From Exilibacterium tricleocarpae (GTDB lineage: Bacteria; Pseudomonadota; Gammaproteobacteria; Pseudomonadales; Cellvibrionaceae): a stretch of DNA of 64,000 bases. Shown here one piece after another: positions 1 through 64,000 of the stretch. The translations under genes were made by a program, and so were the position numbers. Under the pieces are notes generated by a model, which was given only the letters and a program-made list of their open reading frames with translations, ran no database searches and had not been told where the DNA came from. The first letter of the stretch is position 1, and every line of letters begins with the position of its first letter. The stretch covers positions 62,001-126,000 of the forward strand of contig NZ_ML660097.1 in assembly GCF_007004655.1 (NCBI RefSeq), given 5' to 3'.

Positions 1-236
1 AATGCCGGTGCCAGCACTATGCTCAGGTTTTCCGCCTGGGCCAGATAGCGCTTGGCTTTGCTGAATTGTTTCTGCTCGACGGCCTGCTCAGCGGCGAGCA
101 GCAGGCGCGCGCCTTCATGTTCGGGTTTCAGCGCCTGCCCCAGCGCGGGGTAGAGCGCAAGCCAGACCAGTAGCACCCAGGCGGGTCGGCGTTTAACGGG
201 GGATGGTACGTTTCTCGGGATGTTGTTCGAGGTCAT
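1..236 (-). CDS. Exported protein of unknown function, N-terminal part only
   Basis: The reading frame starts at an ATG at 236 on the minus strand and runs off the window at position 1, so only about 78 residues are visible. After a short polar and basic N-terminus there is a hydrophobic stretch (roughly residues 19-33, VLLVWLALYPALG) that looks like a signal peptide. It is followed by a charged, alanine- and glutamine-rich helical region resembling a TPR-type helix pair. This suggests a periplasmic or envelope helical-repeat protein, but too little is present to name a family. The 138 bases between this start and the end of the hibernation factor gene hold no other gene. Confidence 0.5.
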   Translation of the reverse strand, partial: MTSNNIPRNVPSPVKRRPAWVLLVWLALYPALGQALKPEHEGARLLLAAEQAVEQKQFSKAKRYLAQAENLSIVLAPA

Positions 237-374
237 GGAGCAGTGCCCTCTAGCCAGGATCGCTTAAGTATATAAGCCGCCCGGTCGAGGCGCTATCGAT
301 TAGAGGGGAATTGTGGTCCTGTGTCGCAAATTCCAGCGTTGCGGGGGCCGCCAGGGCCCCCGGGGCGGGGCTGC

Positions 375-725
375 TCAGTCCGGTTGGTCGGTGTCTGCCG
401 GCTCCGGCTGGTGGCGGGCGCTGCGGCGGCGTGCAGCCATTTCCTTCAATTTGCGTTCGGCGGCGTTAAATGCCTCGCGCACGGCGATGTGAATGGAGGT
501 GTCGTCCTGGCTGACCGTGACGGGTGCGCCTTTCAGGTCCAGTTCGATCGAGGCCCGGTAGCGCTTGCCTTTGTGCTTGTGTTTGTGGGGTGAGTCGAGT
601 ACCACGCGACTGCGTTGGATATGGTGGGAGAAACGTGAAAGCTTTTCGAGCTTTTTACTGATGATGTCATTGAGAGCCTGGGATGCATCGAGGTCCCGGT
701 ACACTACATCGGCTGCTGGCTGCAT
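375..725 (-). CDS. hpf: Ribosome hibernation-promoting factor, HPF/RaiA family (short form)
   Basis: The 116-residue product matches the short HPF/RaiA (YhbH/YfiA) family, which binds the 30S decoding centre in stationary phase and stabilises inactive ribosomes. The sequence shows the expected beta-alpha-beta-beta-beta-alpha pattern: an N-terminal helix rich in basic residues (ISKKLEKLSRF), middle strands with a His/Lys-rich turn (HKHKHKGKRYRA), and a long C-terminal amphipathic helix ending in a basic cluster (KEMAARRRSAR). The tail lacks the long-form dimerisation domain. An AGGAG motif lies about 10 bases before the ATG at 725. In many proteobacteria this gene follows rpoN; here no rpoN is visible. 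Assignment to short HPF rather than YfiA/RaiA is by length and is the less certain part. Confidence 0.88.
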   Translation of the reverse strand: MQPAADVVYRDLDASQALNDIISKKLEKLSRFSHHIQRSRVVLDSPHKHKHKGKRYRASIELDLKGAPVTVSQDDTSIHIAVREAFNAAERKLKEMAARRRSARHQPEPADTDQPD

Positions 726-880
726 AGGGGCGAGTCTCCTGTTTCCGTCTGTCTGTTGTCAATACCTGCTGCCTGGACCGGCACCTGGAGGTTGGATGCC
801 GGGACGGTTGATCCCGGGCTCCGCCCTGTCAGCGTCGCAATCAAGTGCCGGCAGACGTTTACTGGAATATCCTTATATGC

Positions 881-910
881 CCGAGGTTTATCAGGATAAA
901 CCTCGGTTTT
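881..910 (+). terminator. Perfect 12-bp hairpin followed by TTTT
   Basis: CCGAGGTTTATC at 881-892 is followed after two bases by its exact reverse complement at 895-906 and then TTTT. The T run is on the plus strand, so it would stop rightward transcription, yet no rightward gene ends here. Confidence 0.5.
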
Positions 911-1420
911 CTGGGCCTGTTTAAAAGGCCAGGGTCAGAAAGGTTTTTACATTCAGAGCGCTCTGAGAAATATATTGACGTGGCCAGGAAAATTTTCAAG
1001 GGGTTACTGCGGAATTATTTCAGTTTATTGATAGGTTGGCGTAAATTTTCCGTTCGGCCCCGAAAACGCTGGGCGTGGGGGCGGGTTGATGTTATTGTCG
1101 ATAAGATTTGCTGCGGCATCACCACCGATTTCTCCCCCGGCCGACTTTTCTCCCTGCTTTCCGCCACTGAGCCTGGGTCGGAGATCAGTCGATGGGTTCA
1201 CTCTTGTTTCCTTTAGTTATCAGCTGCCTGGCTTGCTTATTGCCGGAGTTATGCCATCCGCATCTGCGGCGACACGCCATCTGGGCCTGCCGGCGAAGTC
1301 CCGGTCAAATATAGGTATTAGAGCTATTGCCCTTCGGAACAGGGCGGCGAGCTTGGGCGCTTTGGGCGTCCCCACGCCCGCGCGGAATGGCATTCCCTCA
1401 AACTAACCCCTTTCGGGAGG

Positions 1421-1728
1421 GGCACTTGCCTTGGGCGCCTACTTCCGGTGCTTTAGCGAAGGCGTGCCAATTGACCGGTCTACCTCTGGCTGGGGCTTTC
1501 AGAAACACGGGCTAGGCGCCCCCTCGATGAACCCGTCCATGGGGACTCGCCTAAAGCGCCTACTTTTGGTCACGACAGCATCCCTGCTGTCGAGAGTTTC
1601 TGAAAGCCCCAGCCAGAGGTAGACCTTCCCACAGTATTCTTAATCAAGACCGATAGGGCTAGAGTTGAGATCGATAAATTGGCCCAAGTTCTCTTAAGCA
1701 CCAGAGGTAGGCGCCCAAGGCAAGTGCC
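1421..1728. repeat. Nested inverted-repeat element, copy 1 (MITE/REP-like)
   Basis: The outer arms at 1421-1456 and 1693-1728 are imperfect inverted repeats that begin with GGCACTTGCCTTGGGCGCCT. Inside them, 1478-1506 and 1596-1624 are perfect 29-base inverted repeats, and the loop between carries a small hairpin at 1573-1592 (CGACAGCA, four-base loop, TGCTGTCG). The same loop sequence, the inner hairpin and the flank AATTGACCGGTCT recur in the element at 19360-19530. A partial copy lies at 43765-43796. No transposase frame is present, so this is a non-autonomous or structural repeat. Confidence 0.85.
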
Positions 1729-2263
1729 ATTCTGGTCTGACCCCGCACCGTGTCAAGGTCCGGCTCCACATTGTGCCGGTTCAAGACAGCGCTATTTGCT
1801 TCGAACGTATTTTCATAAATAGCCGTGCTACTCGTTTATTTGGAGATCTTTAGGTGGTGTTATTCTTGCGGGCCAGATACAAAGCATTGAAAAAAATTTC
1901 AATCCTACCGCTCCCGTTTTTTCTCATCCGGGACGGAAAGTACACAAGCGGAATTGAACAGGAGTTTGATTCGGAGCCAGGCGGGTGATATCTCGTTTCC
2001 AACCGGATGCTTTGCTGGCCGCCGCAAACTTATCGCGCGTTTATCTGCAGATCGGTGCGGCAGTGATAATAAATCGCACTTCACGGTTACAACATAAAAG
2101 TACATAAAAATAGTTGACAGAACGTTTAACCGTTGCTGCACTTTTTTAGTTCATAGTGCGGCTTTTATTGCGCCTTTTTTATTGACAGCTACGCCCACAA
2201 TTGAAATCTACGCCCCACCGGGCACTAAAGCGGTGCGCCGCCGGCAGGTGCAGGGGCGAGGTT

Positions 2264-2704
2264 TCAGTTTTCTTTTATTCTCACTGTGAGCACATCACAG
2301 TTAGCGCCGTGCAGCACACTGTTGGCCGTGGATCCGAGCCATGCGCGTATGCCCGAGCGGCCGTGGCTGCCGATAACGATCAGGTCCGCCGCCAGGGTTG
2401 CGGCCAACGCATGGATGACGGCGGCGGGGCGACCGAACTCAATATGCAGATTCTTAACGGGAATGTCGTGGTGTTTGCTCAGCGTTTCCATATACGGATA
2501 AATACTGCGCCGAATCTGTGACTCCGTTATCAAATGGCTGTTACCGGTGAGTTCACCGTAGCCGGTAATCGGGTGTTCGCAGGCGTGAATCAAATGTAGT
2601 TTTTGTCGGTTTTGTTGCACTAGCTGCAAACTGTGACGGACAACGCGATTCGCATCGGCCGTCAGATCGACAGCACACACAAGGCAGTGATAAGTCGGCA
2701 TCAT
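2264..2704 (-). CDS. Universal stress protein, UspA family
   Basis: This 146-residue protein is a single-domain UspA-type stress protein, a cytoplasmic alpha/beta fold often induced by starvation or respiratory stress. The first strand reads LVCAVDLTADA, and the C-terminal nucleotide-binding signature G-x2-G-x9-G-S/T appears as GSHGRSGIRAWLGSTANSV (about residues 112-130), so this member probably binds ATP like the MJ0577 and UspFG group. The ATG at 2704 has an AGGG six bases upstream; a second ATG follows directly. It stands alone and divergent from the coiled-coil protein gene. The physiological inducer cannot be read from the sequence. Confidence 0.9.
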   Translation of the reverse strand: MMPTYHCLVCAVDLTADANRVVRHSLQLVQQNRQKLHLIHACEHPITGYGELTGNSHLITESQIRRSIYPYMETLSKHHDIPVKNLHIEFGRPAAVIHALAATLAADLIVIGSHGRSGIRAWLGSTANSVLHGANCDVLTVRIKEN

Positions 2705-2859
2705 GAATTACCCTGGCGGCGCCGGCAAAAATCCTATATTCAGTACCCACAACGGCTGTTGTCAAGTGTTTGGGTATATAAAAATTTTTTTTAAAACCAG
2801 CGCCGGGTTGAAATTTGCCTGCCAGGTGCGATAATCAGCGGCCCCAAATAACGTGGCAA

Positions 2860-3906
2860 ATGACAATGAGATTGATGTTATCAAATCAATTAGTAACGCC
2901 CGTCTTGCGTCTGCTCGGGTTGGCCCTGCTCGTGGTGACAACGGCCAAGGCAGCGACGCTGTCCGACGAGGAGGAAACTCTGGCGCGCCTTGAGCAGACA
3001 CTGGAAAATCGTCAGACGACCCAACAAGACATCGAAAATGATTTGCTCGGTGATCGCACCAAGGCCACCGAAGCGCAAGCGGATCTGGAGCAGGCCAAGC
3101 AAGAATTGGTGACCGCCGAAGCGGAACTCACCGCGGCCCGACAGGCTTTCTCCGCCGATGCCGGCCAGGAGAACAGCCGCGCGCTGAAAAAAGCTGAACA
3201 CTCTCACAAAATGGCGGAGCGCGGCGTGCGCACCCGAACCAAGCGTCTGGAGCGGGTTGACCGCAATCTCAAGGAATCGGAAGCCAAATTGGCGGCCACT
3301 AAAAAGGCCATCGCCAGCTTAAGGAGCCAGATTGCAAGTCAGCGACAGCGCCTTAGCGAGGTGGCGGCGAGCCTAAAGGCCCAGGCCGATCAGGATGCCA
3401 CCGCGGCGGCCGTCACCCGGGTTGATTCCCGGCCGACGCCACAGCCGCCGAAGGCCCCGGCCAAGCCGGTTGCCCCCGAGCCAAAGCCTGTCGAGCCGCC
3501 GCAGCCGGCGGCCGTTGCGGCCAAGGCCCTGCAGGCACCACCGGCAGCAGCTCCCAAACAAGTGATCGCACTGGATCAGGAAGCGCTGGCCTATGCGCGG
3601 GGGGAAATGTCTCGCCTGGAGTCGTTTCTGGCCGACGGGCAGCCCGGTCGACCCAGTTACCGGCGTCTGGTTTTACGCGGCTCCAAGGTGCAGGCAGTGG
3701 CATTTGAGTTTCTCGGCAGGGATCAGTACCGCGCCGAGGTGCCGGTAGCGGCGGGTAAGCAGCAGTTCGAGATCGGCAGCCACAAATTTCGCCGCACCAT
3801 CCCCGCCTCCGATGACGGTGAGATGTACGTGTTTATCTATGATGCCAAACGGTTGTCCCGGCCGCGTCTGGCCATTTTCAGAAAATCGCTGTTGGAACAC
3901 CTGTAG
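2860..3906 (+). CDS. Exported coiled-coil protein of unknown function
   Basis: From the ATG at 2860 the product is 348 residues. The N-terminus (LRLLGLALLVVTTAKAA) is a probable signal peptide cleaved after AKA. Residues about 40-185 are a long heptad-rich coiled coil high in Glu, Gln, Lys and Ala. A proline/alanine linker follows (PAKPVAPEPKPVEPP), and the last 100 residues form a compact domain with alternating hydrophobic strands (YRRLVLRGSKVQAVAFEFLG, VFIYDAKRLSRPRLAIFRK). The arrangement suggests a periplasmic scaffold or envelope protein, but I do not recognise the family. The frame is open to a TTG at 2815, but that extension would place extra residues before the signal peptide, so 2860 or 2866 is preferred. 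Confidence 0.75.
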   Translation: MTMRLMLSNQLVTPVLRLLGLALLVVTTAKAATLSDEEETLARLEQTLENRQTTQQDIENDLLGDRTKATEAQADLEQAKQELVTAEAELTAARQAFSADAGQENSRALKKAEHSHKMAERGVRTRTKRLERVDRNLKESEAKLAATKKAIASLRSQIASQRQRLSEVAASLKAQADQDATAAAVTRVDSRPTPQPPKAPAKPVAPEPKPVEPPQPAAVAAKALQAPPAAAPKQVIALDQEALAYARGEMSRLESFLADGQPGRPSYRRLVLRGSKVQAVAFEFLGRDQYRAEVPVAAGKQQFEIGSHKFRRTIPASDDGEMYVFIYDAKRLSRPRLAIFRKSLLEHL

Positions 3907-4003
3907 GTCGTGACTTCTTCCATAGCCGCGAAATAAGTCGCGGCTATGTTCCCCGTTGCAGTCATTGGTTACACTGACCGCCAGTTTGTCAGTGGGTGAA
4001 ACT

Positions 4004-4921
4004 ATGGCGCATACTTCCTCTAAAAGTGTATTGGTGACCGGTGGCACAGGCTTCATAGGCCGCCACCTGTGTCGCAGTCTGGACACCCTCGGTCACCGGG
4101 TTACCGTGCTTACCCGTACCCCGGGGAAAGTAAAGCTTGCCGGCGAGGTTCGACAGATTGCCGGCCCGGATGAGCTGGATAAACCGTTTTCGTTCGACTG
4201 GGTCGTCAATCTGGCCGGTGAGCCGCTGGCCGAGGGGCGCTGGAACACTGCCCGCAAGCAGCGGTTTCGCGATAGCCGGATCGGTTTTACCGAGGACTTG
4301 CTGCAGGCGTTTCGAGCCGGCGGTAGCGAGCCTGAGGTGCTGTTAAACGGCTCAGCTATCGGCTTTTACGGCCCTCACGACGACGAAATCCTGGCCGAAA
4401 CCGGCGCGGCCGTGCCCAGTTTCTCCCACCAGCTGTGCCGGGACTGGGAGGCCAGTGCCGATGGCTTCGCCGAGTTGGGTACCCGGGTCTGCAAGGTGCG
4501 TATCGGTGTTGTGCTAGGGCCCGGCGGCGGCTCGCTCAGCCGTATGCTGTTGCCCTTCAAACTGGGGCTCGGCGGCCCTCTGGGGAGTGGTGGGCAGTGG
4601 TTTTCCTGGATTCATCTGGATGATCTGGTACGCCTTTTTATTCACTGTCTGGAGCACCAGACTCTACCCGGGATAGTCAATGGCACCGCCCCCGAGCCGG
4701 TGCGCAACCGCGCCTTTGCCGAGGCCCTGGGTGGTGCCCTGTCGCGGCCCGCCAGGTTGCCCATGCCGGCTTGGGCGCTGGTGTTGCTTTACGGGGAAAT
4801 GGCCGAGGAGCTGCTGCTGAGCGGCCAGCGGGTGTATCCGGCAGTGGCGCTGGAGTCGGGTTTTGAGTTCCGCTTTCCCACCATTGAGTCGGCTTTAAAA
4901 GATATCGTGCAGGGCCCTTAA
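4004..4921 (+). CDS. NAD(P)-dependent epimerase of the TIGR01777 (YfcH) family
   Basis: The 305-residue product is an extended short-chain dehydrogenase of the YfcH/SulA-like family. The N-terminal Rossmann motif GGTGFIGRHL binds the nucleotide. VNLAGEPLAEGRWN is the family's characteristic strand-loop, SAIGFYGPH takes the place of the catalytic Tyr region, and the C-terminal part (VNGTAPEPVRN) matches the DUF1731-type tail. The biochemical role of the family is unsettled. The start at 4004 puts the glycine motif near residue 12, as expected; an upstream start at 3956 would add 16 residues with no family match. It lies downstream of the coiled-coil gene by about 100 bases, without clear operon evidence. 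Confidence 0.88.
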   Translation: MAHTSSKSVLVTGGTGFIGRHLCRSLDTLGHRVTVLTRTPGKVKLAGEVRQIAGPDELDKPFSFDWVVNLAGEPLAEGRWNTARKQRFRDSRIGFTEDLLQAFRAGGSEPEVLLNGSAIGFYGPHDDEILAETGAAVPSFSHQLCRDWEASADGFAELGTRVCKVRIGVVLGPGGGSLSRMLLPFKLGLGGPLGSGGQWFSWIHLDDLVRLFIHCLEHQTLPGIVNGTAPEPVRNRAFAEALGGALSRPARLPMPAWALVLLYGEMAEELLLSGQRVYPAVALESGFEFRFPTIESALKDIVQGP

Positions 4922-5120
4922 CAGGGCTCTGGCATGCCGATTACCGGGTTCCACCCAAAAGGGCCCCGCATAGGGCCGGTCGTTGCCAGCGAGTCCTTAA
5001 CCGGTTGCAGTGCGCCCCGGGTGTGCGCCGGCAATAGCGTGCTATGTCCTGGATAGTTGCCGGCGCTGTTGTCGGTTCGGCCACGGCCGCCAACCTGTTA
5101 CCGCGCTTTTCACGCTGAGA

Positions 5121-5402
5121 TTACAAGCGTTCCAACGACCGCTGGGTGATGACCGCATCCAACTGGCTGGCGGCGTAGGTCTCAATGGGCGCCAGGAGTT
5201 GTTCCAGGCCTTTGCTGTCGCTGGCCAGACCGAGAAAGCACCACTGCGCCTGCTGGTGGCGATCGTGAAAGCCCGCTTCGGACACGGCGATATTGGCCAG
5301 GCGTCCGAACCGCTGTTTTAAACCGGACAAGCGGTGGCGTTTCTCTTTTAGCGAGCGGCAACCCGGCAAGTGAAACTCCAGTGTCAGTAAACCGATAACC
5401 AT
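5121..5402 (-). CDS. DUF503 family protein (YlxP-like)
   Basis: A 93-residue protein beginning MVIGLLTLEFHLPG with the hallmark SLKEKRHRLSGLKQRF, which identifies the small DUF503/YlxP family. In other bacteria members sit near nusA, infB and rbfA, and a role in ribosome or RNA biology has been suggested but is not firmly known. Here it stands alone, convergent with the epimerase gene and divergent from hsp20. The frame can be extended to a GTG at 5435, but family members begin at the MVIG motif, so the ATG at 5402 is chosen; the ribosome binding site is weak for both. Confidence 0.82.
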   Translation of the reverse strand: MVIGLLTLEFHLPGCRSLKEKRHRLSGLKQRFGRLANIAVSEAGFHDRHQQAQWCFLGLASDSKGLEQLLAPIETYAASQLDAVITQRSLERL

Positions 5403-5496
5403 GATGCCAGTGTTTGTTTCGTTTATTGATGCCACCGCGCGATTACGCGGCTGCGCTTTTATGTGGCCCGGGCGACTAAAAAAATTTAACCAGGCG

Positions 5497-5525
5497 CTTG
5501 AAACGATAAAATCCCGCCCTTATAT
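5497..5525 (+). promoter_or_regulatory. RpoH (sigma-32)-type promoter for hsp20
   Basis: CTTGAAA at 5497-5503 is an exact match to the sigma-32 -35 element. After a 13-base spacer, CCCTTATAT at 5517-5525 resembles the -10 consensus CCCCATnT. It lies about 100 bases before the hsp20 start, leaving a leader long enough for an RNA thermometer. Confidence 0.72.
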
Positions 5526-5585
5526 ACAGAATACGCCGGCTCGAATGAGGGGCGTAATTTCATGTAATCCAGGCTTGGTCGTAAT

Positions 5586-5624
5586 GATAAGCCATTTATC
5601 GATATATTGCTCATGAGAGGATAT
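5586..5624 (+). promoter_or_regulatory. ROSE-like RNA thermometer in the hsp20 leader
   Basis: TTGCT at 5607-5611 can pair with AGGA at 5618-5621, the ribosome binding site of hsp20, across a six-base loop; ATAT on the 5' side and ATAT on the 3' side extend the stem. This TTGCT/AGGA pairing with an extra G is the signature of ROSE elements in ibpA-type leaders. A second small hairpin (GATAA, GCCAT, TTATC) lies just upstream at 5586-5600. Confidence 0.55.
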
Positions 5625-5628
5625 AACT

Positions 5629-6087
5629 ATGGGAACCTTCGATTTTTCTCCTTTGTACCGCACCGCAATCGGTTTTGATCGCGTCGCCAATATGTTGGAC
5701 GCCGTCACCCGCGCAGAACAGTCGCAACCGACTTATCCGCCCTACAACATAGAGCTGACGGGCGAGGATCAATACCGTATCACCATGGCGGTCGCCGGTT
5801 TCGATCAGTCTGAGCTCGACATTCAGGTCGAGCAGAACAAGCTGACCGTTACGGGTAAAAAAGCCGAGGCCGAGACAAAACCCGAGTATCTATACCAGGG
5901 TATTGCCGGGCGCAATTTCGAGCGTCGGTTCCAACTCGCCGACCACGTGCGGGTAAACGACGCCAGCCTTGAAAACGGCCTGCTGCATATCGACCTGGTG
6001 CGCGAAATCCCCGAAGCGATGAAGCCGCGGCGGATTAACATCGGCACCGGCAGCCTGCTTGAAGCCAAGAAGTCGAGCGCAGCCTGA
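5629..6087 (+). CDS. Small heat-shock protein, Hsp20/IbpA family
   Basis: A 152-residue alpha-crystallin-type chaperone that holds unfolding proteins for refolding by DnaK/ClpB. The N-terminus (FDFSPLYRTAIGFDRVANML) is IbpA-like. The alpha-crystallin domain (about residues 36-125) contains YNIELTGEDQYRITMAVAGF and the family hallmark ending ASLENGLLHIDLVREIPE. The C-terminal anchoring motif occurs as RRINIG (I-x-I type). The ATG at 5629 is preceded by AGAGGA at the correct distance. An RpoH-type promoter and a ROSE-like leader upstream fit tight heat control. The next gene, a methyltransferase, begins 56 bases later. Confidence 0.93.
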   Translation: MGTFDFSPLYRTAIGFDRVANMLDAVTRAEQSQPTYPPYNIELTGEDQYRITMAVAGFDQSELDIQVEQNKLTVTGKKAEAETKPEYLYQGIAGRNFERRFQLADHVRVNDASLENGLLHIDLVREIPEAMKPRRINIGTGSLLEAKKSSAA

Positions 6088-6143
6088 CCCAGGCATCGCA
6101 AACACCTGCCAGCGCCGCCGTCACCCGTGACGGCGGTCGCGGT

Positions 6144-6797
6144 TTGACTGACGCCGAGGCGTCGTCCTGCCCGCTTTGCGGCTCGACGCTGCACGCGCAT
6201 TTTCACAGTGACAGGCGCCGGGACTACCGGCGCTGCCAAACCTGTCACCTGGTTTTTGTGCCGCCGCCGTATCACTTGACGGCGGCGCGTGAAAAAGCTG
6301 AGTACGACCTGCACCACAACGATCCCCACGATCCCGGTTATCGGGCATTTCTCGGGCGCCTGTGCGAGCCTTTGACAGCGTGTTTAACGTCGAATAGCCG
6401 CGGGCTCGATTTCGGTTGCGGCCCCGGTCCGGCGCTGGCGCTGATGTTGCGTCAGGCGGGGCACGACGTCAGTGTCTATGATCCGTTCTATGCGGCCGAC
6501 GAGCGGGTGTTTGCCGACCGCTATCACTTTATCACCGCCACTGAAGTCGTCGAGCACCTGGCCAGACCGGGCGCTGAACTGGAGCGGCTGTGGCGGTGTC
6601 TGTTGCCGGGAGGCTGGCTTGGCGTTATGACCAAGCTGGTTCGCGACCGCGAGGCGTTTGCCAACTGGCACTACAAAAACGATCCCACCCATATTGGTTT
6701 TTACTCCCGGCAAACGTTCACCTGGCTGGCGCGGCAGTGGCAAACGGACATGCGGTTTATCGGCGACGATGTGATGTTAGTGCAAAAACCCCACTGA
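6144..6797 (+). CDS. SAM-dependent methyltransferase with N-terminal zinc ribbon
   Basis: The 217-residue protein starts with a four-cysteine zinc-ribbon-like segment (CPLCGS about residue 9, CQTCHLVF about residue 32) and continues with a class I methyltransferase domain. Motif I is LDFGCGPGPALALML, the acidic loop after strand 2 is VYDPFYA, and TATEVVEHLARP is the post-strand-4 motif of the methyltransferase-11/23 group. The substrate is unknown. No ATG is present in frame, so TTG at 6144 is the likely start. A perfect ten-base hairpin at 6115-6136 lies between hsp20 and this start and might modulate read-through or translation. Confidence 0.82.
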   Translation: MTDAEASSCPLCGSTLHAHFHSDRRRDYRRCQTCHLVFVPPPYHLTAAREKAEYDLHHNDPHDPGYRAFLGRLCEPLTACLTSNSRGLDFGCGPGPALALMLRQAGHDVSVYDPFYAADERVFADRYHFITATEVVEHLARPGAELERLWRCLLPGGWLGVMTKLVRDREAFANWHYKNDPTHIGFYSRQTFTWLARQWQTDMRFIGDDVMLVQKPH

Positions 6798-6803
6798 TCC
6801 GGC

Positions 6804-7457
6804 CTACCGCACCGCATAGCCGCGGCCATCCAGGCAGGCGCTGATGGCGCGGTTGTAATGGCTGCGTTTGGCCTGTTCCTGATCGGGTAGCGAAGGATCG
6901 AAACCGGTAACGCTCACCGTCCACCGGTGACACTCGTAGCGATCGCGGTCCAGTTGCTCTTCGCTCTGGTTGTTCTTCGGATAGATCATCAACTCGTTAT
7001 CATCGCTGGCCACTTCCGTCTCGGGGTTTTCGACGACCACGTACTCCCGGTTGTCTGCATCGTAGTGATAGTAAGCGGCATTGGCTTTGTAGACGACCCG
7101 CGGACCGATATGCAGTGTCACAAACCCCCTCGGCAGAGCCGACACCCGCGCACCCACCGGGGCGGCGACCACGGTATAGCCCTTGGTACCGGAGCGGTAA
7201 AAAACGCCTCCCAAATGGAAATACAGGTGGGTTCCCACCCGCAAGCGAGTGTGATTTTTGGGCAGGGCTTTTACGATTTGACCGCGGGGCGGATAGTGAT
7301 GTTTGGGAATTACCGGGCGTGGTTTTACCTGGTTGTGATTGCGATCGGCGTGAGCGCAACCGACAGCACCGATAGCCAGTGTCAGACACAGCGCCGGTAC
7401 AACGGCTGAGTGGATCGATTTGAAACGTTGATAGTGTAAGGTCAGGTTTTGCAACAT
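6804..7457 (-). CDS. Putative lipoprotein, DUF6515-like
   Basis: A 217-residue exported protein. The N-terminal hydrophobic segment ends in a lipobox-like AVGC (about residue 34), suggesting an outer- or inner-membrane lipoprotein. The middle contains repeated short strands rich in Gly, Tyr and Val (HLGGVFYRSGTKGYTVV, YKANAAYYHYDADNREYVVV), the pattern of DUF6515-type periplasmic proteins. The C-terminal segment has two cysteines (YECHRW, SACLDGRGY) typical of a small YMGG-like module. Function is unknown. It converges with the methyltransferase gene, with six bases between their stops. Confidence 0.65.
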   Translation of the reverse strand: MLQNLTLHYQRFKSIHSAVVPALCLTLAIGAVGCAHADRNHNQVKPRPVIPKHHYPPRGQIVKALPKNHTRLRVGTHLYFHLGGVFYRSGTKGYTVVAAPVGARVSALPRGFVTLHIGPRVVYKANAAYYHYDADNREYVVVENPETEVASDDNELMIYPKNNQSEEQLDRDRYECHRWTVSVTGFDPSLPDQEQAKRSHYNRAISACLDGRGYAVR

Positions 7458-7614
7458 AGCCGTAGTGCCTTTTCATCGTAAACTGTTTGACCGTGCGAAA
7501 GCGGGTCGTTGTGGTTACGGTGGACGCAAAACGGGTAAGAAATCGTCAAGAAAAAAGGAAAGAGTGTGGATACTTCTGCCTGGGCGGCGTTCGTATATCG
7601 GCAGTCGAAACCCT

Positions 7615-8628
7615 TTAGGGCGACTGGCTATCCACGCTGAATAATTTCGCCCGCACCGTGCTGCGATAGTCACTGGGTGTGGTGGCGAGAAATTTCTTAA
7701 ACAGACCGGTGAAGTGCCCCATGTCCTGGTAGCCCACCCGATAGGCAATTTCGCTGATCGACAAGTTGCTGGTTTTCAGCAAATCCTTGGCGGTTTCGAT
7801 GCGAATTTCCTGCAGGTACTGCAAGGGTGATTTGCCGGTGGCGCTTTTGAAGCGGCGGTTAAAACTGCGCACGCTCATTTCGAAGCGCAGGGCCACCTGG
7901 CTGAGTTTGATATCGCGGCCGTAATTGTCCTGCAGCCAGATTTGCGCCTGCACTATCTCTTCGTCCGGATGGTGGCGGGTGGTGCCGTCCAGGGTGTCGC
8001 TCTCAAAGTAGCTGGTGGTCTCGTAAGCGCGGCGTATCTCGTGGGAGAAGTGTCTTTCGACGTGATTGGCAATGGGTTTATTGTAGAGCCGCTGGATAAA
8101 GTGTACGGTCAAATCCGCCAGTGCGTTGACGCTGGCGGCGCAGTAGAGGCTGCCGGCCTGGGTAATAAAATACTGCCGCTTTAGCTGCACTTGCGGGTAG
8201 TCCTTCTGGAACTGATCGAAATAGTGCCAGTGGGTGGTGGCGGGCTTGCCGTTGAGCAGCCCCGCCTCCGCCAGGAAGCAGCAGCCGGTGCCTACCGCGC
8301 TGATGGTGGCGCCTTCTTCGTACTGGCGCCGCAGCCAGGGTTTCAGCACCGTATCGCGGCGCACCAGGGGGCGCGGGTTGCGCCACAGTGCCGGTAGAAA
8401 AATCATATCCGAGTGGCCGGCCTGGTCCAGGGTACAGGCGGGCGTGAAGCTTAATCCGGCGCGTGTCTCGACGCGTTCGGGGCTGATGGCGGCAGTCTGT
8501 ATATGCAGAGTCGCGGCGTGCCGGTCGCGGCCCTGGGCGGCGCTTTCGGCCGCCCGCAACATTTCGATCGGCAGGGTGGTGCTGGTGGCCAGCATATGGT
8601 CGCAAAGTACGAAGGTGATGGTGGGCAT
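7615..8628 (-). CDS. GlxA-type transcriptional regulator: DJ-1/PfpI domain plus AraC helix-turn-helix
   Basis: This 337-residue protein has an N-terminal DJ-1/PfpI-like domain (about residues 1-190) with the nucleophile-elbow region AVGTGCCFLAEAG (Cys116/117), then an AraC-type DNA-binding domain (about residues 225-325) with both helix-turn-helix units (VALRFEMSVRSFNRRFK and SISEIAYRVGYQDMGHFTGLFKK). Family members sense small metabolites and activate nearby catabolic or stress genes. It is divergent from fabY, and the 313-base gap contains a TGGCTA-ATA-TAGCCA dyad, so control of fabY or of itself is plausible but inferred. Confidence 0.9.
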   Translation of the reverse strand: MPTITFVLCDHMLATSTTLPIEMLRAAESAAQGRDRHAATLHIQTAAISPERVETRAGLSFTPACTLDQAGHSDMIFLPALWRNPRPLVRRDTVLKPWLRRQYEEGATISAVGTGCCFLAEAGLLNGKPATTHWHYFDQFQKDYPQVQLKRQYFITQAGSLYCAASVNALADLTVHFIQRLYNKPIANHVERHFSHEIRRAYETTSYFESDTLDGTTRHHPDEEIVQAQIWLQDNYGRDIKLSQVALRFEMSVRSFNRRFKSATGKSPLQYLQEIRIETAKDLLKTSNLSISEIAYRVGYQDMGHFTGLFKKFLATTPSDYRSTVRAKLFSVDSQSP

Positions 8629-8802
8629 GGCGTCTCTTTTGGGTGCAGGTATCGTCCAGGTACTGGCCCGAGTGACTGGCGCTTTTACCGCGAATTGTGG
8701 CTAAAATCGCTTAGTAAAATCCAGGCTGTTTCAGCCATTAGAGTTGCTATTTTGGCCGAAATAAAAAATAGTTACATAGACTGGCTGGTCTGACAGATTT
8801 TT

Positions 8803-8817
8803 TGGCTAATATAGCCA
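8803..8817. promoter_or_regulatory. Candidate operator between the AraC-type regulator and fabY
   Basis: TGGCTA at 8803-8808 is the exact reverse complement of TAGCCA at 8812-8817, with three bases between. Related half-sites (TGGCTAAAAT near 8698, ATTTTGGCC near 8751) occur in the same 313-base gap, which otherwise contains no gene. Confidence 0.4.
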
Positions 8818-8941
8818 GGAAATTATACAAAGGCCTACTTACACTCAGGCTATGCGGGTGAAGTCGGTTGGATCATCAATTCAGCCATCGGCAACTTAAG
8901 ACACCTTCAATTTACGAGCGTTTACAAGAGAGTCGTCCCCC

Positions 8942-10846
8942 ATGTCCCGTTTACCTGTTATTGCCGGCTTCGGCGGCTTCGGTGCCGCCGGTCGCAGTTC
9001 GTTTCACCACGCCTACCGCCGTATGGTGATTGGAAGCCTGGCCCCCGAGGCACGGCAGCAGACCCTGGTTGGGCTGGCGGCGATGATGAAGCTGGTGACG
9101 TATACCGACAACGGCTATGCGGATCGCGACGGTGCCCGGCTCAGCGAGGCCGATATCGAGGCCCGCTTCGGGCAGCAGATTCTCAACTCGACCCTGGTGC
9201 GCCGCATCGAGAGCCGGTATCACGATGTGGACCGCTTGCACTGGCACAAACAGATGGAGATAGGGCCGGCACAGGGGCAGAGCCTGGGGTTTATCACCAC
9301 CCCCAGGCAACTGCCGGAGCCACTGCCGCCGACCTGGACGGTCAGTGCCTGCGGCGATGGCCAGGTGCGGGTCGAGATACGGGATAACTTTAACGTCAAG
9401 GTGGACAGTTTTCGCGAGGCGCCGGTGAAGGCGGCGGGGCAGCTTCCCAGCGGCTTTGACCCGGGTGAACTCTACAACTCGCGCTTTCATCCCCGGGCGC
9501 TGCAGATGACGATCGCGGCAGCCTCGGACGCCATTCATTCATTGGGGCTGGCGTGGCGCACGGTGGTCGATGCCGTGCCACCCGATGCCATCGGTGTCTA
9601 CGCCGGCAGTGCCATGAGCCAGCTCGACGACGCCGGCTTCGGCGGTATGTTGCAGGCGCGCCTCAAAGGCGGCCGTGTGTCCACCAAGCAGTGTCCGCTG
9701 GGGTTGAATACCATGCCCGCGGATTTTATCAATGCCTATGTGTTGGGTAGTGTCGGCGTTACCGGCAGCACCACCGGCGCTTGTGCCAGCTTCCTCTATA
9801 ATCTGCGCCTGGCGGTGGAGGATATTCAAAGCGGCCGCCGCCGCGTGGTGGTGGTGGGCAACAGCGAGGCGCCGATCACGCCGGAGATTCTGGACGGTTA
9901 CGGCACTATGGGCGCCCTGGCGACAGACGACAACCTGAAATACCTGGATGCTGTCGATACCGTGGACTACCGCCGCGCCAGCCGGCCGTTTGGGGAGAAC
10001 TGCGGCTTCACCATGGCCGAGTCGGCCCAGTATGTGGTGCTGATGGACGACGAACTGGCGCTGCAACTGGGGGCGGATATTCACGGCGCGGCGACCGATG
10101 TTTTTGTCAACGCCGACGGCTACAAGAAATCCATATCGGCGCCCGGGCCGGGCAATTACATCACCATGGCCAAAGCGGTGGCCGCGGCGCGGGCCATTGT
10201 CGGCGATGAGGCGGTGCGGACCCGCAGTTTTATCCAGGCGCACGGTTCCAGCACCCCGCAAAACCGGGTCAGTGAATCCCATATTTTTGATCAGGTGGCC
10301 GGTGCCTTTGCTATCCGCGATTGGCCGGTGGCGGCGGTGAAGGCCTACCTGGGGCATTCGCTGGCGCCGGCCAGTGCCGACCAGTTGATGGCGTCGCTGG
10401 GGGTATTTGCCTACGGTTTTATCCCGGGCATTAAAACCATCGATAAGGTGGCGGACGACGTCTACGCCGAGCGGCTGCATATCCCTACGGCGGATGTCGA
10501 CAGGGGTGTGGGCGGGCTCGATGTGGCGTTCCTCAATTCGAAGGGCTTTGGCGGCAATAACGCCACGGCGACTATCCTGTCGCCGCAACAGGTGGAACGG
10601 ATGTTGCGCAAGCGTTACGGTGATGCCGCCCTGGCAAGCTATGCGCAAAAGCGCGAGCACACCCGCGCTGCGGCTGCCGCCTACGATCGCCGTGCGACCC
10701 GCGGTGATTTTCAGACCATCTATCATTTTGGTCGCGATATGATCGATGAGACGGCACTGGGTATCAGTAGTGAGCAGGTGCGGGTGCCCGGTTTCAACCA
10801 TCCCATCGACCTGCGCTTGCCCAATCGGTATGCGGATATGACCTAG
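8942..10846 (+). CDS. fabY: Beta-ketoacyl synthase FabY (acetoacetyl-ACP-forming initiation enzyme)
   Basis: The 634-residue product matches FabY of Pseudomonas aeruginosa almost end to end by recalled sequence, beginning MSRLPVIAGFGGFGAAGRSS. FabY condenses acetyl-CoA with malonyl-ACP to start fatty acid synthesis, replacing FabH. The thiolase-fold triad is visible: Cys281 in GACAS, His434 in AHGSSTP and His472 in GHSLA. The long N-terminal region before the ketosynthase fold is normal for FabY. It is followed by a strong terminator, so it is probably a single-gene transcript. Neighbouring fadBA means synthesis and breakdown of fatty acids sit side by side. Confidence 0.93.
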   Translation: MSRLPVIAGFGGFGAAGRSSFHHAYRRMVIGSLAPEARQQTLVGLAAMMKLVTYTDNGYADRDGARLSEADIEARFGQQILNSTLVRRIESRYHDVDRLHWHKQMEIGPAQGQSLGFITTPRQLPEPLPPTWTVSACGDGQVRVEIRDNFNVKVDSFREAPVKAAGQLPSGFDPGELYNSRFHPRALQMTIAAASDAIHSLGLAWRTVVDAVPPDAIGVYAGSAMSQLDDAGFGGMLQARLKGGRVSTKQCPLGLNTMPADFINAYVLGSVGVTGSTTGACASFLYNLRLAVEDIQSGRRRVVVVGNSEAPITPEILDGYGTMGALATDDNLKYLDAVDTVDYRRASRPFGENCGFTMAESAQYVVLMDDELALQLGADIHGAATDVFVNADGYKKSISAPGPGNYITMAKAVAAARAIVGDEAVRTRSFIQAHGSSTPQNRVSESHIFDQVAGAFAIRDWPVAAVKAYLGHSLAPASADQLMASLGVFAYGFIPGIKTIDKVADDVYAERLHIPTADVDRGVGGLDVAFLNSKGFGGNNATATILSPQQVERMLRKRYGDAALASYAQKREHTRAAAAAYDRRATRGDFQTIYHFGRDMIDETALGISSEQVRVPGFNHPIDLRLPNRYADMT

Positions 10847-10863
10847 TCTTGTAAGCTGCAGGG

Positions 10864-10894
10864 AAACGGCCGCCTTCGGGCGGCCGTTTTTTTT
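10864..10894 (+). terminator. Rho-independent terminator after fabY
   Basis: A GC-rich stem (ACGGCCGCC, loop TTCG, GGCGGCCGT) directly followed by a run of eight T residues, 18 bases past the fabY stop. Confidence 0.93.
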
Positions 10895-11031
10895 CCGGCA
10901 TATTGAGCAGTATTAGGCAGTAAAGTGCGTGTTGTTTGAGTAAGCTGTCGTGGCCGGGATGGCTGGCCTCTGTTGCTGAAAACTGGCTATAGTTAGGCCT
11001 GCGGCGTACGGCAGCAGCGGCTGCGGCGTTA

Positions 11032-11091
11032 GGAAGCGGTATTGGATTAGGCACTGGATTAGGCACTGGAATAGTCACAGGAACAGGCATT
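11032..11091. repeat. Five 12-bp tandem repeats
   Basis: Five degenerate units beginning GGA, two of them identical (GGATTAGGCACT), run from 11032 to 11091 and end immediately at the GAGG ribosome binding site of the next gene. Confidence 0.8.
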
Positions 11092-11101
11092 GAGGACGGT
11101 A

Positions 11102-11647
11102 ATGAGTATGGATGTCGGCGCTCGGTTACAAATTCTTCGCACCTTAAACGGCTGGTCGCAACGGGAGCTGGCCAAGCGCGCCGGCGTTACCAACAGCACC
11201 ATTTCCATGATAGAGCAGGGTCGGGTAAGCCCCTCGGTCAGCTCGCTGCAGAAAGTACTCGATGGCATCCCCATGAGCCTGCGGGACTTCTTCACGCTCA
11301 ATCTCGATGCCGATACACAGGTGTTCTACGACGCCGCAGACTTTCGCGACGTCGGCAACGGCAGCGTCGCCTACCACCTGCTCGGCGCCAACCGGCCGGG
11401 TCGGGCCATGTCGATCAAACAGGCGCGCTTCCCCCCCGGCAGCGATACCGGGCCTGAAGTGCTGATAAGCGATGGCGACGAGGGCGGCATTGTGGTGGAA
11501 GGCCAGATCGAAGCCATGGCGGCAGGGGAGGTGCGGCTGCTCAATACCGGTGACGGTTATTACTTCGAAAGCCGCCGGCCGCACCGGTTCAGGAATACCG
11601 GCCGGCGGGATTGTGTGATGATCATCGCTACCTCCCGGGCGTTTTGA
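11102..11647 (+). CDS. PuuR-like transcriptional regulator: XRE helix-turn-helix plus cupin
   Basis: The 181-residue protein has an N-terminal lambda-repressor-type helix-turn-helix (GARLQILRTLNGWSQRELAK, then NSTISMIEQGRVSPSVSSL, about residues 5-60) and a C-terminal cupin (about residues 105-178) ending in a beta-barrel strand, as in PuuR, the putrescine-pathway repressor. The ligand here is unknown. The ATG at 11102 has GAGG seven bases upstream; a TTG at 11090 is the alternative. It stands between fabY and fadBA in the same direction but is separated from both by about 240 bases and has its own repeat-containing leader. Confidence 0.87.
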   Translation: MSMDVGARLQILRTLNGWSQRELAKRAGVTNSTISMIEQGRVSPSVSSLQKVLDGIPMSLRDFFTLNLDADTQVFYDAADFRDVGNGSVAYHLLGANRPGRAMSIKQARFPPGSDTGPEVLISDGDEGGIVVEGQIEAMAAGEVRLLNTGDGYYFESRRPHRFRNTGRRDCVMIIATSRAF

Positions 11648-11767
11648 GGTTCTTTTCCTAGACTGTGGCGGCCGGGTCTTTATTGATTGACCCCGCACCG
11701 GGGCAGCTGCAGTTTAACTGCGTCGCATTTCATCCGGGAAAGCCCGGACAGATAGCTGAAAATAGGG

Positions 11768-11785
11768 TTCAAACAATCGTTTGAA
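11768..11785. promoter_or_regulatory. PsrA-type operator upstream of fadBA
   Basis: TTCAAAC, four bases, GTTTGAA is a perfect inverted repeat and fits the PsrA motif (G/C)AAAC-N2-4-GTTT(G/C) known from Pseudomonas fadBA regulation. It lies about 95 bases before fadB. No psrA gene is visible in the window; the TetR gene at 15442-16125 does not resemble PsrA. Confidence 0.6.
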
Positions 11786-11879
11786 GACAGCTATACTATC
11801 GCCCACCGGCCGGCTGTGGCCGAGGCAATCGAAAAACGTATTCCAGTGGGCCCGAGCCCGGGCGCAAACGAGGTTATCC

Positions 11880-15253
<3,374 letters not shown>

Positions 15254-15396
15254 TGGGAGGTGTGGTTTCCCGGACGGGTCAAAGTCACTAACCGTGGGTT
15301 GTCCAGGGTATTAACAGATATGAATGCTGGTTATTTAAAGATCGGTAGAAAAGCTATTGTTAAATTCGTTCTTTAAAAACAAGGACATATCATTAG

Positions 15397-15425
15397 GGGT
15401 TCCCCACGGGTGTGGGGTTAAACCG
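15397..15425 (+). CRISPR. Solitary type I-E-like CRISPR repeat with AT-rich flank
   Basis: The 29-base unit has the I-E layout: GTTCCCC, a stem ACGGGTGT, GGGG, a short AT-rich linker, then AACCG. From memory it agrees with the common I-E repeat at about 26 of 29 positions. On the expected leader side, about 15310-15396 is AT-rich and contains GGTAGAA and TTCTTTAAAAA, reminiscent of I-E leaders. No second repeat is found at a 61-base step in either direction and there are no cas genes in the window. It lies 16 bases past the stop of the TetR gene. Confidence 0.5.
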
Positions 15426-15441
15426 GACACGATGCCGAAGG

Positions 15442-16125
15442 CTAGACAGGGGTACGGCCGCGGCTTTTCTTGATCGATGCCGACTGTGCCGGTGGCTGAG
15501 ATTGACGCCTTGCCGTGCTTTCACCCGGCAGATCGAGCAATTCGCGCTTGGCGATGGCTGCCAGAAAATCCGTGCGCTGTCTGGCCCGCTTCGGTGAGGA
15601 GTAGAGAATATTGTCGATAGCTTCGCCCTGAAACTCATGCACCAACATGTAAATCACCGCATCAAATTGCGGATTGTCTCGCGCCGCGACGGGAAACAGG
15701 TCTTTCGCCAGCGTCAAAATGGTCTTCATATTGTTCTTGATAATCGGCTTGAGTCCGGCGCGCAGGACGCTGTCTGTTCTCGAGGCCACGATCAATTCCA
15801 ACACCGCGTGGTATTCGCGGGTCTTATAGTTGCTGCGGATCAACTCCAGGCCGTCGGCGATGCGATCGGCGGCGACGGGCCGGCGGGTGAAACGCCGCTT
15901 GAATTTCTCCACCAATTTGGCGTAGGCGTAATCAGCAGTGGCCACCATCAGCGTTGTGCGATTGGTAAACTGCCGGTACAGGCCGCCTTTGGATAACAGT
16001 GCCCGGTCGCAGATTTCCTGGGTGCTGGAGCTGTAGTAGCCCACTTCGTACAAACTGTCGATAACCGCCTCGATGACTTTGCGCCGAGTCTGCGCACTGC
16101 GCTCCTGTTGTGTCCTTTTCTGCAT
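15442..16125 (-). CDS. TetR family transcriptional regulator
   Basis: The 227-residue protein has a TetR N-terminal DNA-binding domain: RRKVIEAVIDSLYEVGYYSS, then TQEICDRALLSKGGLYRQFTNRTTL (about residues 13-60). The ligand-binding part is all-helical, with ELIVASRTDSVLRAGLKPII typical of C-terminal TetR helices. The tail (last 30 residues) is basic and proline/serine-rich, probably disordered. It diverges from the TonB receptor gene across a 560-base AT-rich gap, so control of that receptor is plausible; it converges with fadA. The effector is unknown. Confidence 0.88.
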   Translation of the reverse strand: MQKRTQQERSAQTRRKVIEAVIDSLYEVGYYSSSTQEICDRALLSKGGLYRQFTNRTTLMVATADYAYAKLVEKFKRRFTRRPVAADRIADGLELIRSNYKTREYHAVLELIVASRTDSVLRAGLKPIIKNNMKTILTLAKDLFPVAARDNPQFDAVIYMLVHEFQGEAIDNILYSSPKRARQRTDFLAAIAKRELLDLPGESTARRQSQPPAQSASIKKSRGRTPV

Positions 16126-16687
16126 TATGGAATCGTCCGCCGACTTTACTGAGGTGTCAGCATAGACTGTTTTTCGGTGTTGTGCATAAATGAATTTTCT
16201 AACTGGTTGATTTTTATGCGTAAAAAGAAACTGCTCATTTTTTACAAAGGAGTTATACGTGCCGCTGTAGTTTTTCTACACAGACCGGGATTTTAAACTG
16301 GGAATCTGTTGCCTTGCAATTGTCGTCAAAGAGACTGTTTGGTCGCTAAAAAATGGTCTACACTGTCGGCGCGTTTATCGACTTGCTCTGCCGGTTACAG
16401 GTTCTGATCGGGGTGGTGCTGGGTTTTTTGCAGCGAGCCTTTTTAGCATTCAAGCTCGACGCCGCTGGTGTTCACAGGCGGCAACTTACAGATAACAACG
16501 GCGAGAGCGAAAGCGATACGTTACACAGATATAAAAAAAACACAGCTAAGAAAAATAAGTAATAGTGACGAAGAGCCAACAAGAGTAGATCACAGCCTCG
16601 GCCATTGATGCCGAGACGATTCATACAAGCGCAGTAAACAGATTTTTCTCAATAACGATAATATGAAAAACTGGAGGCGTTGCCGTG
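16126..16687. other. AT-rich intergenic region between the TetR gene and a TonB receptor gene
   Basis: This 560-base gap is noticeably richer in A and T than the flanking genes and must contain the two divergent promoters. A 69-codon open frame at 16353-16562 has no family resemblance and ends in a lysine-rich stretch; I do not regard it as a gene. Confidence 0.5.
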
Positions 16688-19264
16688 ATGTTGAAGAGAA
16701 ACGATTGTACCGTGAAGCCCCTGGCTGCCGTCGTGGTTGCGAATGTAGTTGCAACTGCGTCGCTGTCTACCTTGGCGCAGGAGCAGCCGCTGCTGGAAGA
16801 AATCATTGTCACCGCGCAAAAGCGCAGTGAATCCCTGCAGGATGTCCCCATCTCAGTGGCGGCGGTCAGTGGTGAACGGCTGCGCGATGCGGGTCTGCAA
16901 CGGTTCGAAGACGTCAGTGCTTATGTACCGAACTTTTCTGTGCAGAAAGACCCGATCGGCGACCGCATCAATATCCGCGGTATCCAGTCGGGCAATCAGG
17001 CGGGTTTCGAGCAGTCTGTGGCAACGTTTGTCGATGGTGTGTATCGCGGCCGCGGCGTGCAGGCGCGCTTTGCATTTCTCGATATCGAGATGCTGGAGGT
17101 GCTGCGCGGACCCCAGGGTACGTTATTCGGTAAGAACACTATCGGCGGCGCCCTGAATATTCGCTCCGGCAAACCCACCGATGAGTTCGAATCGGAAGTG
17201 TCACTGGCCTACAATCCGGAATTCAAGGAAACCGAAATACAGGCTTATGTCTCGGGACCGTTAAGCAATACCCTAAGCGGGCGCCTGGCGATTATGTCCC
17301 GGCAAATGGATGAGGGTTGGGTCGACAACCGCGGTTATGGCGAGGATGTTCCCGACTCTGATGAACTTGCCTATCGTATTTCCCTCGAATGGGCGCCCAC
17401 CGACACCACACTTGTCGAATTCAAATATGAAGACGGCGACTGGGATGTGGTCGGTCAACCGCTAATCATTCTCGAGGCGGGCACCCTGGCGGCGTTTGGT
17501 TTTAGCGGCGGCCGGGATTTCAACACCGTGATGACCAACGATCGAAGCGTTACCGCGGCGCTTACCGGTATCCCGGAACCGGCCTGGGGAGACGACGGGC
17601 CGATTGACTTCGGTTCCGCCAATCTTTTTGAGGGCGATTCCTCCGAGTTGGCTCTGACGGTAAACCACACGTTTGACAATCTCGGCACGCTGACGGCGAT
17701 TCTCGCACAGTCGGAATATGATTTTACCCGCGCTCTGGATTCGGACTTCGGCCCGCTGCCCATATCCCGATTTGACGACAGTGAGGATTTTGAGCAAACC
17801 AGTTTCGAGCTGCGCTTTGCCTCGGAGACCGGGACAGCGCTGGAGTACATCGGCGGTATCTACTATCACGAGAGCAGTATGACGGTGGACGGTTTGTCGT
17901 ACCTGAATAATGGTGCTATCAATGCCATTCTCAATGTCAGCTGTGCCGCCGGCGGTGGTGTGCAGGTTGCTGCGCTTTCGGACCCCTTCGCCAGTTTGAT
18001 TGCTACCGTGAACGCCAACGCGATGCTACCTACGCCCACTACTGCCGCGACTGCCAACTCCTGCGGGCAGGCCGCGCTTTTGGCAGGGCTGCCATCGGTA
18101 CCCGGCGGCAACCGTTATTCCGTATTGGATCAGGACACCGATACCTGGGCCGTATTTGGCCAAGCCACCTTCAGTGTTACCGACACGGTGCGCGCAACGC
18201 TTGGGGTGCGCTACACAGAAGAGGAGAAGGAAGCCGACAAGTCCGCCAATGCCGCGGATTACGCCGGCGGCAATACCGCCCCCACCGCCAACCCGGCAGT
18301 GGTGTTGGTCACCAGCATTATCGGCGAGTTCACGCCTCACGATATTCGCGGGCTCAGCCGCGATGAGGAGAGTTTCACCTGGTCGGCGAACCTGCAGTGG
18401 GACCTGAGTCCGGAGATCATGTTGTACGGCACCGCCTCCACCGGTTTCAAGGCGGGCGGATTCAACTCGTTTTATTTCGGCGAGCCCAATGGCGCCGGCT
18501 TCGATCCCGACGACGCCGAATTTGAGGAAGAGGAGGCGTTGACATTTGAGTTGGGTGCGAAAATGAGTCTGGCGCAGGGCGCTGCGGAGCTGAGTGTTGC
18601 CGCTTTCCGCACTGAGTACGACGATTTGCAGGCGGCAGTCTTTACCGGCGGCACCACCTTCACGGTGGAAAACGCCGCCGAGGCGGTAACCCAGGGCATA
18701 GAGATAGACGGTCGATGGCAGTTGACACAAAATGTCCTGCTGCAGGGCTCGTTCGGGTGGATCGACTTCGAATTCGACAGCTTCACCAGCCAGGCCTGTA
18801 CCAACCTCCAATTCCAGACATTTCGTGAAGGTATCTGGGCGGGGGGCGCCAATCCGCTGGCGGCACTGTTGAACAACGGCGATTGCAGTGATGCCGGTGT
18901 CAATGATCTGGCCGGCAGCGTCAGCGAAAACACGCCGGAGTTCCAGGCCTCCCTGGCGGCGACTCTGACCCAGTCGATCGGTACTTACCAGTTGCTGGCG
19001 ACCCTCGGGCTCAATTATTCCGACGAGCAGTTCCGCGCCGGCGATATCGATCCGATCACACTCGATGAAAGCTTTGTCAAAGTGGACGCCACTTTCACCC
19101 TGGGACCTGAGAGCGGCGCCTGGGATATTTCACTGATCGGTAAAAACCTGTCGGATGAGACCACGATCAACTACGCCAATGATACGCCGCTGTTTCCCGG
19201 CACCTTTCAGGCGGCGCTGGAACAGCCTCGTTCTATCGCAGTGCGGGCGCGGTTGTTTTTTTAG
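16688..19264 (+). CDS. TonB-dependent outer-membrane receptor
   Basis: The 858-residue protein is an outer-membrane beta-barrel taking up a substrate with energy from TonB. After a signal peptide (LAAVVVANVVATASLSTLAQ) comes a TonB box-like stretch EEIIVTAQKR. The plug domain (about residues 45-160) has VPISVAAVSGERLRDAG, INIRGIQ and LRGPQGTLFGKNTIGGALNI. The barrel ends with the outer-membrane sorting signal RARLFF. It is most like the broad family found near steroid, terpene or lipid-degradation genes, but the substrate is not predictable. ATG at 16688 follows GGAG; a GTG at 16685 is adjacent. It has no signalling domain and is unrelated in detail to the two receptors at 51-57 kb. Confidence 0.92.
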   Translation: MLKRNDCTVKPLAAVVVANVVATASLSTLAQEQPLLEEIIVTAQKRSESLQDVPISVAAVSGERLRDAGLQRFEDVSAYVPNFSVQKDPIGDRINIRGIQSGNQAGFEQSVATFVDGVYRGRGVQARFAFLDIEMLEVLRGPQGTLFGKNTIGGALNIRSGKPTDEFESEVSLAYNPEFKETEIQAYVSGPLSNTLSGRLAIMSRQMDEGWVDNRGYGEDVPDSDELAYRISLEWAPTDTTLVEFKYEDGDWDVVGQPLIILEAGTLAAFGFSGGRDFNTVMTNDRSVTAALTGIPEPAWGDDGPIDFGSANLFEGDSSELALTVNHTFDNLGTLTAILAQSEYDFTRALDSDFGPLPISRFDDSEDFEQTSFELRFASETGTALEYIGGIYYHESSMTVDGLSYLNNGAINAILNVSCAAGGGVQVAALSDPFASLIATVNANAMLPTPTTAATANSCGQAALLAGLPSVPGGNRYSVLDQDTDTWAVFGQATFSVTDTVRATLGVRYTEEEKEADKSANAADYAGGNTAPTANPAVVLVTSIIGEFTPHDIRGLSRDEESFTWSANLQWDLSPEIMLYGTASTGFKAGGFNSFYFGEPNGAGFDPDDAEFEEEEALTFELGAKMSLAQGAAELSVAAFRTEYDDLQAAVFTGGTTFTVENAAEAVTQGIEIDGRWQLTQNVLLQGSFGWIDFEFDSFTSQACTNLQFQTFREGIWAGGANPLAALLNNGDCSDAGVNDLAGSVSENTPEFQASLAATLTQSIGTYQLLATLGLNYSDEQFRAGDIDPITLDESFVKVDATFTLGPESGAWDISLIGKNLSDETTINYANDTPLFPGTFQAALEQPRSIAVRARLFF

Positions 19265-19359
19265 GGACGCGGTTAATGGCATTTCCTCATGCTTACTTGT
19301 AGCAACTTGCAGATTCCCACTCCAATCGTATCGACCTCGATCAAGCGTGCCGAAGGGAG

Positions 19360-19530
19360 GTCTGGCTCTGGCTGAAGCCTTCAGAAACTCTCGACAGCAG
19401 GGATGCTGTCGTGACCAACAGTAGGCGCTTTAGGCGAGCTCCCAGGGACGGGTCCACAGCGTGTTTCTGAAGGCTTCAGCCAGAGCCAGACCGGTCAATT
19501 AGCAGATATCTGCTTAAGTAAGTGCCATTC
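19360..19530. repeat. Nested inverted-repeat element, copy 2
   Basis: Perfect 29-base arms at 19360-19388 and 19463-19491 enclose a loop with the hairpin at 19392-19411 (CGACAGCA, GGGA, TGCTGTCG). Read on the minus strand it aligns with copy 1 from GGCACTT at the end (19521-19527), through AATTGACCGGTC, both arms and the loop. The arms differ from copy 1 at five positions but remain perfectly complementary to each other. The surrounding gap 19265-19616 has no gene. Confidence 0.88.
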
Positions 19531-19616
19531 GAGACGCCGTTGTTTTGCGACAGAGAAATTAACAACCGGCAGCAGTGACGACTCTGCTGCCGCTTGTCAG
19601 TCAGCGCTTTTCTTTT

Positions 19617-20315
19617 CTACTTCCGTTTTTGCGAATACACTTTCAGTTTGTCGATATCGCGCACCGTCAGGTGGCCGTACTCAACCAGTATCACCCCTTC
19701 CTTTTGCCACTGGCTGAGTTCCTTGCTGATACTCTGGCGCGAGGTGACGAGCATCTTGCCCAATTCCTCCTGCGAGACGTGCAGTCCAATGCGAATGCCC
19801 TGGTCACTCGGCTTGCCGTAGTATTCGGTCAGGTGCAGTATCCGCTTGGCCAGACGCGCCCGCAGGGTCAGAAATGCGGCGTCCTCGATATAGCTGAGCG
19901 TCAGGCGCAGGCGTTTGCACAGTAACTTGAGGATCAGGGGGTAGAGTTCGGGATGGATCGCCAACATTGCATGGAAATCCTTTTGCGGCAACAGCAGCAA
20001 CTGGGTGTGTCCGGCCGCGTAAGTATGATGGGTGCGGCTCAGGCCGTCGAACAGCGAAATTTCGCCGAACCAGTTACCGGTCTCGAGATAAGCGAGCAGG
20101 TGCTCGCGCCCGTCGCCTCCGAGACTGCAGACCTTGACGTTGCCCGAGACGATGCAATAAAGCCCGGTGGGAGAGTCGCCTTTGGCGAAAATCAATTCGC
20201 CGTCCTGTAACGCCTGGGCCTTCATCACTTGCGCTACCGCGGCGAGGATTGGCTCCGGCAGCTGCGAAAACCAGCGGTCTGTTTGCAGTATTTCCAGTTT
20301 GTCCTGTAATAGCAT
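19617..20315 (-). CDS. Crp/Fnr family transcriptional regulator
   Basis: The 232-residue protein has an N-terminal cyclic-nucleotide-binding-type beta-roll (about residues 20-135; LIFAKGDSPTGLYCIVSG, GNWFGEISLFDG) and a C-terminal winged helix of the Crp type (VSQEELGKMLVTSRQSISKELSQW). The N-terminal cysteine cluster of oxygen-sensing FNR is absent, so it is not an Fe-S sensor. The phosphate-binding region GNWFGEISLFDGLSRTH lacks the exact RxS of Crp, so cAMP binding is uncertain. The ATG at 20315 is preferred; the longer frame to 20390 adds residues that do not belong to the fold. It diverges from the TraB-like gene. Confidence 0.88.
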   Translation of the reverse strand: MLLQDKLEILQTDRWFSQLPEPILAAVAQVMKAQALQDGELIFAKGDSPTGLYCIVSGNVKVCSLGGDGREHLLAYLETGNWFGEISLFDGLSRTHHTYAAGHTQLLLLPQKDFHAMLAIHPELYPLILKLLCKRLRLTLSYIEDAAFLTLRARLAKRILHLTEYYGKPSDQGIRIGLHVSQEELGKMLVTSRQSISKELSQWQKEGVILVEYGHLTVRDIDKLKVYSQKRK

Positions 20316-20520
20316 CGGGCTTACACGGCTCTTACCAATCGGGTCGCGGGGGGTTGGATACCCTACCACTGGCATGCAATTACCGCGCAATCAGAATCGA
20401 TACTACAATAGCCGACCCGGATGAATCCAGTGCCGACTTGTTGCCTCGGGCGCTTCTCCGCCGCTGTCACTTTCTGGTAGACTAGCCGGCCGCTGTGATC
20501 GCTCGCCTGTCGATGATGTA

Positions 20521-20568
20521 GTTGTAAAACCAGTTGCAAAACCAGTTGTAAAACCAGTTGCAGATCCG
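20521..20568. repeat. Four 12-bp tandem repeats upstream of the TraB/GumN gene
   Basis: Units alternate GTTGTAAAACCA and GTTGCAAAACCA, with a decayed fourth unit, ending 22 bases before the next start codon. Confidence 0.8.
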
Positions 20569-20590
20569 TTAAACCCAAAACCGGCCCGTA

Positions 20591-21544
20591 ATGACCCCGA
20601 TCTCCAGAGAATCCCTGTCCCGTCCTGTCCCCTGTTGGCCACTTACCCGCGCCACTGCCGTTATCTCCCTGTTGTTTGTGTGGGTGCTGTCTCCCCCAGT
20701 AGTGGCTGCCACCGACGTATCGCCGTTGTTGTGGCGGGTGTCCTCACAGACATCCGCCGGGCAGGTTTATCTGCTCGGGTCGATTCACTTTGGACATCCC
20801 AGCCTGTATCCGCTGCCGCCGCCGGTGATGGATGCTTACCACGACGCCGAAGCCCTGGCGGTCGAACTGGATTTGGAGGCGGTGGACCCACACCACGCCG
20901 CCCGGCTGATGCAGGCCCAGGGGCGTTACCCGGCCGGTGTGACCCTGCGCGACACACTGGGCCCACCGACCTGGCAGCGCCTGCGGCAGGTCTGTGAAGA
21001 CCTGGGGGTGGATGTGGAGCGGTTTCTGCAGGTCAAGCCCTGGCTGGTGGCGGTGCAACTGGTATCCCTGCAGATGCTGCAGACGGACTACCGCAAGGAG
21101 CTTGGTGTGGATCGCCATTTCCTGCGCCTGGCCCGCGGCGAAAAACCCATCCTAGAGCTGGAGACCCTGGAGGAACAACTGGCCATTTTCGGGCAGTTTT
21201 CCGACCGCGAACAGTACGTTTTCCTGAAACAGACCCTGGATGCCCACGAGCGGGGACAGGCACACCTGGACATCATCGCCGCCGGCTGGCGTGCCGGTGA
21301 CCGCGAGGCGCTGGCCGCGACGGTGCTGGCGGCGTTTGACAGCGAGGATGTCGGCGCCAGACTCTACCGGCTGGTGTTCAGTGAGCGCAATGCGCGCATG
21401 GCCTCGGCGGCGGTAGGTTTCCTGGCTCGCAACGAGCGGGTTTTCATGGTTGCGGGGGTGGGCCATATGCTCGGCGAGGAGGGGATTGTCGCCCGTCTCG
21501 ACCGCGCCGGCTATCGCGTCGAGCAGGTTTCCCCGGGCGGTTAG
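20591..21544 (+). CDS. TraB/GumN family protein
   Basis: The 317-residue protein belongs to the TraB/GumN (Tiki-like) family, whose members are predicted metallo-proteases of the EreA-like fold. The N-terminal hydrophobic segment (LTRATAVISLLFVWVLSPPVVAA) is a signal peptide, placing it in the periplasm or attached to the envelope. The first conserved motif is LLGSIHFGHPSLYPLP and the C-terminal motif is VAGVGHMLGEEGIVARL; the two His and GxxH sites are the likely metal ligands. The ATG at 20591 follows a 12-base repeat array. Its physiological target is unknown. Confidence 0.88.
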   Translation: MTPISRESLSRPVPCWPLTRATAVISLLFVWVLSPPVVAATDVSPLLWRVSSQTSAGQVYLLGSIHFGHPSLYPLPPPVMDAYHDAEALAVELDLEAVDPHHAARLMQAQGRYPAGVTLRDTLGPPTWQRLRQVCEDLGVDVERFLQVKPWLVAVQLVSLQMLQTDYRKELGVDRHFLRLARGEKPILELETLEEQLAIFGQFSDREQYVFLKQTLDAHERGQAHLDIIAAGWRAGDREALAATVLAAFDSEDVGARLYRLVFSERNARMASAAVGFLARNERVFMVAGVGHMLGEEGIVARLDRAGYRVEQVSPGG

Positions 21545-21871
21545 CCGGCCGGGGTCGGCGCAGTCGTCGACCCCGGAATCGGCCGGCGGGGCCTTATATT
21601 GAACCTGCTGAATGAGTGTGGCACAATCAGCACCCCTGAGTCGCCGGAGGGGCGGGCGATATACTAAATTGCCCTGATAAATCAAAGGCTTAGCGGCTAA
21701 ATTTAGATTCCTGAGAAAGTTGGATTCCTGAGAAAGTTGGATTCCTGAGAAAGTTGCATTTTTGAGGAAGTTGGATTTTCGAGAAAGTGATATTCTCGAG
21801 AAAGCTGGATTCTTGAGTCAGGTCTTTGGTTGGACTTCTTTCGAAGTTGGCGGCTCGGCGTTGGTCGAATA
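21545..21871. other. Intergenic region before tRNA-Leu with a tandem-repeat array
   Basis: No gene is seen. The notable content is the seven-unit array at 21703-21821 and, presumably, the promoter of tRNA-Leu in the 50 bases after it. Confidence 0.5.
21703..21821. repeat. Seven 17-bp tandem repeats upstream of tRNA-Leu
   Basis: Seven units of TTGGATTCCTGAGAAAG type, three nearly identical and four increasingly degenerate toward the tRNA, end 50 bases before tRNA-Leu. Confidence 0.88.
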
Positions 21872-21956
<85 letters not shown>

Positions 21957-22030
21957 AATGCAGCAGCACCAGAATATAAGCCCAGAATACAAGAACAGTG
22001 GCATCACCCCTGAATTGCACGAGGAACACC

Positions 22031-23377
22031 ATGCAGGTTTCGATAGAGACGACTTCCGGTTTAGAACGTCGTTTGACGGTGGGTATACCGGCCGAACAGG
22101 TCGACAGCGAAGTGAAAAAACGTCTGCAGCAGGCGGCGAAAACCGTCAGATTAAACGGCTTTCGCAAAGGCAAGGTACCGCTGAAAGTCGTCAAGCAACG
22201 CTTCGGCGCCGGGGTTCGCCAGGAAGTCCTGGGTGAGGTAATCAATCGCACCTTCTACGAGGCGGTGCAAAAAGAAGCCGTCAAACCCGCCGGTCAGCCC
22301 AGCATCGAACCCACCCAACTCGACGAGGGTAAAGATGTCGAGTTTGTGGCGACATTTGAAGTTTATCCGGAGGTGGCGGTCAGCGATTTCGCCGCCTTCG
22401 AAATTACCCGTCTCAGTGCCACGGTGACGGATACCGATATCGATAACATGGTAGAGGTGTTGCGCCAACAGAGCGCCACCTGGGAGACTGTTGAGCGCGC
22501 CGCGCAGGACGGTGACCAGGTGACGATCGATTTTACCGGCACCCGCGACGGCGAGGCATTCGAAGGCGGCACCGGTGAGAACCACGATCTGGAGTTGGGC
22601 TCCAAGTCGATGATTCCCGGTTTCGAGGAGGGTTTAATCGGAGCGCTTGCCGGGGAGGAAAAGACGCTGGCGTTGACGTTCCCCGAGGATTATCACGCTG
22701 AAGATCTGAAAGGTGCCGCGGTGGAATTCAAAGTCACCGTACACCGTGTGGCGGCCAAAGAACTGCCGCCGCTGGATGATGAATTTTTCGCCAAGTACGG
22801 CGTAAAAGAAGGTGGTGAAGAAAAGTTTCGCGAAGACGTCAAGGCCAATATGGAGCGCGAACTCAACAACGCCGCCAAGTCCAAAGTGAAAAACCAGGTG
22901 ATGGAGGCACTGCTCGGAGCCCACGAGGTCGAGTTGCCGAAGTCGCTGATCACCAGTGAAATAGAGACCCTGCGCAACCAGGCATTGCAACAGTTTGGCG
23001 GCGGGGCCAATGCGCAGAACCTGGACCTGAAATCCCTGCTCCCCGACGAGATGTTTGCCGAGCAGGCCGAACGTCGGGTAGCCCTCGGTTTAATCGTGGG
23101 TGAAGTGGTAAAGGCCGCCGAGATCAGCGTCGATGCCGAACGGGTGCGCGCCATGGTCGAGGAGATCGCCTCCACCTACCAAGAGCCCGAGGAGGTAGTG
23201 AACTACTACTACAATAATCAAGAGCTGTTATCCGGGGTGGAGTCTGCGGTGCTGGAGGACCAAGTGGTCGACCATATTCTGGCCGCCGCCAAGGTGACTG
23301 ATGAACAAAGCACCTACGAAGAGGTGATCAAGCAGGAACCTAAAGATCGGGAAAGCCAGGGTAAAGACGCCGAATAA
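22031..23377 (+). CDS. tig: Trigger factor, ribosome-associated chaperone and prolyl isomerase
   Basis: The 448-residue product is trigger factor. The N-terminal ribosome-binding signature GFRKGKVPLKVVKQRFG is at about residue 43. The FKBP-like prolyl isomerase domain (about residues 150-245) has VTIDFTGTRDGEAFEGG and SMIPGFEEGLIG. The C-terminal chaperone arms follow, with a glutamate-rich tail. GAGG precedes the ATG at 22031; a GTG at 21998 lies in frame but extends past the normal N-terminus. It begins the conserved order tig-clpP-clpX-lon-hupB-ppiD. Confidence 0.97.
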   Translation: MQVSIETTSGLERRLTVGIPAEQVDSEVKKRLQQAAKTVRLNGFRKGKVPLKVVKQRFGAGVRQEVLGEVINRTFYEAVQKEAVKPAGQPSIEPTQLDEGKDVEFVATFEVYPEVAVSDFAAFEITRLSATVTDTDIDNMVEVLRQQSATWETVERAAQDGDQVTIDFTGTRDGEAFEGGTGENHDLELGSKSMIPGFEEGLIGALAGEEKTLALTFPEDYHAEDLKGAAVEFKVTVHRVAAKELPPLDDEFFAKYGVKEGGEEKFREDVKANMERELNNAAKSKVKNQVMEALLGAHEVELPKSLITSEIETLRNQALQQFGGGANAQNLDLKSLLPDEMFAEQAERRVALGLIVGEVVKAAEISVDAERVRAMVEEIASTYQEPEEVVNYYYNNQELLSGVESAVLEDQVVDHILAAAKVTDEQSTYEEVIKQEPKDRESQGKDAE

Positions 23378-23637
23378 TTGACCAACGTTTACCGCGAAGC
23401 GAAGGCTTTGCGGCACGCATTCGCAATCCCGCCAAATTATGCTGTGATCGAGGCGCCAAAACTGGCATATACAGCCGGCACACGTTAAGCTCACTACACC
23501 GTTATTGAATCAACACACGGGTTATAGTGTTATCGAGAGATATTGTTAGAGATACTGTTGGCGAAAGCCGTGCGTTGAGCCGATTAACACCGACCCGCAG
23601 TGAAAGGGTTGACTTCCAGAAGGACACTTGATTAAAA

Positions 23638-24279
23638 ATGGCGAAGTTCGATTTCTCATCACAAGCCCCCGAGATTACCGGCAGTGGGTTGGTGCCCATT
23701 GTGGTGGAGCAGACGGCGCGGGGCGAACGCTCCTACGATATTTATTCACGCCTGTTGAAAGAGCGGGTCATTTTCCTGGTTGGGCCGGTGGAAGACCATA
23801 TGGCCAATTTGGTAGTGGCGCAGTTATTGTTTTTGGAGGCGGACAATCCCGATAAAGACATCAGTCTTTATATCAATTCCCCCGGCGGCTCGGTGACGGC
23901 AGGTATGTCGATCTACGATACCATGCAGTTTGTCAAACCGGATATCAGCACCATGTGTGTCGGTCAGGCCTGCAGTATGGGAGCCTTTCTGTTGACCGCC
24001 GGCGCCGCCGGCAAGCGCTGCTGCCTGCCCAATGCCCGCACTATGATTCACCAGCCGAGCGGCGGTGCCCAGGGTCAGGCCTCGGATATCCATATTCACG
24101 CCCAGGAAATCCTGAAGACCCGCGACCGACTCAATGAAATCATGGCCGGCCACACCGGTCGGTCGGTAGAAGAGATCGCCCGTGACACGGAGAGGGACAA
24201 TTTTATGGATGCCGAAGAGTCCAAGGAATACGGGCTGATTGACAAGGTCGTGGAGCGGCGATTTGAGGGCAAGTCCTGA
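23638..24279 (+). CDS. clpP: ATP-dependent Clp protease proteolytic subunit
   Basis: A 213-residue ClpP, the barrel-shaped serine peptidase that degrades proteins fed by ClpX or ClpA. Ser113 (GQACSMGAF) and His138 (MIHQPSGG) are 25 residues apart, as in E. coli, and the C-terminal [15 protein letters not shown] carries the catalytic Asp region. The N-terminal extension before LVPIVVEQ is a probable propeptide. It lies 260 bases after tig, a gap containing no gene, and 218 bases before clpX. Confidence 0.97.
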
Positions 24280-24432
24280 TTTGGGCGGGTCCCGTAGAGC
24301 GGTACTCGAATAATATACCCGCCTGGCGTTAATCTTGCTTCCATATAGGTAACATCCAGCACGATTAAGCACAATATAGATGCACTATATCCTGCTTCCG
24401 GGTAGGGATATATCACACATTGACGCCAGGCA

Positions 24433-24461
24433 CTTGAAAAATGGGCCAAAAGCTAGCATCT
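24433..24461 (+). promoter_or_regulatory. Possible RpoH-type promoter before clpX
   Basis: CTTGAAA at 24433-24439 matches the sigma-32 -35 box exactly. After 13 bases, CTAGCATCT only partly fits the -10 consensus (the CATnT part). It would start clpX transcripts independently of clpP. Confidence 0.4.
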
Positions 24462-24497
24462 TGTTAGCTGGTAGGGCATGGTTTACGGAGTGGTTTA

Positions 24498-25790
24498 ATG
24501 ACCGATCACACCAACGAAAACGGGGACGACAACGGCAAGCTGTTGTACTGTTCCTTCTGCGGCAAAAGTCAGCATGAGGTGCGCAAGCTGATTGCCGGTC
24601 CATCGGTGTTTATCTGCGATGAATGCGTTGACTTGTGTAATGACATCATTCGCGAGGAAATCCAGGAAAGCACCAGTGAGGGTGCATCCGACCGCCTCCC
24701 CACGCCGCAGGAAATAGCTGAGATTCTCGACCAGTACGTCATCGGTCAAAGGCGTGCCAAGAAAATCCTTGCCGTCGCCGTATACAACCACTACAAGCGC
24801 CTGCGGGTCGGTGACAAGAAAAAGGATAAGGACGATGTCGAGCTGGGCAAGAGTAATATCCTGCTGGTGGGGCCCACCGGTAGCGGTAAAACACTACTGG
24901 CAGAGACCCTGGCGCGGCTGCTGAATGTGCCCTTTACCATCGCCGATGCCACGACCCTTACCGAAGCCGGGTATGTGGGCGAGGATGTGGAGAACATTAT
25001 CCAGAAACTGCTGCAAAAGTGTGACTACGACGTCGAAAAAGCGCAGCAGGGTATCGTCTATATCGACGAAATCGACAAAATTTCCCGTAAGTCAGACAAT
25101 CCGTCGATAACCCGGGATGTGTCCGGCGAAGGGGTGCAGCAGGCGTTGTTGAAGCTGATCGAGGGCACCGTGGCCTCGGTGCCGCCCCAGGGGGGGCGCA
25201 AGCATCCCCAACAGGAATTCCTGCAGGTAGACACCTCTAATATCCTGTTTATCTGCGGTGGCGCCTTTGCCGGCCTGGACAAGGTCATTCGAGACCGCTC
25301 CGAGCGGGGTGGTATAGGTTTTACCGCCGAGGTGAAAAGCAAAGACGACAGCAAGAACGTCGGCGAGACACTGAAGGAGCTGGAGCCGGAAGATTTGGTG
25401 CGCTACGGCCTGATTCCCGAGTTTGTCGGTCGCCTGCCGGTGATTGCCACCCTCGATGAGTTGGATAAGGCGGCGCTGGTGCAGATTTTGACCGAGCCGA
25501 AGAATTCCCTCACCAAGCAGTATGGCAAGTTGTTTGCCATGGAAGATGTGGAAGTCGATTTCCGGCCCGATGCACTCGAAGCCGTCGCTACCCGCGCCAT
25601 GGAGCGCAAGACAGGGGCGCGTGGACTGCGCTCCATCATGGAATCAGTGCTGCTCGAAACTATGTACAAAATCCCTTCGGAAGACAGTGTGACCAAGGTC
25701 GTGGTGGACGAGGCGGTGATCAAGGGGGAATCCGAGCCCCTGCTGGTCTATGAAACGACGGAAACCCCCAAGGCTGCCCCGGAGGATTAG
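24498..25790 (+). CDS. clpX: Clp protease ATP-binding subunit ClpX
   Basis: The 430-residue AAA+ unfoldase that recognises tagged substrates and threads them into ClpP. The N-terminal C4 zinc-binding domain ([17 protein letters not shown]) is intact. Walker A is GPTGSGKT, the pore loop is GYVGEDVEN, Walker B is VYIDEIDKI, and the sensor-2 arginine region lies in [13 protein letters not shown]. Length and order are normal. A strong terminator lies 54 bases past its stop. Confidence 0.98.
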
Positions 25791-25843
25791 TACCGGCGTC
25801 CCGTCTGGGTAAGCCTTGAACTATAAGTATATTTTTCATACAT

Positions 25844-25869
25844 AAAAGGGCCTGCTATCAGGCCCTTTT
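25844..25869 (+). terminator. Rho-independent terminator after clpX
   Basis: A perfect 11-bp stem (AAAAGGGCCTG, loop CTAT, CAGGCCCTTTT). It separates the clpX transcript from lon and, being symmetric, could act in both directions. Confidence 0.92.
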
Positions 25870-25890
25870 CGGGTTTTTCTCCGCCAAAAA

Positions 25891-25920
25891 CTTGTAATTC
25901 CGTTTGCCAACCCCCACTCT
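25891..25920 (+). promoter_or_regulatory. RpoH (sigma-32)-type promoter for lon
   Basis: CTTGTAA at 25891-25897 and CCCCCACTCT at 25911-25920, 13 bases apart, fit the sigma-32 consensus with one -35 mismatch. It is about 80 bases before lon, a classical heat-shock gene. Confidence 0.62.
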
Positions 25921-26001
25921 TATCTAACGATCCGTTCACCCCTGCCGGCGGTCAGCAAGCGCCCGGGGAAGGGCGTAAATGATGTGTTAGCGAGGCCACC
26001 G

Positions 26002-28422
26002 ATGACCCATAGCGAAGTACTGACATCCGACTGCCATGAACTCCCTCTCCTGCCATTGCGGGATGTGGTGGTCTATCCGCACACTGTATTGCCGCTGTTT
26101 GTGGGACGGGAAAAGTCCATTGAGGCACTCGAACAGGCGATGGCCTCTGACAAGCAGGTTTTGCTGGTCGCGCAGAAAAATGCTTCCGAAGATGATCCAA
26201 CCGAAGACGACATATACAGTATCGGTACCATTTCAACGATTTTGCAACTGCTGAAACTGCCCGATGGCACAGTTAAAGTATTAGTTGAAGGAGGCGACCG
26301 TGCCCGTATTGACCGCGTGGAAGATACCGGCAGTTTTTTCCGTGCCGATGTCACCTTGCTGGCCAGTGAAGATGTGCCGGAGCGCGAAGCCGAGGTATTG
26401 GTGCGCTCGGTGATGAACCACTTCGAGCAATACGTCAACCTGAGTAAAAAAGTACCTGCCGAGGTGATGACGTCGCTGTCCGGTATCGACGATCCGGGGC
26501 GTCTGGCGGACACAGTCTCCACTCATATGTCGCTGGAATTATCGCAGAAACAGGAGATTCTGGAGATGTCGAGTGCGCGCGAGCGGCTCGAACACCTGCT
26601 CGGTCTAATGGATGCGGAAATCGACTTGTTTCAGGTCGAGAAAAAAATTCGCGGGCGGGTAAAAAAGCAAATGGAGAAAAGTCAACGGGAGTATTACCTC
26701 AACGAGCAAATGAAGGCAATCCAAAAAGAGCTGGGGGAAATGGGCGACCAGCCCAGCGAAGGCGAAGATTTGGAGCGCAAGCTCGCCGAGGCGGGTATGC
26801 CGAAAGAGGCCGAAGAAAAAACCCGGGCGGAGCTGAACAAACTGAAAATGATGTCGCCAATGTCGGCCGAGGCGTCGGTGGTGCGGGCCTATGTTGACTG
26901 GATGATCAACGTGCCCTGGAAGAAACGCAGTAAAGTGCGTCACGATCTGAATCGAGCTGAAGATATTTTGGAGAAAGATCACTACGGTCTCGAAGAGGTG
27001 AAGGAGCGCATTTTGGAATATCTCGCGGTGCAAAAGCGAGTGAAAAAAATCAAAGGTCCGGTGTTGTGCCTGGTGGGACCGCCGGGAGTCGGTAAAACGT
27101 CGCTCGGTGAATCCATTGCCCGGGCCACCAACCGCAAGTTTGTACGTATGGCACTGGGTGGCGTGCGCGACGAAGCGGAGATTCGGGGACACCGGCGCAC
27201 CTACATCGGTTCGCTACCCGGTAAACTGATTCAGAAAATGTCGAAAGCCGGCGTTAAGAACCCGCTGTTTTTGTTGGACGAAGTCGACAAGATGGGGATG
27301 GACCATCGCGGTGATCCGGCTTCCGCCTTACTGGAAGTGCTGGACCCCGAGCAGAACAACAGTTTTAACGACCACTACCTGGAAGTGGACTATGATCTGT
27401 CGGACGTGATGTTTGTCTGTACCTCCAACTCCATGAACATACCCGGCCCGTTGCTGGACCGTATGGAAGTCATCCGTATTCCAGGCTACACCGAAGATGA
27501 AAAGGTCAACATTGCCACCCGTTACCTGATTCCCAAGCAGATGAAATCCAATGGGCTCAAGAAGGGCGAGCTGGCGATTGCAGAGGCTGCCATTCAGGGC
27601 ATTATTCGCTATTACACCCGCGAAGCCGGTGTGCGCGGTTTGGACCGGGAGATCGCCAAGATTTGTCGCAAAGTGGTGACCGAACACGTCAAATCCAAAC
27701 AGGGTGCCGGCGGCGAAGTGCACCTGGATAAATTGGAACACTATCTCGGGGTGCGCAAATTTGATTTCGGCACCGCCGAGGATGAAAACCAGGTCGGTCA
27801 GGTGACCGGTCTGGCCTGGACGCAAGTGGGCGGTGAGCTGCTGACCATTGAGTCCTCCGCCGTGACCGGCAAGGGCCGCATGATCAAAACCGGCTCGCTG
27901 GGCGACGTCATGCAGGAGTCCATACACGCAGCGATGACGGTGGTCAGATCGCGCGCCCAGGTGCTGGGTATCACACCGGATTTTCACGAGAAGTTTGATC
28001 TGCACATTCATGTGCCCGAGGGCGCCACACCGAAAGATGGTCCCAGTGCCGGTATCGCCATGTGCACGGCGTTGGTCTCGGTGTTAACAAATATTCCAGT
28101 GCGCGCCGACGTGGCCATGACCGGTGAAATTACCTTGCGCGGTGAAGTTTTAAGAATCGGCGGGCTCAAGGAAAAATTGTTGGCGGCACACCGTGGCGGC
28201 ATAAAAACGGTCATCATTCCGGCCGATAATGAGCGTGACCTGAAGGAAATACCGGACAATATCAAGGCCGATCTGACCATTAAGCCGGTGAAATGGATTG
28301 ACCAGGTATTGGAAGAGGCGCTGCAGTACATGCCGAAACCCTTCACCGATGAGGAATATGAGGCGCTGGAGGCAAAAGCCCAAAGCGAAAAAAAGGCATC
28401 AAACCGTATCAGTACGCATTGA
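26002..28422 (+). CDS. lon: ATP-dependent protease Lon (LonA)
   Basis: The 806-residue product is LonA, the AAA+ serine protease degrading misfolded and regulatory proteins. The N-terminal LON domain begins [20 protein letters not shown], followed by a helical coiled-coil region. Walker A is GPPGVGKT and Walker B is [10 protein letters not shown]. The C-terminal protease domain has the catalytic Ser in [11 protein letters not shown] and Lys in [12 protein letters not shown]. The ATG at 26002 follows GAGG by six bases; a GTG at 25984 adds six residues without family support. It is preceded by a terminator and an RpoH-type promoter. Confidence 0.98.
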
Positions 28423-28554
28423 TAAGGTATGCCGAAGCGGCGCGAGACGCGCCGCTATTCGGGGAATTGCGCCGCAATTGCGGCCGTGAAACGCCGTTAT
28501 CGGTTAAATATCCAACAACTGTCTATTTTACTGGGTTTTTCTACGATTCCGTCC

Positions 28555-28583
28555 TTGACCGCCCCATACCCAGTTGGTATAAA
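28555..28583 (+). promoter_or_regulatory. Sigma-70 promoter for hupB
   Basis: TTGACC and TATAAA with an ideal 17-base spacer lie in the 302-base gap after lon, giving a leader of about 135 bases. Nothing else is recognised in the gap. Confidence 0.7.
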
Positions 28584-28724
28584 TCGCAGTTCACTCGCCT
28601 GGCACAGGGCTCTTTGCCTGATGTAGAGGCACATAGAAGGACGGATGGTCCACTGATAGTTTTACCTGCTCGTTAATTCTATCTTTTTGTAATTACTTGA
28701 ACCGAATAATAAAAGGGGTTTAGT

Positions 28725-28997
28725 GTGAATAAATCAGAGCTGATTGAAGCCATTGCTGCATCTGCGGATATTCCCAAAGCAGCAGCCGGGAGAGCCTTGG
28801 ATGCCATGGTTGATACTGTTTCAAACGCCTTGAAAGAGGGAGACCAGGTCGTGTTGGTTGGCTTTGGCACTTTCTCCGTGAAAGAGCGTGCCGCGCGTAC
28901 CGGACGCAATCCTCAGACCGGCGCACCGATTGAGATCTCGGCGGCAAAAATTCCGAGTTTCAAAGCTGGCAAGGCACTTAAAGACGCAGTGAACTAA
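28725..28997 (+). CDS. hupB: DNA-binding protein HU-beta
   Basis: A 90-residue HU-family nucleoid protein that bends and compacts DNA. It begins [20 protein letters not shown] from a GTG start at 28725, with AAAGGGG upstream. The conserved HU signature [21 protein letters not shown] (split here: [15 protein letters not shown] then RNPQTG) and the beta-arm proline are present, and the tail is [15 protein letters not shown]. Its position between lon and ppiD is the usual one and supports HU-beta rather than IHF. Confidence 0.97.
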
Positions 28998-29136
28998 GAG
29001 TTCACTGCCATTGCCTGAGTGCCTCCTCCCGGTAGTAAATCGGAAATGTAGACTCAGGGTGAGGGTTAAGGCATCAGCAAGTGTCGGGAAAGAATGTCAG
29101 GAAATAGTGTTGGTAATAGTGTTGGTAATAAAAAGT

Positions 29137-29211
29137 ACAGGAAGTACCAGCATAGGAAGCATAAGCACAGGTAGTATACGTACAGGAAGTACAAGCCCGG
29201 GAAGTGATAGG
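29137..29211. repeat. Five 15-bp tandem repeats
   Basis: Degenerate units of the form ACAGGAAGTACAAGC follow directly after three 12-base units of a different sequence at 29101-29136. Confidence 0.75.
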
Positions 29212-29737
29212 CGCTCCGGGACATAATAGGAAAAGGATAGACTTAAACAGGGAACTGGCAGGATGTCAGTCGACAAGATGTAAAACAGACTGTCTAGCCA
29301 TGCAGGCCTGAGAAAGCCATGCAGGTGATAGGTAGAAAGCATAGGAAAAATGCATAGGAAAAAAGCAGAGTACTAAATTTAGCGCGCAAGACATAAAAAT
29401 TCATTTGAAACAGCTTAAAAGTAATTGGCCGGTTTAGATGAGTCAGTCCAATCAGGTCAATAGTCGAGGCAGATACCGTCACAACGGAAGCTGTCGAGAC
29501 AGAAACTGTAAAGTTTAGGCAAGTGTCAATAAGCGTAAGCAAATGCGACCGGATGCAAGCGGCTGCAGGCAACCACAACAGATTTGCTGAAGTTCTGTTA
29601 GCTGAGGTTCCGCTAAGAAGTTCCGCTAAAGAGTTCCGCTAAAGAGTCGCTGAGGTCAGGGTTTCCAAAGAGACTGTTTTAGCCAATTCCGACACCGGCA
29701 CTCACTCAGTGGTCCGCGTCATCGATAAAACAGCCAG

Positions 29738-29764
29738 GGCGCATCAGCTTAGATGCGCCTTTTT
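29738..29764 (+). terminator. Rho-independent terminator 54 bases before ppiD
   Basis: GGCGCATC, loop AGCTTA, GATGCGCC, followed by TTTTT. It would end a transcript entering from hupB or from the repeat-rich region. Confidence 0.88.
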
Positions 29765-29817
29765 CATTTTTCTTATGGCACAGAATTTTTAATGATCCTT
29801 TAATTTCGGGGTGTGAG

Positions 29818-31701
29818 ATGCTGCAAAGTTTGCGGGATAATTTAAAGGGCACAGCGGCGACAATCATTGTCGTTTTCATTGCCCTGTCGTTTGGCCTGGT
29901 GGGCCTCGAAACACTGTTTGCGCCCAGCGTATCCGGTAGCGAAGCGGCTTCGGTCAACGGCGAGGCGGTTACCGAAACCGAGCTTGCCCGCGCTATACAG
30001 TTTCAAAAGCGCCGTCTGGAAGCCCAGTTCGGCGATCAAATGCCCGCCGGGATGGTCAGCGATGAACGCCTGCGCGAGCCGGTCCTGAACGATCTCATCC
30101 AGCGTCTGGTACTGGTGCAGGAGGCGATGGATCGCGGCATGGCGGTGTCGGACCAGCGGCTCGATGACATTATTATCAATACCGAGCAGTTTCACGACAA
30201 CGGACAATTCAGCCCCGAGATTTTCACCCAGTTGCTGCGTATGCAGGGCTATACGCCGGCCGGTTACAAGCGCCTGTTGGCCCAGGATGTACTCTTGAAT
30301 CAACATGTTCAGGGGGTTAACGACAGTGGCTTCGCCACCGAGGATGACCTGCGACGCATTGCTGCGTTGTCCATGCAAACCCGCAGTTTTCAGTATCTGA
30401 CCGTCCCCATTGCCGATACCGAGGCGGGTATCGAACTCACTGACGAAGAGATCCAGGCGTATTACGAGGAGCACACCGCCGAGTACCAGAGCCCCGAACA
30501 GGTGGCAGTGGAGTATATCGACCTGAGCCCGGCCGTACTGACCGATGCGATTGACGTCGCTGAGGAAGATGTGCGCCAGCAGTACGAGCAGGAATTGGCC
30601 GAGCGGCAGGACCAGACCCGGCGTCGCGCTGCGCATATTTTGCTTGAGCCGAAGGACGATGGCAGTGACCAGAGTCTGCTGGCCGACCTGCAGGCGCGTC
30701 TGGCCAAGGGTGAGGATTTTGCGGAATTGGCACGGGAGTACTCCGATGACCTGGGCTCAAAGGACCAGGGTGGCGATCTCGGCTATACCTCTGGTGATGC
30801 CTTCCCCGAGGCGTTTGAAGCGGCACTGGCCGAGATGGCAGAAGGTGAAGTGTCGGCCCCAGTGGAGACCGATGCCGGCTGGCACCTGATCAAACTGATA
30901 GACATCGAAGAATCGCAGGCGCCCAGTTTCGAACAGGACCGGGGACGCATAGAGAATGTATTGCGTCTGGCTCAGGCGGAAGAACTGTTTGTAGAGCTGG
31001 CGGAGCGCCTGGCCGATCTCGCTTACAACGCCGACAACCTGGGCGAGGTCGCCGAAACCCTCGGTATCGAGGCTCGCACCAGTGCTCTTTTCAGCCGCTC
31101 CGGTGGCGTCGGGCTGCTGGCCAATCGCGACGTGATCGACGCCGCTTTTAGCGATGATGTGCTGGTGGCGGGCAATACCAGTGACATGCTCGAGCTCAGT
31201 GAAAGCAGGGTCGTAGTGCTGCGTGTGACCGAGCACCAGAAAGCGCGCACTAAAACTCTGGAGGAAGTCAGAGATTTAGTCACGTCGTCGCTGCGGCGCG
31301 ATAAAGCGAAGACCTTGCTGGCAGAAGCGGGCGAGGCGCTGCAACAGCGCCTGCGCGACGGTGAAGCGCTGGAAGAGGTGGCCAAATCGGAGGGTTACGA
31401 GTCGCAGACCAGCCTCGAGGCCCGGCGCACCGAACCCGGTGCCAACCGGCAGGTGTTACAGCACGTCTTCACGCTGCCCAAACCGGCGGACGATGATACC
31501 CCGGTGATCAGCACTATGAACCTCGCCAACGGTGACTATGTGCTGGTCAGCCTGACGGCAGTGGCCAGTGGTGACTTCGAGGCCCTGGCCAAGGAGCAGC
31601 GCACCGGCATGAGCAGCCAACTGGCCGATCAGTACAGCAATATGGACTTTGCCGCTTACGAGGACTTTCTGAAGAAGCAGTCAGATATCGATATAAAATA
31701 G
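29818..31701 (+). CDS. ppiD: Periplasmic folding chaperone PpiD (SurA-like, membrane-anchored)
   Basis: The 627-residue protein has one N-terminal transmembrane helix (TAATIIVVFIALSFGLVGLE, about residues 12-31) and a large periplasmic part. The SurA-type N-terminal chaperone region (about residues 45-200) is followed by a parvulin domain (about 265-365; RRAAHILLEPKDD, GGDLGYTSGDAFPEAFE, GWHLIKL) and a C-terminal helical chaperone region. PpiD works with the Sec translocon and periplasmic chaperones on newly exported proteins. Position after hupB and the length match the E. coli and Pseudomonas gene. Confidence 0.95.
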   Translation: MLQSLRDNLKGTAATIIVVFIALSFGLVGLETLFAPSVSGSEAASVNGEAVTETELARAIQFQKRRLEAQFGDQMPAGMVSDERLREPVLNDLIQRLVLVQEAMDRGMAVSDQRLDDIIINTEQFHDNGQFSPEIFTQLLRMQGYTPAGYKRLLAQDVLLNQHVQGVNDSGFATEDDLRRIAALSMQTRSFQYLTVPIADTEAGIELTDEEIQAYYEEHTAEYQSPEQVAVEYIDLSPAVLTDAIDVAEEDVRQQYEQELAERQDQTRRRAAHILLEPKDDGSDQSLLADLQARLAKGEDFAELAREYSDDLGSKDQGGDLGYTSGDAFPEAFEAALAEMAEGEVSAPVETDAGWHLIKLIDIEESQAPSFEQDRGRIENVLRLAQAEELFVELAERLADLAYNADNLGEVAETLGIEARTSALFSRSGGVGLLANRDVIDAAFSDDVLVAGNTSDMLELSESRVVVLRVTEHQKARTKTLEEVRDLVTSSLRRDKAKTLLAEAGEALQQRLRDGEALEEVAKSEGYESQTSLEARRTEPGANRQVLQHVFTLPKPADDDTPVISTMNLANGDYVLVSLTAVASGDFEALAKEQRTGMSSQLADQYSNMDFAAYEDFLKKQSDIDIK

Positions 31702-32123
31702 TCGGGGTGTGCCGGTGCCGGCATTGGCCGGTTGTCGTAAGGGCAGTATCTGCGTCTTAAAACCGGCGCCATCAAACCCGGGTGGTTTGCCGGGTGGCCC
31801 CGAGGTTCTTATGTACGAATATCGGTAAAGCGCACTGACAAACAGCCCTGGCAACGCATATTGAAACAAGCACTGACAAATAATGTCGTAAAAAGCGTAT
31901 TATTGTCAGTGCCGGAGTGTTTTAGTCCGGCAGCTGCGTGTTGATTGGTTTCAGTAGACATCCGCGCTTGCCAGCGGCGCAGACCGGCAGCAGAACAGGG
32001 CGAAAAGGTCCTCTGCCGCTTGACCGGTTATTGAATCGCCTTCCTCCGACTATCCGCAATGGCGCTGATCCCGCAGGGATGGTCCCGCCACCGGCAGGGC
32101 TCGCAGCGCGAAAACCCCCGCTT
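31702..32123. other. Intergenic region between convergent ppiD and murI
   Basis: No gene is seen. The motif GCACTGACAAA occurs at 31832-31842 and 31870-31880 and in inverted form ending at 31912; the latter two form a hairpin with arms GCACTGACAAATAAT and ATTATTGTCAGTGC around a 14-base loop. Confidence 0.6.
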
Positions 32124-32957
32124 TCACCAGGGAATGTCGATGATCTCCGCAGGTCCGCCGTGAAATGCCTGCAGGGTTGGCGCCAGGGCCGCGACTTGAT
32201 CGGTGTCGGCGGTGAACAGACTGAGATGCCGCGGCGCGTTGGGGAGGGTGCCGGCACCGGCTCGCGCTCCCAATAGCTGTCTGACGCGGCGGGCGATTGC
32301 GGCACCGGAGTCGACCCAGGTGACCGGGCGCGGCGCCGCCGCTGCCAATGCCGGCTTGAGCAGGGGAAAATGGGTGCATGCCAGCACAATAACGTCCGGC
32401 GCCGGGCTTTGGGTAGTCGTATCGAACAGCGGTTCGATAATAGGACGGATAGCCACCGGGTCCGCTGCCTGGCCTCGCAGATGGTCCTCGGCCATCTGCA
32501 CCAGCTCACTGCTACCTACTGATACTACCCGGCACTGCGGGGCAAAATCCCGTATCAGATCGCTGGTGTACTGCCGGGCTACCGTGCCGGGGGTGGCCAG
32601 CAGGCCGATAGTGCGGTTTTTTGTCAAAGCGGCGGCGGGTTTGATGGCCGGCACCACCCCGACGATGGGTTGACTGAAGCGACTGCGGATACGTGGCAGG
32701 GCCAGGGTGCTGGCGCTGTTACAAGCCACCACCACGATATCTGCCGGATGCCGGTCGAGGAGGCGGTGCAGCACTTTGTCCACCCGTTCCACCAGTACAG
32801 CTTCCGACTTGGTGCCGTAGGGGAAGGCGGCATTGTCGGACGCGTAGACAAGCGCGCAGTGGGGCAGTCGCGCGCGAATTTCCGCGAGAATGCTGAGCCC
32901 GCCGACACCGGAATCAAAAACCAGGATGCGGGGGGTAGCTGAGGCTGTGGCGGGCAT
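32124..32957 (-). CDS. murI: Glutamate racemase
   Basis: A 277-residue MurI that makes D-glutamate for peptidoglycan. The N-terminal motif ILVFDSGVGGLSIL binds the substrate. The two catalytic cysteines are Cys79 (VACNSAST) and Cys192 (LACTHFPLL), and the YASDNAAFPYG loop is typical. It begins 20 bases after the stop of the upstream TPR gene on the same strand, so the two are probably cotranscribed. Confidence 0.96.
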   Translation of the reverse strand: MPATASATPRILVFDSGVGGLSILAEIRARLPHCALVYASDNAAFPYGTKSEAVLVERVDKVLHRLLDRHPADIVVVACNSASTLALPRIRSRFSQPIVGVVPAIKPAAALTKNRTIGLLATPGTVARQYTSDLIRDFAPQCRVVSVGSSELVQMAEDHLRGQAADPVAIRPIIEPLFDTTTQSPAPDVIVLACTHFPLLKPALAAAAPRPVTWVDSGAAIARRVRQLLGARAGAGTLPNAPRHLSLFTADTDQVAALAPTLQAFHGGPAEIIDIPW

Positions 32958-32977
32958 AGTGAGGGTTAGTGCGTCGG

Positions 32978-33403
32978 CTACTGGGTCACGACATCGCGAA
33001 TGGCCGCCAGGTATTTTTCCGGCTCCCGTTCGAAGATGGCGGTGCCGCCGACGTTATAGGCGCGGTGCAATTCCCGGCGCGCGTTACCGATATCGCCCTG
33101 TTCCAACAGGCTCTGGCCGAGGCGCAGATGAATAAACGGATTGCCTTCGGCCTGCGGGCAGTGGAGCGCTGAGTTCAATGCTTCGCGGGCCTGGTGGAAC
33201 TGGTTGAGGCGAAAATACGTATCGCCAATAGCGGTCAGAACCCAGCCGGCCTCAATCCAGTCGGTCTGTGGTTTGGGGACTTCCAACCAAGCTTGGTAGA
33301 ATACGCGCAGCGCACCTTTGTAGTCCTGTGTGTCGTAGTGTTCGTAGCCCTGGGCGCACAGAGACTTTATCCGTGTGGCTGTCTGCGAGGCTAGGTTTGA
33401 CAT
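32978..33403 (-). CDS. Small tetratricopeptide-repeat protein
   Basis: The 141-residue product contains about three TPR units: GYEHYDTQDYKGALRVFYQA, GWVLTAIGDTYFRLNQFHQA and LRLGQSLLEQGDIGNARREL. It has no signal peptide and is probably a cytoplasmic protein-protein interaction scaffold. The start at 33403 (MSNLASQT) is preferred; an ATG at 33427 adds eight residues. It precedes murI in a likely two-gene operon and diverges from rmuC. Its partner is unknown. Confidence 0.82.
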   Translation of the reverse strand: MSNLASQTATRIKSLCAQGYEHYDTQDYKGALRVFYQAWLEVPKPQTDWIEAGWVLTAIGDTYFRLNQFHQAREALNSALHCPQAEGNPFIHLRLGQSLLEQGDIGNARRELHRAYNVGGTAIFEREPEKYLAAIRDVVTQ

Positions 33404-33511
33404 AAGACCTCTGAACCCAATCGTCATTTGTCACAAAGGTCTGATGGTAAGGAAAAATCGACCGCGTGAACAGAGGCGCATAATTTACTCGGCATAGGCA
33501 GGTAGCTGGTA

Positions 33512-35017
33512 GTGCAATTGGATCAAATTTTAGACAATGTAAACCTGGGGGAACACCTGCCGCTTATCGCCCTGCTGGCCGGCGTCGTCATCGGCGTGGC
33601 GCTGGTGGCGTTGCTGTGGCGACACCGGATCGGCGAGGCCCGGGAGCTGGCTCGCTACCATACCGGCCAGGAGAGTGCCGCCCGTATCGCCGGGCTGGAG
33701 CAGGAGATTGCCGCCCTGAACCGGGAGCTGACAGCCGGCCAGGCCCAGATCAGCCGGGCCCGGGCGGAGGCCGATGCACTGCGGGGCAGTCTCGAGCAAC
33801 AGCGCGAACAACACCACCAGCTCAAAACACAACAGGCGGTGAGCGAGGAGCAGCACCGGCAGGAGAAGCGTCACTTTGAAGAACAGTTGCGGCTGCTGAC
33901 CGAAGCTCGTGCGCAATTGACCCGGGAGTTCGAAAACCTGGCGCACAAGATCTTTGATCAAAAGCAGACCCAGTTCACCCAACAGAGTAAACAGGCACTG
34001 GATGTCACCCTGGGTCCGGTCAAGCAGCAGCTGCAGGACTTTCGCCGCAAGGTGGAGGATGTGTATGAAAAAGAAAATGCCGAACGCAACAAGCTGGTCG
34101 GTCAGATAACTGAACTGCAAAAGCAGACCCGCCAGATCGGCGAGGACGCGGTTAACCTCGCCAATGCCTTGAAGGGCGACAATAAGGCCCAGGGCAACTG
34201 GGGCGAGGTGGTGCTTGAGCGCCTGCTGGAGGAGTCCGGCCTGCAAAAGGGCCGCGAGTATGAAACCCAGGTGCGCCTGACCAGTGCCGAGGGGCGGCGC
34301 CGCAATCCGGATGTCATTGTGCGGCTGCCGGAAAACAAAGACCTTATCATCGATGCCAAGGTTTCGCTGCTCGATTACGACCGCTACTGTTCCAGCGACA
34401 GCGACGAAGACCGGCGTCAGGCATTAAAGCAGCATATCGCTTCGCTGCGCACCCATATCAACCACTTGAGTGTAAAAGACTACGAAAAACTGGAGCAGGT
34501 CCGCACCCTGGATTTCGTCTTTATTTTCATACCCGTGGAGGCGGCGTTTATGCTGGCGTTGCAACACGAGCCCAACCTGTTTCGCGAAGCTTATGACAAG
34601 CATATTATTCTGGTGAGCCCGACGACGCTGCTGGCGACACTGCGAACCGTCGAAGGCATCTGGCGCTACGAAAAGCAAAATAAGAATGCGGAAAAAATTG
34701 CCCGCCAGGCCGGGTCTCTCTACGACCAGTTTGTGCTCCTGGTCGGCGCCCTGGAGGAAGTCGGCAAAAATATCGATAAAACCCAGCAGGCCTACAGCAC
34801 CGTGCAAAAACGCCTGGTGTCGGGGCGCGGTAATCTGGTTAAACGTGTCGAAGATATCAAACTGCTCGGCGCCAAAACCAAAAAGGCGTTGGATGCCGAA
34901 CTGCTGGCAGATGCGGGTCAAGCACCGGCGCTCGATCGCGAGGCGGCGGATACTGACTCAGCAGATACAGACTCTGCAGATACAGACCCCGTTTCACTGC
35001 CCGCGCTGGACGAGTAG
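33512..35017 (+). CDS. rmuC: DNA recombination protein RmuC
   Basis: The 501-residue protein has an N-terminal membrane helix (LPLIALLAGVVIGVALVALLW), a long coiled coil (about residues 50-200) and the RmuC nuclease-like domain (about 205-420), with GNWGEVVLERLLEESGL, the DVIVRLPENKDLIIDAKVSL core with its nuclease-like acidic and Lys residues, and FVFIFIPVEAAFMLAL. RmuC limits inversions at short inverted repeats. The start is GTG at 33512. The acidic C-terminal tail contains a 15-base in-frame tandem repeat (DTDSA units). The transporter gene begins six bases after its stop. Confidence 0.95.
   Translation: MQLDQILDNVNLGEHLPLIALLAGVVIGVALVALLWRHRIGEARELARYHTGQESAARIAGLEQEIAALNRELTAGQAQISRARAEADALRGSLEQQREQHHQLKTQQAVSEEQHRQEKRHFEEQLRLLTEARAQLTREFENLAHKIFDQKQTQFTQQSKQALDVTLGPVKQQLQDFRRKVEDVYEKENAERNKLVGQITELQKQTRQIGEDAVNLANALKGDNKAQGNWGEVVLERLLEESGLQKGREYETQVRLTSAEGRRRNPDVIVRLPENKDLIIDAKVSLLDYDRYCSSDSDEDRRQALKQHIASLRTHINHLSVKDYEKLEQVRTLDFVFIFIPVEAAFMLALQHEPNLFREAYDKHIILVSPTTLLATLRTVEGIWRYEKQNKNAEKIARQAGSLYDQFVLLVGALEEVGKNIDKTQQAYSTVQKRLVSGRGNLVKRVEDIKLLGAKTKKALDAELLADAGQAPALDREAADTDSADTDSADTDPVSLPALDE
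34949..34993 (+). repeat. Three 15-bp in-frame repeats at the end of rmuC
   Basis: Units GATACTGACTCAGCA, GATACAGACTCTGCA and GATACAGACCCCGTT encode DTDSA-DTDSA-DTDPV in the acidic tail of the protein. Confidence 0.8.
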
Positions 35018-35023
35018 CCTGTC

Positions 35024-35989
35024 TTGGCGTCCGCTGCCTGGCTCGATACCGTTGGTTTTGCCCTGAATGTCACCGGCCCTATTTTTCTGGTGGTGGTTCT
35101 GGGTGCGCTGCTTAAGCACCTCGGCGTGATCAACGACGAATTTGTGCACGGTGCCTCGCGACTGGTATTTCATGTAGCCCTGCCGGCACTGATGTTTTTC
35201 AGTATTATCAAAGCCGATATCGGCGGCGTGCTCAACCCTCTGTTGATTGTCCTGGCAAGTGCGGGCACGATCGCGCTGTTCCTGGTGCTGGTGCTGGTTG
35301 CACGGGTTGTAGTCGACGAACCGCGCGACCGGGGCGTATTTGTGCAAGGAGGCTTTCGCGGCAACCTGGGAGTGGTGGGACTGGCGTTTTGTGTCAACGC
35401 CTATGGCAACCAGGGACTGGCTGCCGCCGCGGTGCTGATGGCGGTGCTCACGGTTTTGTACAATGTGTTGTCCGTCTATATACTAAATCGCAGCCTGCTC
35501 GATCGCGATGTGGCTTCGGGGTGGCGGGGCGTTTTGTTCGGCATTGCACGCAATCCCTTGATTATCGCCATTGTCGCGGCGCTGCCGGTGGCGCATTTGC
35601 AAATAGTCTTTCACCCGGTCATCATGCGTACCGGCGAGTATTTTATTCAGATGACCCTGCCGCTGGCGCTGTTGTGTATCGGCGCCACCCTCAGCCTTAA
35701 ACCTCATCGCGGCAGTGGCCGGGTCCAGGTGGCGGCGCTGGTGGCGAAACTGGTCATCTCGCCGCTGCTGATTACCGGTATTGCCTATGCTGCCGGCTTC
35801 CGGCAAATGGAACTGGGCATGGTGTTTATGATGACCTCGGCGCCGACGGCGGCGGCGAGTTTCGTGATGGTCCGGGCCCTGCACGGCAACGCGACCCTGG
35901 CGGCCAACATTGTGGTAGTTACGACGCTGGGATCGCTGGTCAGCGTGAGCGTGGGTTTATTGCTGTTGAAGGAATTGCAGTTGATTTAA
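35024..35989 (+). CDS. AEC family transporter (auxin efflux carrier/malonate transporter-like)
   Basis: A 321-residue integral membrane protein with about ten transmembrane helices, starting with VTGPIFLVVVLGALLKHLGV. The mid-protein Asn/Gly-rich stretch RGNLGVVGLAFCVNAYG and the C-terminal MTSAPTAAASFVMVRALHGN are typical of the AEC (BART superfamily) carriers, which move carboxylates such as malonate or malate. The substrate is not predictable. The only plausible start is TTG at 35024, six bases after rmuC. DUF2489 follows 16 bases later, so the three genes may form one transcript. Confidence 0.88.
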   Translation: MASAAWLDTVGFALNVTGPIFLVVVLGALLKHLGVINDEFVHGASRLVFHVALPALMFFSIIKADIGGVLNPLLIVLASAGTIALFLVLVLVARVVVDEPRDRGVFVQGGFRGNLGVVGLAFCVNAYGNQGLAAAAVLMAVLTVLYNVLSVYILNRSLLDRDVASGWRGVLFGIARNPLIIAIVAALPVAHLQIVFHPVIMRTGEYFIQMTLPLALLCIGATLSLKPHRGSGRVQVAALVAKLVISPLLITGIAYAAGFRQMELGMVFMMTSAPTAAASFVMVRALHGNATLAANIVVVTTLGSLVSVSVGLLLLKELQLI

Positions 35990-36005
35990 GAGGTGGTGCC
36001 CTACT

Positions 36006-36461
36006 ATGTGGTCCTGGATTTTATTCGCCGGCGGTTTGATCATTCTGGTGCTGGCTGTGGTGGCGGTGCGGTTGCAGTTGCAGGTGGCGGCGTTGAAACG
36101 ACAGCGGCAATCAGAACAGTTGGCGCTGGAGCAGGCGGAACGCGACCAACGCGATCGCATCAATAAAAGCATACAGATCATTGCCCAGGGGGTTGAATCG
36201 GATCAGCTCAGTCTGACCGAGGCATCCATCCGGATTAAGGTATTGCTCGACAGTCTGGGCGTGGATGACAGCGTGCGTGCTGAGTATACCGCTTTTTATC
36301 AACTGGCCAAGGCGACCGACCATATCCCGATCCTGGCGCAGTGGAAACAACTGACCCTGAAAAAGCGTGTGGCGTTTGACCGGGAGCGGGAAACACTGGA
36401 GGGGGAATACCGGGATTTTGTGCTGGATGCGGCCAAGCGTATACGCGGCAAGACATTCTAG
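36006..36461 (+). CDS. DUF2489 family membrane-anchored protein
   Basis: The 151-residue protein begins with one membrane helix (WILFAGGLIILVLAVVAVRL), then a short coiled coil and the DUF2489 core (RINKSIQIIAQGVESDQLSLTE with a break, IRIKVLLDSLG, YQLAKATDHIPILAQWKQL). The family is found in gammaproteobacteria and has no known function. It closely follows the AEC transporter gene and converges with trmA. Confidence 0.85.
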   Translation: MWSWILFAGGLIILVLAVVAVRLQLQVAALKRQRQSEQLALEQAERDQRDRINKSIQIIAQGVESDQLSLTEASIRIKVLLDSLGVDDSVRAEYTAFYQLAKATDHIPILAQWKQLTLKKRVAFDRERETLEGEYRDFVLDAAKRIRGKTF

Positions 36462-36554
36462 CGGTATCCTGGCGCACGGCCGTTTTCCGCCGTTGCCAAA
36501 CGGACAGACGCCGTGCGTTGGGTTGATAGTTGACGTGACGGTCTTATCCGTCTT

Positions 36555-37649
36555 TCAGGCGTCCCTGCGCCGCAACAACACTCCGCATTCGATATGATCG
36601 GTGTAAGGAAACTGATCGAACAGCGCGAAGCGCTGCACGTGATGAGTTGCACTGATGGACTGCAGGTTTTGCTGCAGAGTTTCGGGATTACACGAAATAT
36701 AGAGAATATTGTCAAAGCGCTTGACGATATCCACAGTATGGGGGTCCAGCCCGGCCCGCGGCGGGTCCACCAGCACGGTGCTGAAACGGTAGCCGTCCAG
36801 TGCAATATCCTGCAGGCGCCGAAAGGCGCGCACCTTGTCCATGGCCTGGGCGAACTCCTCGCTCGACATACGGGCGATGGCGACGTTGTCGATACCGTTG
36901 CGGTCCAGATTGTAAAGGGCGGATTTTACTGACGTTTTGGATATCTCGGTGGCCAGCACCCGGTCGAACTGCCGGGCCAGGGGCAGGGTGAAATTGCCGT
37001 TGCCGCAGTAGAGTTCCAACAGGTCGCCGTCCAGGGGTTGGGTGGCGTCACAGGCCCAGGCCAACATTTTCTCACAGACCCCGGCGTTGGGTTGGGTGAA
37101 GCAACCTTCCACTTGTTGGTAGTAATACTTCCGCTCGCCCAGGTTCAGGCACTCAATCACATAATCCTTGCCCAGTACAACTTTCTGTTTGCGACTGCGC
37201 CCGATAATGTCGATTGCCAGTTGCCGGCGTAGTTTTTCCGCCGCCGCGGTCCAGTGTTCATCCAGGGCTTTGTGATAGATCAGGGTGACCAGGGCGGCAC
37301 CGCTCAGGGTGGTGAGAAACTCTACCTGGAACAGGCGCCGGCGCAGGATTTCCGAGGCGTTGAGCGCGGTTAGCAGGGGGGGCATTAAATCGTTTATCAG
37401 CGGCGCCCCGACTTTGAAATCCTCGATGATAAACGGCTGCTTGTACTCTCCCGGCTTGTACATGGCGTAGTGGGCGCGGCCCTGTGCCTGCCAGATTTTA
37501 AATTCGGCCCGCTGGCGATAGTGTGTCGCCTGAGAGCAAAAGACTTCCAGGGCCGGCGGCTCGAAGGCAGCGAATTGCCGGCGTAAGCGGGCGGCTTTGG
37601 CGTCGAGCTGTTGGTCGTAGGTATCGGGGAAGACTGCGTGGATCGCCAT
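36555..37649 (-). CDS. trmA: tRNA (uracil-54-C5)-methyltransferase TrmA
   Basis: A 364-residue enzyme that makes ribothymidine at position 54 of tRNA. The SAM motif ELYCGNGNFTLPLA, the family signature VDPPRAGLD and the nucleophile Cys320 in YISCNPETL identify the TrmA/RumA group. It lacks the N-terminal TRAM domain and Fe-S cysteines of RumA (RlmD), and the start MAIHAVFPDTYDQQLDAK matches TrmA. The ATG at 37649 gives the family length; the open frame to 37832 is an artefact. It diverges from the yjbQ-type gene. Confidence 0.96.
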   Translation of the reverse strand: MAIHAVFPDTYDQQLDAKAARLRRQFAAFEPPALEVFCSQATHYRQRAEFKIWQAQGRAHYAMYKPGEYKQPFIIEDFKVGAPLINDLMPPLLTALNASEILRRRLFQVEFLTTLSGAALVTLIYHKALDEHWTAAAEKLRRQLAIDIIGRSRKQKVVLGKDYVIECLNLGERKYYYQQVEGCFTQPNAGVCEKMLAWACDATQPLDGDLLELYCGNGNFTLPLARQFDRVLATEISKTSVKSALYNLDRNGIDNVAIARMSSEEFAQAMDKVRAFRRLQDIALDGYRFSTVLVDPPRAGLDPHTVDIVKRFDNILYISCNPETLQQNLQSISATHHVQRFALFDQFPYTDHIECGVLLRRRDA

Positions 37650-37820
37650 AGTAAAAAAAGTCAAAGGGAATAGGCTGACGGTAAAAAGGCGGCTATTATA
37701 ACCGCTCCCGGTTCTGTCAGATACAGTGCCGGCACTATGGTGTTTGGACAATCGCATGTAGTAAAACAACTGAATACATTGAGGTGGCCGAGGAGTGTCG
37801 GCTTCCTGCGGGTGTAAAAA

Positions 37821-38246
37821 ATGTGGATACAAAAAGAAATTACCTTAACCGCCAAATCGCGGGGCTTTCACCTGGTAACCGGGGAGATCGAACGGCAAGT
37901 GCCGGAGCTGGCCACTATCGGCACCGGCCTGGCGCACCTGTTTATCCTTCACACATCCGCGAGTCTGAGTATTAACGAAAATGCCGATCCCAGCGTGCGG
38001 GCGGATATGGAGGCGCACTTTAGCCGGTTGATGCCGGAAAACGCACCTTACTACACCCACACCTGCGAGGGGCCGGACGATATGCCGGCTCACCTGAAGA
38101 CATCCAGCTTGGGTTGCTCGCTCAGTATTCCCATCGGCGCCGGCCGCCTGCGGCTCGGTACCTGGCAGGGTATTTATCTGGGCGAGCACCGCGACCGCGG
38201 CGGGCGCCGGCGGCTGGTGGTCACCCTCCAGGGCGAGGCCCGCTGA
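37821..38246 (+). CDS. YjbQ family protein (UPF0047; thiamine phosphate synthase-like)
   Basis: The 141-residue protein has the full UPF0047/YjbQ signature: [38 protein letters not shown] and [16 protein letters not shown], with the conserved His, Glu and Asp residues grouped at one site. E. coli YjbQ has weak thiamine phosphate synthase activity, but the native role is unsettled. It stands alone between divergent trmA and the acyl-CoA ligase gene 116 bases downstream. Confidence 0.92.
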
Positions 38247-38362
38247 TGCAACGAGCGTCGAAGACTGCTGAAAAAATAGCTTTTATCTGATAGTTGATGG
38301 GCGCGGCACAGGCTAGAATAGCCGGCGGGTCAAAGCAATAACGATAACCGGGAGATAATTCT

Positions 38363-40000
38363 ATGAATGGCTTGATGATGGATGTACCTGCAACCATTAC
38401 CTCCATAATGCAGTTTGCAGAGCGGGTGCACCCGACCGGAGAAGTCGTCTCCGTCACCGCGGACAATCCGAGACACCGCTATACCTACGCCGAAGCCTTC
38501 CGGCGTACCCGCAAGTTGGCCAATGCGCTGCAGACCTATGACCTGGCCAGGGGCGACCGCATTGCCACCCTGGCCTGGAACGATTACCGGCATTTTGAAC
38601 TCTACTACGCCGTCAGTTGCGCCGGCATGGTTTGCCACACCATCAATCCGCGCCTGTTTGCCGAGCAGATCGACTATATTGTCAACCACGCCGAAGACCA
38701 ATTGCTGTTTATCGATCCCATGTTCGTGCCCCTGGTCGAGTCGCTGCAAAGCAAGCTGACATCGGTCAAGGCCTATATCGTGCTCGCCGATGCCGCCCAT
38801 ATGCCGGACACCACCTTGCCCGGCGCTGTCAGTTACGAAGCGCTGATCGAGCCGCACAGCGATACCTACGACTGGCCGGTGCTGGAAGAAACCACCGCCA
38901 GCGCCCTGTGCTATACCTCCGGCACCACCGGTAATCCCAAGGGCGTGCTCTATAACCACCGTGCCACCGTGCTGCATGCCTATGCCTCATCGATGCCGGA
39001 TGCCTTCGGCATCGGGCGCAACGACGTAGTGCTGCCGATAGTGCCGATGTTCCATGTGAACGCCTGGGGCGTGCCTTACTCGGCGGTGATGGCCGGCACC
39101 AAGCTGGTGTTTCCCGGCCCCAAGATGGGCGACGGGGCGACCCTGGCCAGGCTGATCAACGAGGAAGGGGTCAATATCTCCGCCGGCGTGCCCACCGTAT
39201 GGCTGGCCCTGCTGAACTACCTGAACGAGAGCGGCGAGCGGGTGGACTGCCTCGATCGCATTGTCGTCGGCGGTGCCGCCTGCCCGCTGTCGATCATGGA
39301 GCAGTTTGAAGACCGCTACGGTGTTTACACCCACGCTGCCTGGGGCATGACCGAAATGAGCCCGCTGGGCACCTTCAACAGCCGTCTCGACCGCAAGGCG
39401 CTGGGCGAGCAGGAGTATGCGCGGCTGCGGCTAAAAGCGGGGCGCCCCATCTACGGTGTGGAAATGAAAATTGTGGACGACGCCAATAAGCCGCTACCCT
39501 GGGATGGGGTCGCGTTTGGCGCCCTCAAGGTGCGCGGCCCCTGGATTTGCAGCGAATACTTCAAACTGGAAAACAGCGAAGCGCACGACGACGAGGGATG
39601 GTTCGATACCGGTGACGTAGCCACCATTGACCCCGACGGCAATATGCAGATCACCGACCGCAGCAAAGACGTGATTAAATCGGGCGGCGAGTGGATCAGC
39701 TCTATCGATCTGGAAAACACCGCTGTCGGACACCCGGCGGTGGAGGAGGCGGCGGTGATCGGGGTCTATCACCCGAAATGGACCGAAAGGCCGCTGCTGG
39801 TAGTGGTCAAAAAAGACGGCGCCGATCTCACCCGCGAGGATATGCTCGCCTGGTTTGATGGCAAGGTGGCCTCCTGGTGGGTCCCTAACGATGTCGTGTT
39901 TGTGGACAGCCTGCCCCATACCGCCACCGGCAAATTGAGCAAGAAAGATATTCGCCAGCAGTTGGCGGATTACAGCTTTCCCGAAGGGACCCGGGAGTAG
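38363..40000 (+). CDS. Medium/long-chain acyl-CoA ligase, AlkK-like
   Basis: The 545-residue AMP-forming ligase activates a carboxylic acid to its CoA thioester. It resembles Pseudomonas AlkK along its whole length (for example [20 protein letters not shown] and [14 protein letters not shown]). The AMP-binding P-loop is [11 protein letters not shown], the adenylation hinge is [13 protein letters not shown], and the catalytic Lys is in [11 protein letters not shown]. Likely substrates are medium-chain fatty acids, feeding fadBA elsewhere in the window, but DmdB-like methylmercaptopropionate ligases share this architecture and cannot be excluded. It appears to be monocistronic. Confidence 0.88.
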
Positions 40001-40234
40001 GCGTCATATCTCCGGTTTGCTCCAGCGAGTGTCACCCTGCGGCGGGTAGGTCGACTGAAAAATGTGACCTGGTTCAAAGCTTACGGGTGACGTCACTTCT
40101 AAAAACGTCTAATACTCTCACGCGTGTGCATATTACGCCGGTTACATGGCCAATTTGCCGCATAACGATTCCTGCAATCTGGATAATAATGACCATCGAG
40201 GCAAATACTGCATACAGCCATTGGGAGGTGAGCT

Positions 40235-40453
40235 ATGCATTATGTACAAACCCATACGGTAAATGCCGGTTTACTCCGGTCGCTGGTCGCTAGAGTAAAG
40301 GACACGGCTGCAAAGGACCCCGCGGCGAAAACCCGGAGCGGCGAAGTGGCAGCGGAAAATAGGTCCGCCCGCGGCAGAGAAACCGGCGCGCCGGCCAATG
40401 TTTCTATCGATTTAGCCGGTGACGACTGGGCCTACGCCAAAAGTAACAACTGA
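40235..40453 (+). CDS. Small hypothetical protein
   Basis: A 72-codon frame preceded by an unusually strong ribosome binding site (GGGAGGTGAG, three bases before the ATG at 40235). The product is hydrophilic, rich in Ala, Arg, Lys and Glu, with an acidic tail (DLAGDDWAYAKSNN) and no recognisable domain or membrane segment. It lies between the acyl-CoA ligase and the convergent tus genes. The strong Shine-Dalgarno is the main support; it could still be a chance open frame. Confidence 0.4.
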   Translation: MHYVQTHTVNAGLLRSLVARVKDTAAKDPAAKTRSGEVAAENRSARGRETGAPANVSIDLAGDDWAYAKSNN

Positions 40454-40493
40454 GTCGACTGTGCCGGTGTAGCGTGAGGCGTTGCACCGGTGT

Positions 40494-40826
40494 CTAGAGA
40501 CAGTTAGTCGGGCGTGGCAGCCCGGCGATTTTGCTGGCCACCCTGGCCGGACTCGGTGGAAACAACTGCATTAAGTAAATACTGCGTCCTTTCTCCGCCC
40601 CCAGTTTTTTACCTGTCTGTTTTACCAGTGCCCGCATGGCCGGCGATACTTCAAATTCCCGGTAGAATTCCCGCAAGAGTTCGATAATTTCCCAATGGGC
40701 CGCAGACAGCGACAGGTTTTCCCTTGCAGCCAGATAGCGGGCCACATCCGGGTCCCAGTCATCGAGCTGCTTCAGGTAACCGTCTTTGTCGACGGGGATA
40801 CGGCGCTGGTTGACGCACAGGTGCAT
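40494..40826 (-). CDS. tusE: Sulfur relay protein TusE (DsrC family)
   Basis: A 110-residue DsrC/TusE protein that accepts sulfur from the TusBCD complex and hands it to MnmA for 2-thiouridine in tRNA. The conserved DGYLKQLDDWDPDVA and HWEIIELLREFYREFEVSPA segments are present. The single active Cys109 is the next-to-last residue, and the second cysteine of dissimilatory DsrC is absent, as in TusE. It is the last gene of the tusDCBE run, three bases after tusB. Confidence 0.95.
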   Translation of the reverse strand: MHLCVNQRRIPVDKDGYLKQLDDWDPDVARYLAARENLSLSAAHWEIIELLREFYREFEVSPAMRALVKQTGKKLGAEKGRSIYLMQLFPPSPARVASKIAGLPRPTNCL

Positions 40827-40829
40827 GGC

Positions 40830-41135
40830 TCAAAACCAGCTCTGAACTTTACTGTGCTCGGTGGCGAGGCGCACGAAGCCGGCATAGTCGATAGGTTTAA
40901 CACAGGATAACAGGGCCGTGTCGGTCAGGCCGCGGGCCCGCAGGTCCGCCTCCAGCGCGTAGATGGCGCCGGCCCGCCCGCGCTCGGCCAGCGCCGCGGC
41001 CATAGGACTGGTTTTCAGCGTTCCATAGACACCGTCCTCGAGCAACAGCAAGCTGTGTTTCGCCCCCATGATGGCGAGACACGCCTCGAGCAGCGAGTGG
41101 CTGAAAGGTGATTTATTGACGGTGTGGAGGATCAT
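40830..41135 (-). CDS. tusB: Sulfur relay protein TusB (DsrH family)
   Basis: The 101-residue product starts MILHTVNKSPFSHSLLEACL, the hallmark of TusB/DsrH. It is a structural subunit of the TusBCD sulfur-transfer complex with the DsrE fold. It ends just before tusE and begins one base after tusC, so the genes are translationally coupled. Confidence 0.95.
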   Translation of the reverse strand: MILHTVNKSPFSHSLLEACLAIMGAKHSLLLLEDGVYGTLKTSPMAAALAERGRAGAIYALEADLRARGLTDTALLSCVKPIDYAGFVRLATEHSKVQSWF

Positions 41136-41136
41136 A

Positions 41137-41499
41137 TTAAAAGCTCAACAATATATCCTGGCTGTCCATCAGCGCCGTTATCTGGTGGTTTTCGAGGCAC
41201 TCCACGTCCAGTACCAGGTCTGCCCGGGTCAGGCCCCGGGCGTCGAGCGCCGACTGTTGTGCATAAATGGCGGTGACGTCGTAGAGGGGGAGCACCGGTA
41301 GGGCGGTAGACAAGCTCTTCGCCTCCAGTGCGGCAGTGTCCTGCTGTTGCAGGAGCTGAAAGACAGCGTCTCCCAAAAACAGCAGGCTCAGGTCCTGGTC
41401 ATAGGCGGAGGCGGCCAGTACTGCATCGAGGGACTCCCTGGCGGTGGCCTTGCCGTAAGGGGCATGGGTATTGATCACCATGATCTTTTTCGGGTTCAC
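41137..41499 (-). CDS. tusC: Sulfur relay protein TusC (DsrF family)
   Basis: This 120-residue protein has the TusC/DsrF features: NTHAPYGKATARESLDAVLA near the start, LLFLGDAVFQLL in the middle and a C-terminal VECLENHQITALMDSQDILL. It is the second DsrE-fold subunit of TusBCD. It starts eight bases after the end of tusD. Confidence 0.95.
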   Translation of the reverse strand: MNPKKIMVINTHAPYGKATARESLDAVLAASAYDQDLSLLFLGDAVFQLLQQQDTAALEAKSLSTALPVLPLYDVTAIYAQQSALDARGLTRADLVLDVECLENHQITALMDSQDILLSF

Positions 41500-41507
41500 A
41501 GTGGCTC

Positions 41508-41900
41508 CTAGTCGCCGAAGGTCACCAGGCGATCTGAGTGGACGGCGGCATCCACCAATTGCCCCAAACCGGAGATCTCAAAGCCTGGTGCCAGGTTGTC
41601 GGCATCGCGCTCGTAGCGCTCGGCCTCTTCCCGGTTGATGATTCCCCGTCGCAGCGCGGCGGCGATGCAGACCACGCTGTCGATTTTATGGGCCTGGATC
41701 AACGTGCGCCAGCGCTGCGGCAAATCGAGTTCATCTTGCGGTGGTGCGGCCAGGCGGGTGGCGTTGTGCACACCATCGGCATAGAAGAACAACCGATAGA
41801 TGGAATGGCCCCCGGCCAGAGCTGCAGCGGCGAAACGGTAGGCGCTGTCGCTGGCTTGGGAGGAGTAGGGGGCACCGTATACGGCCAATGAAAAGATCAT
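41508..41900 (-). CDS. tusD: Sulfur relay protein TusD (DsrE family)
   Basis: A 130-residue DsrE-type protein carrying the catalytic cysteine of the TusBCD complex: Cys78 in VVCIAAALRRGI, the same position as in E. coli TusD. The N-terminal MIFSLAVYGAPYSSQASDSA and the FFYADGVHNATRL loop are diagnostic. It is the first gene of the tus run, with yccA-like 78 bases upstream on the same strand. Confidence 0.95.
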   Translation of the reverse strand: MIFSLAVYGAPYSSQASDSAYRFAAAALAGGHSIYRLFFYADGVHNATRLAAPPQDELDLPQRWRTLIQAHKIDSVVCIAAALRRGIINREEAERYERDADNLAPGFEISGLGQLVDAAVHSDRLVTFGD

Positions 41901-41978
41901 GGGGTGTTATAACAAACAAAAAGCCCCAAAGCGAACTTCAGGGCTTCTGTGATGGATCAGGTTAAGTACCGCAGTCGT

Positions 41979-42662
41979 TTACTCGTCGCCGCCAAATGCG
42001 CCCAGCAGGTGCAGGAGGGCAGCAAAGAGATTGTAGATACTCAGATAGAGCCCGACGGTGGCCATAATATAGTTGGTTTCGCCGCCGTTAACGATACGGC
42101 TGGTGTCGTAGAGTATAAAGCCGGACATCAGGAAAACGATAGCGGCGCTGATGGCCAGGTGGATGCCGGAGATATTGACGCCGAACAAACCGGCGACAAA
42201 GGTCCCGACCAAAGCCAGCAATACCACGATCAGGCCGGTGACCAGGAAACCGCGCATAAAGCTGAAATCTTTGCGGGTGGTCAATACGTAGCCGGACAGG
42301 GCGAAAAATACCAGGGCGGTGCCCCCCAAAGCCTGCAGCACGATTTGAGAGCCGTTGGCCATGCCCAGGTAGTAGCTAAGGGTGGGGCCAAGTGAGGCGC
42401 CCAACAGGCCGGTGAAGGCAAAGACGACCAGCAGGCCTTTCTCGGAGTTGGCGGTGCGCGGCAAAACAAACCAGATCAATCCGAGGGCTGCCAGGCTCAT
42501 GATCAGAGCAGTGCCGCGACCCAGGCCTACCGCCATGGCAATACCGCAGGTCACGGCGCTGAAGGCTAGGGTGGCGGAAAGCAGAATGTAGGTGTTGCGC
42601 AACACCTTGTTGATTTCCAGACCCCGACTGGCGGTCTGTGTTTGGGTGTAGAGCTCTTGCAT
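41979..42662 (-). CDS. Bax inhibitor-1/YccA family membrane protein
   Basis: A 227-residue protein with seven predicted transmembrane helices and the BI-1 family features (ALGGTALVFFALSGYVLTT, SGFILYDTSRIVNGGETNYI, followed by VGLYLSIYNLFAALLHLLGA). In E. coli, YccA protects against runaway FtsH proteolysis, and related proteins are calcium leak channels. The adjacency yccA-tusE in enterobacteria is echoed here by the position directly upstream of tusD. Function in this organism is inferred. Confidence 0.93.
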   Translation of the reverse strand: MQELYTQTQTASRGLEINKVLRNTYILLSATLAFSAVTCGIAMAVGLGRGTALIMSLAALGLIWFVLPRTANSEKGLLVVFAFTGLLGASLGPTLSYYLGMANGSQIVLQALGGTALVFFALSGYVLTTRKDFSFMRGFLVTGLIVVLLALVGTFVAGLFGVNISGIHLAISAAIVFLMSGFILYDTSRIVNGGETNYIMATVGLYLSIYNLFAALLHLLGAFGGDE

Positions 42663-43227
42663 AGGTCAATCTCCGTTGAGTGCGTCCTAGTCACTAGGCT
42701 ATCAATGGGCTAATCATACAAACCCGGGCGCTAAAATCAAGGGACTTTGCGGTTATTTATTCGGACTATTTTTCTGCAAAAAAGTTTTACTTTTTAATGA
42801 CTTAGGAACTGTACGGGAAAAACTGATTACAGCGAAGGAAAAACAGGACAACAAGTTTGTCCACGGCTTTTGACGGCCCTCCGAGAGGGGGAAGAGGGCG
42901 CTCCGGAAAACCTGGTCTCAAAGCAGTGATATAGTTCTAGGTAACTGATTTTTAAGAATTTTTTAAATTGCCGGTTGGTGGCCGGGGGGGGGGGTGTGCG
43001 GTGAGCACTTTGGTTGCCGTCCCTTCTTTACATCCCAGAGGCCTGGAGTGGGGGCTCCATCCTTGCCTTGATATATACCTGGCTTTGCAGATCACTGCGA
43101 GTGGGAGGCGAGGGCTGCAATGACTGCAAGTTGAAAGGTGGGTGTGGCACTGCACGAGGTTTGCGCCGGGGGGACTGTGTTAGGCCCCATATTCGAATCG
43201 CGCGCCAGAACGGGGGTGTAGTAGCAA
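42663..43227. other. Intergenic region with a run of 11 G residues
   Basis: No gene is recognised in these 565 bases. The notable feature is an uninterrupted run of 11 G at 42984-42994. The open frames on either strand have no family resemblance. Confidence 0.5.
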
Positions 43228-43756
43228 GTGGCCCCAACCCGCTTCCTGTGGCCGGAGGCCGATGAAAATATCGCCAGGGCCCGGCTGCGACGCACCCTGC
43301 ACCGGCTGCGCGCGCTGTTGGACACCGAGGCTATTCAAGCTGATCGGGATAGGTTGCAGATATCCGCCCGGGTGCATATCGATGCCGATACCCGGGTATT
43401 CGAACAGGCATGCGAGCGCGGTAATTTTCGCCGGGCCATTGAACTTTATCGTGCGGATTTTTTGGCCGGTTTTACGATACCCGACAGCGAGGAGTTGGAA
43501 GAGTGGCTGTTTTTTCGCAGAGAGACACTGCGGGGAAAACTGCGGCAGGCACTCGAGCGTTTGCATAAGCAGCAGTACTGTGACGGCGACTATACCGCCG
43601 CTGTGGCTACCGCGAATGCGTTGGTGGATCTCAATCCGCTCAATGAAACAGCGCACTTTACAGCATCGACTACGGTGTCGACAAATTCAAAGCGGATGTG
43701 GATCGGATTATCTGCTTTTTGGATGAAGATATTTTCTGTCCCCAGGAGAAGTAACA
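43228..43756 (+). pseudogene. Broken SARP/BTAD-type transcriptional regulator gene
   Basis: From about 43240 the plus-strand frame encodes the end of a SARP-type winged helix (LWPEADENIARARLRRTLHR) and then a bacterial transcriptional activator domain (VFEQACERGNFRRAIELYRA, DYTAAVATANALVDLNPLNE). The start of the DNA-binding domain is missing, and a stop lies directly upstream in frame. After LNPLNETAH the BTAD reading ends abruptly; from about 43661 a second frame continues coherently as LYSIDYGVDKFKADVDRI and stops at 43754-43756. This looks like a 5' truncation plus an internal deletion joining two genes. A partial hairpin-repeat copy sits nine bases further on. Confidence 0.7.
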
Positions 43757-43764
43757 GAAGTGTT

Positions 43765-43796
43765 CGACAGCAGGGACGCTGTCGTGGTCAAAAGCG
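43765..43796. repeat. Partial copy of the nested inverted-repeat element
   Basis: CGACAGC, AGGGAC, GCTGTCG followed by TGGTCAAAAGCG matches the inner hairpin and adjoining loop of the elements at 1421-1728 and 19360-19530. The long arms are absent. Confidence 0.7.
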
Positions 43797-43812
43797 TTTT
43801 TTTTGCATCTGC

Positions 43813-45078
43813 TTATTGCATTGTGGCAGTTTGTTTTGATGTGGGTGTGACCAGCGTGATGCGATTAGTGCTGCTTTGATGGATCAGTAGTTTGCCGTCG
43901 CGTGTCGGTCGCATATGTCTGATGATGCCTGCGTAAACCTTGCCCGACGGGATAGGCCAGCTCTGGAACCGTTCGGTTGCCGGATCAAAGCGCACCAGAG
44001 TATCCGGCCGCATACCCGACTCGTTGTACCAGATGATGCCGTCTATGATCACAGTGGCGTAGGGGTGAGACCGGGGACCGCTAGGTGATGGCCACTCCTT
44101 TATGGCACCGGTTTTCGGATCATATCTACCGAGGCGGCCCTGCGATGAGTTAACGTACCAGATCATACCGTCTTGCCCAATGTCGAGACGCCGAACGGTT
44201 GTCTTGTCGTTCGGCAACTTAATTTCCGTAAGCTCCATGGTCTGCGGATCGACTTTGACTAGACAATTTCTACCGTTGCATGCAACCCAGGGGAATCCTT
44301 GGGCATCGATCTTTATCCCGTAGGGCCTCGATCCGCTCACCTTCAGCTCGACCAGTTTGATATCGCCCGTTGCCGGGTTGAGCCGGCCTATCATATTACT
44401 GTGCTGAAGGGTAAACCAGAGGGTTCCCAGTTTATCGAAGATGGCGGAGTGAGGGTCTCGGGCGGCGGGGTCCGGCATTTTATATTCAGTGATCTTGCCG
44501 GTTGTCGGATCGAGCTTGCCGAGCGTGCCGTTTTTATTTCCAGTGTACCAGATGTTGCCCGCCGTATCGGTCGTGACGGTATGGGGCATGGCATTTTTCG
44601 GTAGGGTATATTCTTTCATCGCGCTGCTTTTCGGATCGATGCTGCCAATCAGGTTGCCCCATTGTCCGGCCCACCAGATAGCCCCATCGGCAGCTTCGAT
44701 CGGGTCGCGTGAGCGTTGGCCGAGCGTCGGAACCTGCCACTCGTCAAATTCGACACTTACTTCACCTGCTACCAGCGTGGGTGCCCGTTTGGTATTGGGT
44801 GGATAATGCGTTGCCAGGTATTTGACGATACGCGCCTGCTCGTTTGGACTGGCGGACAGGTCAATCATGGTGTCGATCAACGCTTGCCAGCCTTCGCTTG
44901 AATAGCCGGAACTGCGTGTGATCTGGTTGACTTGGTGGCACGCAGTACAAAGGCTTCCGACCAATTCCCGGCCGTTACCCTGCGGCAGTTCAGCTGTTGA
45001 GCCTTGGCCCTGGGCAGTAATAGTGGTGATAACATACAGGAGGGCCCCTACTAAAGAGGACGTTGGTTGCTTGACCAT
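43813..45078 (-). CDS. Exported cytochrome c / Vgb-type beta-propeller protein
   Basis: The 421-residue product has a signal peptide (SSLVGALLYVITTITAQGQG), a single haem c site CTACH (about residue 42) in a small cytochrome domain, and then a beta-propeller of six or seven blades in which each repeat ends like GNIWYTGNKNGTLGKLDP and GMIWYVNSSQGRLGRYDP. This is the fold of virginiamycin B lyase and SMP-30-like proteins. A periplasmic electron-transfer or lyase role is possible; no substrate is predicted. AGGA precedes the ATG at 45078. The frame stays open upstream to 45495, but that part lies antisense to the neighbouring regulator. Confidence 0.85.
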   Translation of the reverse strand: MVKQPTSSLVGALLYVITTITAQGQGSTAELPQGNGRELVGSLCTACHQVNQITRSSGYSSEGWQALIDTMIDLSASPNEQARIVKYLATHYPPNTKRAPTLVAGEVSVEFDEWQVPTLGQRSRDPIEAADGAIWWAGQWGNLIGSIDPKSSAMKEYTLPKNAMPHTVTTDTAGNIWYTGNKNGTLGKLDPTTGKITEYKMPDPAARDPHSAIFDKLGTLWFTLQHSNMIGRLNPATGDIKLVELKVSGSRPYGIKIDAQGFPWVACNGRNCLVKVDPQTMELTEIKLPNDKTTVRRLDIGQDGMIWYVNSSQGRLGRYDPKTGAIKEWPSPSGPRSHPYATVIIDGIIWYNESGMRPDTLVRFDPATERFQSWPIPSGKVYAGIIRHMRPTRDGKLLIHQSSTNRITLVTPTSKQTATMQ

Positions 45079-45215
45079 AGGTCGTTTCCTATGCATTTCT
45101 GATAGTGATGTGACGGCGATATCGGCAGGCCTTATGGACCGTCTACTCGCTGCTGGCTGGCCCACTGTTGTGATCGAACCTTCAGTCAGGCGCAAGCGCG
45201 TCTCACCCACACCCA

Positions 45216-45818
45216 CTACTGGCCCGTAACCACCAAATAGCAGACCAACTCCCGATCCCCACAGTTTTCGATGGTGTGCGTCAAGTCTCCCCGGTAGTGG
45301 GCCGAGTCGCCCTCGGCCAGGGTACAGTGACTGTCGCCGGAGCTGACCCGGGCCCGGCCCTGGGTTACCGTCAACAGCTCCCGGGTGCCCTCGTAGTGGG
45401 GAGCGCTCGCGAGGCTGGCGCCGGGTGCTACACGCAATTCGTAAAACTCCGTGTTTTTCTCCATGTGCAGCGGTGAGAGGGTGCGAATCCGGCACTCGTC
45501 ATCGGCGCGAAACAGATTGTTGGGGTCGTCGCCGTGCACCACTTCTATAGTGGAGGAGGCCCAGGGCTGGTCCACCAGTTCGCCGATGGTAATGCCAAAC
45601 GCCTGGGCGATGCGAAAGGTGACCGCCAGGGTGGGATTGGCCTGGCCACGCTCGATCTGGCTTAACATGGAGCGGCTGACGCCGGAAGCCGCCGCCAACT
45701 GGTCGAGCGTCAGCTTGTTTTTCTTGCGCAGTTCGGTCACCCGCTGGCAGAGCGCCTGGCTCGCCGGGTCGGCCTCTACAGACGGGTTATGACCCGCGGA
45801 TTTGGATTTGTTTGCCAT
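45216..45818 (-). CDS. XRE family regulator with C-terminal cupin
   Basis: A 200-residue repressor-like protein. The helix-turn-helix is LTLDQLAAASGVSRSMLSQI with IERGQANPTLAVTFRIAQAF (about residues 30-80). The cupin barrel (about 115-195) has EFYELRVAPGASLASAPHYE and ALAEGDSAHYRGDLTHTIEN-like strands, typical of amino acid-sensing XRE-cupin regulators. It diverges from tdh-kbl-sdaA across a gap with a long 13-base repeat array, so control of threonine and serine catabolism is likely but inferred. The ligand may be an amino acid. Confidence 0.88.
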   Translation of the reverse strand: MANKSKSAGHNPSVEADPASQALCQRVTELRKKNKLTLDQLAAASGVSRSMLSQIERGQANPTLAVTFRIAQAFGITIGELVDQPWASSTIEVVHGDDPNNLFRADDECRIRTLSPLHMEKNTEFYELRVAPGASLASAPHYEGTRELLTVTQGRARVSSGDSHCTLAEGDSAHYRGDLTHTIENCGDRELVCYLVVTGQ

Positions 45819-46216
45819 TCAGAATATTCCGCTATATGAGAAAAAATCTTGAATAGTGGATTTTTATTGTCTAAGATGCTGGAAATATTTCTGCTATAGT
45901 AAACCTTTTTGCGCTAGCAGGCCAAATTCGGATCAGTCTGGTCGGGCCGCCTCATGAGCCAACTTGCAAGCTGCACCTGATAGGCACCTCAGGTCAGCGC
46001 TGGTTTAGAACTGAGTTAAGGCCTGGATTAGGGCCTGATTACAAGACCTGATTAGAAGACCTGATTAGAAGACCTGATTAGAAGACCTGGATATAGGACC
46101 TGAATATAGGACCTGTTTCAGAATCCGAGGCTAAGACCTGAGTTAACGCCTGAGGCAATGGGCGGGACAGAAGCAAGACAAACTGCCAAAAGGCACCACA
46201 TCTGAGATAAATCACT
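45819..46216. other. Intergenic region between the XRE-cupin gene and tdh
   Basis: This 398-base gap holds the divergent promoters and the 13-base repeat array at 46021-46137. No gene is seen. The 120 bases nearest the regulator gene are AT-rich. Confidence 0.55.
46021..46137. repeat. About nine 13-bp tandem repeats upstream of tdh
   Basis: Units of CCTGATTAGAAGA type start at 46021 and decay toward tdh; three central units are identical. The array lies between the divergent XRE-cupin and tdh genes, 80 bases from the tdh start. Confidence 0.88.
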
Positions 46217-47242
46217 ATGAAAGCGCTCGTCAAACGCAAGGCTGAAGTCGGCCTGTGGCTCGAGGATGTGCCGGAGCCCGATACCGGCATCAACGATGTT
46301 CTTATCAAAGTCAAGCGCACCGCCATCTGCGGTACCGATATGCATATCTATAACTGGGATGCCTGGGCCCGGCAAACCATTCCCGTGCCCATGGTGGTGG
46401 GCCACGAGTTTGTCGGTGAAATCGTCGCGGTGGGCGCCAACGTCAACGACTTCAAGCCCGGCCAACTTGTCTCCGGTGAGGGGCATGTGGTGTGTGGTCG
46501 CTGTCGCAACTGCATGGCCGGCCGCCGCCACCTGTGCGCCCAAACCAGCGGTGTCGGGGTGGACCGGCCCGGTGCCTTTGCCGAATATCTGAGCCTGCCC
46601 ATGTCCAATGTCTGGGAGCACCGGCCCGATATCGATCTCGATGTCGCGGCGCTGTTCGATCCCCTCGGCAACGCCGTGCATACGGCGTTACAGTACGATT
46701 TGTTGGGCGAGGATGTCCTGATTACCGGCGCCGGTCCCATCGGCGTCATGGCCGCCGCCGTCTGCCGCCACGCCGGCGCCCGCCATGTGGTGGTGACCGA
46801 CATCAATCCGCGGCGCCTGGCGCTGGCCCGGCAACTGGGCGCTACCCGCACAGTCGATGTGGGCGGGGAACGACTCGCCGATGTGCAGCGCGAACTGGGC
46901 ATGGTGGAGGGATTTGATATCGGCCTGGAAATGTCCGGCAGCCCGGCGGCGTTCAAGGACCTGTTGGACAATATGTGCCACGGCGGTAAGGTATCCATCC
47001 TCGGCATACCCGAGGGCGAACTGGCCATCGACTGGCACAAGGTGATTTTCAACATGCTCACCCTGAAGGGTATCTACGGGCGCGAAATGTACGAGACCTG
47101 GTACAAGATGTCGGTGATGGTCGAATCGGGGCTGGATATCGCGCCGGTGGTGAGCCACCGCCTGCATTACAGCGAATTTCAACAGGGCTTTGCCGCCATG
47201 AATGACGGCGAGGCCAGCAAGGTGATTCTGAGTTGGGAGTAG
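46217..47242 (+). CDS. tdh: L-threonine 3-dehydrogenase
   Basis: The 341-residue zinc-dependent dehydrogenase oxidises L-threonine to 2-amino-3-ketobutyrate with NAD. The catalytic zinc site is Cys38 ([12 protein letters not shown]) and the His/Glu of [10 protein letters not shown]. The structural zinc site is [15 protein letters not shown]. The nucleotide fold is [18 protein letters not shown]. Residue numbering matches E. coli Tdh. kbl follows 152 bases later, completing the two-step pathway to glycine and acetyl-CoA. Confidence 0.97.
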
Positions 47243-47394
47243 CCGCCGCCGCCGGCAAACAATCCAAAAGCCCCGGCCGCGGGTCGGGGTTCACTCAGTC
47301 GTAGGGTTGCACGCATTGGTCGAGTTGCACGCTCCGGTAGCGTTGCACTTTCGATAGCGTCGCATTTGTAGAATAAGACAGCGGGAGAAAAATT

Positions 47395-48585
47395 GTGTAC
47401 GGGGAATTTCAAGATTACCTGGGCCGCCAACTGGCGGAAATAGAAGCCGCCGGCTTGTATAAACACGAGCGCCTGATCACCACGCCACAAAACACCCGGG
47501 TGGGTATCAACAGCGGCGGTGAGGTGTTGAATCTCTGTGCCAACAATTACCTGGGGCTGGCGCAGCATCCCGAGGTGCGCGCCGCCGCCAGCGCCGGCCT
47601 CGAGCAGTGGGGCTACGGAATGGCGTCGGTGCGTTTTATCTGCGGCACCCAGACGCTGCACAAGCAGTTGGAGGATAAACTCAGCGCCTTTCTGTGCGCT
47701 GAGGATACTATTCTCTACCCGTCCTGCTTCGATGCCAACGGCGGCCTGTTCGAGACGCTGTTGGGCGCCGAGGACGCGGTGATTTCCGATGCATTAAACC
47801 ACGCCAGCATCATCGACGGCGTGCGCCTGTGCAAGGCCCAACGCTATCGTTACCGCAACAACGATATGGCCGATCTGGAGGCCCAGTTGCAGGCGGCGGA
47901 CCGGCAGGGGGCGCGCTTTAAGCTGATTACCACCGACGGTGTCTTTTCCATGGACGGTTACATTTCCCGCCTCGATGAGATATGCGATCTGGCGGAGCGC
48001 TACGGCGCGCTGGTGCATTTCGACGACTGTCACGCAACCGGTTTTATCGGCGCCGAGGGGCGCGGCACCCACGAGTTGCGCAACTGCATTGACCGCGTGG
48101 ATATCATTACCGGTACCCTGGGCAAAGCGCTCGGCGGCGCCAGCGGCGGTTATACCAGTGGCCGCAAGGAAATCGTGGCGCTGTTGCGCCAGCGCTCGCG
48201 CCCCTATCTGTTTTCCAACACCGTGGCGCCGCCGGTAGTGGCGGGTGCTTTGAAAGCGATTGAACTGGTTACCGAGTCCAGTGACTTGCGGGATACCCTT
48301 ACGGACAATACTGCTTTTTTCCGTGAGGGTATGCGGCGACTCGGTTTCGAACTGCTGCCGGGCGAGCACCCTATAGTGCCGGTAATGCTGCACGAGGCGG
48401 CGCTGGCGGCGAAGTTTGCCGAGGCGATGCTGGCGCTGGGCGTCTATGTGACGGCTTTTTCCTATCCGGTGGTGCCGAAAGGCAAGGCGCGCATACGCAC
48501 ACAGATGTCGGCGGCTTTGACCCGCGACGATCTGACGTTTGCCCTCGAGGCGTTTGGTCGGGCCAAGCAGCAGCTCGGATTGTGA
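47395..48585 (+). CDS. kbl: Glycine C-acetyltransferase (2-amino-3-ketobutyrate CoA ligase)
   Basis: A 396-residue PLP enzyme of the alpha-oxoamine synthase family that splits 2-amino-3-ketobutyrate with CoA into glycine and acetyl-CoA. The PLP-binding Lys244 is in [13 protein letters not shown], the same position as in E. coli Kbl, and [10 protein letters not shown] holds the cofactor ring. GTG at 47395 is the start, with GGGAG upstream. It follows tdh and is followed 73 bases later by sdaA. Confidence 0.97.
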
Positions 48586-48658
48586 AAAACAGCTTACAGC
48601 AATCCCCATTGCCCATATACTGCGATCTCATCAACGATGTAACCGGTGAGTAAAAGCT

Positions 48659-50059
48659 ATGTCGATCAGTGTTTTCGATCTGTTTAAAATTGGTATCGGG
48701 CCATCCAGCTCCCACACCGTGGGACCCATGAAGGCCGCTGCGCTGTTTGCGGCGCGGTTGCGGGACGAGCGGCTGTTGCAGAAGGTGGTGCGGGTCAAGG
48801 CAGAGATGTACGGCTCTCTCGGGGCCACCGGCATCGGCCACGGCACGCCGAAAGCGGTCTTGCTCGGTCTGGAGGGGGAGCAGCCGGAGACCGTCGATAT
48901 CGAGGCGATGGCGCTGCGGGTGGCAGCCATTCGTGACGGTGGCACTCTGCGTCTCGGTGGCGACCGTGAAATTGATTTCGACGATAAGGGCGACCTGATT
49001 CTCCACCGCCGTGAGACTTTGCCGTTTCACCCCAATGGTATGAAGTTTACCGCCTATGCTGATTCCGGCGCAGAGCTGCTGGCCTGTATCTACTATTCCG
49101 TCGGCGGCGGTTTTGTGGTGGATGAGGAGGCCAGCGGCAGCGATATAATCGCCGAAGACGACCGTGTGTTGACCTACCCGTTTTCCCTGGGCGCCGAATT
49201 GCTGTCCATTTGTGAGAAGCAGAACCTGCGTATCTCCGATGTCATGTGGGAGAACGAAGCGGCCTGGCGCCCGCACGCGCAGACCCGGGCGGGTCTGCTG
49301 GCGGTGTGGGAGGCGATGCGCGAATGCGTTGACAACGGTATTCGCAACCAGGGCATATTGCCGGGCGGGTTGAAAGTGAAGCGGCGCGCTGCTGAATTGC
49401 ACGCACAACTGCTTAGCCGACCCGAGGCGTCGCTTACCGATCCCCTGACGGTAGTGGATTGGGTCACGCTCTATGCACTGGCGGTCAACGAGGAAAATGC
49501 GGCGGGCGGGCGGGTGGTAACCGCGCCGACCAACGGCGCGGCCGGTATTGTGCCCGCGGTGTTGCACTATTACACGCGCTTTGTTTCCGGTGCCGATGAA
49601 GATGGGGTGCTGCGTTTTCTACTTACTGCGGCTGCGATTGGCATTCTTTACAAAAAAAATGCCTCTATCAGTGGCGCCGAAGTGGGCTGTCAGGGCGAGG
49701 TGGGCTCTGCCTGCTCCATGGCCGCCGGGGCACTGACTGAAGTGCTTGGCGGTACGCCGGCCCAGGTGGAGAATGCCGCGGAGATCGCGATGGAACACAA
49801 CCTGGGTTTGACCTGTGACCCGGTTGGCGGTCTGGTGCAGGTGCCCTGTATCGAGCGCAATGCGATGGCGTCGATAAAGGCCATCGCCGCGGCAAGAATG
49901 GCGTTGCGGGGCGACGGCGCGCATTTTGTCTCGCTCGATAAAGTCATTCGTACCATGCGTGAAACCGGTCGCGATATGAAAGACCAGTACAAAGAAACGG
50001 CACGCGGCGGCCTGGCGGTGAATGTGGTGGAAGTGCCGGTTAATATTATCGAGTGTTGA
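48659..50059 (+). CDS. sdaA: L-serine ammonia-lyase (L-serine dehydratase), single-chain iron-sulfur type
   Basis: The 466-residue enzyme deaminates L-serine to pyruvate. The N-terminal beta domain starts [20 protein letters not shown], and the C-terminal catalytic domain holds the cysteines expected to bind a 4Fe-4S cluster ([17 protein letters not shown] and [18 protein letters not shown]). Alpha and beta domains are fused, as in E. coli SdaA/SdaB. With tdh and kbl it could convert threonine via glycine, and serine directly, into central carbon compounds. Confidence 0.96.
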
Positions 50060-50130
50060 GCAGGTCTAAACCTGGAGCGGTAAGTCAGATGCGGCTGTCA
50101 CAACAGCTTCCGGTCGGGGCCGGCGGCAGC

Positions 50131-51045
50131 TCAGTTGCGGTAATTGATAAACGTCGACAGCGCTTTAACCTCGCCGAGGGCACTGTCCGACAACTGCCCG
50201 CATTCGGCAAAGGTGATGCCCAGTTTTGCCGCCAGGCCGGCGAAGTAGTAGGCGCCGATCTCTTCGCTCATGGTCCGCTCCACAAAATAGTCCCGTATCG
50301 ACAGCGCCGCGTTGAGTATCAAGGCCATGCGCCGGTGGGGGCCGGCGCCGCGGGGGTCCAGTTGGTAGTGGATAGGGCGGTAGAATTTTTCGCTAAAACC
50401 CCACATTAACAAAATGGCGGAACTCACTTCCGAATCCGGACTGGTGCCGAGTTCCTCCTGTGCTTTATAACGCTGCTTTGTTTTTTGCCGGCTGTAGCGC
50501 AGCACTTCGTCCGTGGTCAGCGGACTGAGCAGCAACTTCACCAGAAACCCGATGTTGCTGAGCAACCCGACCGTGTAGGCATAGGAGGGCGGAAGCGCGC
50601 TACTGCGGCCGACCAGGCGGGCCAACAGGGCAAACACCGGATTTTCTTCCGCCACCGCCCGGGTGTTGAGTTCCGTGACCAACTGACGAGCCACTATCGC
50701 CGTGTACAGGGACTGCTCCCAGAAAGTGGCCATATTGATCTGGTGGGTGTAGGGAAAAGCCTCACAAAGCTTGGCGGTATAGACAATGTCGGACAGCCGC
50801 TGCACGCCGATTTTGCGTATCGCCGTGCTGATATCGGCGCTTTCCGAGCCGGTGGAATAGTAGACGCTGTTGGCGCATTTGATAATGCGTGTTTTCAGGC
50901 TGACATCGGTGTTGATCAGGTCGGCAAACTGGGTGAAGTCGGCGCCCTGGTCGACCAGTTGCTGCAGTTTGAAGACAACAGCCGGAAAAGTGGGCAAATT
51001 GGCCTGTTGCAGCAGGCCGATTGGGCTTTCAGCGCTTGCACTCAT
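50131..51045 (-). CDS. HDOD domain protein
   Basis: A 304-residue HDOD protein, a degenerate HD-phosphohydrolase-like fold used in bacterial signalling. LPTFPAVVFKLQQLVDQGAD begins the domain; LINTDVSLKTRIIKCANSVYY and IRKIGVQRLSDIV are typical, and the metal-binding HD pair is absent. The last 100 residues are less conserved. Family members link to motility, c-di-GMP or phosphorelay pathways; no partner is evident beside it. It converges with sdaA. Confidence 0.87.
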   Translation of the reverse strand: MSASAESPIGLLQQANLPTFPAVVFKLQQLVDQGADFTQFADLINTDVSLKTRIIKCANSVYYSTGSESADISTAIRKIGVQRLSDIVYTAKLCEAFPYTHQINMATFWEQSLYTAIVARQLVTELNTRAVAEENPVFALLARLVGRSSALPPSYAYTVGLLSNIGFLVKLLLSPLTTDEVLRYSRQKTKQRYKAQEELGTSPDSEVSSAILLMWGFSEKFYRPIHYQLDPRGAGPHRRMALILNAALSIRDYFVERTMSEEIGAYYFAGLAAKLGITFAECGQLSDSALGEVKALSTFINYRN

Positions 51046-51218
51046 TGCTATTGTCTAGGCGTCTTACCTTACCTGTGGTGTGGTATATCTACTCTCTTAC
51101 CCTAGTTCAAGATCCGTTGCAGTGCGCACCTTTTTTAGACCAAATTATACTTAGCCACCCCGGCGCCATCCTGGGCTGCCGGGCCGTGGCCGGATAAGAC
51201 AGGTCTGCCGGTGGGACG

Positions 51219-53873
51219 TTAATACTGTAACCTTGCCCCCAGACTGAAACGGCTGCCGTTTTCATAAAAACCGACGGGGATGCCGTCGCTGGTGCTCTGG
51301 TAGATAACCTCGTTGGTGATATTGACGGCACTGAGGAAGATATCGACCTGATTGGTGGCCTGCCAGGTAAAGGTGGCATCCCACTGGTCGTAGTCGTCAG
51401 TGGCGATCTGGGAGCCGGAGACCAGGGTGCCGAAGGACTCGGAGCGATAGTTGTAGGACAGGCGGGCGCTGAAGCGATCATCTTCATAGTAGATCGAGGC
51501 GTTGGCCTGGTTTTCGGAGTTGCCCGGCAGTTCCAGCCTGCCCACTTCGCGGGCCACGTCGGCGTCGGTATACGTATAGTTGGCGGTGATGCCGAAACCC
51601 CGGCCGAGCGGGTGTTGCAGTTGCAGCTCCAGACCCTGGATATCGGCGCCGTCGGCGTTGAACGGTCGGGTGACGGTGAGCGTCTGGCCATTGAAGTCTT
51701 CGGTCTGGGTTCTGTTGACGATAAAGGTGGACAGGTCTTTGACAAAGTAAGTGGCCGAGACAATGGCGGCCTCGTCGTAGTACCACTCTATGCCCACCTC
51801 AAATTGATCGGCAGTGGTGATGTCCAGCAGCGGATTGCCGCCCGAGGCCGTGCCGGTGGTGGCGTTGATCACCAGGTTGGCACTGAGGTTCTGAAACGTG
51901 GGGCGCGCCATCACCGTGGCGATCGCGCCGCGAACAATAAGGTCGTCGCGCAGGTTGTACGCCAGATTAACGCTGGGCAAATACTCGGTGTAGTCCCGTG
52001 TCACTGTGGCCAGAGCGCCGTCCTGAAAGGCTTTGGAAGTCTGGTCGGTCTGCACCGCGCGCAGGCCGATGTTGCCGCGCAGCTCACCCTGCTCGAAGCT
52101 GGCTTTGGCATACCAGGCGGTGATTTCTTCGTTGATATCATAGAACGCATTCTGGTCGACCGCGTAGCTCATGACGCCCGCGTTCAGGAGCGTGTCGACC
52201 TGTTGAATCGCCTTGCGGCGGTCGAGAAAGGCGTAACGTGTCAGTGAACCTGAAGAGGCGGTTTCGCCGTGCAGTCTGGGCGAGGGGCCGGAAGACAGAT
52301 CGTCCAGTGTCAGCGCCGCCAATGCCGCCACTTCGGCGGCGATGGCCGGGTCGTCGATATCGATGCTGCCCACCCTGCGGTTGTTTTCGATGGTGTGATC
52401 GCGCCACTTGCCGCCGACTTTCAATGACGTCACCGGCCCCCAGTTGACATCGATTTCGAGATCGCCCTGCAGGTAAAACTCATCGTCTTCCATAATCCGA
52501 ATCCAGTCGCGCAAGCTGCCCGGCTGCAGGGCCAGCGCCCGGCCGTCGAGGGGATCGATATCGGGGAAGCTGAATTCGTTGGTATTGGCACTCAGGTTAA
52601 TCACCTCCCGGGTGTTGCCCTCGAACCAATAGTTGCGATCGTGGGTGCTGCCGCCCTCGGCCTCGGTAAAACCGGTCTGCACATGGGCTTGCCAGCCGTC
52701 GCCCGTATAGGTGACATCCAGATCGTACACCGTCGATTCAATAAACGCATCGCGATAGATGGGCTCATCGGCGACGCCGACACTGGCGGGGTTTTCGATG
52801 GTGCCGCCCACCAGTGCCTGGCGCCCGTCGCTGGTGGGAATGAATACCGGGTTGGTGACGGTATCGCCGTTGGCAAGTTTGAAACCGCCGGTGACAAACA
52901 GGTAGTTCTGATTGCTGTTGTCCATACCCATATCGGAGTTGACATAATTGAACACGGCGTCCCAGGCCGATGTCGGCCGCCATTGCAGCGTGAGGTTGGT
53001 TGTGTCGCGCTCGCGTTGCTGCTGAAAAATAGCCGAGCCGCCGCCCCAGACGGCGTAGACATCTTCAGTAACCGCGCCGTTTTGGTCGGTTACGTCGTAG
53101 AGCGTGTTGGTGGGAAAGGCCTCCAGGCCATCGCGACGCACGCTGCGCTCCTGGCGGTTGAAAGAACCCAGCACGGCAAACGTTTCAGCGGCGTTTTTCC
53201 AACTGAGCAGGGCGGAGGTCTGCGGGTCCCACTCATCGGGCAACTCGCTGTACTGTCCTTCCACGCTGCCGCGCAAGGTCAGCGGTTCCAGGTCCATGGG
53301 CCGGCGCGTGCGCACGATGACGGTGCCGCCGATGCTGCCTTCGTCGAGATCGGCTTGCGGGCTTTTATAAACCTCCAGAGACGACACCAGTTCCGAGGCG
53401 AGAATGGAGTAGTTAAAGCCGCGGCTGGGATTGTCATTGGCCCACCAAAACGCCGAGGCGACATTCTGGCCGTTGAGCAGCGTGCGGTTGACCTCACTGT
53501 TGGTGCCGCGCACAAAAATATCGCGGCCTTCACCCCAGATGCGGTCGACCGAAATACCGGGAATACGCTGCAGCGAATCGGCGACGTTCTTGTCGGGAAA
53601 TTTGCCGATATCTTCGGCGTTGATGGCATCGACGACCGCATCGGCGTTCTCTTTCACCGCCAGTGCGCGCCTCAGGCTGCCCCGAATGCCGATGACCTCC
53701 AGTTCTTCAACGATTGGCGCGGCGCCGGCCGCGGCAGCGGCCGGCTGTGCGTGGGCGGTATTGACCGTACCGACCGCAGCCAGTGCGCCCAGCGAGCCGT
53801 AAGCCAGAACGGTGGTGTTGAACCAGCGGATCGCGGTTCCCAGTTTAGTGGGAGTCATTGTGGTTTTTTTCAT
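51219..53873 (-). CDS. TonB-dependent receptor (no signalling domain), paralogue of the next receptor
   Basis: The 884-residue outer-membrane receptor belongs to the TIGR01782-type group common in Xanthomonas, Caulobacter and Cellvibrio. After the signal peptide (ending NTAHA) comes VEELEVIGIRGSLRRALAVK, a TonB-box region, then the plug (INAEDIGKFPDKNVADSLQR, LNGQNVASAFWWANDNPSR) and a long barrel ending in SLGARLQY. It is very similar to the receptor at 54044-57064 in the plug but lacks that protein's N-terminal STN domain, so it should transport without signalling. The ATG at 53873 follows AGAGGAAAAG; the frame extends to 54047 without support. It is 170 bases after its paralogue. Confidence 0.92.
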   Translation of the reverse strand: MKKTTMTPTKLGTAIRWFNTTVLAYGSLGALAAVGTVNTAHAQPAAAAAGAAPIVEELEVIGIRGSLRRALAVKENADAVVDAINAEDIGKFPDKNVADSLQRIPGISVDRIWGEGRDIFVRGTNSEVNRTLLNGQNVASAFWWANDNPSRGFNYSILASELVSSLEVYKSPQADLDEGSIGGTVIVRTRRPMDLEPLTLRGSVEGQYSELPDEWDPQTSALLSWKNAAETFAVLGSFNRQERSVRRDGLEAFPTNTLYDVTDQNGAVTEDVYAVWGGGSAIFQQQRERDTTNLTLQWRPTSAWDAVFNYVNSDMGMDNSNQNYLFVTGGFKLANGDTVTNPVFIPTSDGRQALVGGTIENPASVGVADEPIYRDAFIESTVYDLDVTYTGDGWQAHVQTGFTEAEGGSTHDRNYWFEGNTREVINLSANTNEFSFPDIDPLDGRALALQPGSLRDWIRIMEDDEFYLQGDLEIDVNWGPVTSLKVGGKWRDHTIENNRRVGSIDIDDPAIAAEVAALAALTLDDLSSGPSPRLHGETASSGSLTRYAFLDRRKAIQQVDTLLNAGVMSYAVDQNAFYDINEEITAWYAKASFEQGELRGNIGLRAVQTDQTSKAFQDGALATVTRDYTEYLPSVNLAYNLRDDLIVRGAIATVMARPTFQNLSANLVINATTGTASGGNPLLDITTADQFEVGIEWYYDEAAIVSATYFVKDLSTFIVNRTQTEDFNGQTLTVTRPFNADGADIQGLELQLQHPLGRGFGITANYTYTDADVAREVGRLELPGNSENQANASIYYEDDRFSARLSYNYRSESFGTLVSGSQIATDDYDQWDATFTWQATNQVDIFLSAVNITNEVIYQSTSDGIPVGFYENGSRFSLGARLQY

Positions 53874-54043
53874 CTTTTCCTCTGCGCCTGGTAAGTGGGG
53901 TAACCTGTTCCATAGCTGTAAACGGCGGGCGGGGAAAAATCCCGCCAGGGCAGCGTTCGGTGTAGTCCTTTGGCGTGGGGAAATCATGGGGGAAGGCCGG
54001 CAAAGACTACTGTGTTGCGCCGGCGTGCAGTAGGCGCGTGCAC

Positions 54044-57000
54044 TCAAATATTCAGGCTGATGCCAATAATAAAACGCCGGCCGTTTTCGTAAAAACCCTG
54101 CGGCACACCGCTGGCGGTGCGAAAATAAATCGGTTCGTTACCCAGGTTGACGCCCTCCAGGTGCACCGATAGCCGCGGGGTGGGTGTCCAGCTAATGGCG
54201 GCATCCCACTGGTCGTAGGCTTCCGTGACATCCTGGGAGCCGGCGTTGAGGCCGCCGAAAGAGTCGGAGCGATAGTTGTAAGACAGTCGCGCGCTAAAGT
54301 GCCGGTTTTCGAAATACACCGAGCTGTTGAGCTGATCCCGGGAGTTGCCGGGCAGCGTCGCCGTTTCGCCGCCGGCACCGGCCGTCACCGATGCATCGGT
54401 GTATGTGTAATTGCTGGTGACACCGAAACCTCTGCCCAGGTCCTGTTGCCATTGCAGCTCGATGCCCTGTATATCTGCGCCCGCGCCATTGTAGGGACGG
54501 GTGACGTTGAGGGTCTGGCCGGCAAGCGTCTCCGGCAGTGTGCGGGTAGTGACCAGGGCGGCTATATCCTTGCGAAAATAGGCGGCGGATAACACCGAGG
54601 CCTCGGCAAAGTACCACTCAATCGCCAGATCAAATTGATTGGCTCGAACGGGTTCCAGGTGCGGGTTCCCCCCCGCCGCGGTGCCGTTGGTGGCGTCGAT
54701 GATAATACCCGGCGTCAAGTCCTGAAAATTCGGTCGGGCCATAACCCGGGCCAGGGCGGTGCGCAGAGTGAGGTTGCGCGCGAGCTTATAGGCCAGGTTT
54801 AAGCTCGGCAGGTAGTTGTGGTAGGGGCGCAGGTGACGGGTGAGCTGCGTATTCTGGTAAGCCGCGGCACCTTGCTTGGTGTGGACTGCGCGCATGCCGA
54901 TATTGCCGGAGAGCCTGTTGGTTTCGATATCGGCCTTGATATAAGCGCCCAAAATACGTTCGTTGATCCGGTAGAAAGCGTCGGTGTCGTAGCGATAGCT
55001 GAGCAGTCCCCGGTCGAATAACGGCTGCAAACTTTGTGCGAGACGGTTGCGGTCGGCCCAGGCGTATTGCGTGAGGGAGCCGGCGCTGGCGGTCTTGCGG
55101 TGCAGGTGGGGTGTCAGGCCGGCGGAGACCTGGTCCAGGCCGATGGCTTGCGCCGCCGGCCAATCTGCGTGAGCGGTATCGACGCTGCCCACGGTGCGGT
55201 TGTTTTCGATCGTATGATCGCGCCACTTGGCGCCGACCTTGATGCGGTTGATAAAAGGCAGCTTGTCGAATGCCCAGCTCAGATCCCCCTGTAAGTAAAA
55301 CTCCTCGTCGCGCATTTCGCGAATCCAGTCGCGCGAGTCGCTCGACAGGCGCTGCAGGGCTGCCGGATCGCGGGGATCGAGGTCGGGAAAGTCAAATGCC
55401 AGCCGGCGCGGGCCAATCGCATAGGATAGCTGGGTATCACCGATAAAGCGGTAGCGCCGGTCGTGATCGCTACCGCCTTTGGCCCGGGTGACACCCATCT
55501 GCCAGTGAGAGCGCCAGCCGTCGGCGTCGTAATTCATATCGAGATCGTAACTGGCGGTCTCGACATAGGCGTCACGGAATATTGCATCCAGTGCCGCGCC
55601 GGGACTGTCGGCATTGCCAAACGTGCCGCCGAGCAGGGTACGCACGCCGTCGCTGGTGCCAATCTGTGCGGCGCTGACCGGTACCGGCGGTATCTCGTTG
55701 AGTTTGAATGCACCCGGCAGGGCTAGGTAATTCTGGTTGCTGTTGTCCATATCCATATGGGTAAGCACGGCGTTGAAGGCGATATCCCAATGCGGGTCGG
55801 CGGCCCATTGCAGTGTCAGGTTAGCGCTGCGGCGGCGCCGCTCCTGTTGAAAGATTGCCGACCCCAGGCCCCAGGGCACGCGAACCCCCTCGATAAGATT
55901 GCCGTCGGCTTCTGTAAGAGTGTAGAGCGCGTGGTCGGGGAAAGCCTCGAGCCCGTCGCGGCGCAATTGCCGCTTTTGTAGATTGAATGAGGCCAGGGCG
56001 CCGAAGGTGCCGGCAGTGTTTTTCCAACTGAACAGCGCCGCGGCCTGCGGGTCCCACTGGTCGGGCAGCTCGCTGTACTGCTGTTCCAGCGAGGTGCGTA
56101 GCGTACCGGCGGCCAGGTCCAGCGGCTTGCGGGTGCGAATGATTACCGTACCGCCGATGCTGCCCTCATCGACATCGGCCTGCGGGCTTTTGTGAACCTC
56201 CAGTGATGCGACCAGCTCCGAGGCGAGGATGGAATAGTTGAAGCCGCGGCTGGGGTTGTCGTCGGCCCACCAGTAAGCGGAGGCGACATTCTGGCCATTG
56301 AGAAGGGTGCGGTTCACATTCTTATCGGTGCCGCGAATATTGATATCGCGCCCCTCGCCCCAGATGCGATCCACGGAGACACCGGGAATACGTTGCAGGG
56401 CATCGGCCACATTCTGGTCCGGAAACTTGCCGATATCCTCGGCGGTAATCGCGTCCACAGCCGCATCGGCGTGGCGTTTGATAGAGAGACTGCGCGCCAG
56501 GCTGCTGCGAATCCCGGTAACCAGCACCTCTTCGATCGCGCTGTCCCGCGGAACAGTCTGTACTGCCGGCGCGGCGGGTGCCGGTTTTATCGTCTTCAAG
56601 CGTTGCCGGGCGGGGTCCCGATACACCACCAGCACCTGTCCGCCGCCAAAACGATAACTGAGCCCGCTGGTGTGCAGCAGATGCTCCAGAGCTTCGGTCC
56701 GTGAATAAGCGCCGTGCAGCGGCGCCACCGTCAGTTCGGGCAGTTGTTCGCTGCGAAACATGATCTGCAGGTTGGATTGTTCGGCATACTGTAACAGGGC
56801 GGTAGCGAGTGGCTGTCGTTTGATCGCGTAGTTAAGAATATCGGTAAAGGTATCGGAAAAAGTATCGGAAAAAGTATCGGAAAAAGTATCGGTGACGGCC
56901 TCAGTGCCGGTATCAGTGGCCCCGTCGGCGGCGAGAACGGTGCTGCACAGCAAAGCCGCGGCAAGGGCGGCCGGTATCCGCCGTGCAAACCGGTTGAGGT

Positions 57001-57064
57001 GGTGAGCAGGGCTGCGCGCTGAGCCGCATCGCTCAAGTAATGCTCTTATATGGCCTGGACCCAT
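54044..57064 (-). CDS. Signal-transducing TonB-dependent receptor with secretin/STN domain (FecA-like)
   Basis: The 1006-residue protein has a basic N-terminus and hydrophobic segment (IPAALAAALLCSTVLA), a repetitive acidic linker encoded by 12-base repeats (DTFS units, residues about 60-75), then an STN domain (about residues 83-140; ATALLQYAEQSNLQIMFRSE, GAYSRTEALEHLLHTSGLSY). The plug follows (ITAEDIGKFPDQNVADALQR, WWADDNPSRGFNYSILA) and a barrel ending GISLNI. STN receptors contact a FecR-type regulator. A FecI-type sigma factor and FecR gene diverge from it. Ligand unknown. The ATG at 57064 lacks a clear Shine-Dalgarno sequence, so the exact start is uncertain. Confidence 0.92.
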   Translation of the reverse strand: MGPGHIRALLERCGSARSPAHHLNRFARRIPAALAAALLCSTVLAADGATDTGTEAVTDTFSDTFSDTFSDTFTDILNYAIKRQPLATALLQYAEQSNLQIMFRSEQLPELTVAPLHGAYSRTEALEHLLHTSGLSYRFGGGQVLVVYRDPARQRLKTIKPAPAAPAVQTVPRDSAIEEVLVTGIRSSLARSLSIKRHADAAVDAITAEDIGKFPDQNVADALQRIPGVSVDRIWGEGRDINIRGTDKNVNRTLLNGQNVASAYWWADDNPSRGFNYSILASELVASLEVHKSPQADVDEGSIGGTVIIRTRKPLDLAAGTLRTSLEQQYSELPDQWDPQAAALFSWKNTAGTFGALASFNLQKRQLRRDGLEAFPDHALYTLTEADGNLIEGVRVPWGLGSAIFQQERRRRSANLTLQWAADPHWDIAFNAVLTHMDMDNSNQNYLALPGAFKLNEIPPVPVSAAQIGTSDGVRTLLGGTFGNADSPGAALDAIFRDAYVETASYDLDMNYDADGWRSHWQMGVTRAKGGSDHDRRYRFIGDTQLSYAIGPRRLAFDFPDLDPRDPAALQRLSSDSRDWIREMRDEEFYLQGDLSWAFDKLPFINRIKVGAKWRDHTIENNRTVGSVDTAHADWPAAQAIGLDQVSAGLTPHLHRKTASAGSLTQYAWADRNRLAQSLQPLFDRGLLSYRYDTDAFYRINERILGAYIKADIETNRLSGNIGMRAVHTKQGAAAYQNTQLTRHLRPYHNYLPSLNLAYKLARNLTLRTALARVMARPNFQDLTPGIIIDATNGTAAGGNPHLEPVRANQFDLAIEWYFAEASVLSAAYFRKDIAALVTTRTLPETLAGQTLNVTRPYNGAGADIQGIELQWQQDLGRGFGVTSNYTYTDASVTAGAGGETATLPGNSRDQLNSSVYFENRHFSARLSYNYRSDSFGGLNAGSQDVTEAYDQWDAAISWTPTPRLSVHLEGVNLGNEPIYFRTASGVPQGFYENGRRFIIGISLNI
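56839..56898 (-). repeat. Five 12-bp in-frame repeats in the receptor linker
   Basis: Units TATCGGAAAAAG on the plus strand (CTTTTTCCGATA on the coding strand) repeat five times and encode DTFS units between the signal peptide and the STN domain. Confidence 0.88.
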
Positions 57065-57373
57065 AGTGTGATTGAAAATACAGGAAATAATTATAGTTAG
57101 CCGTGATTATAATAACGGAACCGGCCACTGACTCCCGACAAAAATACGGCGATGCCTGTCGGGTTTATGGCCGCGGTTGCGTTTACAGGGGGGAGGTTAT
57201 GCGCAACAAGGGGTCCAGAGCCCCGGGGCCTGCAGGTTCAAGAGTCAAGGGTTGTAGGGTGCACGTATTAGTATCGAGCCTTATGCCGGTCCCGGTTTAC
57301 AACAAAATACTGCTTACTTGAACGCTGTTGCAAAAGCAACCGTATCAAAAGAAGGCTGTGATTAGGGCAAGCA
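57065..57373. other. Intergenic region between the divergent receptor and sigma-factor genes
   Basis: These 309 bases must hold the promoters of the receptor operon and the sigma/anti-sigma operon. A short hairpin (GTTGC, AAAA, GCAAC) lies near 57329. No gene was recognised. Confidence 0.5.
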
Positions 57374-57985
57374 ATGGCGTCAGTGAGACCGAAACTATCA
57401 GCCGGACCGCGACTCAGGGTTGTCGGGCAAACCCAGCGTGGCGCAAACGGCGACGGCGCTGAGGAGGGCGTGTCCGGACCGGATCCCTATATCGAAACCC
57501 TGTACGAAAAATACCGCTGCAGCCTCCTTAACTATCTGACCGGGCTCTTGCCCGGGGGGCGCCAGGACGCATACGAAGTCCTCCATGAAACCTATATTCG
57601 TTTACTGAAACAGGACAACCTGGAGCGACTGGAGGAAAATGCGCGCGCCTATATCTTTACGGTGGCCACCAACCTGGTGCGCGATGCGCTGCGCCGTCGC
57701 GGCAGTCGCCGTGCCGATGCCCACATACCCTTCGAGGAAGGCGAGTTTCCCAGCACTGCGCCATCGCCGGCCCGGGCGGCGGACTGGGAGCAATCCCTGG
57801 CTAAACTGAAACGGGAGTTGTTGAAACTGCCTGCGAACACCCGACAGGTGTTTCTGTTGAGCCGGTTCGAGGAAATGACCTATCCGGAAATTGCCCGTGC
57901 CCTGAATATCAGTACCCGTACCGTCGAGCGGCATATGGCCACGGCAGTCAGGAAGCTGCAGAACTCGCTGGAAGACCTGTTATGA
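57374..57985 (+). CDS. ECF sigma factor, FecI-like
   Basis: A 203-residue extracytoplasmic-function sigma factor. Region 2 (about residues 40-105) includes YIETLYEKYRCSLLNYLTGL and DAYEVLHETYIRLL. Region 4 (about 140-200) includes LPANTRQVFLLSRFEEMTYP and a helix-turn-helix (IARALNISTRTVERHMATAV). The gene overlaps the FecR gene by four bases (ATGA), so the pair is translationally coupled. With the STN receptor on the other strand it forms a complete cell-surface signalling set: receptor, anti-sigma factor, sigma factor. The N-terminal 35 residues are extra and not conserved. Confidence 0.92.
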   Translation: MASVRPKLSAGPRLRVVGQTQRGANGDGAEEGVSGPDPYIETLYEKYRCSLLNYLTGLLPGGRQDAYEVLHETYIRLLKQDNLERLEENARAYIFTVATNLVRDALRRRGSRRADAHIPFEEGEFPSTAPSPARAADWEQSLAKLKRELLKLPANTRQVFLLSRFEEMTYPEIARALNISTRTVERHMATAVRKLQNSLEDLL

Positions 57986-59001
57986 ATATATCTGCGCAAA
58001 CCGCTCGGGCAGATCGGCGCCGAATCAGGCAAGAGGCGGCGGCCTGGTATGCAAAATTGAAATCTCCCCGCTGCGACCGGGCTGCTCGCCGGGCGTTTAA
58101 GCAGTGGTTGGCGCAAAGCCCGTTGCATGAACTGGCTTATGAACAGTGCCGGGCCCTTTGGGATATAAGCGGTCATCTAGGTGCCGATGGTGATATTCGC
58201 CGGGAGTTAACCGCTGCGCAGGCGACAGCGGCCGACACTGGCCGCAGGCGCGCCGCGGCTGCGCGCTATCTGCAAGTGGCTGCCGTCGTTGTGGTGCTGG
58301 TCGCCGGGGGTTGGTTTGTCACCGACAACCGGTCAGTGGACATCTATGGCACGGGGGTTGGGGAGCATCGCCTCGTTCGTCTCGATGACGGCTCGACCGC
58401 TCTGTTAAACACCGATACTGTTATTGCCGTCAACTACAGCCGCGCCGCCCGCCGCCTCGAACTGCGCCGGGGCGAAGCGTTTTTTGCCGTGGCGGCGGAC
58501 CCGCAACGACCTTTTGAAGTCGCCGCTGCTGGCAGTGTCGTCAGGGCGCTGGGCACCGAGTTCAATGTGCTGCTGCGCGCTCGGGCGGTCTCGGTTACGG
58601 TGGCGGAGGGCGTGGTGGAACTCGAGGGACGGCGGGGACCGGATGGGGTACCGCGAACACAAATCGAACGGGGAGAGGCCGCCACTTACCATGACGATGG
58701 TGTTACACCCGCCATTGAGCCGGCCGAGCTGGAACGTATCACTGCCTGGAGGAATAGCAAGATTTACTTTAAATCCAGCCGCCTGGCCGATGCGGTGCTG
58801 GAGTACAACCGCTATACCCGCACACCGATTGAAATTCTGGATAAAGACCTGGAGGACCATTTGATTTCGGGCATTTTCCAGGTTGGGGATTTGACCGCGT
58901 TTGTTTTCTCGCTCGAACAGCTACTGGACGTGCGGGTGGTCAGAGATAACGACCGCATCTATCTGATGCGCAGAGTGCGGGCCGCTCACCCGACCGGGTA
59001 G
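57982..59001 (+). CDS. FecR-type anti-sigma factor/transmembrane signal relay
   Basis: The 339-residue protein has an N-terminal cytoplasmic domain (DUF4880-like, RIRQEAAAWYAKLKSPRCDR and AFKQWLAQSPLHELAYEQCR) that would bind the sigma factor, one membrane helix (about residues 95-112; YLQVAAVVVVLVAGGWFV), and a periplasmic FecR domain (about 120-215; HRLVRLDDGSTALLNTDT, RRLELRRGEAFFAVAADPQR, VRALGTEFNVLL) with a C-terminal STN-binding lobe (ADAVLEYNRYTRTPIEILDK). It is coupled to the sigma factor gene and should relay the state of the STN receptor. Substrate unknown. Confidence 0.92.
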   Translation: MNISAQTARADRRRIRQEAAAWYAKLKSPRCDRAARRAFKQWLAQSPLHELAYEQCRALWDISGHLGADGDIRRELTAAQATAADTGRRRAAAARYLQVAAVVVVLVAGGWFVTDNRSVDIYGTGVGEHRLVRLDDGSTALLNTDTVIAVNYSRAARRLELRRGEAFFAVAADPQRPFEVAAAGSVVRALGTEFNVLLRARAVSVTVAEGVVELEGRRGPDGVPRTQIERGEAATYHDDGVTPAIEPAELERITAWRNSKIYFKSSRLADAVLEYNRYTRTPIEILDKDLEDHLISGIFQVGDLTAFVFSLEQLLDVRVVRDNDRIYLMRRVRAAHPTG

Positions 59002-59052
59002 GGTGTGCGGCAGTAACCGCCCGATGCTGCTGTGGATCGGTACCGCAGGTAG

Positions 59053-59952
59053 TCAGCCAATTGCCTGGGCCAACACCCGCTCGCAGAGTCGGTGGGTGGC
59101 GAGGATATCACTGTACTGGTCTGCGGGACTGGTGCCGGCCTCTACCTGTTGGAGAAAGGCCTCAATCATATCCATAAAACCCCGTTTGTGCAGTGTGTGT
59201 TCCCAGTCGCTGAAGCCCAGTTCGACCTTGTGATTGTCACGGTAGTGCCAACCGCCGGAAAGATTTTTGATCTGCCACTTTTGCTCGCAACCGAAGAACT
59301 CCAGTATCTCCTCAGTAACGCCGCTGATGCGGTTCATCGAGCCGGCCAGCAGGGTCTGTTGCCACTGCCAGTGGACCTGGATCGCGGCCAGCAGTGTTTG
59401 CTGATAAAAGGCTTCAACCTGTAGGTCCGCTGTTTCGCCGCCGCCCAGAAAGCGCAGCGTATCCAGCACATGGATAAAGTCGTCAAAGATAAAGACCCGC
59501 GCATCGGCGGGCTGCCTGGCGCGGTTTTTCTGCAGTCGTATCTGGGTGGCAGGGTGGCTGTCGATAGATCGGATCAACGGGGCGTAACGGCGGTTGAATC
59601 CCACAAACAGCGGCAGTTGCTTTGTGGCCGCCAACGCCAGCAGCCGCTCACTCTCGTCGGCGTGATAGCTCAGGGGTTTATCGACGAAGACGGCAATGCC
59701 CGCATTTAGCAGTTTGGCGACAATCGCCGGATGGCTGTCGGTGCTGCTGTGGACCATGGCACCTGCGGGGGCGCTTTTGATTAATGCCTCGAGGTCGGTG
59801 TAGGTTTCTGTGATTCTGTATTGCCGACTCAGCGAGGTTAGGATGGCGGCATTGCGGGTGCACAGCACCGGTGTAATGTCGGCGTTGGCTGCCAGGAGCG
59901 GCAGATAAGCTTTTTGAGCGATATCACCTAAACCGATTAGCGCTATACGCAT
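59053..59952 (-). CDS. Gfo/Idh/MocA family oxidoreductase
   Basis: A 299-residue NAD(P)-dependent oxidoreductase. The Rossmann motif is MRIALIGLGDIAQKAYLPLL, and the family's EKP-type catalytic motif appears as FVDKPLSYHADESERLL, with Lys of the DKP trio. A C-terminal alpha/beta domain follows. Members act on sugars, inositols or pigments; the substrate cannot be named. The ATG at 59952 puts the glycine motif at the start; the frame to 60048 adds 32 residues without a match. It converges with fecR. Confidence 0.87.
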   Translation of the reverse strand: MRIALIGLGDIAQKAYLPLLAANADITPVLCTRNAAILTSLSRQYRITETYTDLEALIKSAPAGAMVHSSTDSHPAIVAKLLNAGIAVFVDKPLSYHADESERLLALAATKQLPLFVGFNRRYAPLIRSIDSHPATQIRLQKNRARQPADARVFIFDDFIHVLDTLRFLGGGETADLQVEAFYQQTLLAAIQVHWQWQQTLLAGSMNRISGVTEEILEFFGCEQKWQIKNLSGGWHYRDNHKVELGFSDWEHTLHKRGFMDMIEAFLQQVEAGTSPADQYSDILATHRLCERVLAQAIG

Positions 59953-60086
59953 AGTGTTGGTCTCGATACGCCGGTCGCACTTGCCGTGGTGCCGGCGCTG
60001 CGGTTCTGGCAATTGTGAGGAAGGCGTTAGTATAATACTAACCCTCAACTTTCAGGGACTGTGCAGGCAGGTTTGTTGATGCCGGT

Positions 60087-60122
60087 GGTGTAGATGGTGT
60101 AGATGGTGTAGATGATATAGAG
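60087..60122. repeat. Four 9-bp tandem repeats
   Basis: GGTGTAGAT repeats three times exactly, then decays once (GATATAGAG), about 50 bases before the DUF1499 gene. Confidence 0.75.
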
Positions 60123-60172
60123 AGTGCCTGATAGTCGCGCTTCATCATTATCGTGGTTATGGAGACCTGCCT

Positions 60173-60907
60173 ATGAACAGAGTACTTTTCCTGGTAACAC
60201 GACTGGTGTTAGTTGTCAGTGTCGGTGTATTTCTGACACTACTGCTGGCGGGGCCCGCCTACCGTTTTGAACTGTGGGAACTGGGCACGGCCTTCAGCGT
60301 CTCGCGGGGTGCGGCAACGGTCGCAGCCTGGACTTGCGGTATTGCGGTTGCCCTGTTACTCGCCTGGGCCCTGGTGAACAAGCGCCTCAGCAAAAGTGCA
60401 TTGACAGCCGTGTTGTTGTGTGGGATTCCGCTGGTTCCGTTATATCAGTTCCAACAAACGGCGCGCAGTGTACCGCCTATTCACGATATCACGACAGATA
60501 CGGCAAACCCGCCGGTCTTCGTTGCCATAGCGCCCCTGCGTGCCGATGCACCCAACCCCGTGGAATATCTCGGTGGTGAGGTTACCCGGCAACAACTGCA
60601 GGCTTATCCCGATATAGTGTCGATAGATATTGCCCTGGATACTGAGCAGGCGCACGCCAAAGCCCTTGAGGCGGTTGCTGCCATGGGATGGGAGCTGGTT
60701 GATAGTGAGGTTGCGCAGGGGCGGATAGAAGCGACCGATACCACTTTCTGGTTTGGCTACAAGGATGATGTGGTTATCCGCATCACCGACAAGGGCGCCG
60801 GCAGCCGCCTCGATATTCGCTCCAAGTCCCGCGTCGGCGGTAGCGATGTGGGCTTGAATGCAAAGCGCATCCGGGCTTATCGAGATGAGTTGATGGGGAG
60901 TTTGTAG
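60173..60907 (+). CDS. DUF1499 family membrane protein
   Basis: The 244-residue protein has three predicted membrane segments in the first 100 residues (LVLVVSVGVFLTLLLAG, AATVAAWTCGIAVALLLAWA, LTAVLLCGIPLVPLYQF) and a C-terminal DUF1499 domain (MGWELVDSEVAQGRIEATDT, FWFGYKDDVVIRIT, GSRLDIRSKSRVGGSDVGLN). The function of the family is unknown. It lies between divergent and convergent genes and seems to be a single transcript. Confidence 0.87.
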   Translation: MNRVLFLVTRLVLVVSVGVFLTLLLAGPAYRFELWELGTAFSVSRGAATVAAWTCGIAVALLLAWALVNKRLSKSALTAVLLCGIPLVPLYQFQQTARSVPPIHDITTDTANPPVFVAIAPLRADAPNPVEYLGGEVTRQQLQAYPDIVSIDIALDTEQAHAKALEAVAAMGWELVDSEVAQGRIEATDTTFWFGYKDDVVIRITDKGAGSRLDIRSKSRVGGSDVGLNAKRIRAYRDELMGSL

Positions 60908-60988
60908 GTCGGCGGCTTATGGTGGTTAACCATACCCAAATAGTCATTGACGGGCAGGGCAGCTTAAAGCAGGGCTCAGGGACAAGCA

Positions 60989-61894
60989 TCATTCCCCCTT
61001 CAGCTTCCGCAGCAGAGTAGCGCGGGAGACGCCAAGCATTTGCGCCGTCCTCGACCGATTACCCCCACAAGCGTTTAAGGCTTTCGCGATCAGTAGTTGG
61101 TCGAATTTACCTCGCGCCTCGCGCAAGCTCGTGGACTCTGTGTTGAACGCGATCCTGCGAAGCGTGATGATGCTGCTATGTTCCTCGGTCGCCGGAAACC
61201 AGCACAAAAAATTGAATAGTCGGGTTTCCCGCTCCGTGTAAACCAGGACACCCATTAGAAAAGTGACAGATACGCTGCCCCAGACGGCGGCATTGACCTG
61301 CAGGCCCAGTCGCATCGCCGCAGCGACACCAAATGCGGTGAGGACGATAGGAGCGACCCCGATCGCCATTGCTAATGATCGCCGGCGTCCAATGAACTCG
61401 GAGCCCGTCCTGGCGGTGTAGATAAGCGTGGTCAGTGAGCCCAACATCATGCCGACGATAACAACCTGGAGGGCGTTATAGTAGGGCCCTCCAACCCGGG
61501 TGATCGAGTAGCCAATACTTTTGGCGCCCGCGATCGCGGCATTGGGTATAACCAGCAGCACGATGCAGGTCAGGGCCAGGGCCGCCAGTAGGATTGTGAG
61601 CGAGACATGCTTGTAACCGCCGATATCGAGCGCCAGGCCGAGTAACGTAATACCTGTGGCGGACAAAAAGAGATATGCACCTATCATGACCAACAGTCCA
61701 TCTTCCGGATGGTTGGCGTAGGCGAACGATGCCAGCTCGGTAACGGTCATACCGAACATGGAAACCAGGAATGCCAAAAACCACGGATTCATTGTTTTTA
61801 TTTGCCGGCGGCCATACCAGAATATAACCGCCTTTATAGCCAGCGCCGTAATGCTCGGCGTGGCGTATATCAGTAAATCATTCCACCCTGACAT
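60989..61894 (-). CDS. Seven-helix membrane protein with C-terminal Fis-type DNA-binding domain
   Basis: The 301-residue protein has seven hydrophobic segments: about residues 8-29, 38-61, 66-93, 98-124, 140-163, 173-198 and 202-223. A cytoplasmic linker leads to a Fis/NtrC-type helix-turn-helix at the C-terminus (LLIAKALNACGGNRSRTAQM, then LGVSRATLLRKLKGE). There is no kinase, AAA+ or receiver domain, so this is a one-component membrane regulator with its DNA-binding part in the cytoplasm. Its start at 61894 lies 25 bases inside the ketosynthase gene, with GGAGCGG upstream, so the two are translationally coupled. Ligand and targets are unknown; the neighbour suggests a small lipid-like signal. 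Confidence 0.8.
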   Translation of the reverse strand: MSGWNDLLIYATPSITALAIKAVIFWYGRRQIKTMNPWFLAFLVSMFGMTVTELASFAYANHPEDGLLVMIGAYLFLSATGITLLGLALDIGGYKHVSLTILLAALALTCIVLLVIPNAAIAGAKSIGYSITRVGGPYYNALQVVIVGMMLGSLTTLIYTARTGSEFIGRRRSLAMAIGVAPIVLTAFGVAAAMRLGLQVNAAVWGSVSVTFLMGVLVYTERETRLFNFLCWFPATEEHSSIITLRRIAFNTESTSLREARGKFDQLLIAKALNACGGNRSRTAQMLGVSRATLLRKLKGE

Positions 61895-62868
61895 ACTGAA
61901 ATTCCGCTCCCTGCTCCTAGTATCAACAATTTATCGCCCCGGCTAGGGGGGGTGAGCGCCATGGCCACAGGTATAGTGGCGCTGGTCAAATTCCCGAATT
62001 TTTCATAGGTGACCGGGGCCCGGCTGACATCGAGGTGCGCCGCGGCGATCATGCGCCGGTGAGGTGCTGATCCCGATTGATGCAAGTAAGCCCAGTCAAC
62101 ATCCCCTGGCGCCCAGCCGAGGCGGTCATAGGTGTTGCCAATCATCTCCTCGTGGAGGTCCAGCACCGCGGAGGTGATCTCGCTCATGAGCATGTGACCT
62201 GTTATGCCCTTGTCGGTGCGCTTATAGTGACATAGCTCGGCGTGCTGACCCCGTGAGCATAACCGCAAATTGCGCCAGCCACTACGGTCATCTGAACGCT
62301 GTATCACCATTGCGCCACCCGCGTCCCCGGCCGAGAGCATGCCGACCCATTTTTTGAACAGCTCCCGGCTCCGCACTTTTTTCAGTTTATGCACATATTC
62401 GTACATCACATCGCTCGGCCGCTCCCCGGTACAAACCAGCACATTATCGACCATGCCGGCGGCGATAAATGCGTCGGCTACGGCCATCCCGTCGATAAAA
62501 CCGTGACAGGCGTTAGTAACATCCAGGCAACTGGCATTACGGGCACCCAATAGGGACTGGACGCGATGTGCGGTTGCCGGCTCCTGCCAGTCCCGGTCGA
62601 TACCACAGAACACAATAAACCCCAAATCCTCAGGCCTGATGCCAGCGGCCTCGATTGCCCGCTGCGACGCCGCACAGGCCAAATCTGACGGTGCCGTATC
62701 CCGATCGCATACCCTGCGTTCCCGAATCCCCAGTGCCTTATCCATGTAGGATTTGGAAACACCAAACCTTTCACACCCGATTTCCTCCATGATCGATGCT
62801 GAGTCGACGACGGTGGCCGGCAGGTATGCGCCTACGCCGGCGATTTTAGAAACCCCAATAAACTCCAT
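61870..62868 (-). CDS. Atypical ketoacyl synthase III (FabH-like)
   Basis: A 332-residue thiolase-fold enzyme. The FabH-type triad is Cys121 (DVTNACHGFIDG), His263 (YLHQSGSAPHRR) and Asn293 (FGNLTSATIP). The HQSGS in place of HQAN, and the tail VCQGGMIY, set it apart from housekeeping FabH. fabY already provides the initiation step, so this copy probably makes a special product, as PqsD, DarB and related KAS III enzymes do. AGGAG is nine bases before the ATG. It overlaps the downstream regulator gene by 25 bases and is divergent from an unknown gene. Confidence 0.87.
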   Translation of the reverse strand: MEFIGVSKIAGVGAYLPATVVDSASIMEEIGCERFGVSKSYMDKALGIRERRVCDRDTAPSDLACAASQRAIEAAGIRPEDLGFIVFCGIDRDWQEPATAHRVQSLLGARNASCLDVTNACHGFIDGMAVADAFIAAGMVDNVLVCTGERPSDVMYEYVHKLKKVRSRELFKKWVGMLSAGDAGGAMVIQRSDDRSGWRNLRLCSRGQHAELCHYKRTDKGITGHMLMSEITSAVLDLHEEMIGNTYDRLGWAPGDVDWAYLHQSGSAPHRRMIAAAHLDVSRAPVTYEKFGNLTSATIPVAMALTPPSRGDKLLILGAGSGISVCQGGMIY

Positions 62869-62917
62869 TATTTAACTCCTCTATGCAGATTATGAACGGT
62901 GGAGTTTTACCGCTGTT

Positions 62918-62931
62918 TGGCACGATTGCCA
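62918..62931. promoter_or_regulatory. Candidate operator upstream of the ketosynthase/regulator unit
   Basis: TGGCA, four bases, TGCCA is a perfect dyad about 50 bases before the ketosynthase start, where a Fis-type activator or repressor could bind. A second imperfect dyad with a run of A lies near 63028-63054. Confidence 0.4.
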
Positions 62932-63061
62932 TCAGTTTCCGCAGGAGCACTGAGGCCAATAGGGCGTTATCTATTCAATGTGAGTACCTGATAGCAAAAT
63001 CCTATTTCCTGACCACGAGGTACTGTACTACTGTATAAAAAAACAGCTGTAGTGATGTGTC

Positions 63062-63418
63062 ATGCGATTTACGGGGAGGGGCCCACGCCCGGGGGATTGG
63101 CTATACAAACCGGGCAATCTGGAGCAGCTCCTTGAACATTGGGAGAAACAAGGCGGATTCTGGGTACCGAAAAAGGAAGGCGGGTCCACCGGGCTCACTC
63201 TCCGGGCGGTGATTCGTACCGAATCGATTAGCGGCCTGCCGCTGCATGCGGTCGTGATAGCCCGGACCTACAATAAAGCACCTTGGCGATGGTTTGGGGT
63301 TTTTCTAGGCGAGCCGCCGGCGGTACGGTACCCGATCCAAGTCCTGGTTATCAAAAAGCTTCCCGATGAACCGGACGATTTGTACTGGCACCCGAGCAAG
63401 CAACTGCCGGCGGGTTGA
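63062..63418 (+). CDS. Hypothetical protein
   Basis: A 118-residue soluble protein without signal peptide or membrane segment, rich in Trp, Gly and Pro (GDWLYKPGNLEQLLEHWEKQ, GGFWVPKKEGGSTGLTLRAV). The pattern of beta strands with a conserved-looking WRWFGVFLGEPPAV suggests a compact fold, but I do not recognise a family. It diverges from the ketosynthase gene; the 193-base gap holds the candidate operator and a dyad near 63040. The ribosome binding site is weak. Confidence 0.55.
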   Translation: MRFTGRGPRPGDWLYKPGNLEQLLEHWEKQGGFWVPKKEGGSTGLTLRAVIRTESISGLPLHAVVIARTYNKAPWRWFGVFLGEPPAVRYPIQVLVIKKLPDEPDDLYWHPSKQLPAG

Positions 63419-63451
63419 CTGTGCTGGCACTCAAATGTTTGGTACTTGGGT

Positions 63452-63511
63452 GCCGATATAGGTTGTGCCGATATAGATTATGGCGATATAGGTTGTGGCG
63501 ATACCAGAGGC
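63452..63511. repeat. Four 15-bp tandem repeats
   Basis: GCCGATATAGGTTGT-type units, the last one decayed, lie between the unknown gene and the SnoaL-like gene. Confidence 0.8.
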
Positions 63512-63580
63512 CTGGAGCAACATATTTTGATCCGGCTCCTTGGCTTGAGCGAGTCGAGGTGCCGGAGAGATACTTGGTTA

Positions 63581-64000
63581 TTAGCGAAATTGAACGGCGG
63601 CTTTTTCAAATGGCCGTTCAATACCCTCAATGATGGGTTTTGGCTGGATGTTCTGCGGAAATGCCCAGCCATTCTCGTGCATATAAATTACGAGGTCGAG
63701 TGTGGTATCTGCCACTTCTATTCGAACGACCTTGCTGTCTTTCGCTGTAAGGATGAGGTTTTCGACAGATGTGCCCTTACGGCCGGTAGGCTGCAATACA
63801 TCGAAAAATGGCTGCACGTGAGTCCAATATAGATTGACAGTCATAACAGCGCGACTATCACCGTTTTCATCGATGGCATTGATGTAGTCAACCAAGTCGA
63901 CTCTGGCTGAAAATGCGGTAAGAAAAGCACCCGCCCAAGTCTTTAATGCGTCAATGCCTTTATTGCCAAAACTTGCCGAACTATTGGTGACGACATCTTT
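63581..64000 (-). CDS. SnoaL-like (ester cyclase/NTF2-fold) protein, C-terminal part
   Basis: The minus-strand frame enters from the window end without a stop and ends at 63581, giving about 139 visible residues. The internal ATG at 63895 is not the real start: the frame continues upstream as NSSASFGNKGIDALKTWAGA. The pattern matches SnoaL-type NTF2-fold proteins (GIDALKTWAGAFLTAFSARV, YWTHVQPFFDVLQPTGRKGT, KVVRIEVADTTLDLVI). Members range from polyketide cyclases to binding proteins; the role here is unknown. The N-terminus lies outside the window. Confidence 0.65.
   Translation of the reverse strand, partial: KDVVTNSSASFGNKGIDALKTWAGAFLTAFSARVDLVDYINAIDENGDSRAVMTVNLYWTHVQPFFDVLQPTGRKGTSVENLILTAKDSKVVRIEVADTTLDLVIYMHENGWAFPQNIQPKPIIEGIERPFEKAAVQFR

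Follow-up and report, generated by a model that had tools for sequence, protein, structure and literature searches.

We found a pair of overlapping genes in Exilibacterium tricleocarpae that we read as a two-gene chemical signalling module, comprising a signal synthase and a kinase-free membrane receptor that is itself a transcription factor; we put the probability of this reading at roughly 58%. Signal and receptor provide the best explanation because a synthase that seems to work alone stands nearly always beside a membrane DNA-binding protein, because spare regulators occur, and because single genomes carry several divergent pairs. Adjacency alone fits equally well a regulator that merely controls its neighbour, and the main rival is control of a lipid that is not a signal.

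The window, the whole stretch of 64,000 nucleotides that was analysed, corresponds to C11:62001-126000 of the 7.18-Mb E. tricleocarpae genome. The ketosynthase gene (61870..62868, minus strand) encodes 332 amino acids with a KAS III fold of the OleA/PpyS-like type carrying Glu96, as judged from the open reading frame (ORF) list, Pfam, PDB matches and an AlphaFold2 model. The regulator gene (60989..61894, minus strand) encodes 301 amino acids, assigned from the ORF list, an HTH_8 match, topology and a model to a seven-helix membrane (7TM) domain, linker helices and a Fis-type helix-turn-helix (HTH). By the ORF coordinates, the two reading frames share 25 nt (61870..61894, minus strand). The first-pass annotation had given these coordinates and the overlap correctly; its title described the two proteins as fused, which was wrong, as these are two overlapping genes. 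The 25-nt overlap is also present at the other two copies in the same genome (L011 7912-7936 and L010 11141-11165) and likewise at L041, L044 and L047, with starts taken from the longest ORFs. Since an identical overlap recurs in the genome's own copies and in these three loci, the pairing is far beyond chance. Divergent from the ketosynthase, the window encodes a 118-aa protein (63062-63418, plus strand) with no Pfam match, and a 135-aa relative of it lies near the lone C8 regulator of the same genome (L012 1171-1578). Read from the translations, 51219-59001 of the window holds tandem large TonB-type receptor genes by a sigma-factor-like and a FecR-like gene.

The enzyme matched ACP_syn_III (E 1e-12) and ACP_syn_III_C (E 1.2e-11) in Pfam. 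All 20 NCBIfam families listed for it scored under their cut-offs, the highest being PRK09258 (184 bits versus 285), and the curated cut-off for FabH (TIGR00747) was not reached (132.3 bits versus 292.1). The top PDB sequence match was OleA, at about 25% identity, and OleA was also the closest fold (4kti; VIA Z 44.0, rmsd 2.1 over 327 residues) to the AlphaFold2 monomer model (pLDDT 93.9); the VIA Z was 41.8 to FabH and 41.4 to PqsD. The KAS III triad was reported as intact by the first-pass annotation, and Cys121 (codon 62506..62508), His263 (62080..62082) and Asn293 (61990..61992), all on the minus strand, are indeed invariant, together with Glu96 and Pro97, in 33/33 rows of an alignment that excluded the broken or cut ketosynthases of L062, L081, L082, L084, L085 and L088.

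Glu96 (62581..62583, minus strand) occupies the position of OleA Glu117 and PpyS Glu105. In the PDB sequence alignment it pairs with the glutamate of the OleA motif LEPSTA, which was counted 26 residues ahead of the cysteine, matching the distance from E117 to C143. A phenylalanine stands there in E. coli FabH, and a tyrosine in the other KAS III of the genome. In excerpts of Kresovic et al. 2015 (PMC4578411), OleA E117 is the base and reaches into the partner's active site, photopyrone is lost in PpyS E105A, and photopyrones are quorum-sensing signals bound by PluR. The invariance of Glu96, its alignment with OleA and the effect of E105A, as excerpted there, count in favour of signal and receptor. 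The same excerpts describe OleA as belonging to olefin synthesis; OleA shares the glutamate and yet serves that pathway, which counts against our reading. Among the features of the head-to-head class (OleA, PpyS and PyrS), the Cys-His-Asn triad and, by its presence only, the catalytic glutamate were found. The marker residue for head-to-head condensation is therefore present, and the enzyme probably joins two fatty chains head to head. One further KAS III was detected in the genome with PF08541, a 406-aa ORF that we take to be FabH2-like, with adjacent genes presumably of biotin synthesis. We rejected a housekeeping FabH as the identity of the window enzyme: the group is sporadic (7/369 genomes), which argues against a housekeeping role, scores far under the FabH cut-off and carries Glu96.

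The genome contains two more ketosynthases of the group, on C8 (56% identity) and C5 (55%), each overlapping a regulator paralogue by 25 nt. Of the six regulator copies, three are paired, one stands alone on C8, and two form a tandem that precedes the C5 pair by about 3 kb. Elsewhere, regulators are doubled behind one ketosynthase in G032, G034, L081 and L086. Such extra and doubled regulators resemble receptor sets such as LuxR solos. Among 58 genomes, comprising this one and its relatives, the ketosynthase (counted at E 1e-40 or better) was found in six, all of which also had a regulator matched over the membrane part; in six of the 13 genomes with a match to the regulator, the match was confined to the HTH, and these were left out of the count. 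G001, from the same genus, has a membrane-part regulator without a ketosynthase of the group.

A broader survey covered 369 genomes of the class, our own included, and scored at most the 5 to 7 best candidates per genome. The ketosynthase (E 1e-60 or better) was present in 7 and the regulator membrane domain (E 1e-10 or better) in 8, with all 7 shared. The domain therefore occurred in 7/7 KAS III genomes versus 1/362 others, the association that the first-pass annotation had proposed to look for; the Fisher p of 5e-14 takes no account of relatedness, and the 7 genomes with the ketosynthase belong to 4 genera. The eighth regulator genome gave a weak match, beside a more distant KAS III (L101).

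The regulator domain was also present in 33 of the 38 named KAS III loci, which had been found by ketosynthase motifs. This count includes two partial membrane domains (L060 at a contig end and the fragment in L084), several loci from the same organism, and L078, in which the regulator lies on the opposite strand beyond another gene. At three of the five loci without a regulator (L074, L082 and L088), the contig ends at or just past the ketosynthase, and no regulator was found in the L088 genome. L069 has one regulator elsewhere in its genome and none adjacent to its ketosynthase, and for L087, whose ketosynthase is only 30% identical, no regulator was found at the locus or in its genome. The sources of the named loci include Pseudomaricurvus, Marinomonas, Motiliproteus, a Pseudohongiella MAG and many further MAGs, and the pair recurs side by side across a range of gammaproteobacteria. 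The two genes lie on the same strand in 43/45 pairs, the exceptions being L078 and a convergent pair in G200 C17. The co-occurrence and the 33/38 loci count for signal and receptor; the regulator without a ketosynthase in G001 and the ketosynthase without an adjacent regulator in L069 count against. Two further loci stand out. In L080, two divergent ketosynthases are each followed by their own regulator, with a second regulator on one side. L074, from a MAG labelled Nitrospirae, carries a group ketosynthase with 39% identity on a contig that ends 420 nt past the gene.

Chance pairing in one genome was rejected on the recurrence in relatives, in the named loci and in the 369 class genomes. A plasmid-borne module was rejected as well: of the 320 plasmid records with some KAS III that matched the ketosynthase, none reached 60% identity, and the top-ranked had 31.5%. 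Clustering by BLAST (E 1e-8, 60% of the shorter length) across 14 neighbourhoods, of which 10 contain the pair and 4 only a regulator, revealed ten other recurring gene clusters, each in only two loci. A larger biosynthetic cluster was rejected, since none of these ten was found in more than two of the 14 neighbourhoods.

The two proteins diverged together. Ketosynthase and regulator distances were correlated with r 0.857 over 45 pairs, the maximum of 2000 label permutations being 0.235, and nearest neighbours agreed in 31/45 pairs. Excluded from this test were 24 loci, among them duplicates (L095, L096, L113 and L114, which look the same as L051/L076), those with a cut (L047) or frame-broken (L062, L081, L084 and L085) ketosynthase, a cut regulator (L060) or no adjacent regulator (L069, L074, L082, L087 and L088), and the weak G351 pair (L101). 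Part of the co-divergence stems from shared vertical descent. The divergent pairs inside one genome nevertheless suggest that the two genes are duplicated or moved together. Co-divergence counts for the signal and receptor reading.

The regulator has a seven-helix membrane domain (residues 3-219; 61238..61888, minus strand), assigned through the PF16927 matches of relatives and fold comparison. A periplasmic beta-hairpin between TM4 and TM5 is predicted from the AlphaFold2 model and conservation (residues 121-135; 61490..61534, minus strand). The Fis-type three-helix DNA-binding domain (residues 257-299; 60998..61126, minus strand) is supported by the model and by HTH_8 (Fis) at residues 264-299 (E 2.6e-11), and Pfam gave no named domain over cut-off in the membrane part of the window protein. 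Hydropathy averaged across 30 regulators gave seven membrane segments; with the HTH_8 match and the AlphaFold2 model, this upheld the architecture described in the first-pass annotation. In these 30 regulators, Lys and Arg abound in loops 1, 3 and 5 and on the C-terminal side but not in loops 0, 2, 4 and 6; this charge pattern predicts an N-out, C-in topology with a cytoplasmic HTH. The AlphaFold2 model from a 30-row alignment (mean pLDDT 90.8, pTM 0.84) likewise places the HTH inside, with seven helices, an outer-side hairpin, linker helices and a three-helix HTH, so that an HTH outside the membrane, which would have spoken against the first-pass annotation, is not what is predicted.

The most conserved positions among 65 membrane domains are E53 (64/65), G136 (63), N50 (61), K21 (61) and Y139 (61). 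The window regulator keeps E53, G136, K21 and Y139 and deviates with Thr50 for Asn and Ala73 for Tyr; its lack of some conserved membrane positions counts against signal and receptor. The outer half of the membrane domain accounts for 108 of all 210 positions and for 14 of the 19 most conserved ones (p 0.035, and p 0.0016 by a rank test), a modest bias. Together with the N-out/C-in model and the upstream dyad described below, this bias counts for signal and receptor.

PF16927 (HisKA_7TM) was matched by 21/30 regulators at E 0.01 or less, and three relatives exceeded its cut-off; the window regulator itself gave no match to this profile. These results suggest that the 7TM domain is a divergent HisKA_7TM domain. 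The first-pass annotation knew of no described system of this kind; the combination of a 7TM domain with a Fis-type domain beside a KAS III is indeed undescribed among the literature matches listed, whereas the sensor itself has known relatives. HTH_8 was matched by 25/30 regulators and not by the other 5/30. Five long relatives of 484-846 aa (in L077, L078, L079 and L085) carry extra soluble sequence ahead of the HTH, with AAA+ traces below cut-off in that of L079. A histidine kinase with an overlooked kinase part was rejected, since Pfam detected no kinase domain in the window regulator, the 30 scanned members or the five long relatives. In L067 6066-6947 (the same as L045) and L053 5939-6910, the membrane domain is kept and the HTH looks degraded by eye. 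These seemingly degraded HTHs and the 5/30 without HTH_8 count against signal and receptor. L078 1332-4320 encodes a 7TM-...-Fis protein (771 aa stop to stop) divergent from the ketosynthase, and a neighbouring 225-aa protein, also divergent from it, reads like an HD-type phosphohydrolase.

The predicted arrangement of the 7TM domain appears to resemble that of G-protein-coupled receptors (GPCRs). Its VIA Z to mGlu2 was 18.3 (rmsd 3.1 over 209 residues) in a comparison without a bacterial 7TM control, Z values of 13-14 being the tool's level for helical bundles, and the best 50 fold matches were GPCRs or designed GPCR-like folds. The best Foldseek E was only 1.6e-3, and the lack of microbial rhodopsins among those best 50 proves nothing. 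We take this as a likeness of predicted shape, not kinship, and claim no homology.

Upstream sequences suggest what the HTH may bind. The dyad YTTCA-N4-TGAAR was found within 250 nt upstream of the start in 14/50 regions (49 of ketosynthases and one of the lone G001 regulator), 0.14 being expected by shuffling: 10/15 regions of one group (0.02 expected) and 4/35 others (0.12 expected). Start codons were in part assigned by eye, with some doubt over that of L070. The 15-region group is where the dyad was first noticed, so the count there is after the fact, and three of the four positives outside it (G000 C5, L080a and L086) were seen before counting. TTCA/TGAA with a spacer of 4 occurred in 14/50 regions and with any other spacer from 0 to 11 in at most 3. 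Across 48 loci (502 kb), TTCAN4TGAA occurred at 27 places, 15 of them within the 12.5 kb of upstream sequence, where 0.31 were expected from the rest. This pattern suggests that a regulator of the family may bind the dyad in an autoregulatory loop. The dyad was not found in the window's own 250-nt upstream region; its absence from 31/35 regions outside the group, this one included, counts against signal and receptor. So does the regulon search, in which the exact longer dyad AYTTCANNNNTGAART was found at only two places in the whole genome, one upstream of the C5 ketosynthase and the other on C4 with no clear target, so that no regulon was seen. Two further sequence features were observed. Upstream of one L080 ketosynthase, two dyads share arms (ACTATTCA/TGAATAGT). 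In 8/15 group loci (L054, L055, L057, L061, L064, L065, L066 and L068), the only copy of the palindrome TGTAGGA-N5-TCCTACA in the locus lies some 190-240 nt ahead of the ketosynthase.

On the signal and receptor reading, the ketosynthase would load one acyl chain on Cys121, and Glu96 would take the alpha proton, so that the carbanion could attack a second acyl (or beta-ketoacyl) thioester. The head-to-head beta-keto product may then yield a pyrone by cyclisation or a ketone by decarboxylation, and, being lipophilic, would exit into the membrane or the medium. The seven-helix domain would recognise it from the periplasmic side, beneath the conserved beta-hairpin, and its last helices would transmit the change to the Fis-type HTH in the cytoplasm. 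The HTH, presumably dimeric at the membrane, would then act on transcription of its own operon, in a positive or a negative loop, and presumably on other targets. The first-pass annotation had proposed a signal synthase beside its receptor; Glu96, the regulators without an enzyme and the conserved outer face strengthen that proposal, in which we still infer both product and ligand.

The main rival is a self-contained lipid-product module, in which the regulator senses envelope state or acyl supply rather than the product, and switches on the neighbouring enzyme, whose hydrocarbon, ketone or pyrone would be structural or antibiotic. Such local control would make adjacency and overlap self-explanatory, and would suit both the position of the dyads upstream of the ketosynthase and the role of the nearest solved relative, OleA, as an olefin-pathway enzyme. 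However, no third gene family accompanies the pair in the 14 neighbourhoods, where the other clusters appear in two loci each, and it would lead one to expect neither surplus regulators that have no enzyme nor several divergent pairs in a single genome; the outer face is, moreover, modestly more conserved. We consider this module unlikely. Intracellular feedback, in which the regulator binds the product in the membrane of the same cell and keeps its level constant with no communication between cells, has to account for regulators that exist without an enzyme and for conserved residues biased to the periplasmic side. We regard it as distinctly improbable, even though the lipophilic products of a head-to-head condensation would tend to enter the membrane, co-divergence and overlap fit, and the exact dyad is nearly absent elsewhere in the genome. 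Finally, another KAS III reaction (a FabH-like decarboxylative condensation or acyl transfer) that supplies special acyl chains, with the regulator tuning fatty acid make-up, is very improbable: the fold scores of FabH and PqsD are only slightly under that of OleA, but every alignment row has Glu96, against a Phe in E. coli FabH, and the occurrence of the group is sporadic.

The pair, read as signal synthase and receptor, shares features with several known systems. PluR is soluble, whereas the putative receptor here would cross the membrane with seven helices, carry a Fis-type HTH and have its gene beside that of the synthase. PpyS/PluR of Photorhabdus luminescens is nevertheless alike in that, in excerpts of PMC4578411, an enzyme of KAS III fold with an OleA-type glutamate makes a signal for a dedicated receptor-regulator, the LuxR-like PluR. 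OleA, from the olefin pathway of Xanthomonas campestris, is the closest solved structure and shares the Glu, Cys, His and Asn positions, but the identity is only about 25%; we know of no membrane regulator beside it. Kinases with HisKA_7TM sensors share the PF16927 profile with 21/30 of the regulators; unlike them, the output here is a DNA-binding Fis HTH, and no HisKA or ATPase domain was matched in the regulators scanned. ToxR/CadC/TcpP-type regulators are also membrane proteins that bind DNA directly without a phosphorelay; they have one membrane helix and a winged-helix N-terminus, in contrast to the seven helices and C-terminal Fis HTH described here. In RpfF/RpfC and CqsA/CqsS, the synthase gene likewise adjoins that of a multi-helix membrane receptor; these receptors are histidine kinases with a relay and the synthases are crotonase-fold and PLP-dependent enzymes, whereas our pair has no histidine kinase and a synthase of KAS III fold.

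The pair is undescribed among the literature matches listed, a search to which subscription papers and preprints were mostly inaccessible. In excerpts of a 2026 review (PMC13220807), the word ketosynthase is confined to the list of references, and pyrone signals are linked with PluR. We propose tentatively, at somewhat below even odds, that the pair represents a class of cell-cell signalling new to the literature found, in which a GPCR-shaped seven-helix transcription factor senses a head-to-head lipid outside the cell without a kinase, a G protein or a soluble receptor; the 7TM-Fis form may descend from longer relatives of the type 7TM-(soluble insert)-Fis that lost their central portion.

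If this is true, bacterial communication would gain both a class of signal and a type of receptor, and a seven-helix receptor would be seen to act on DNA without an intermediary. The finding would also provide a ligand for one branch of the HisKA_7TM domain, and a ready assay, with two genes and one reporter, to identify the product. The several pairs and spare regulators per genome would permit the study of cross-talk.
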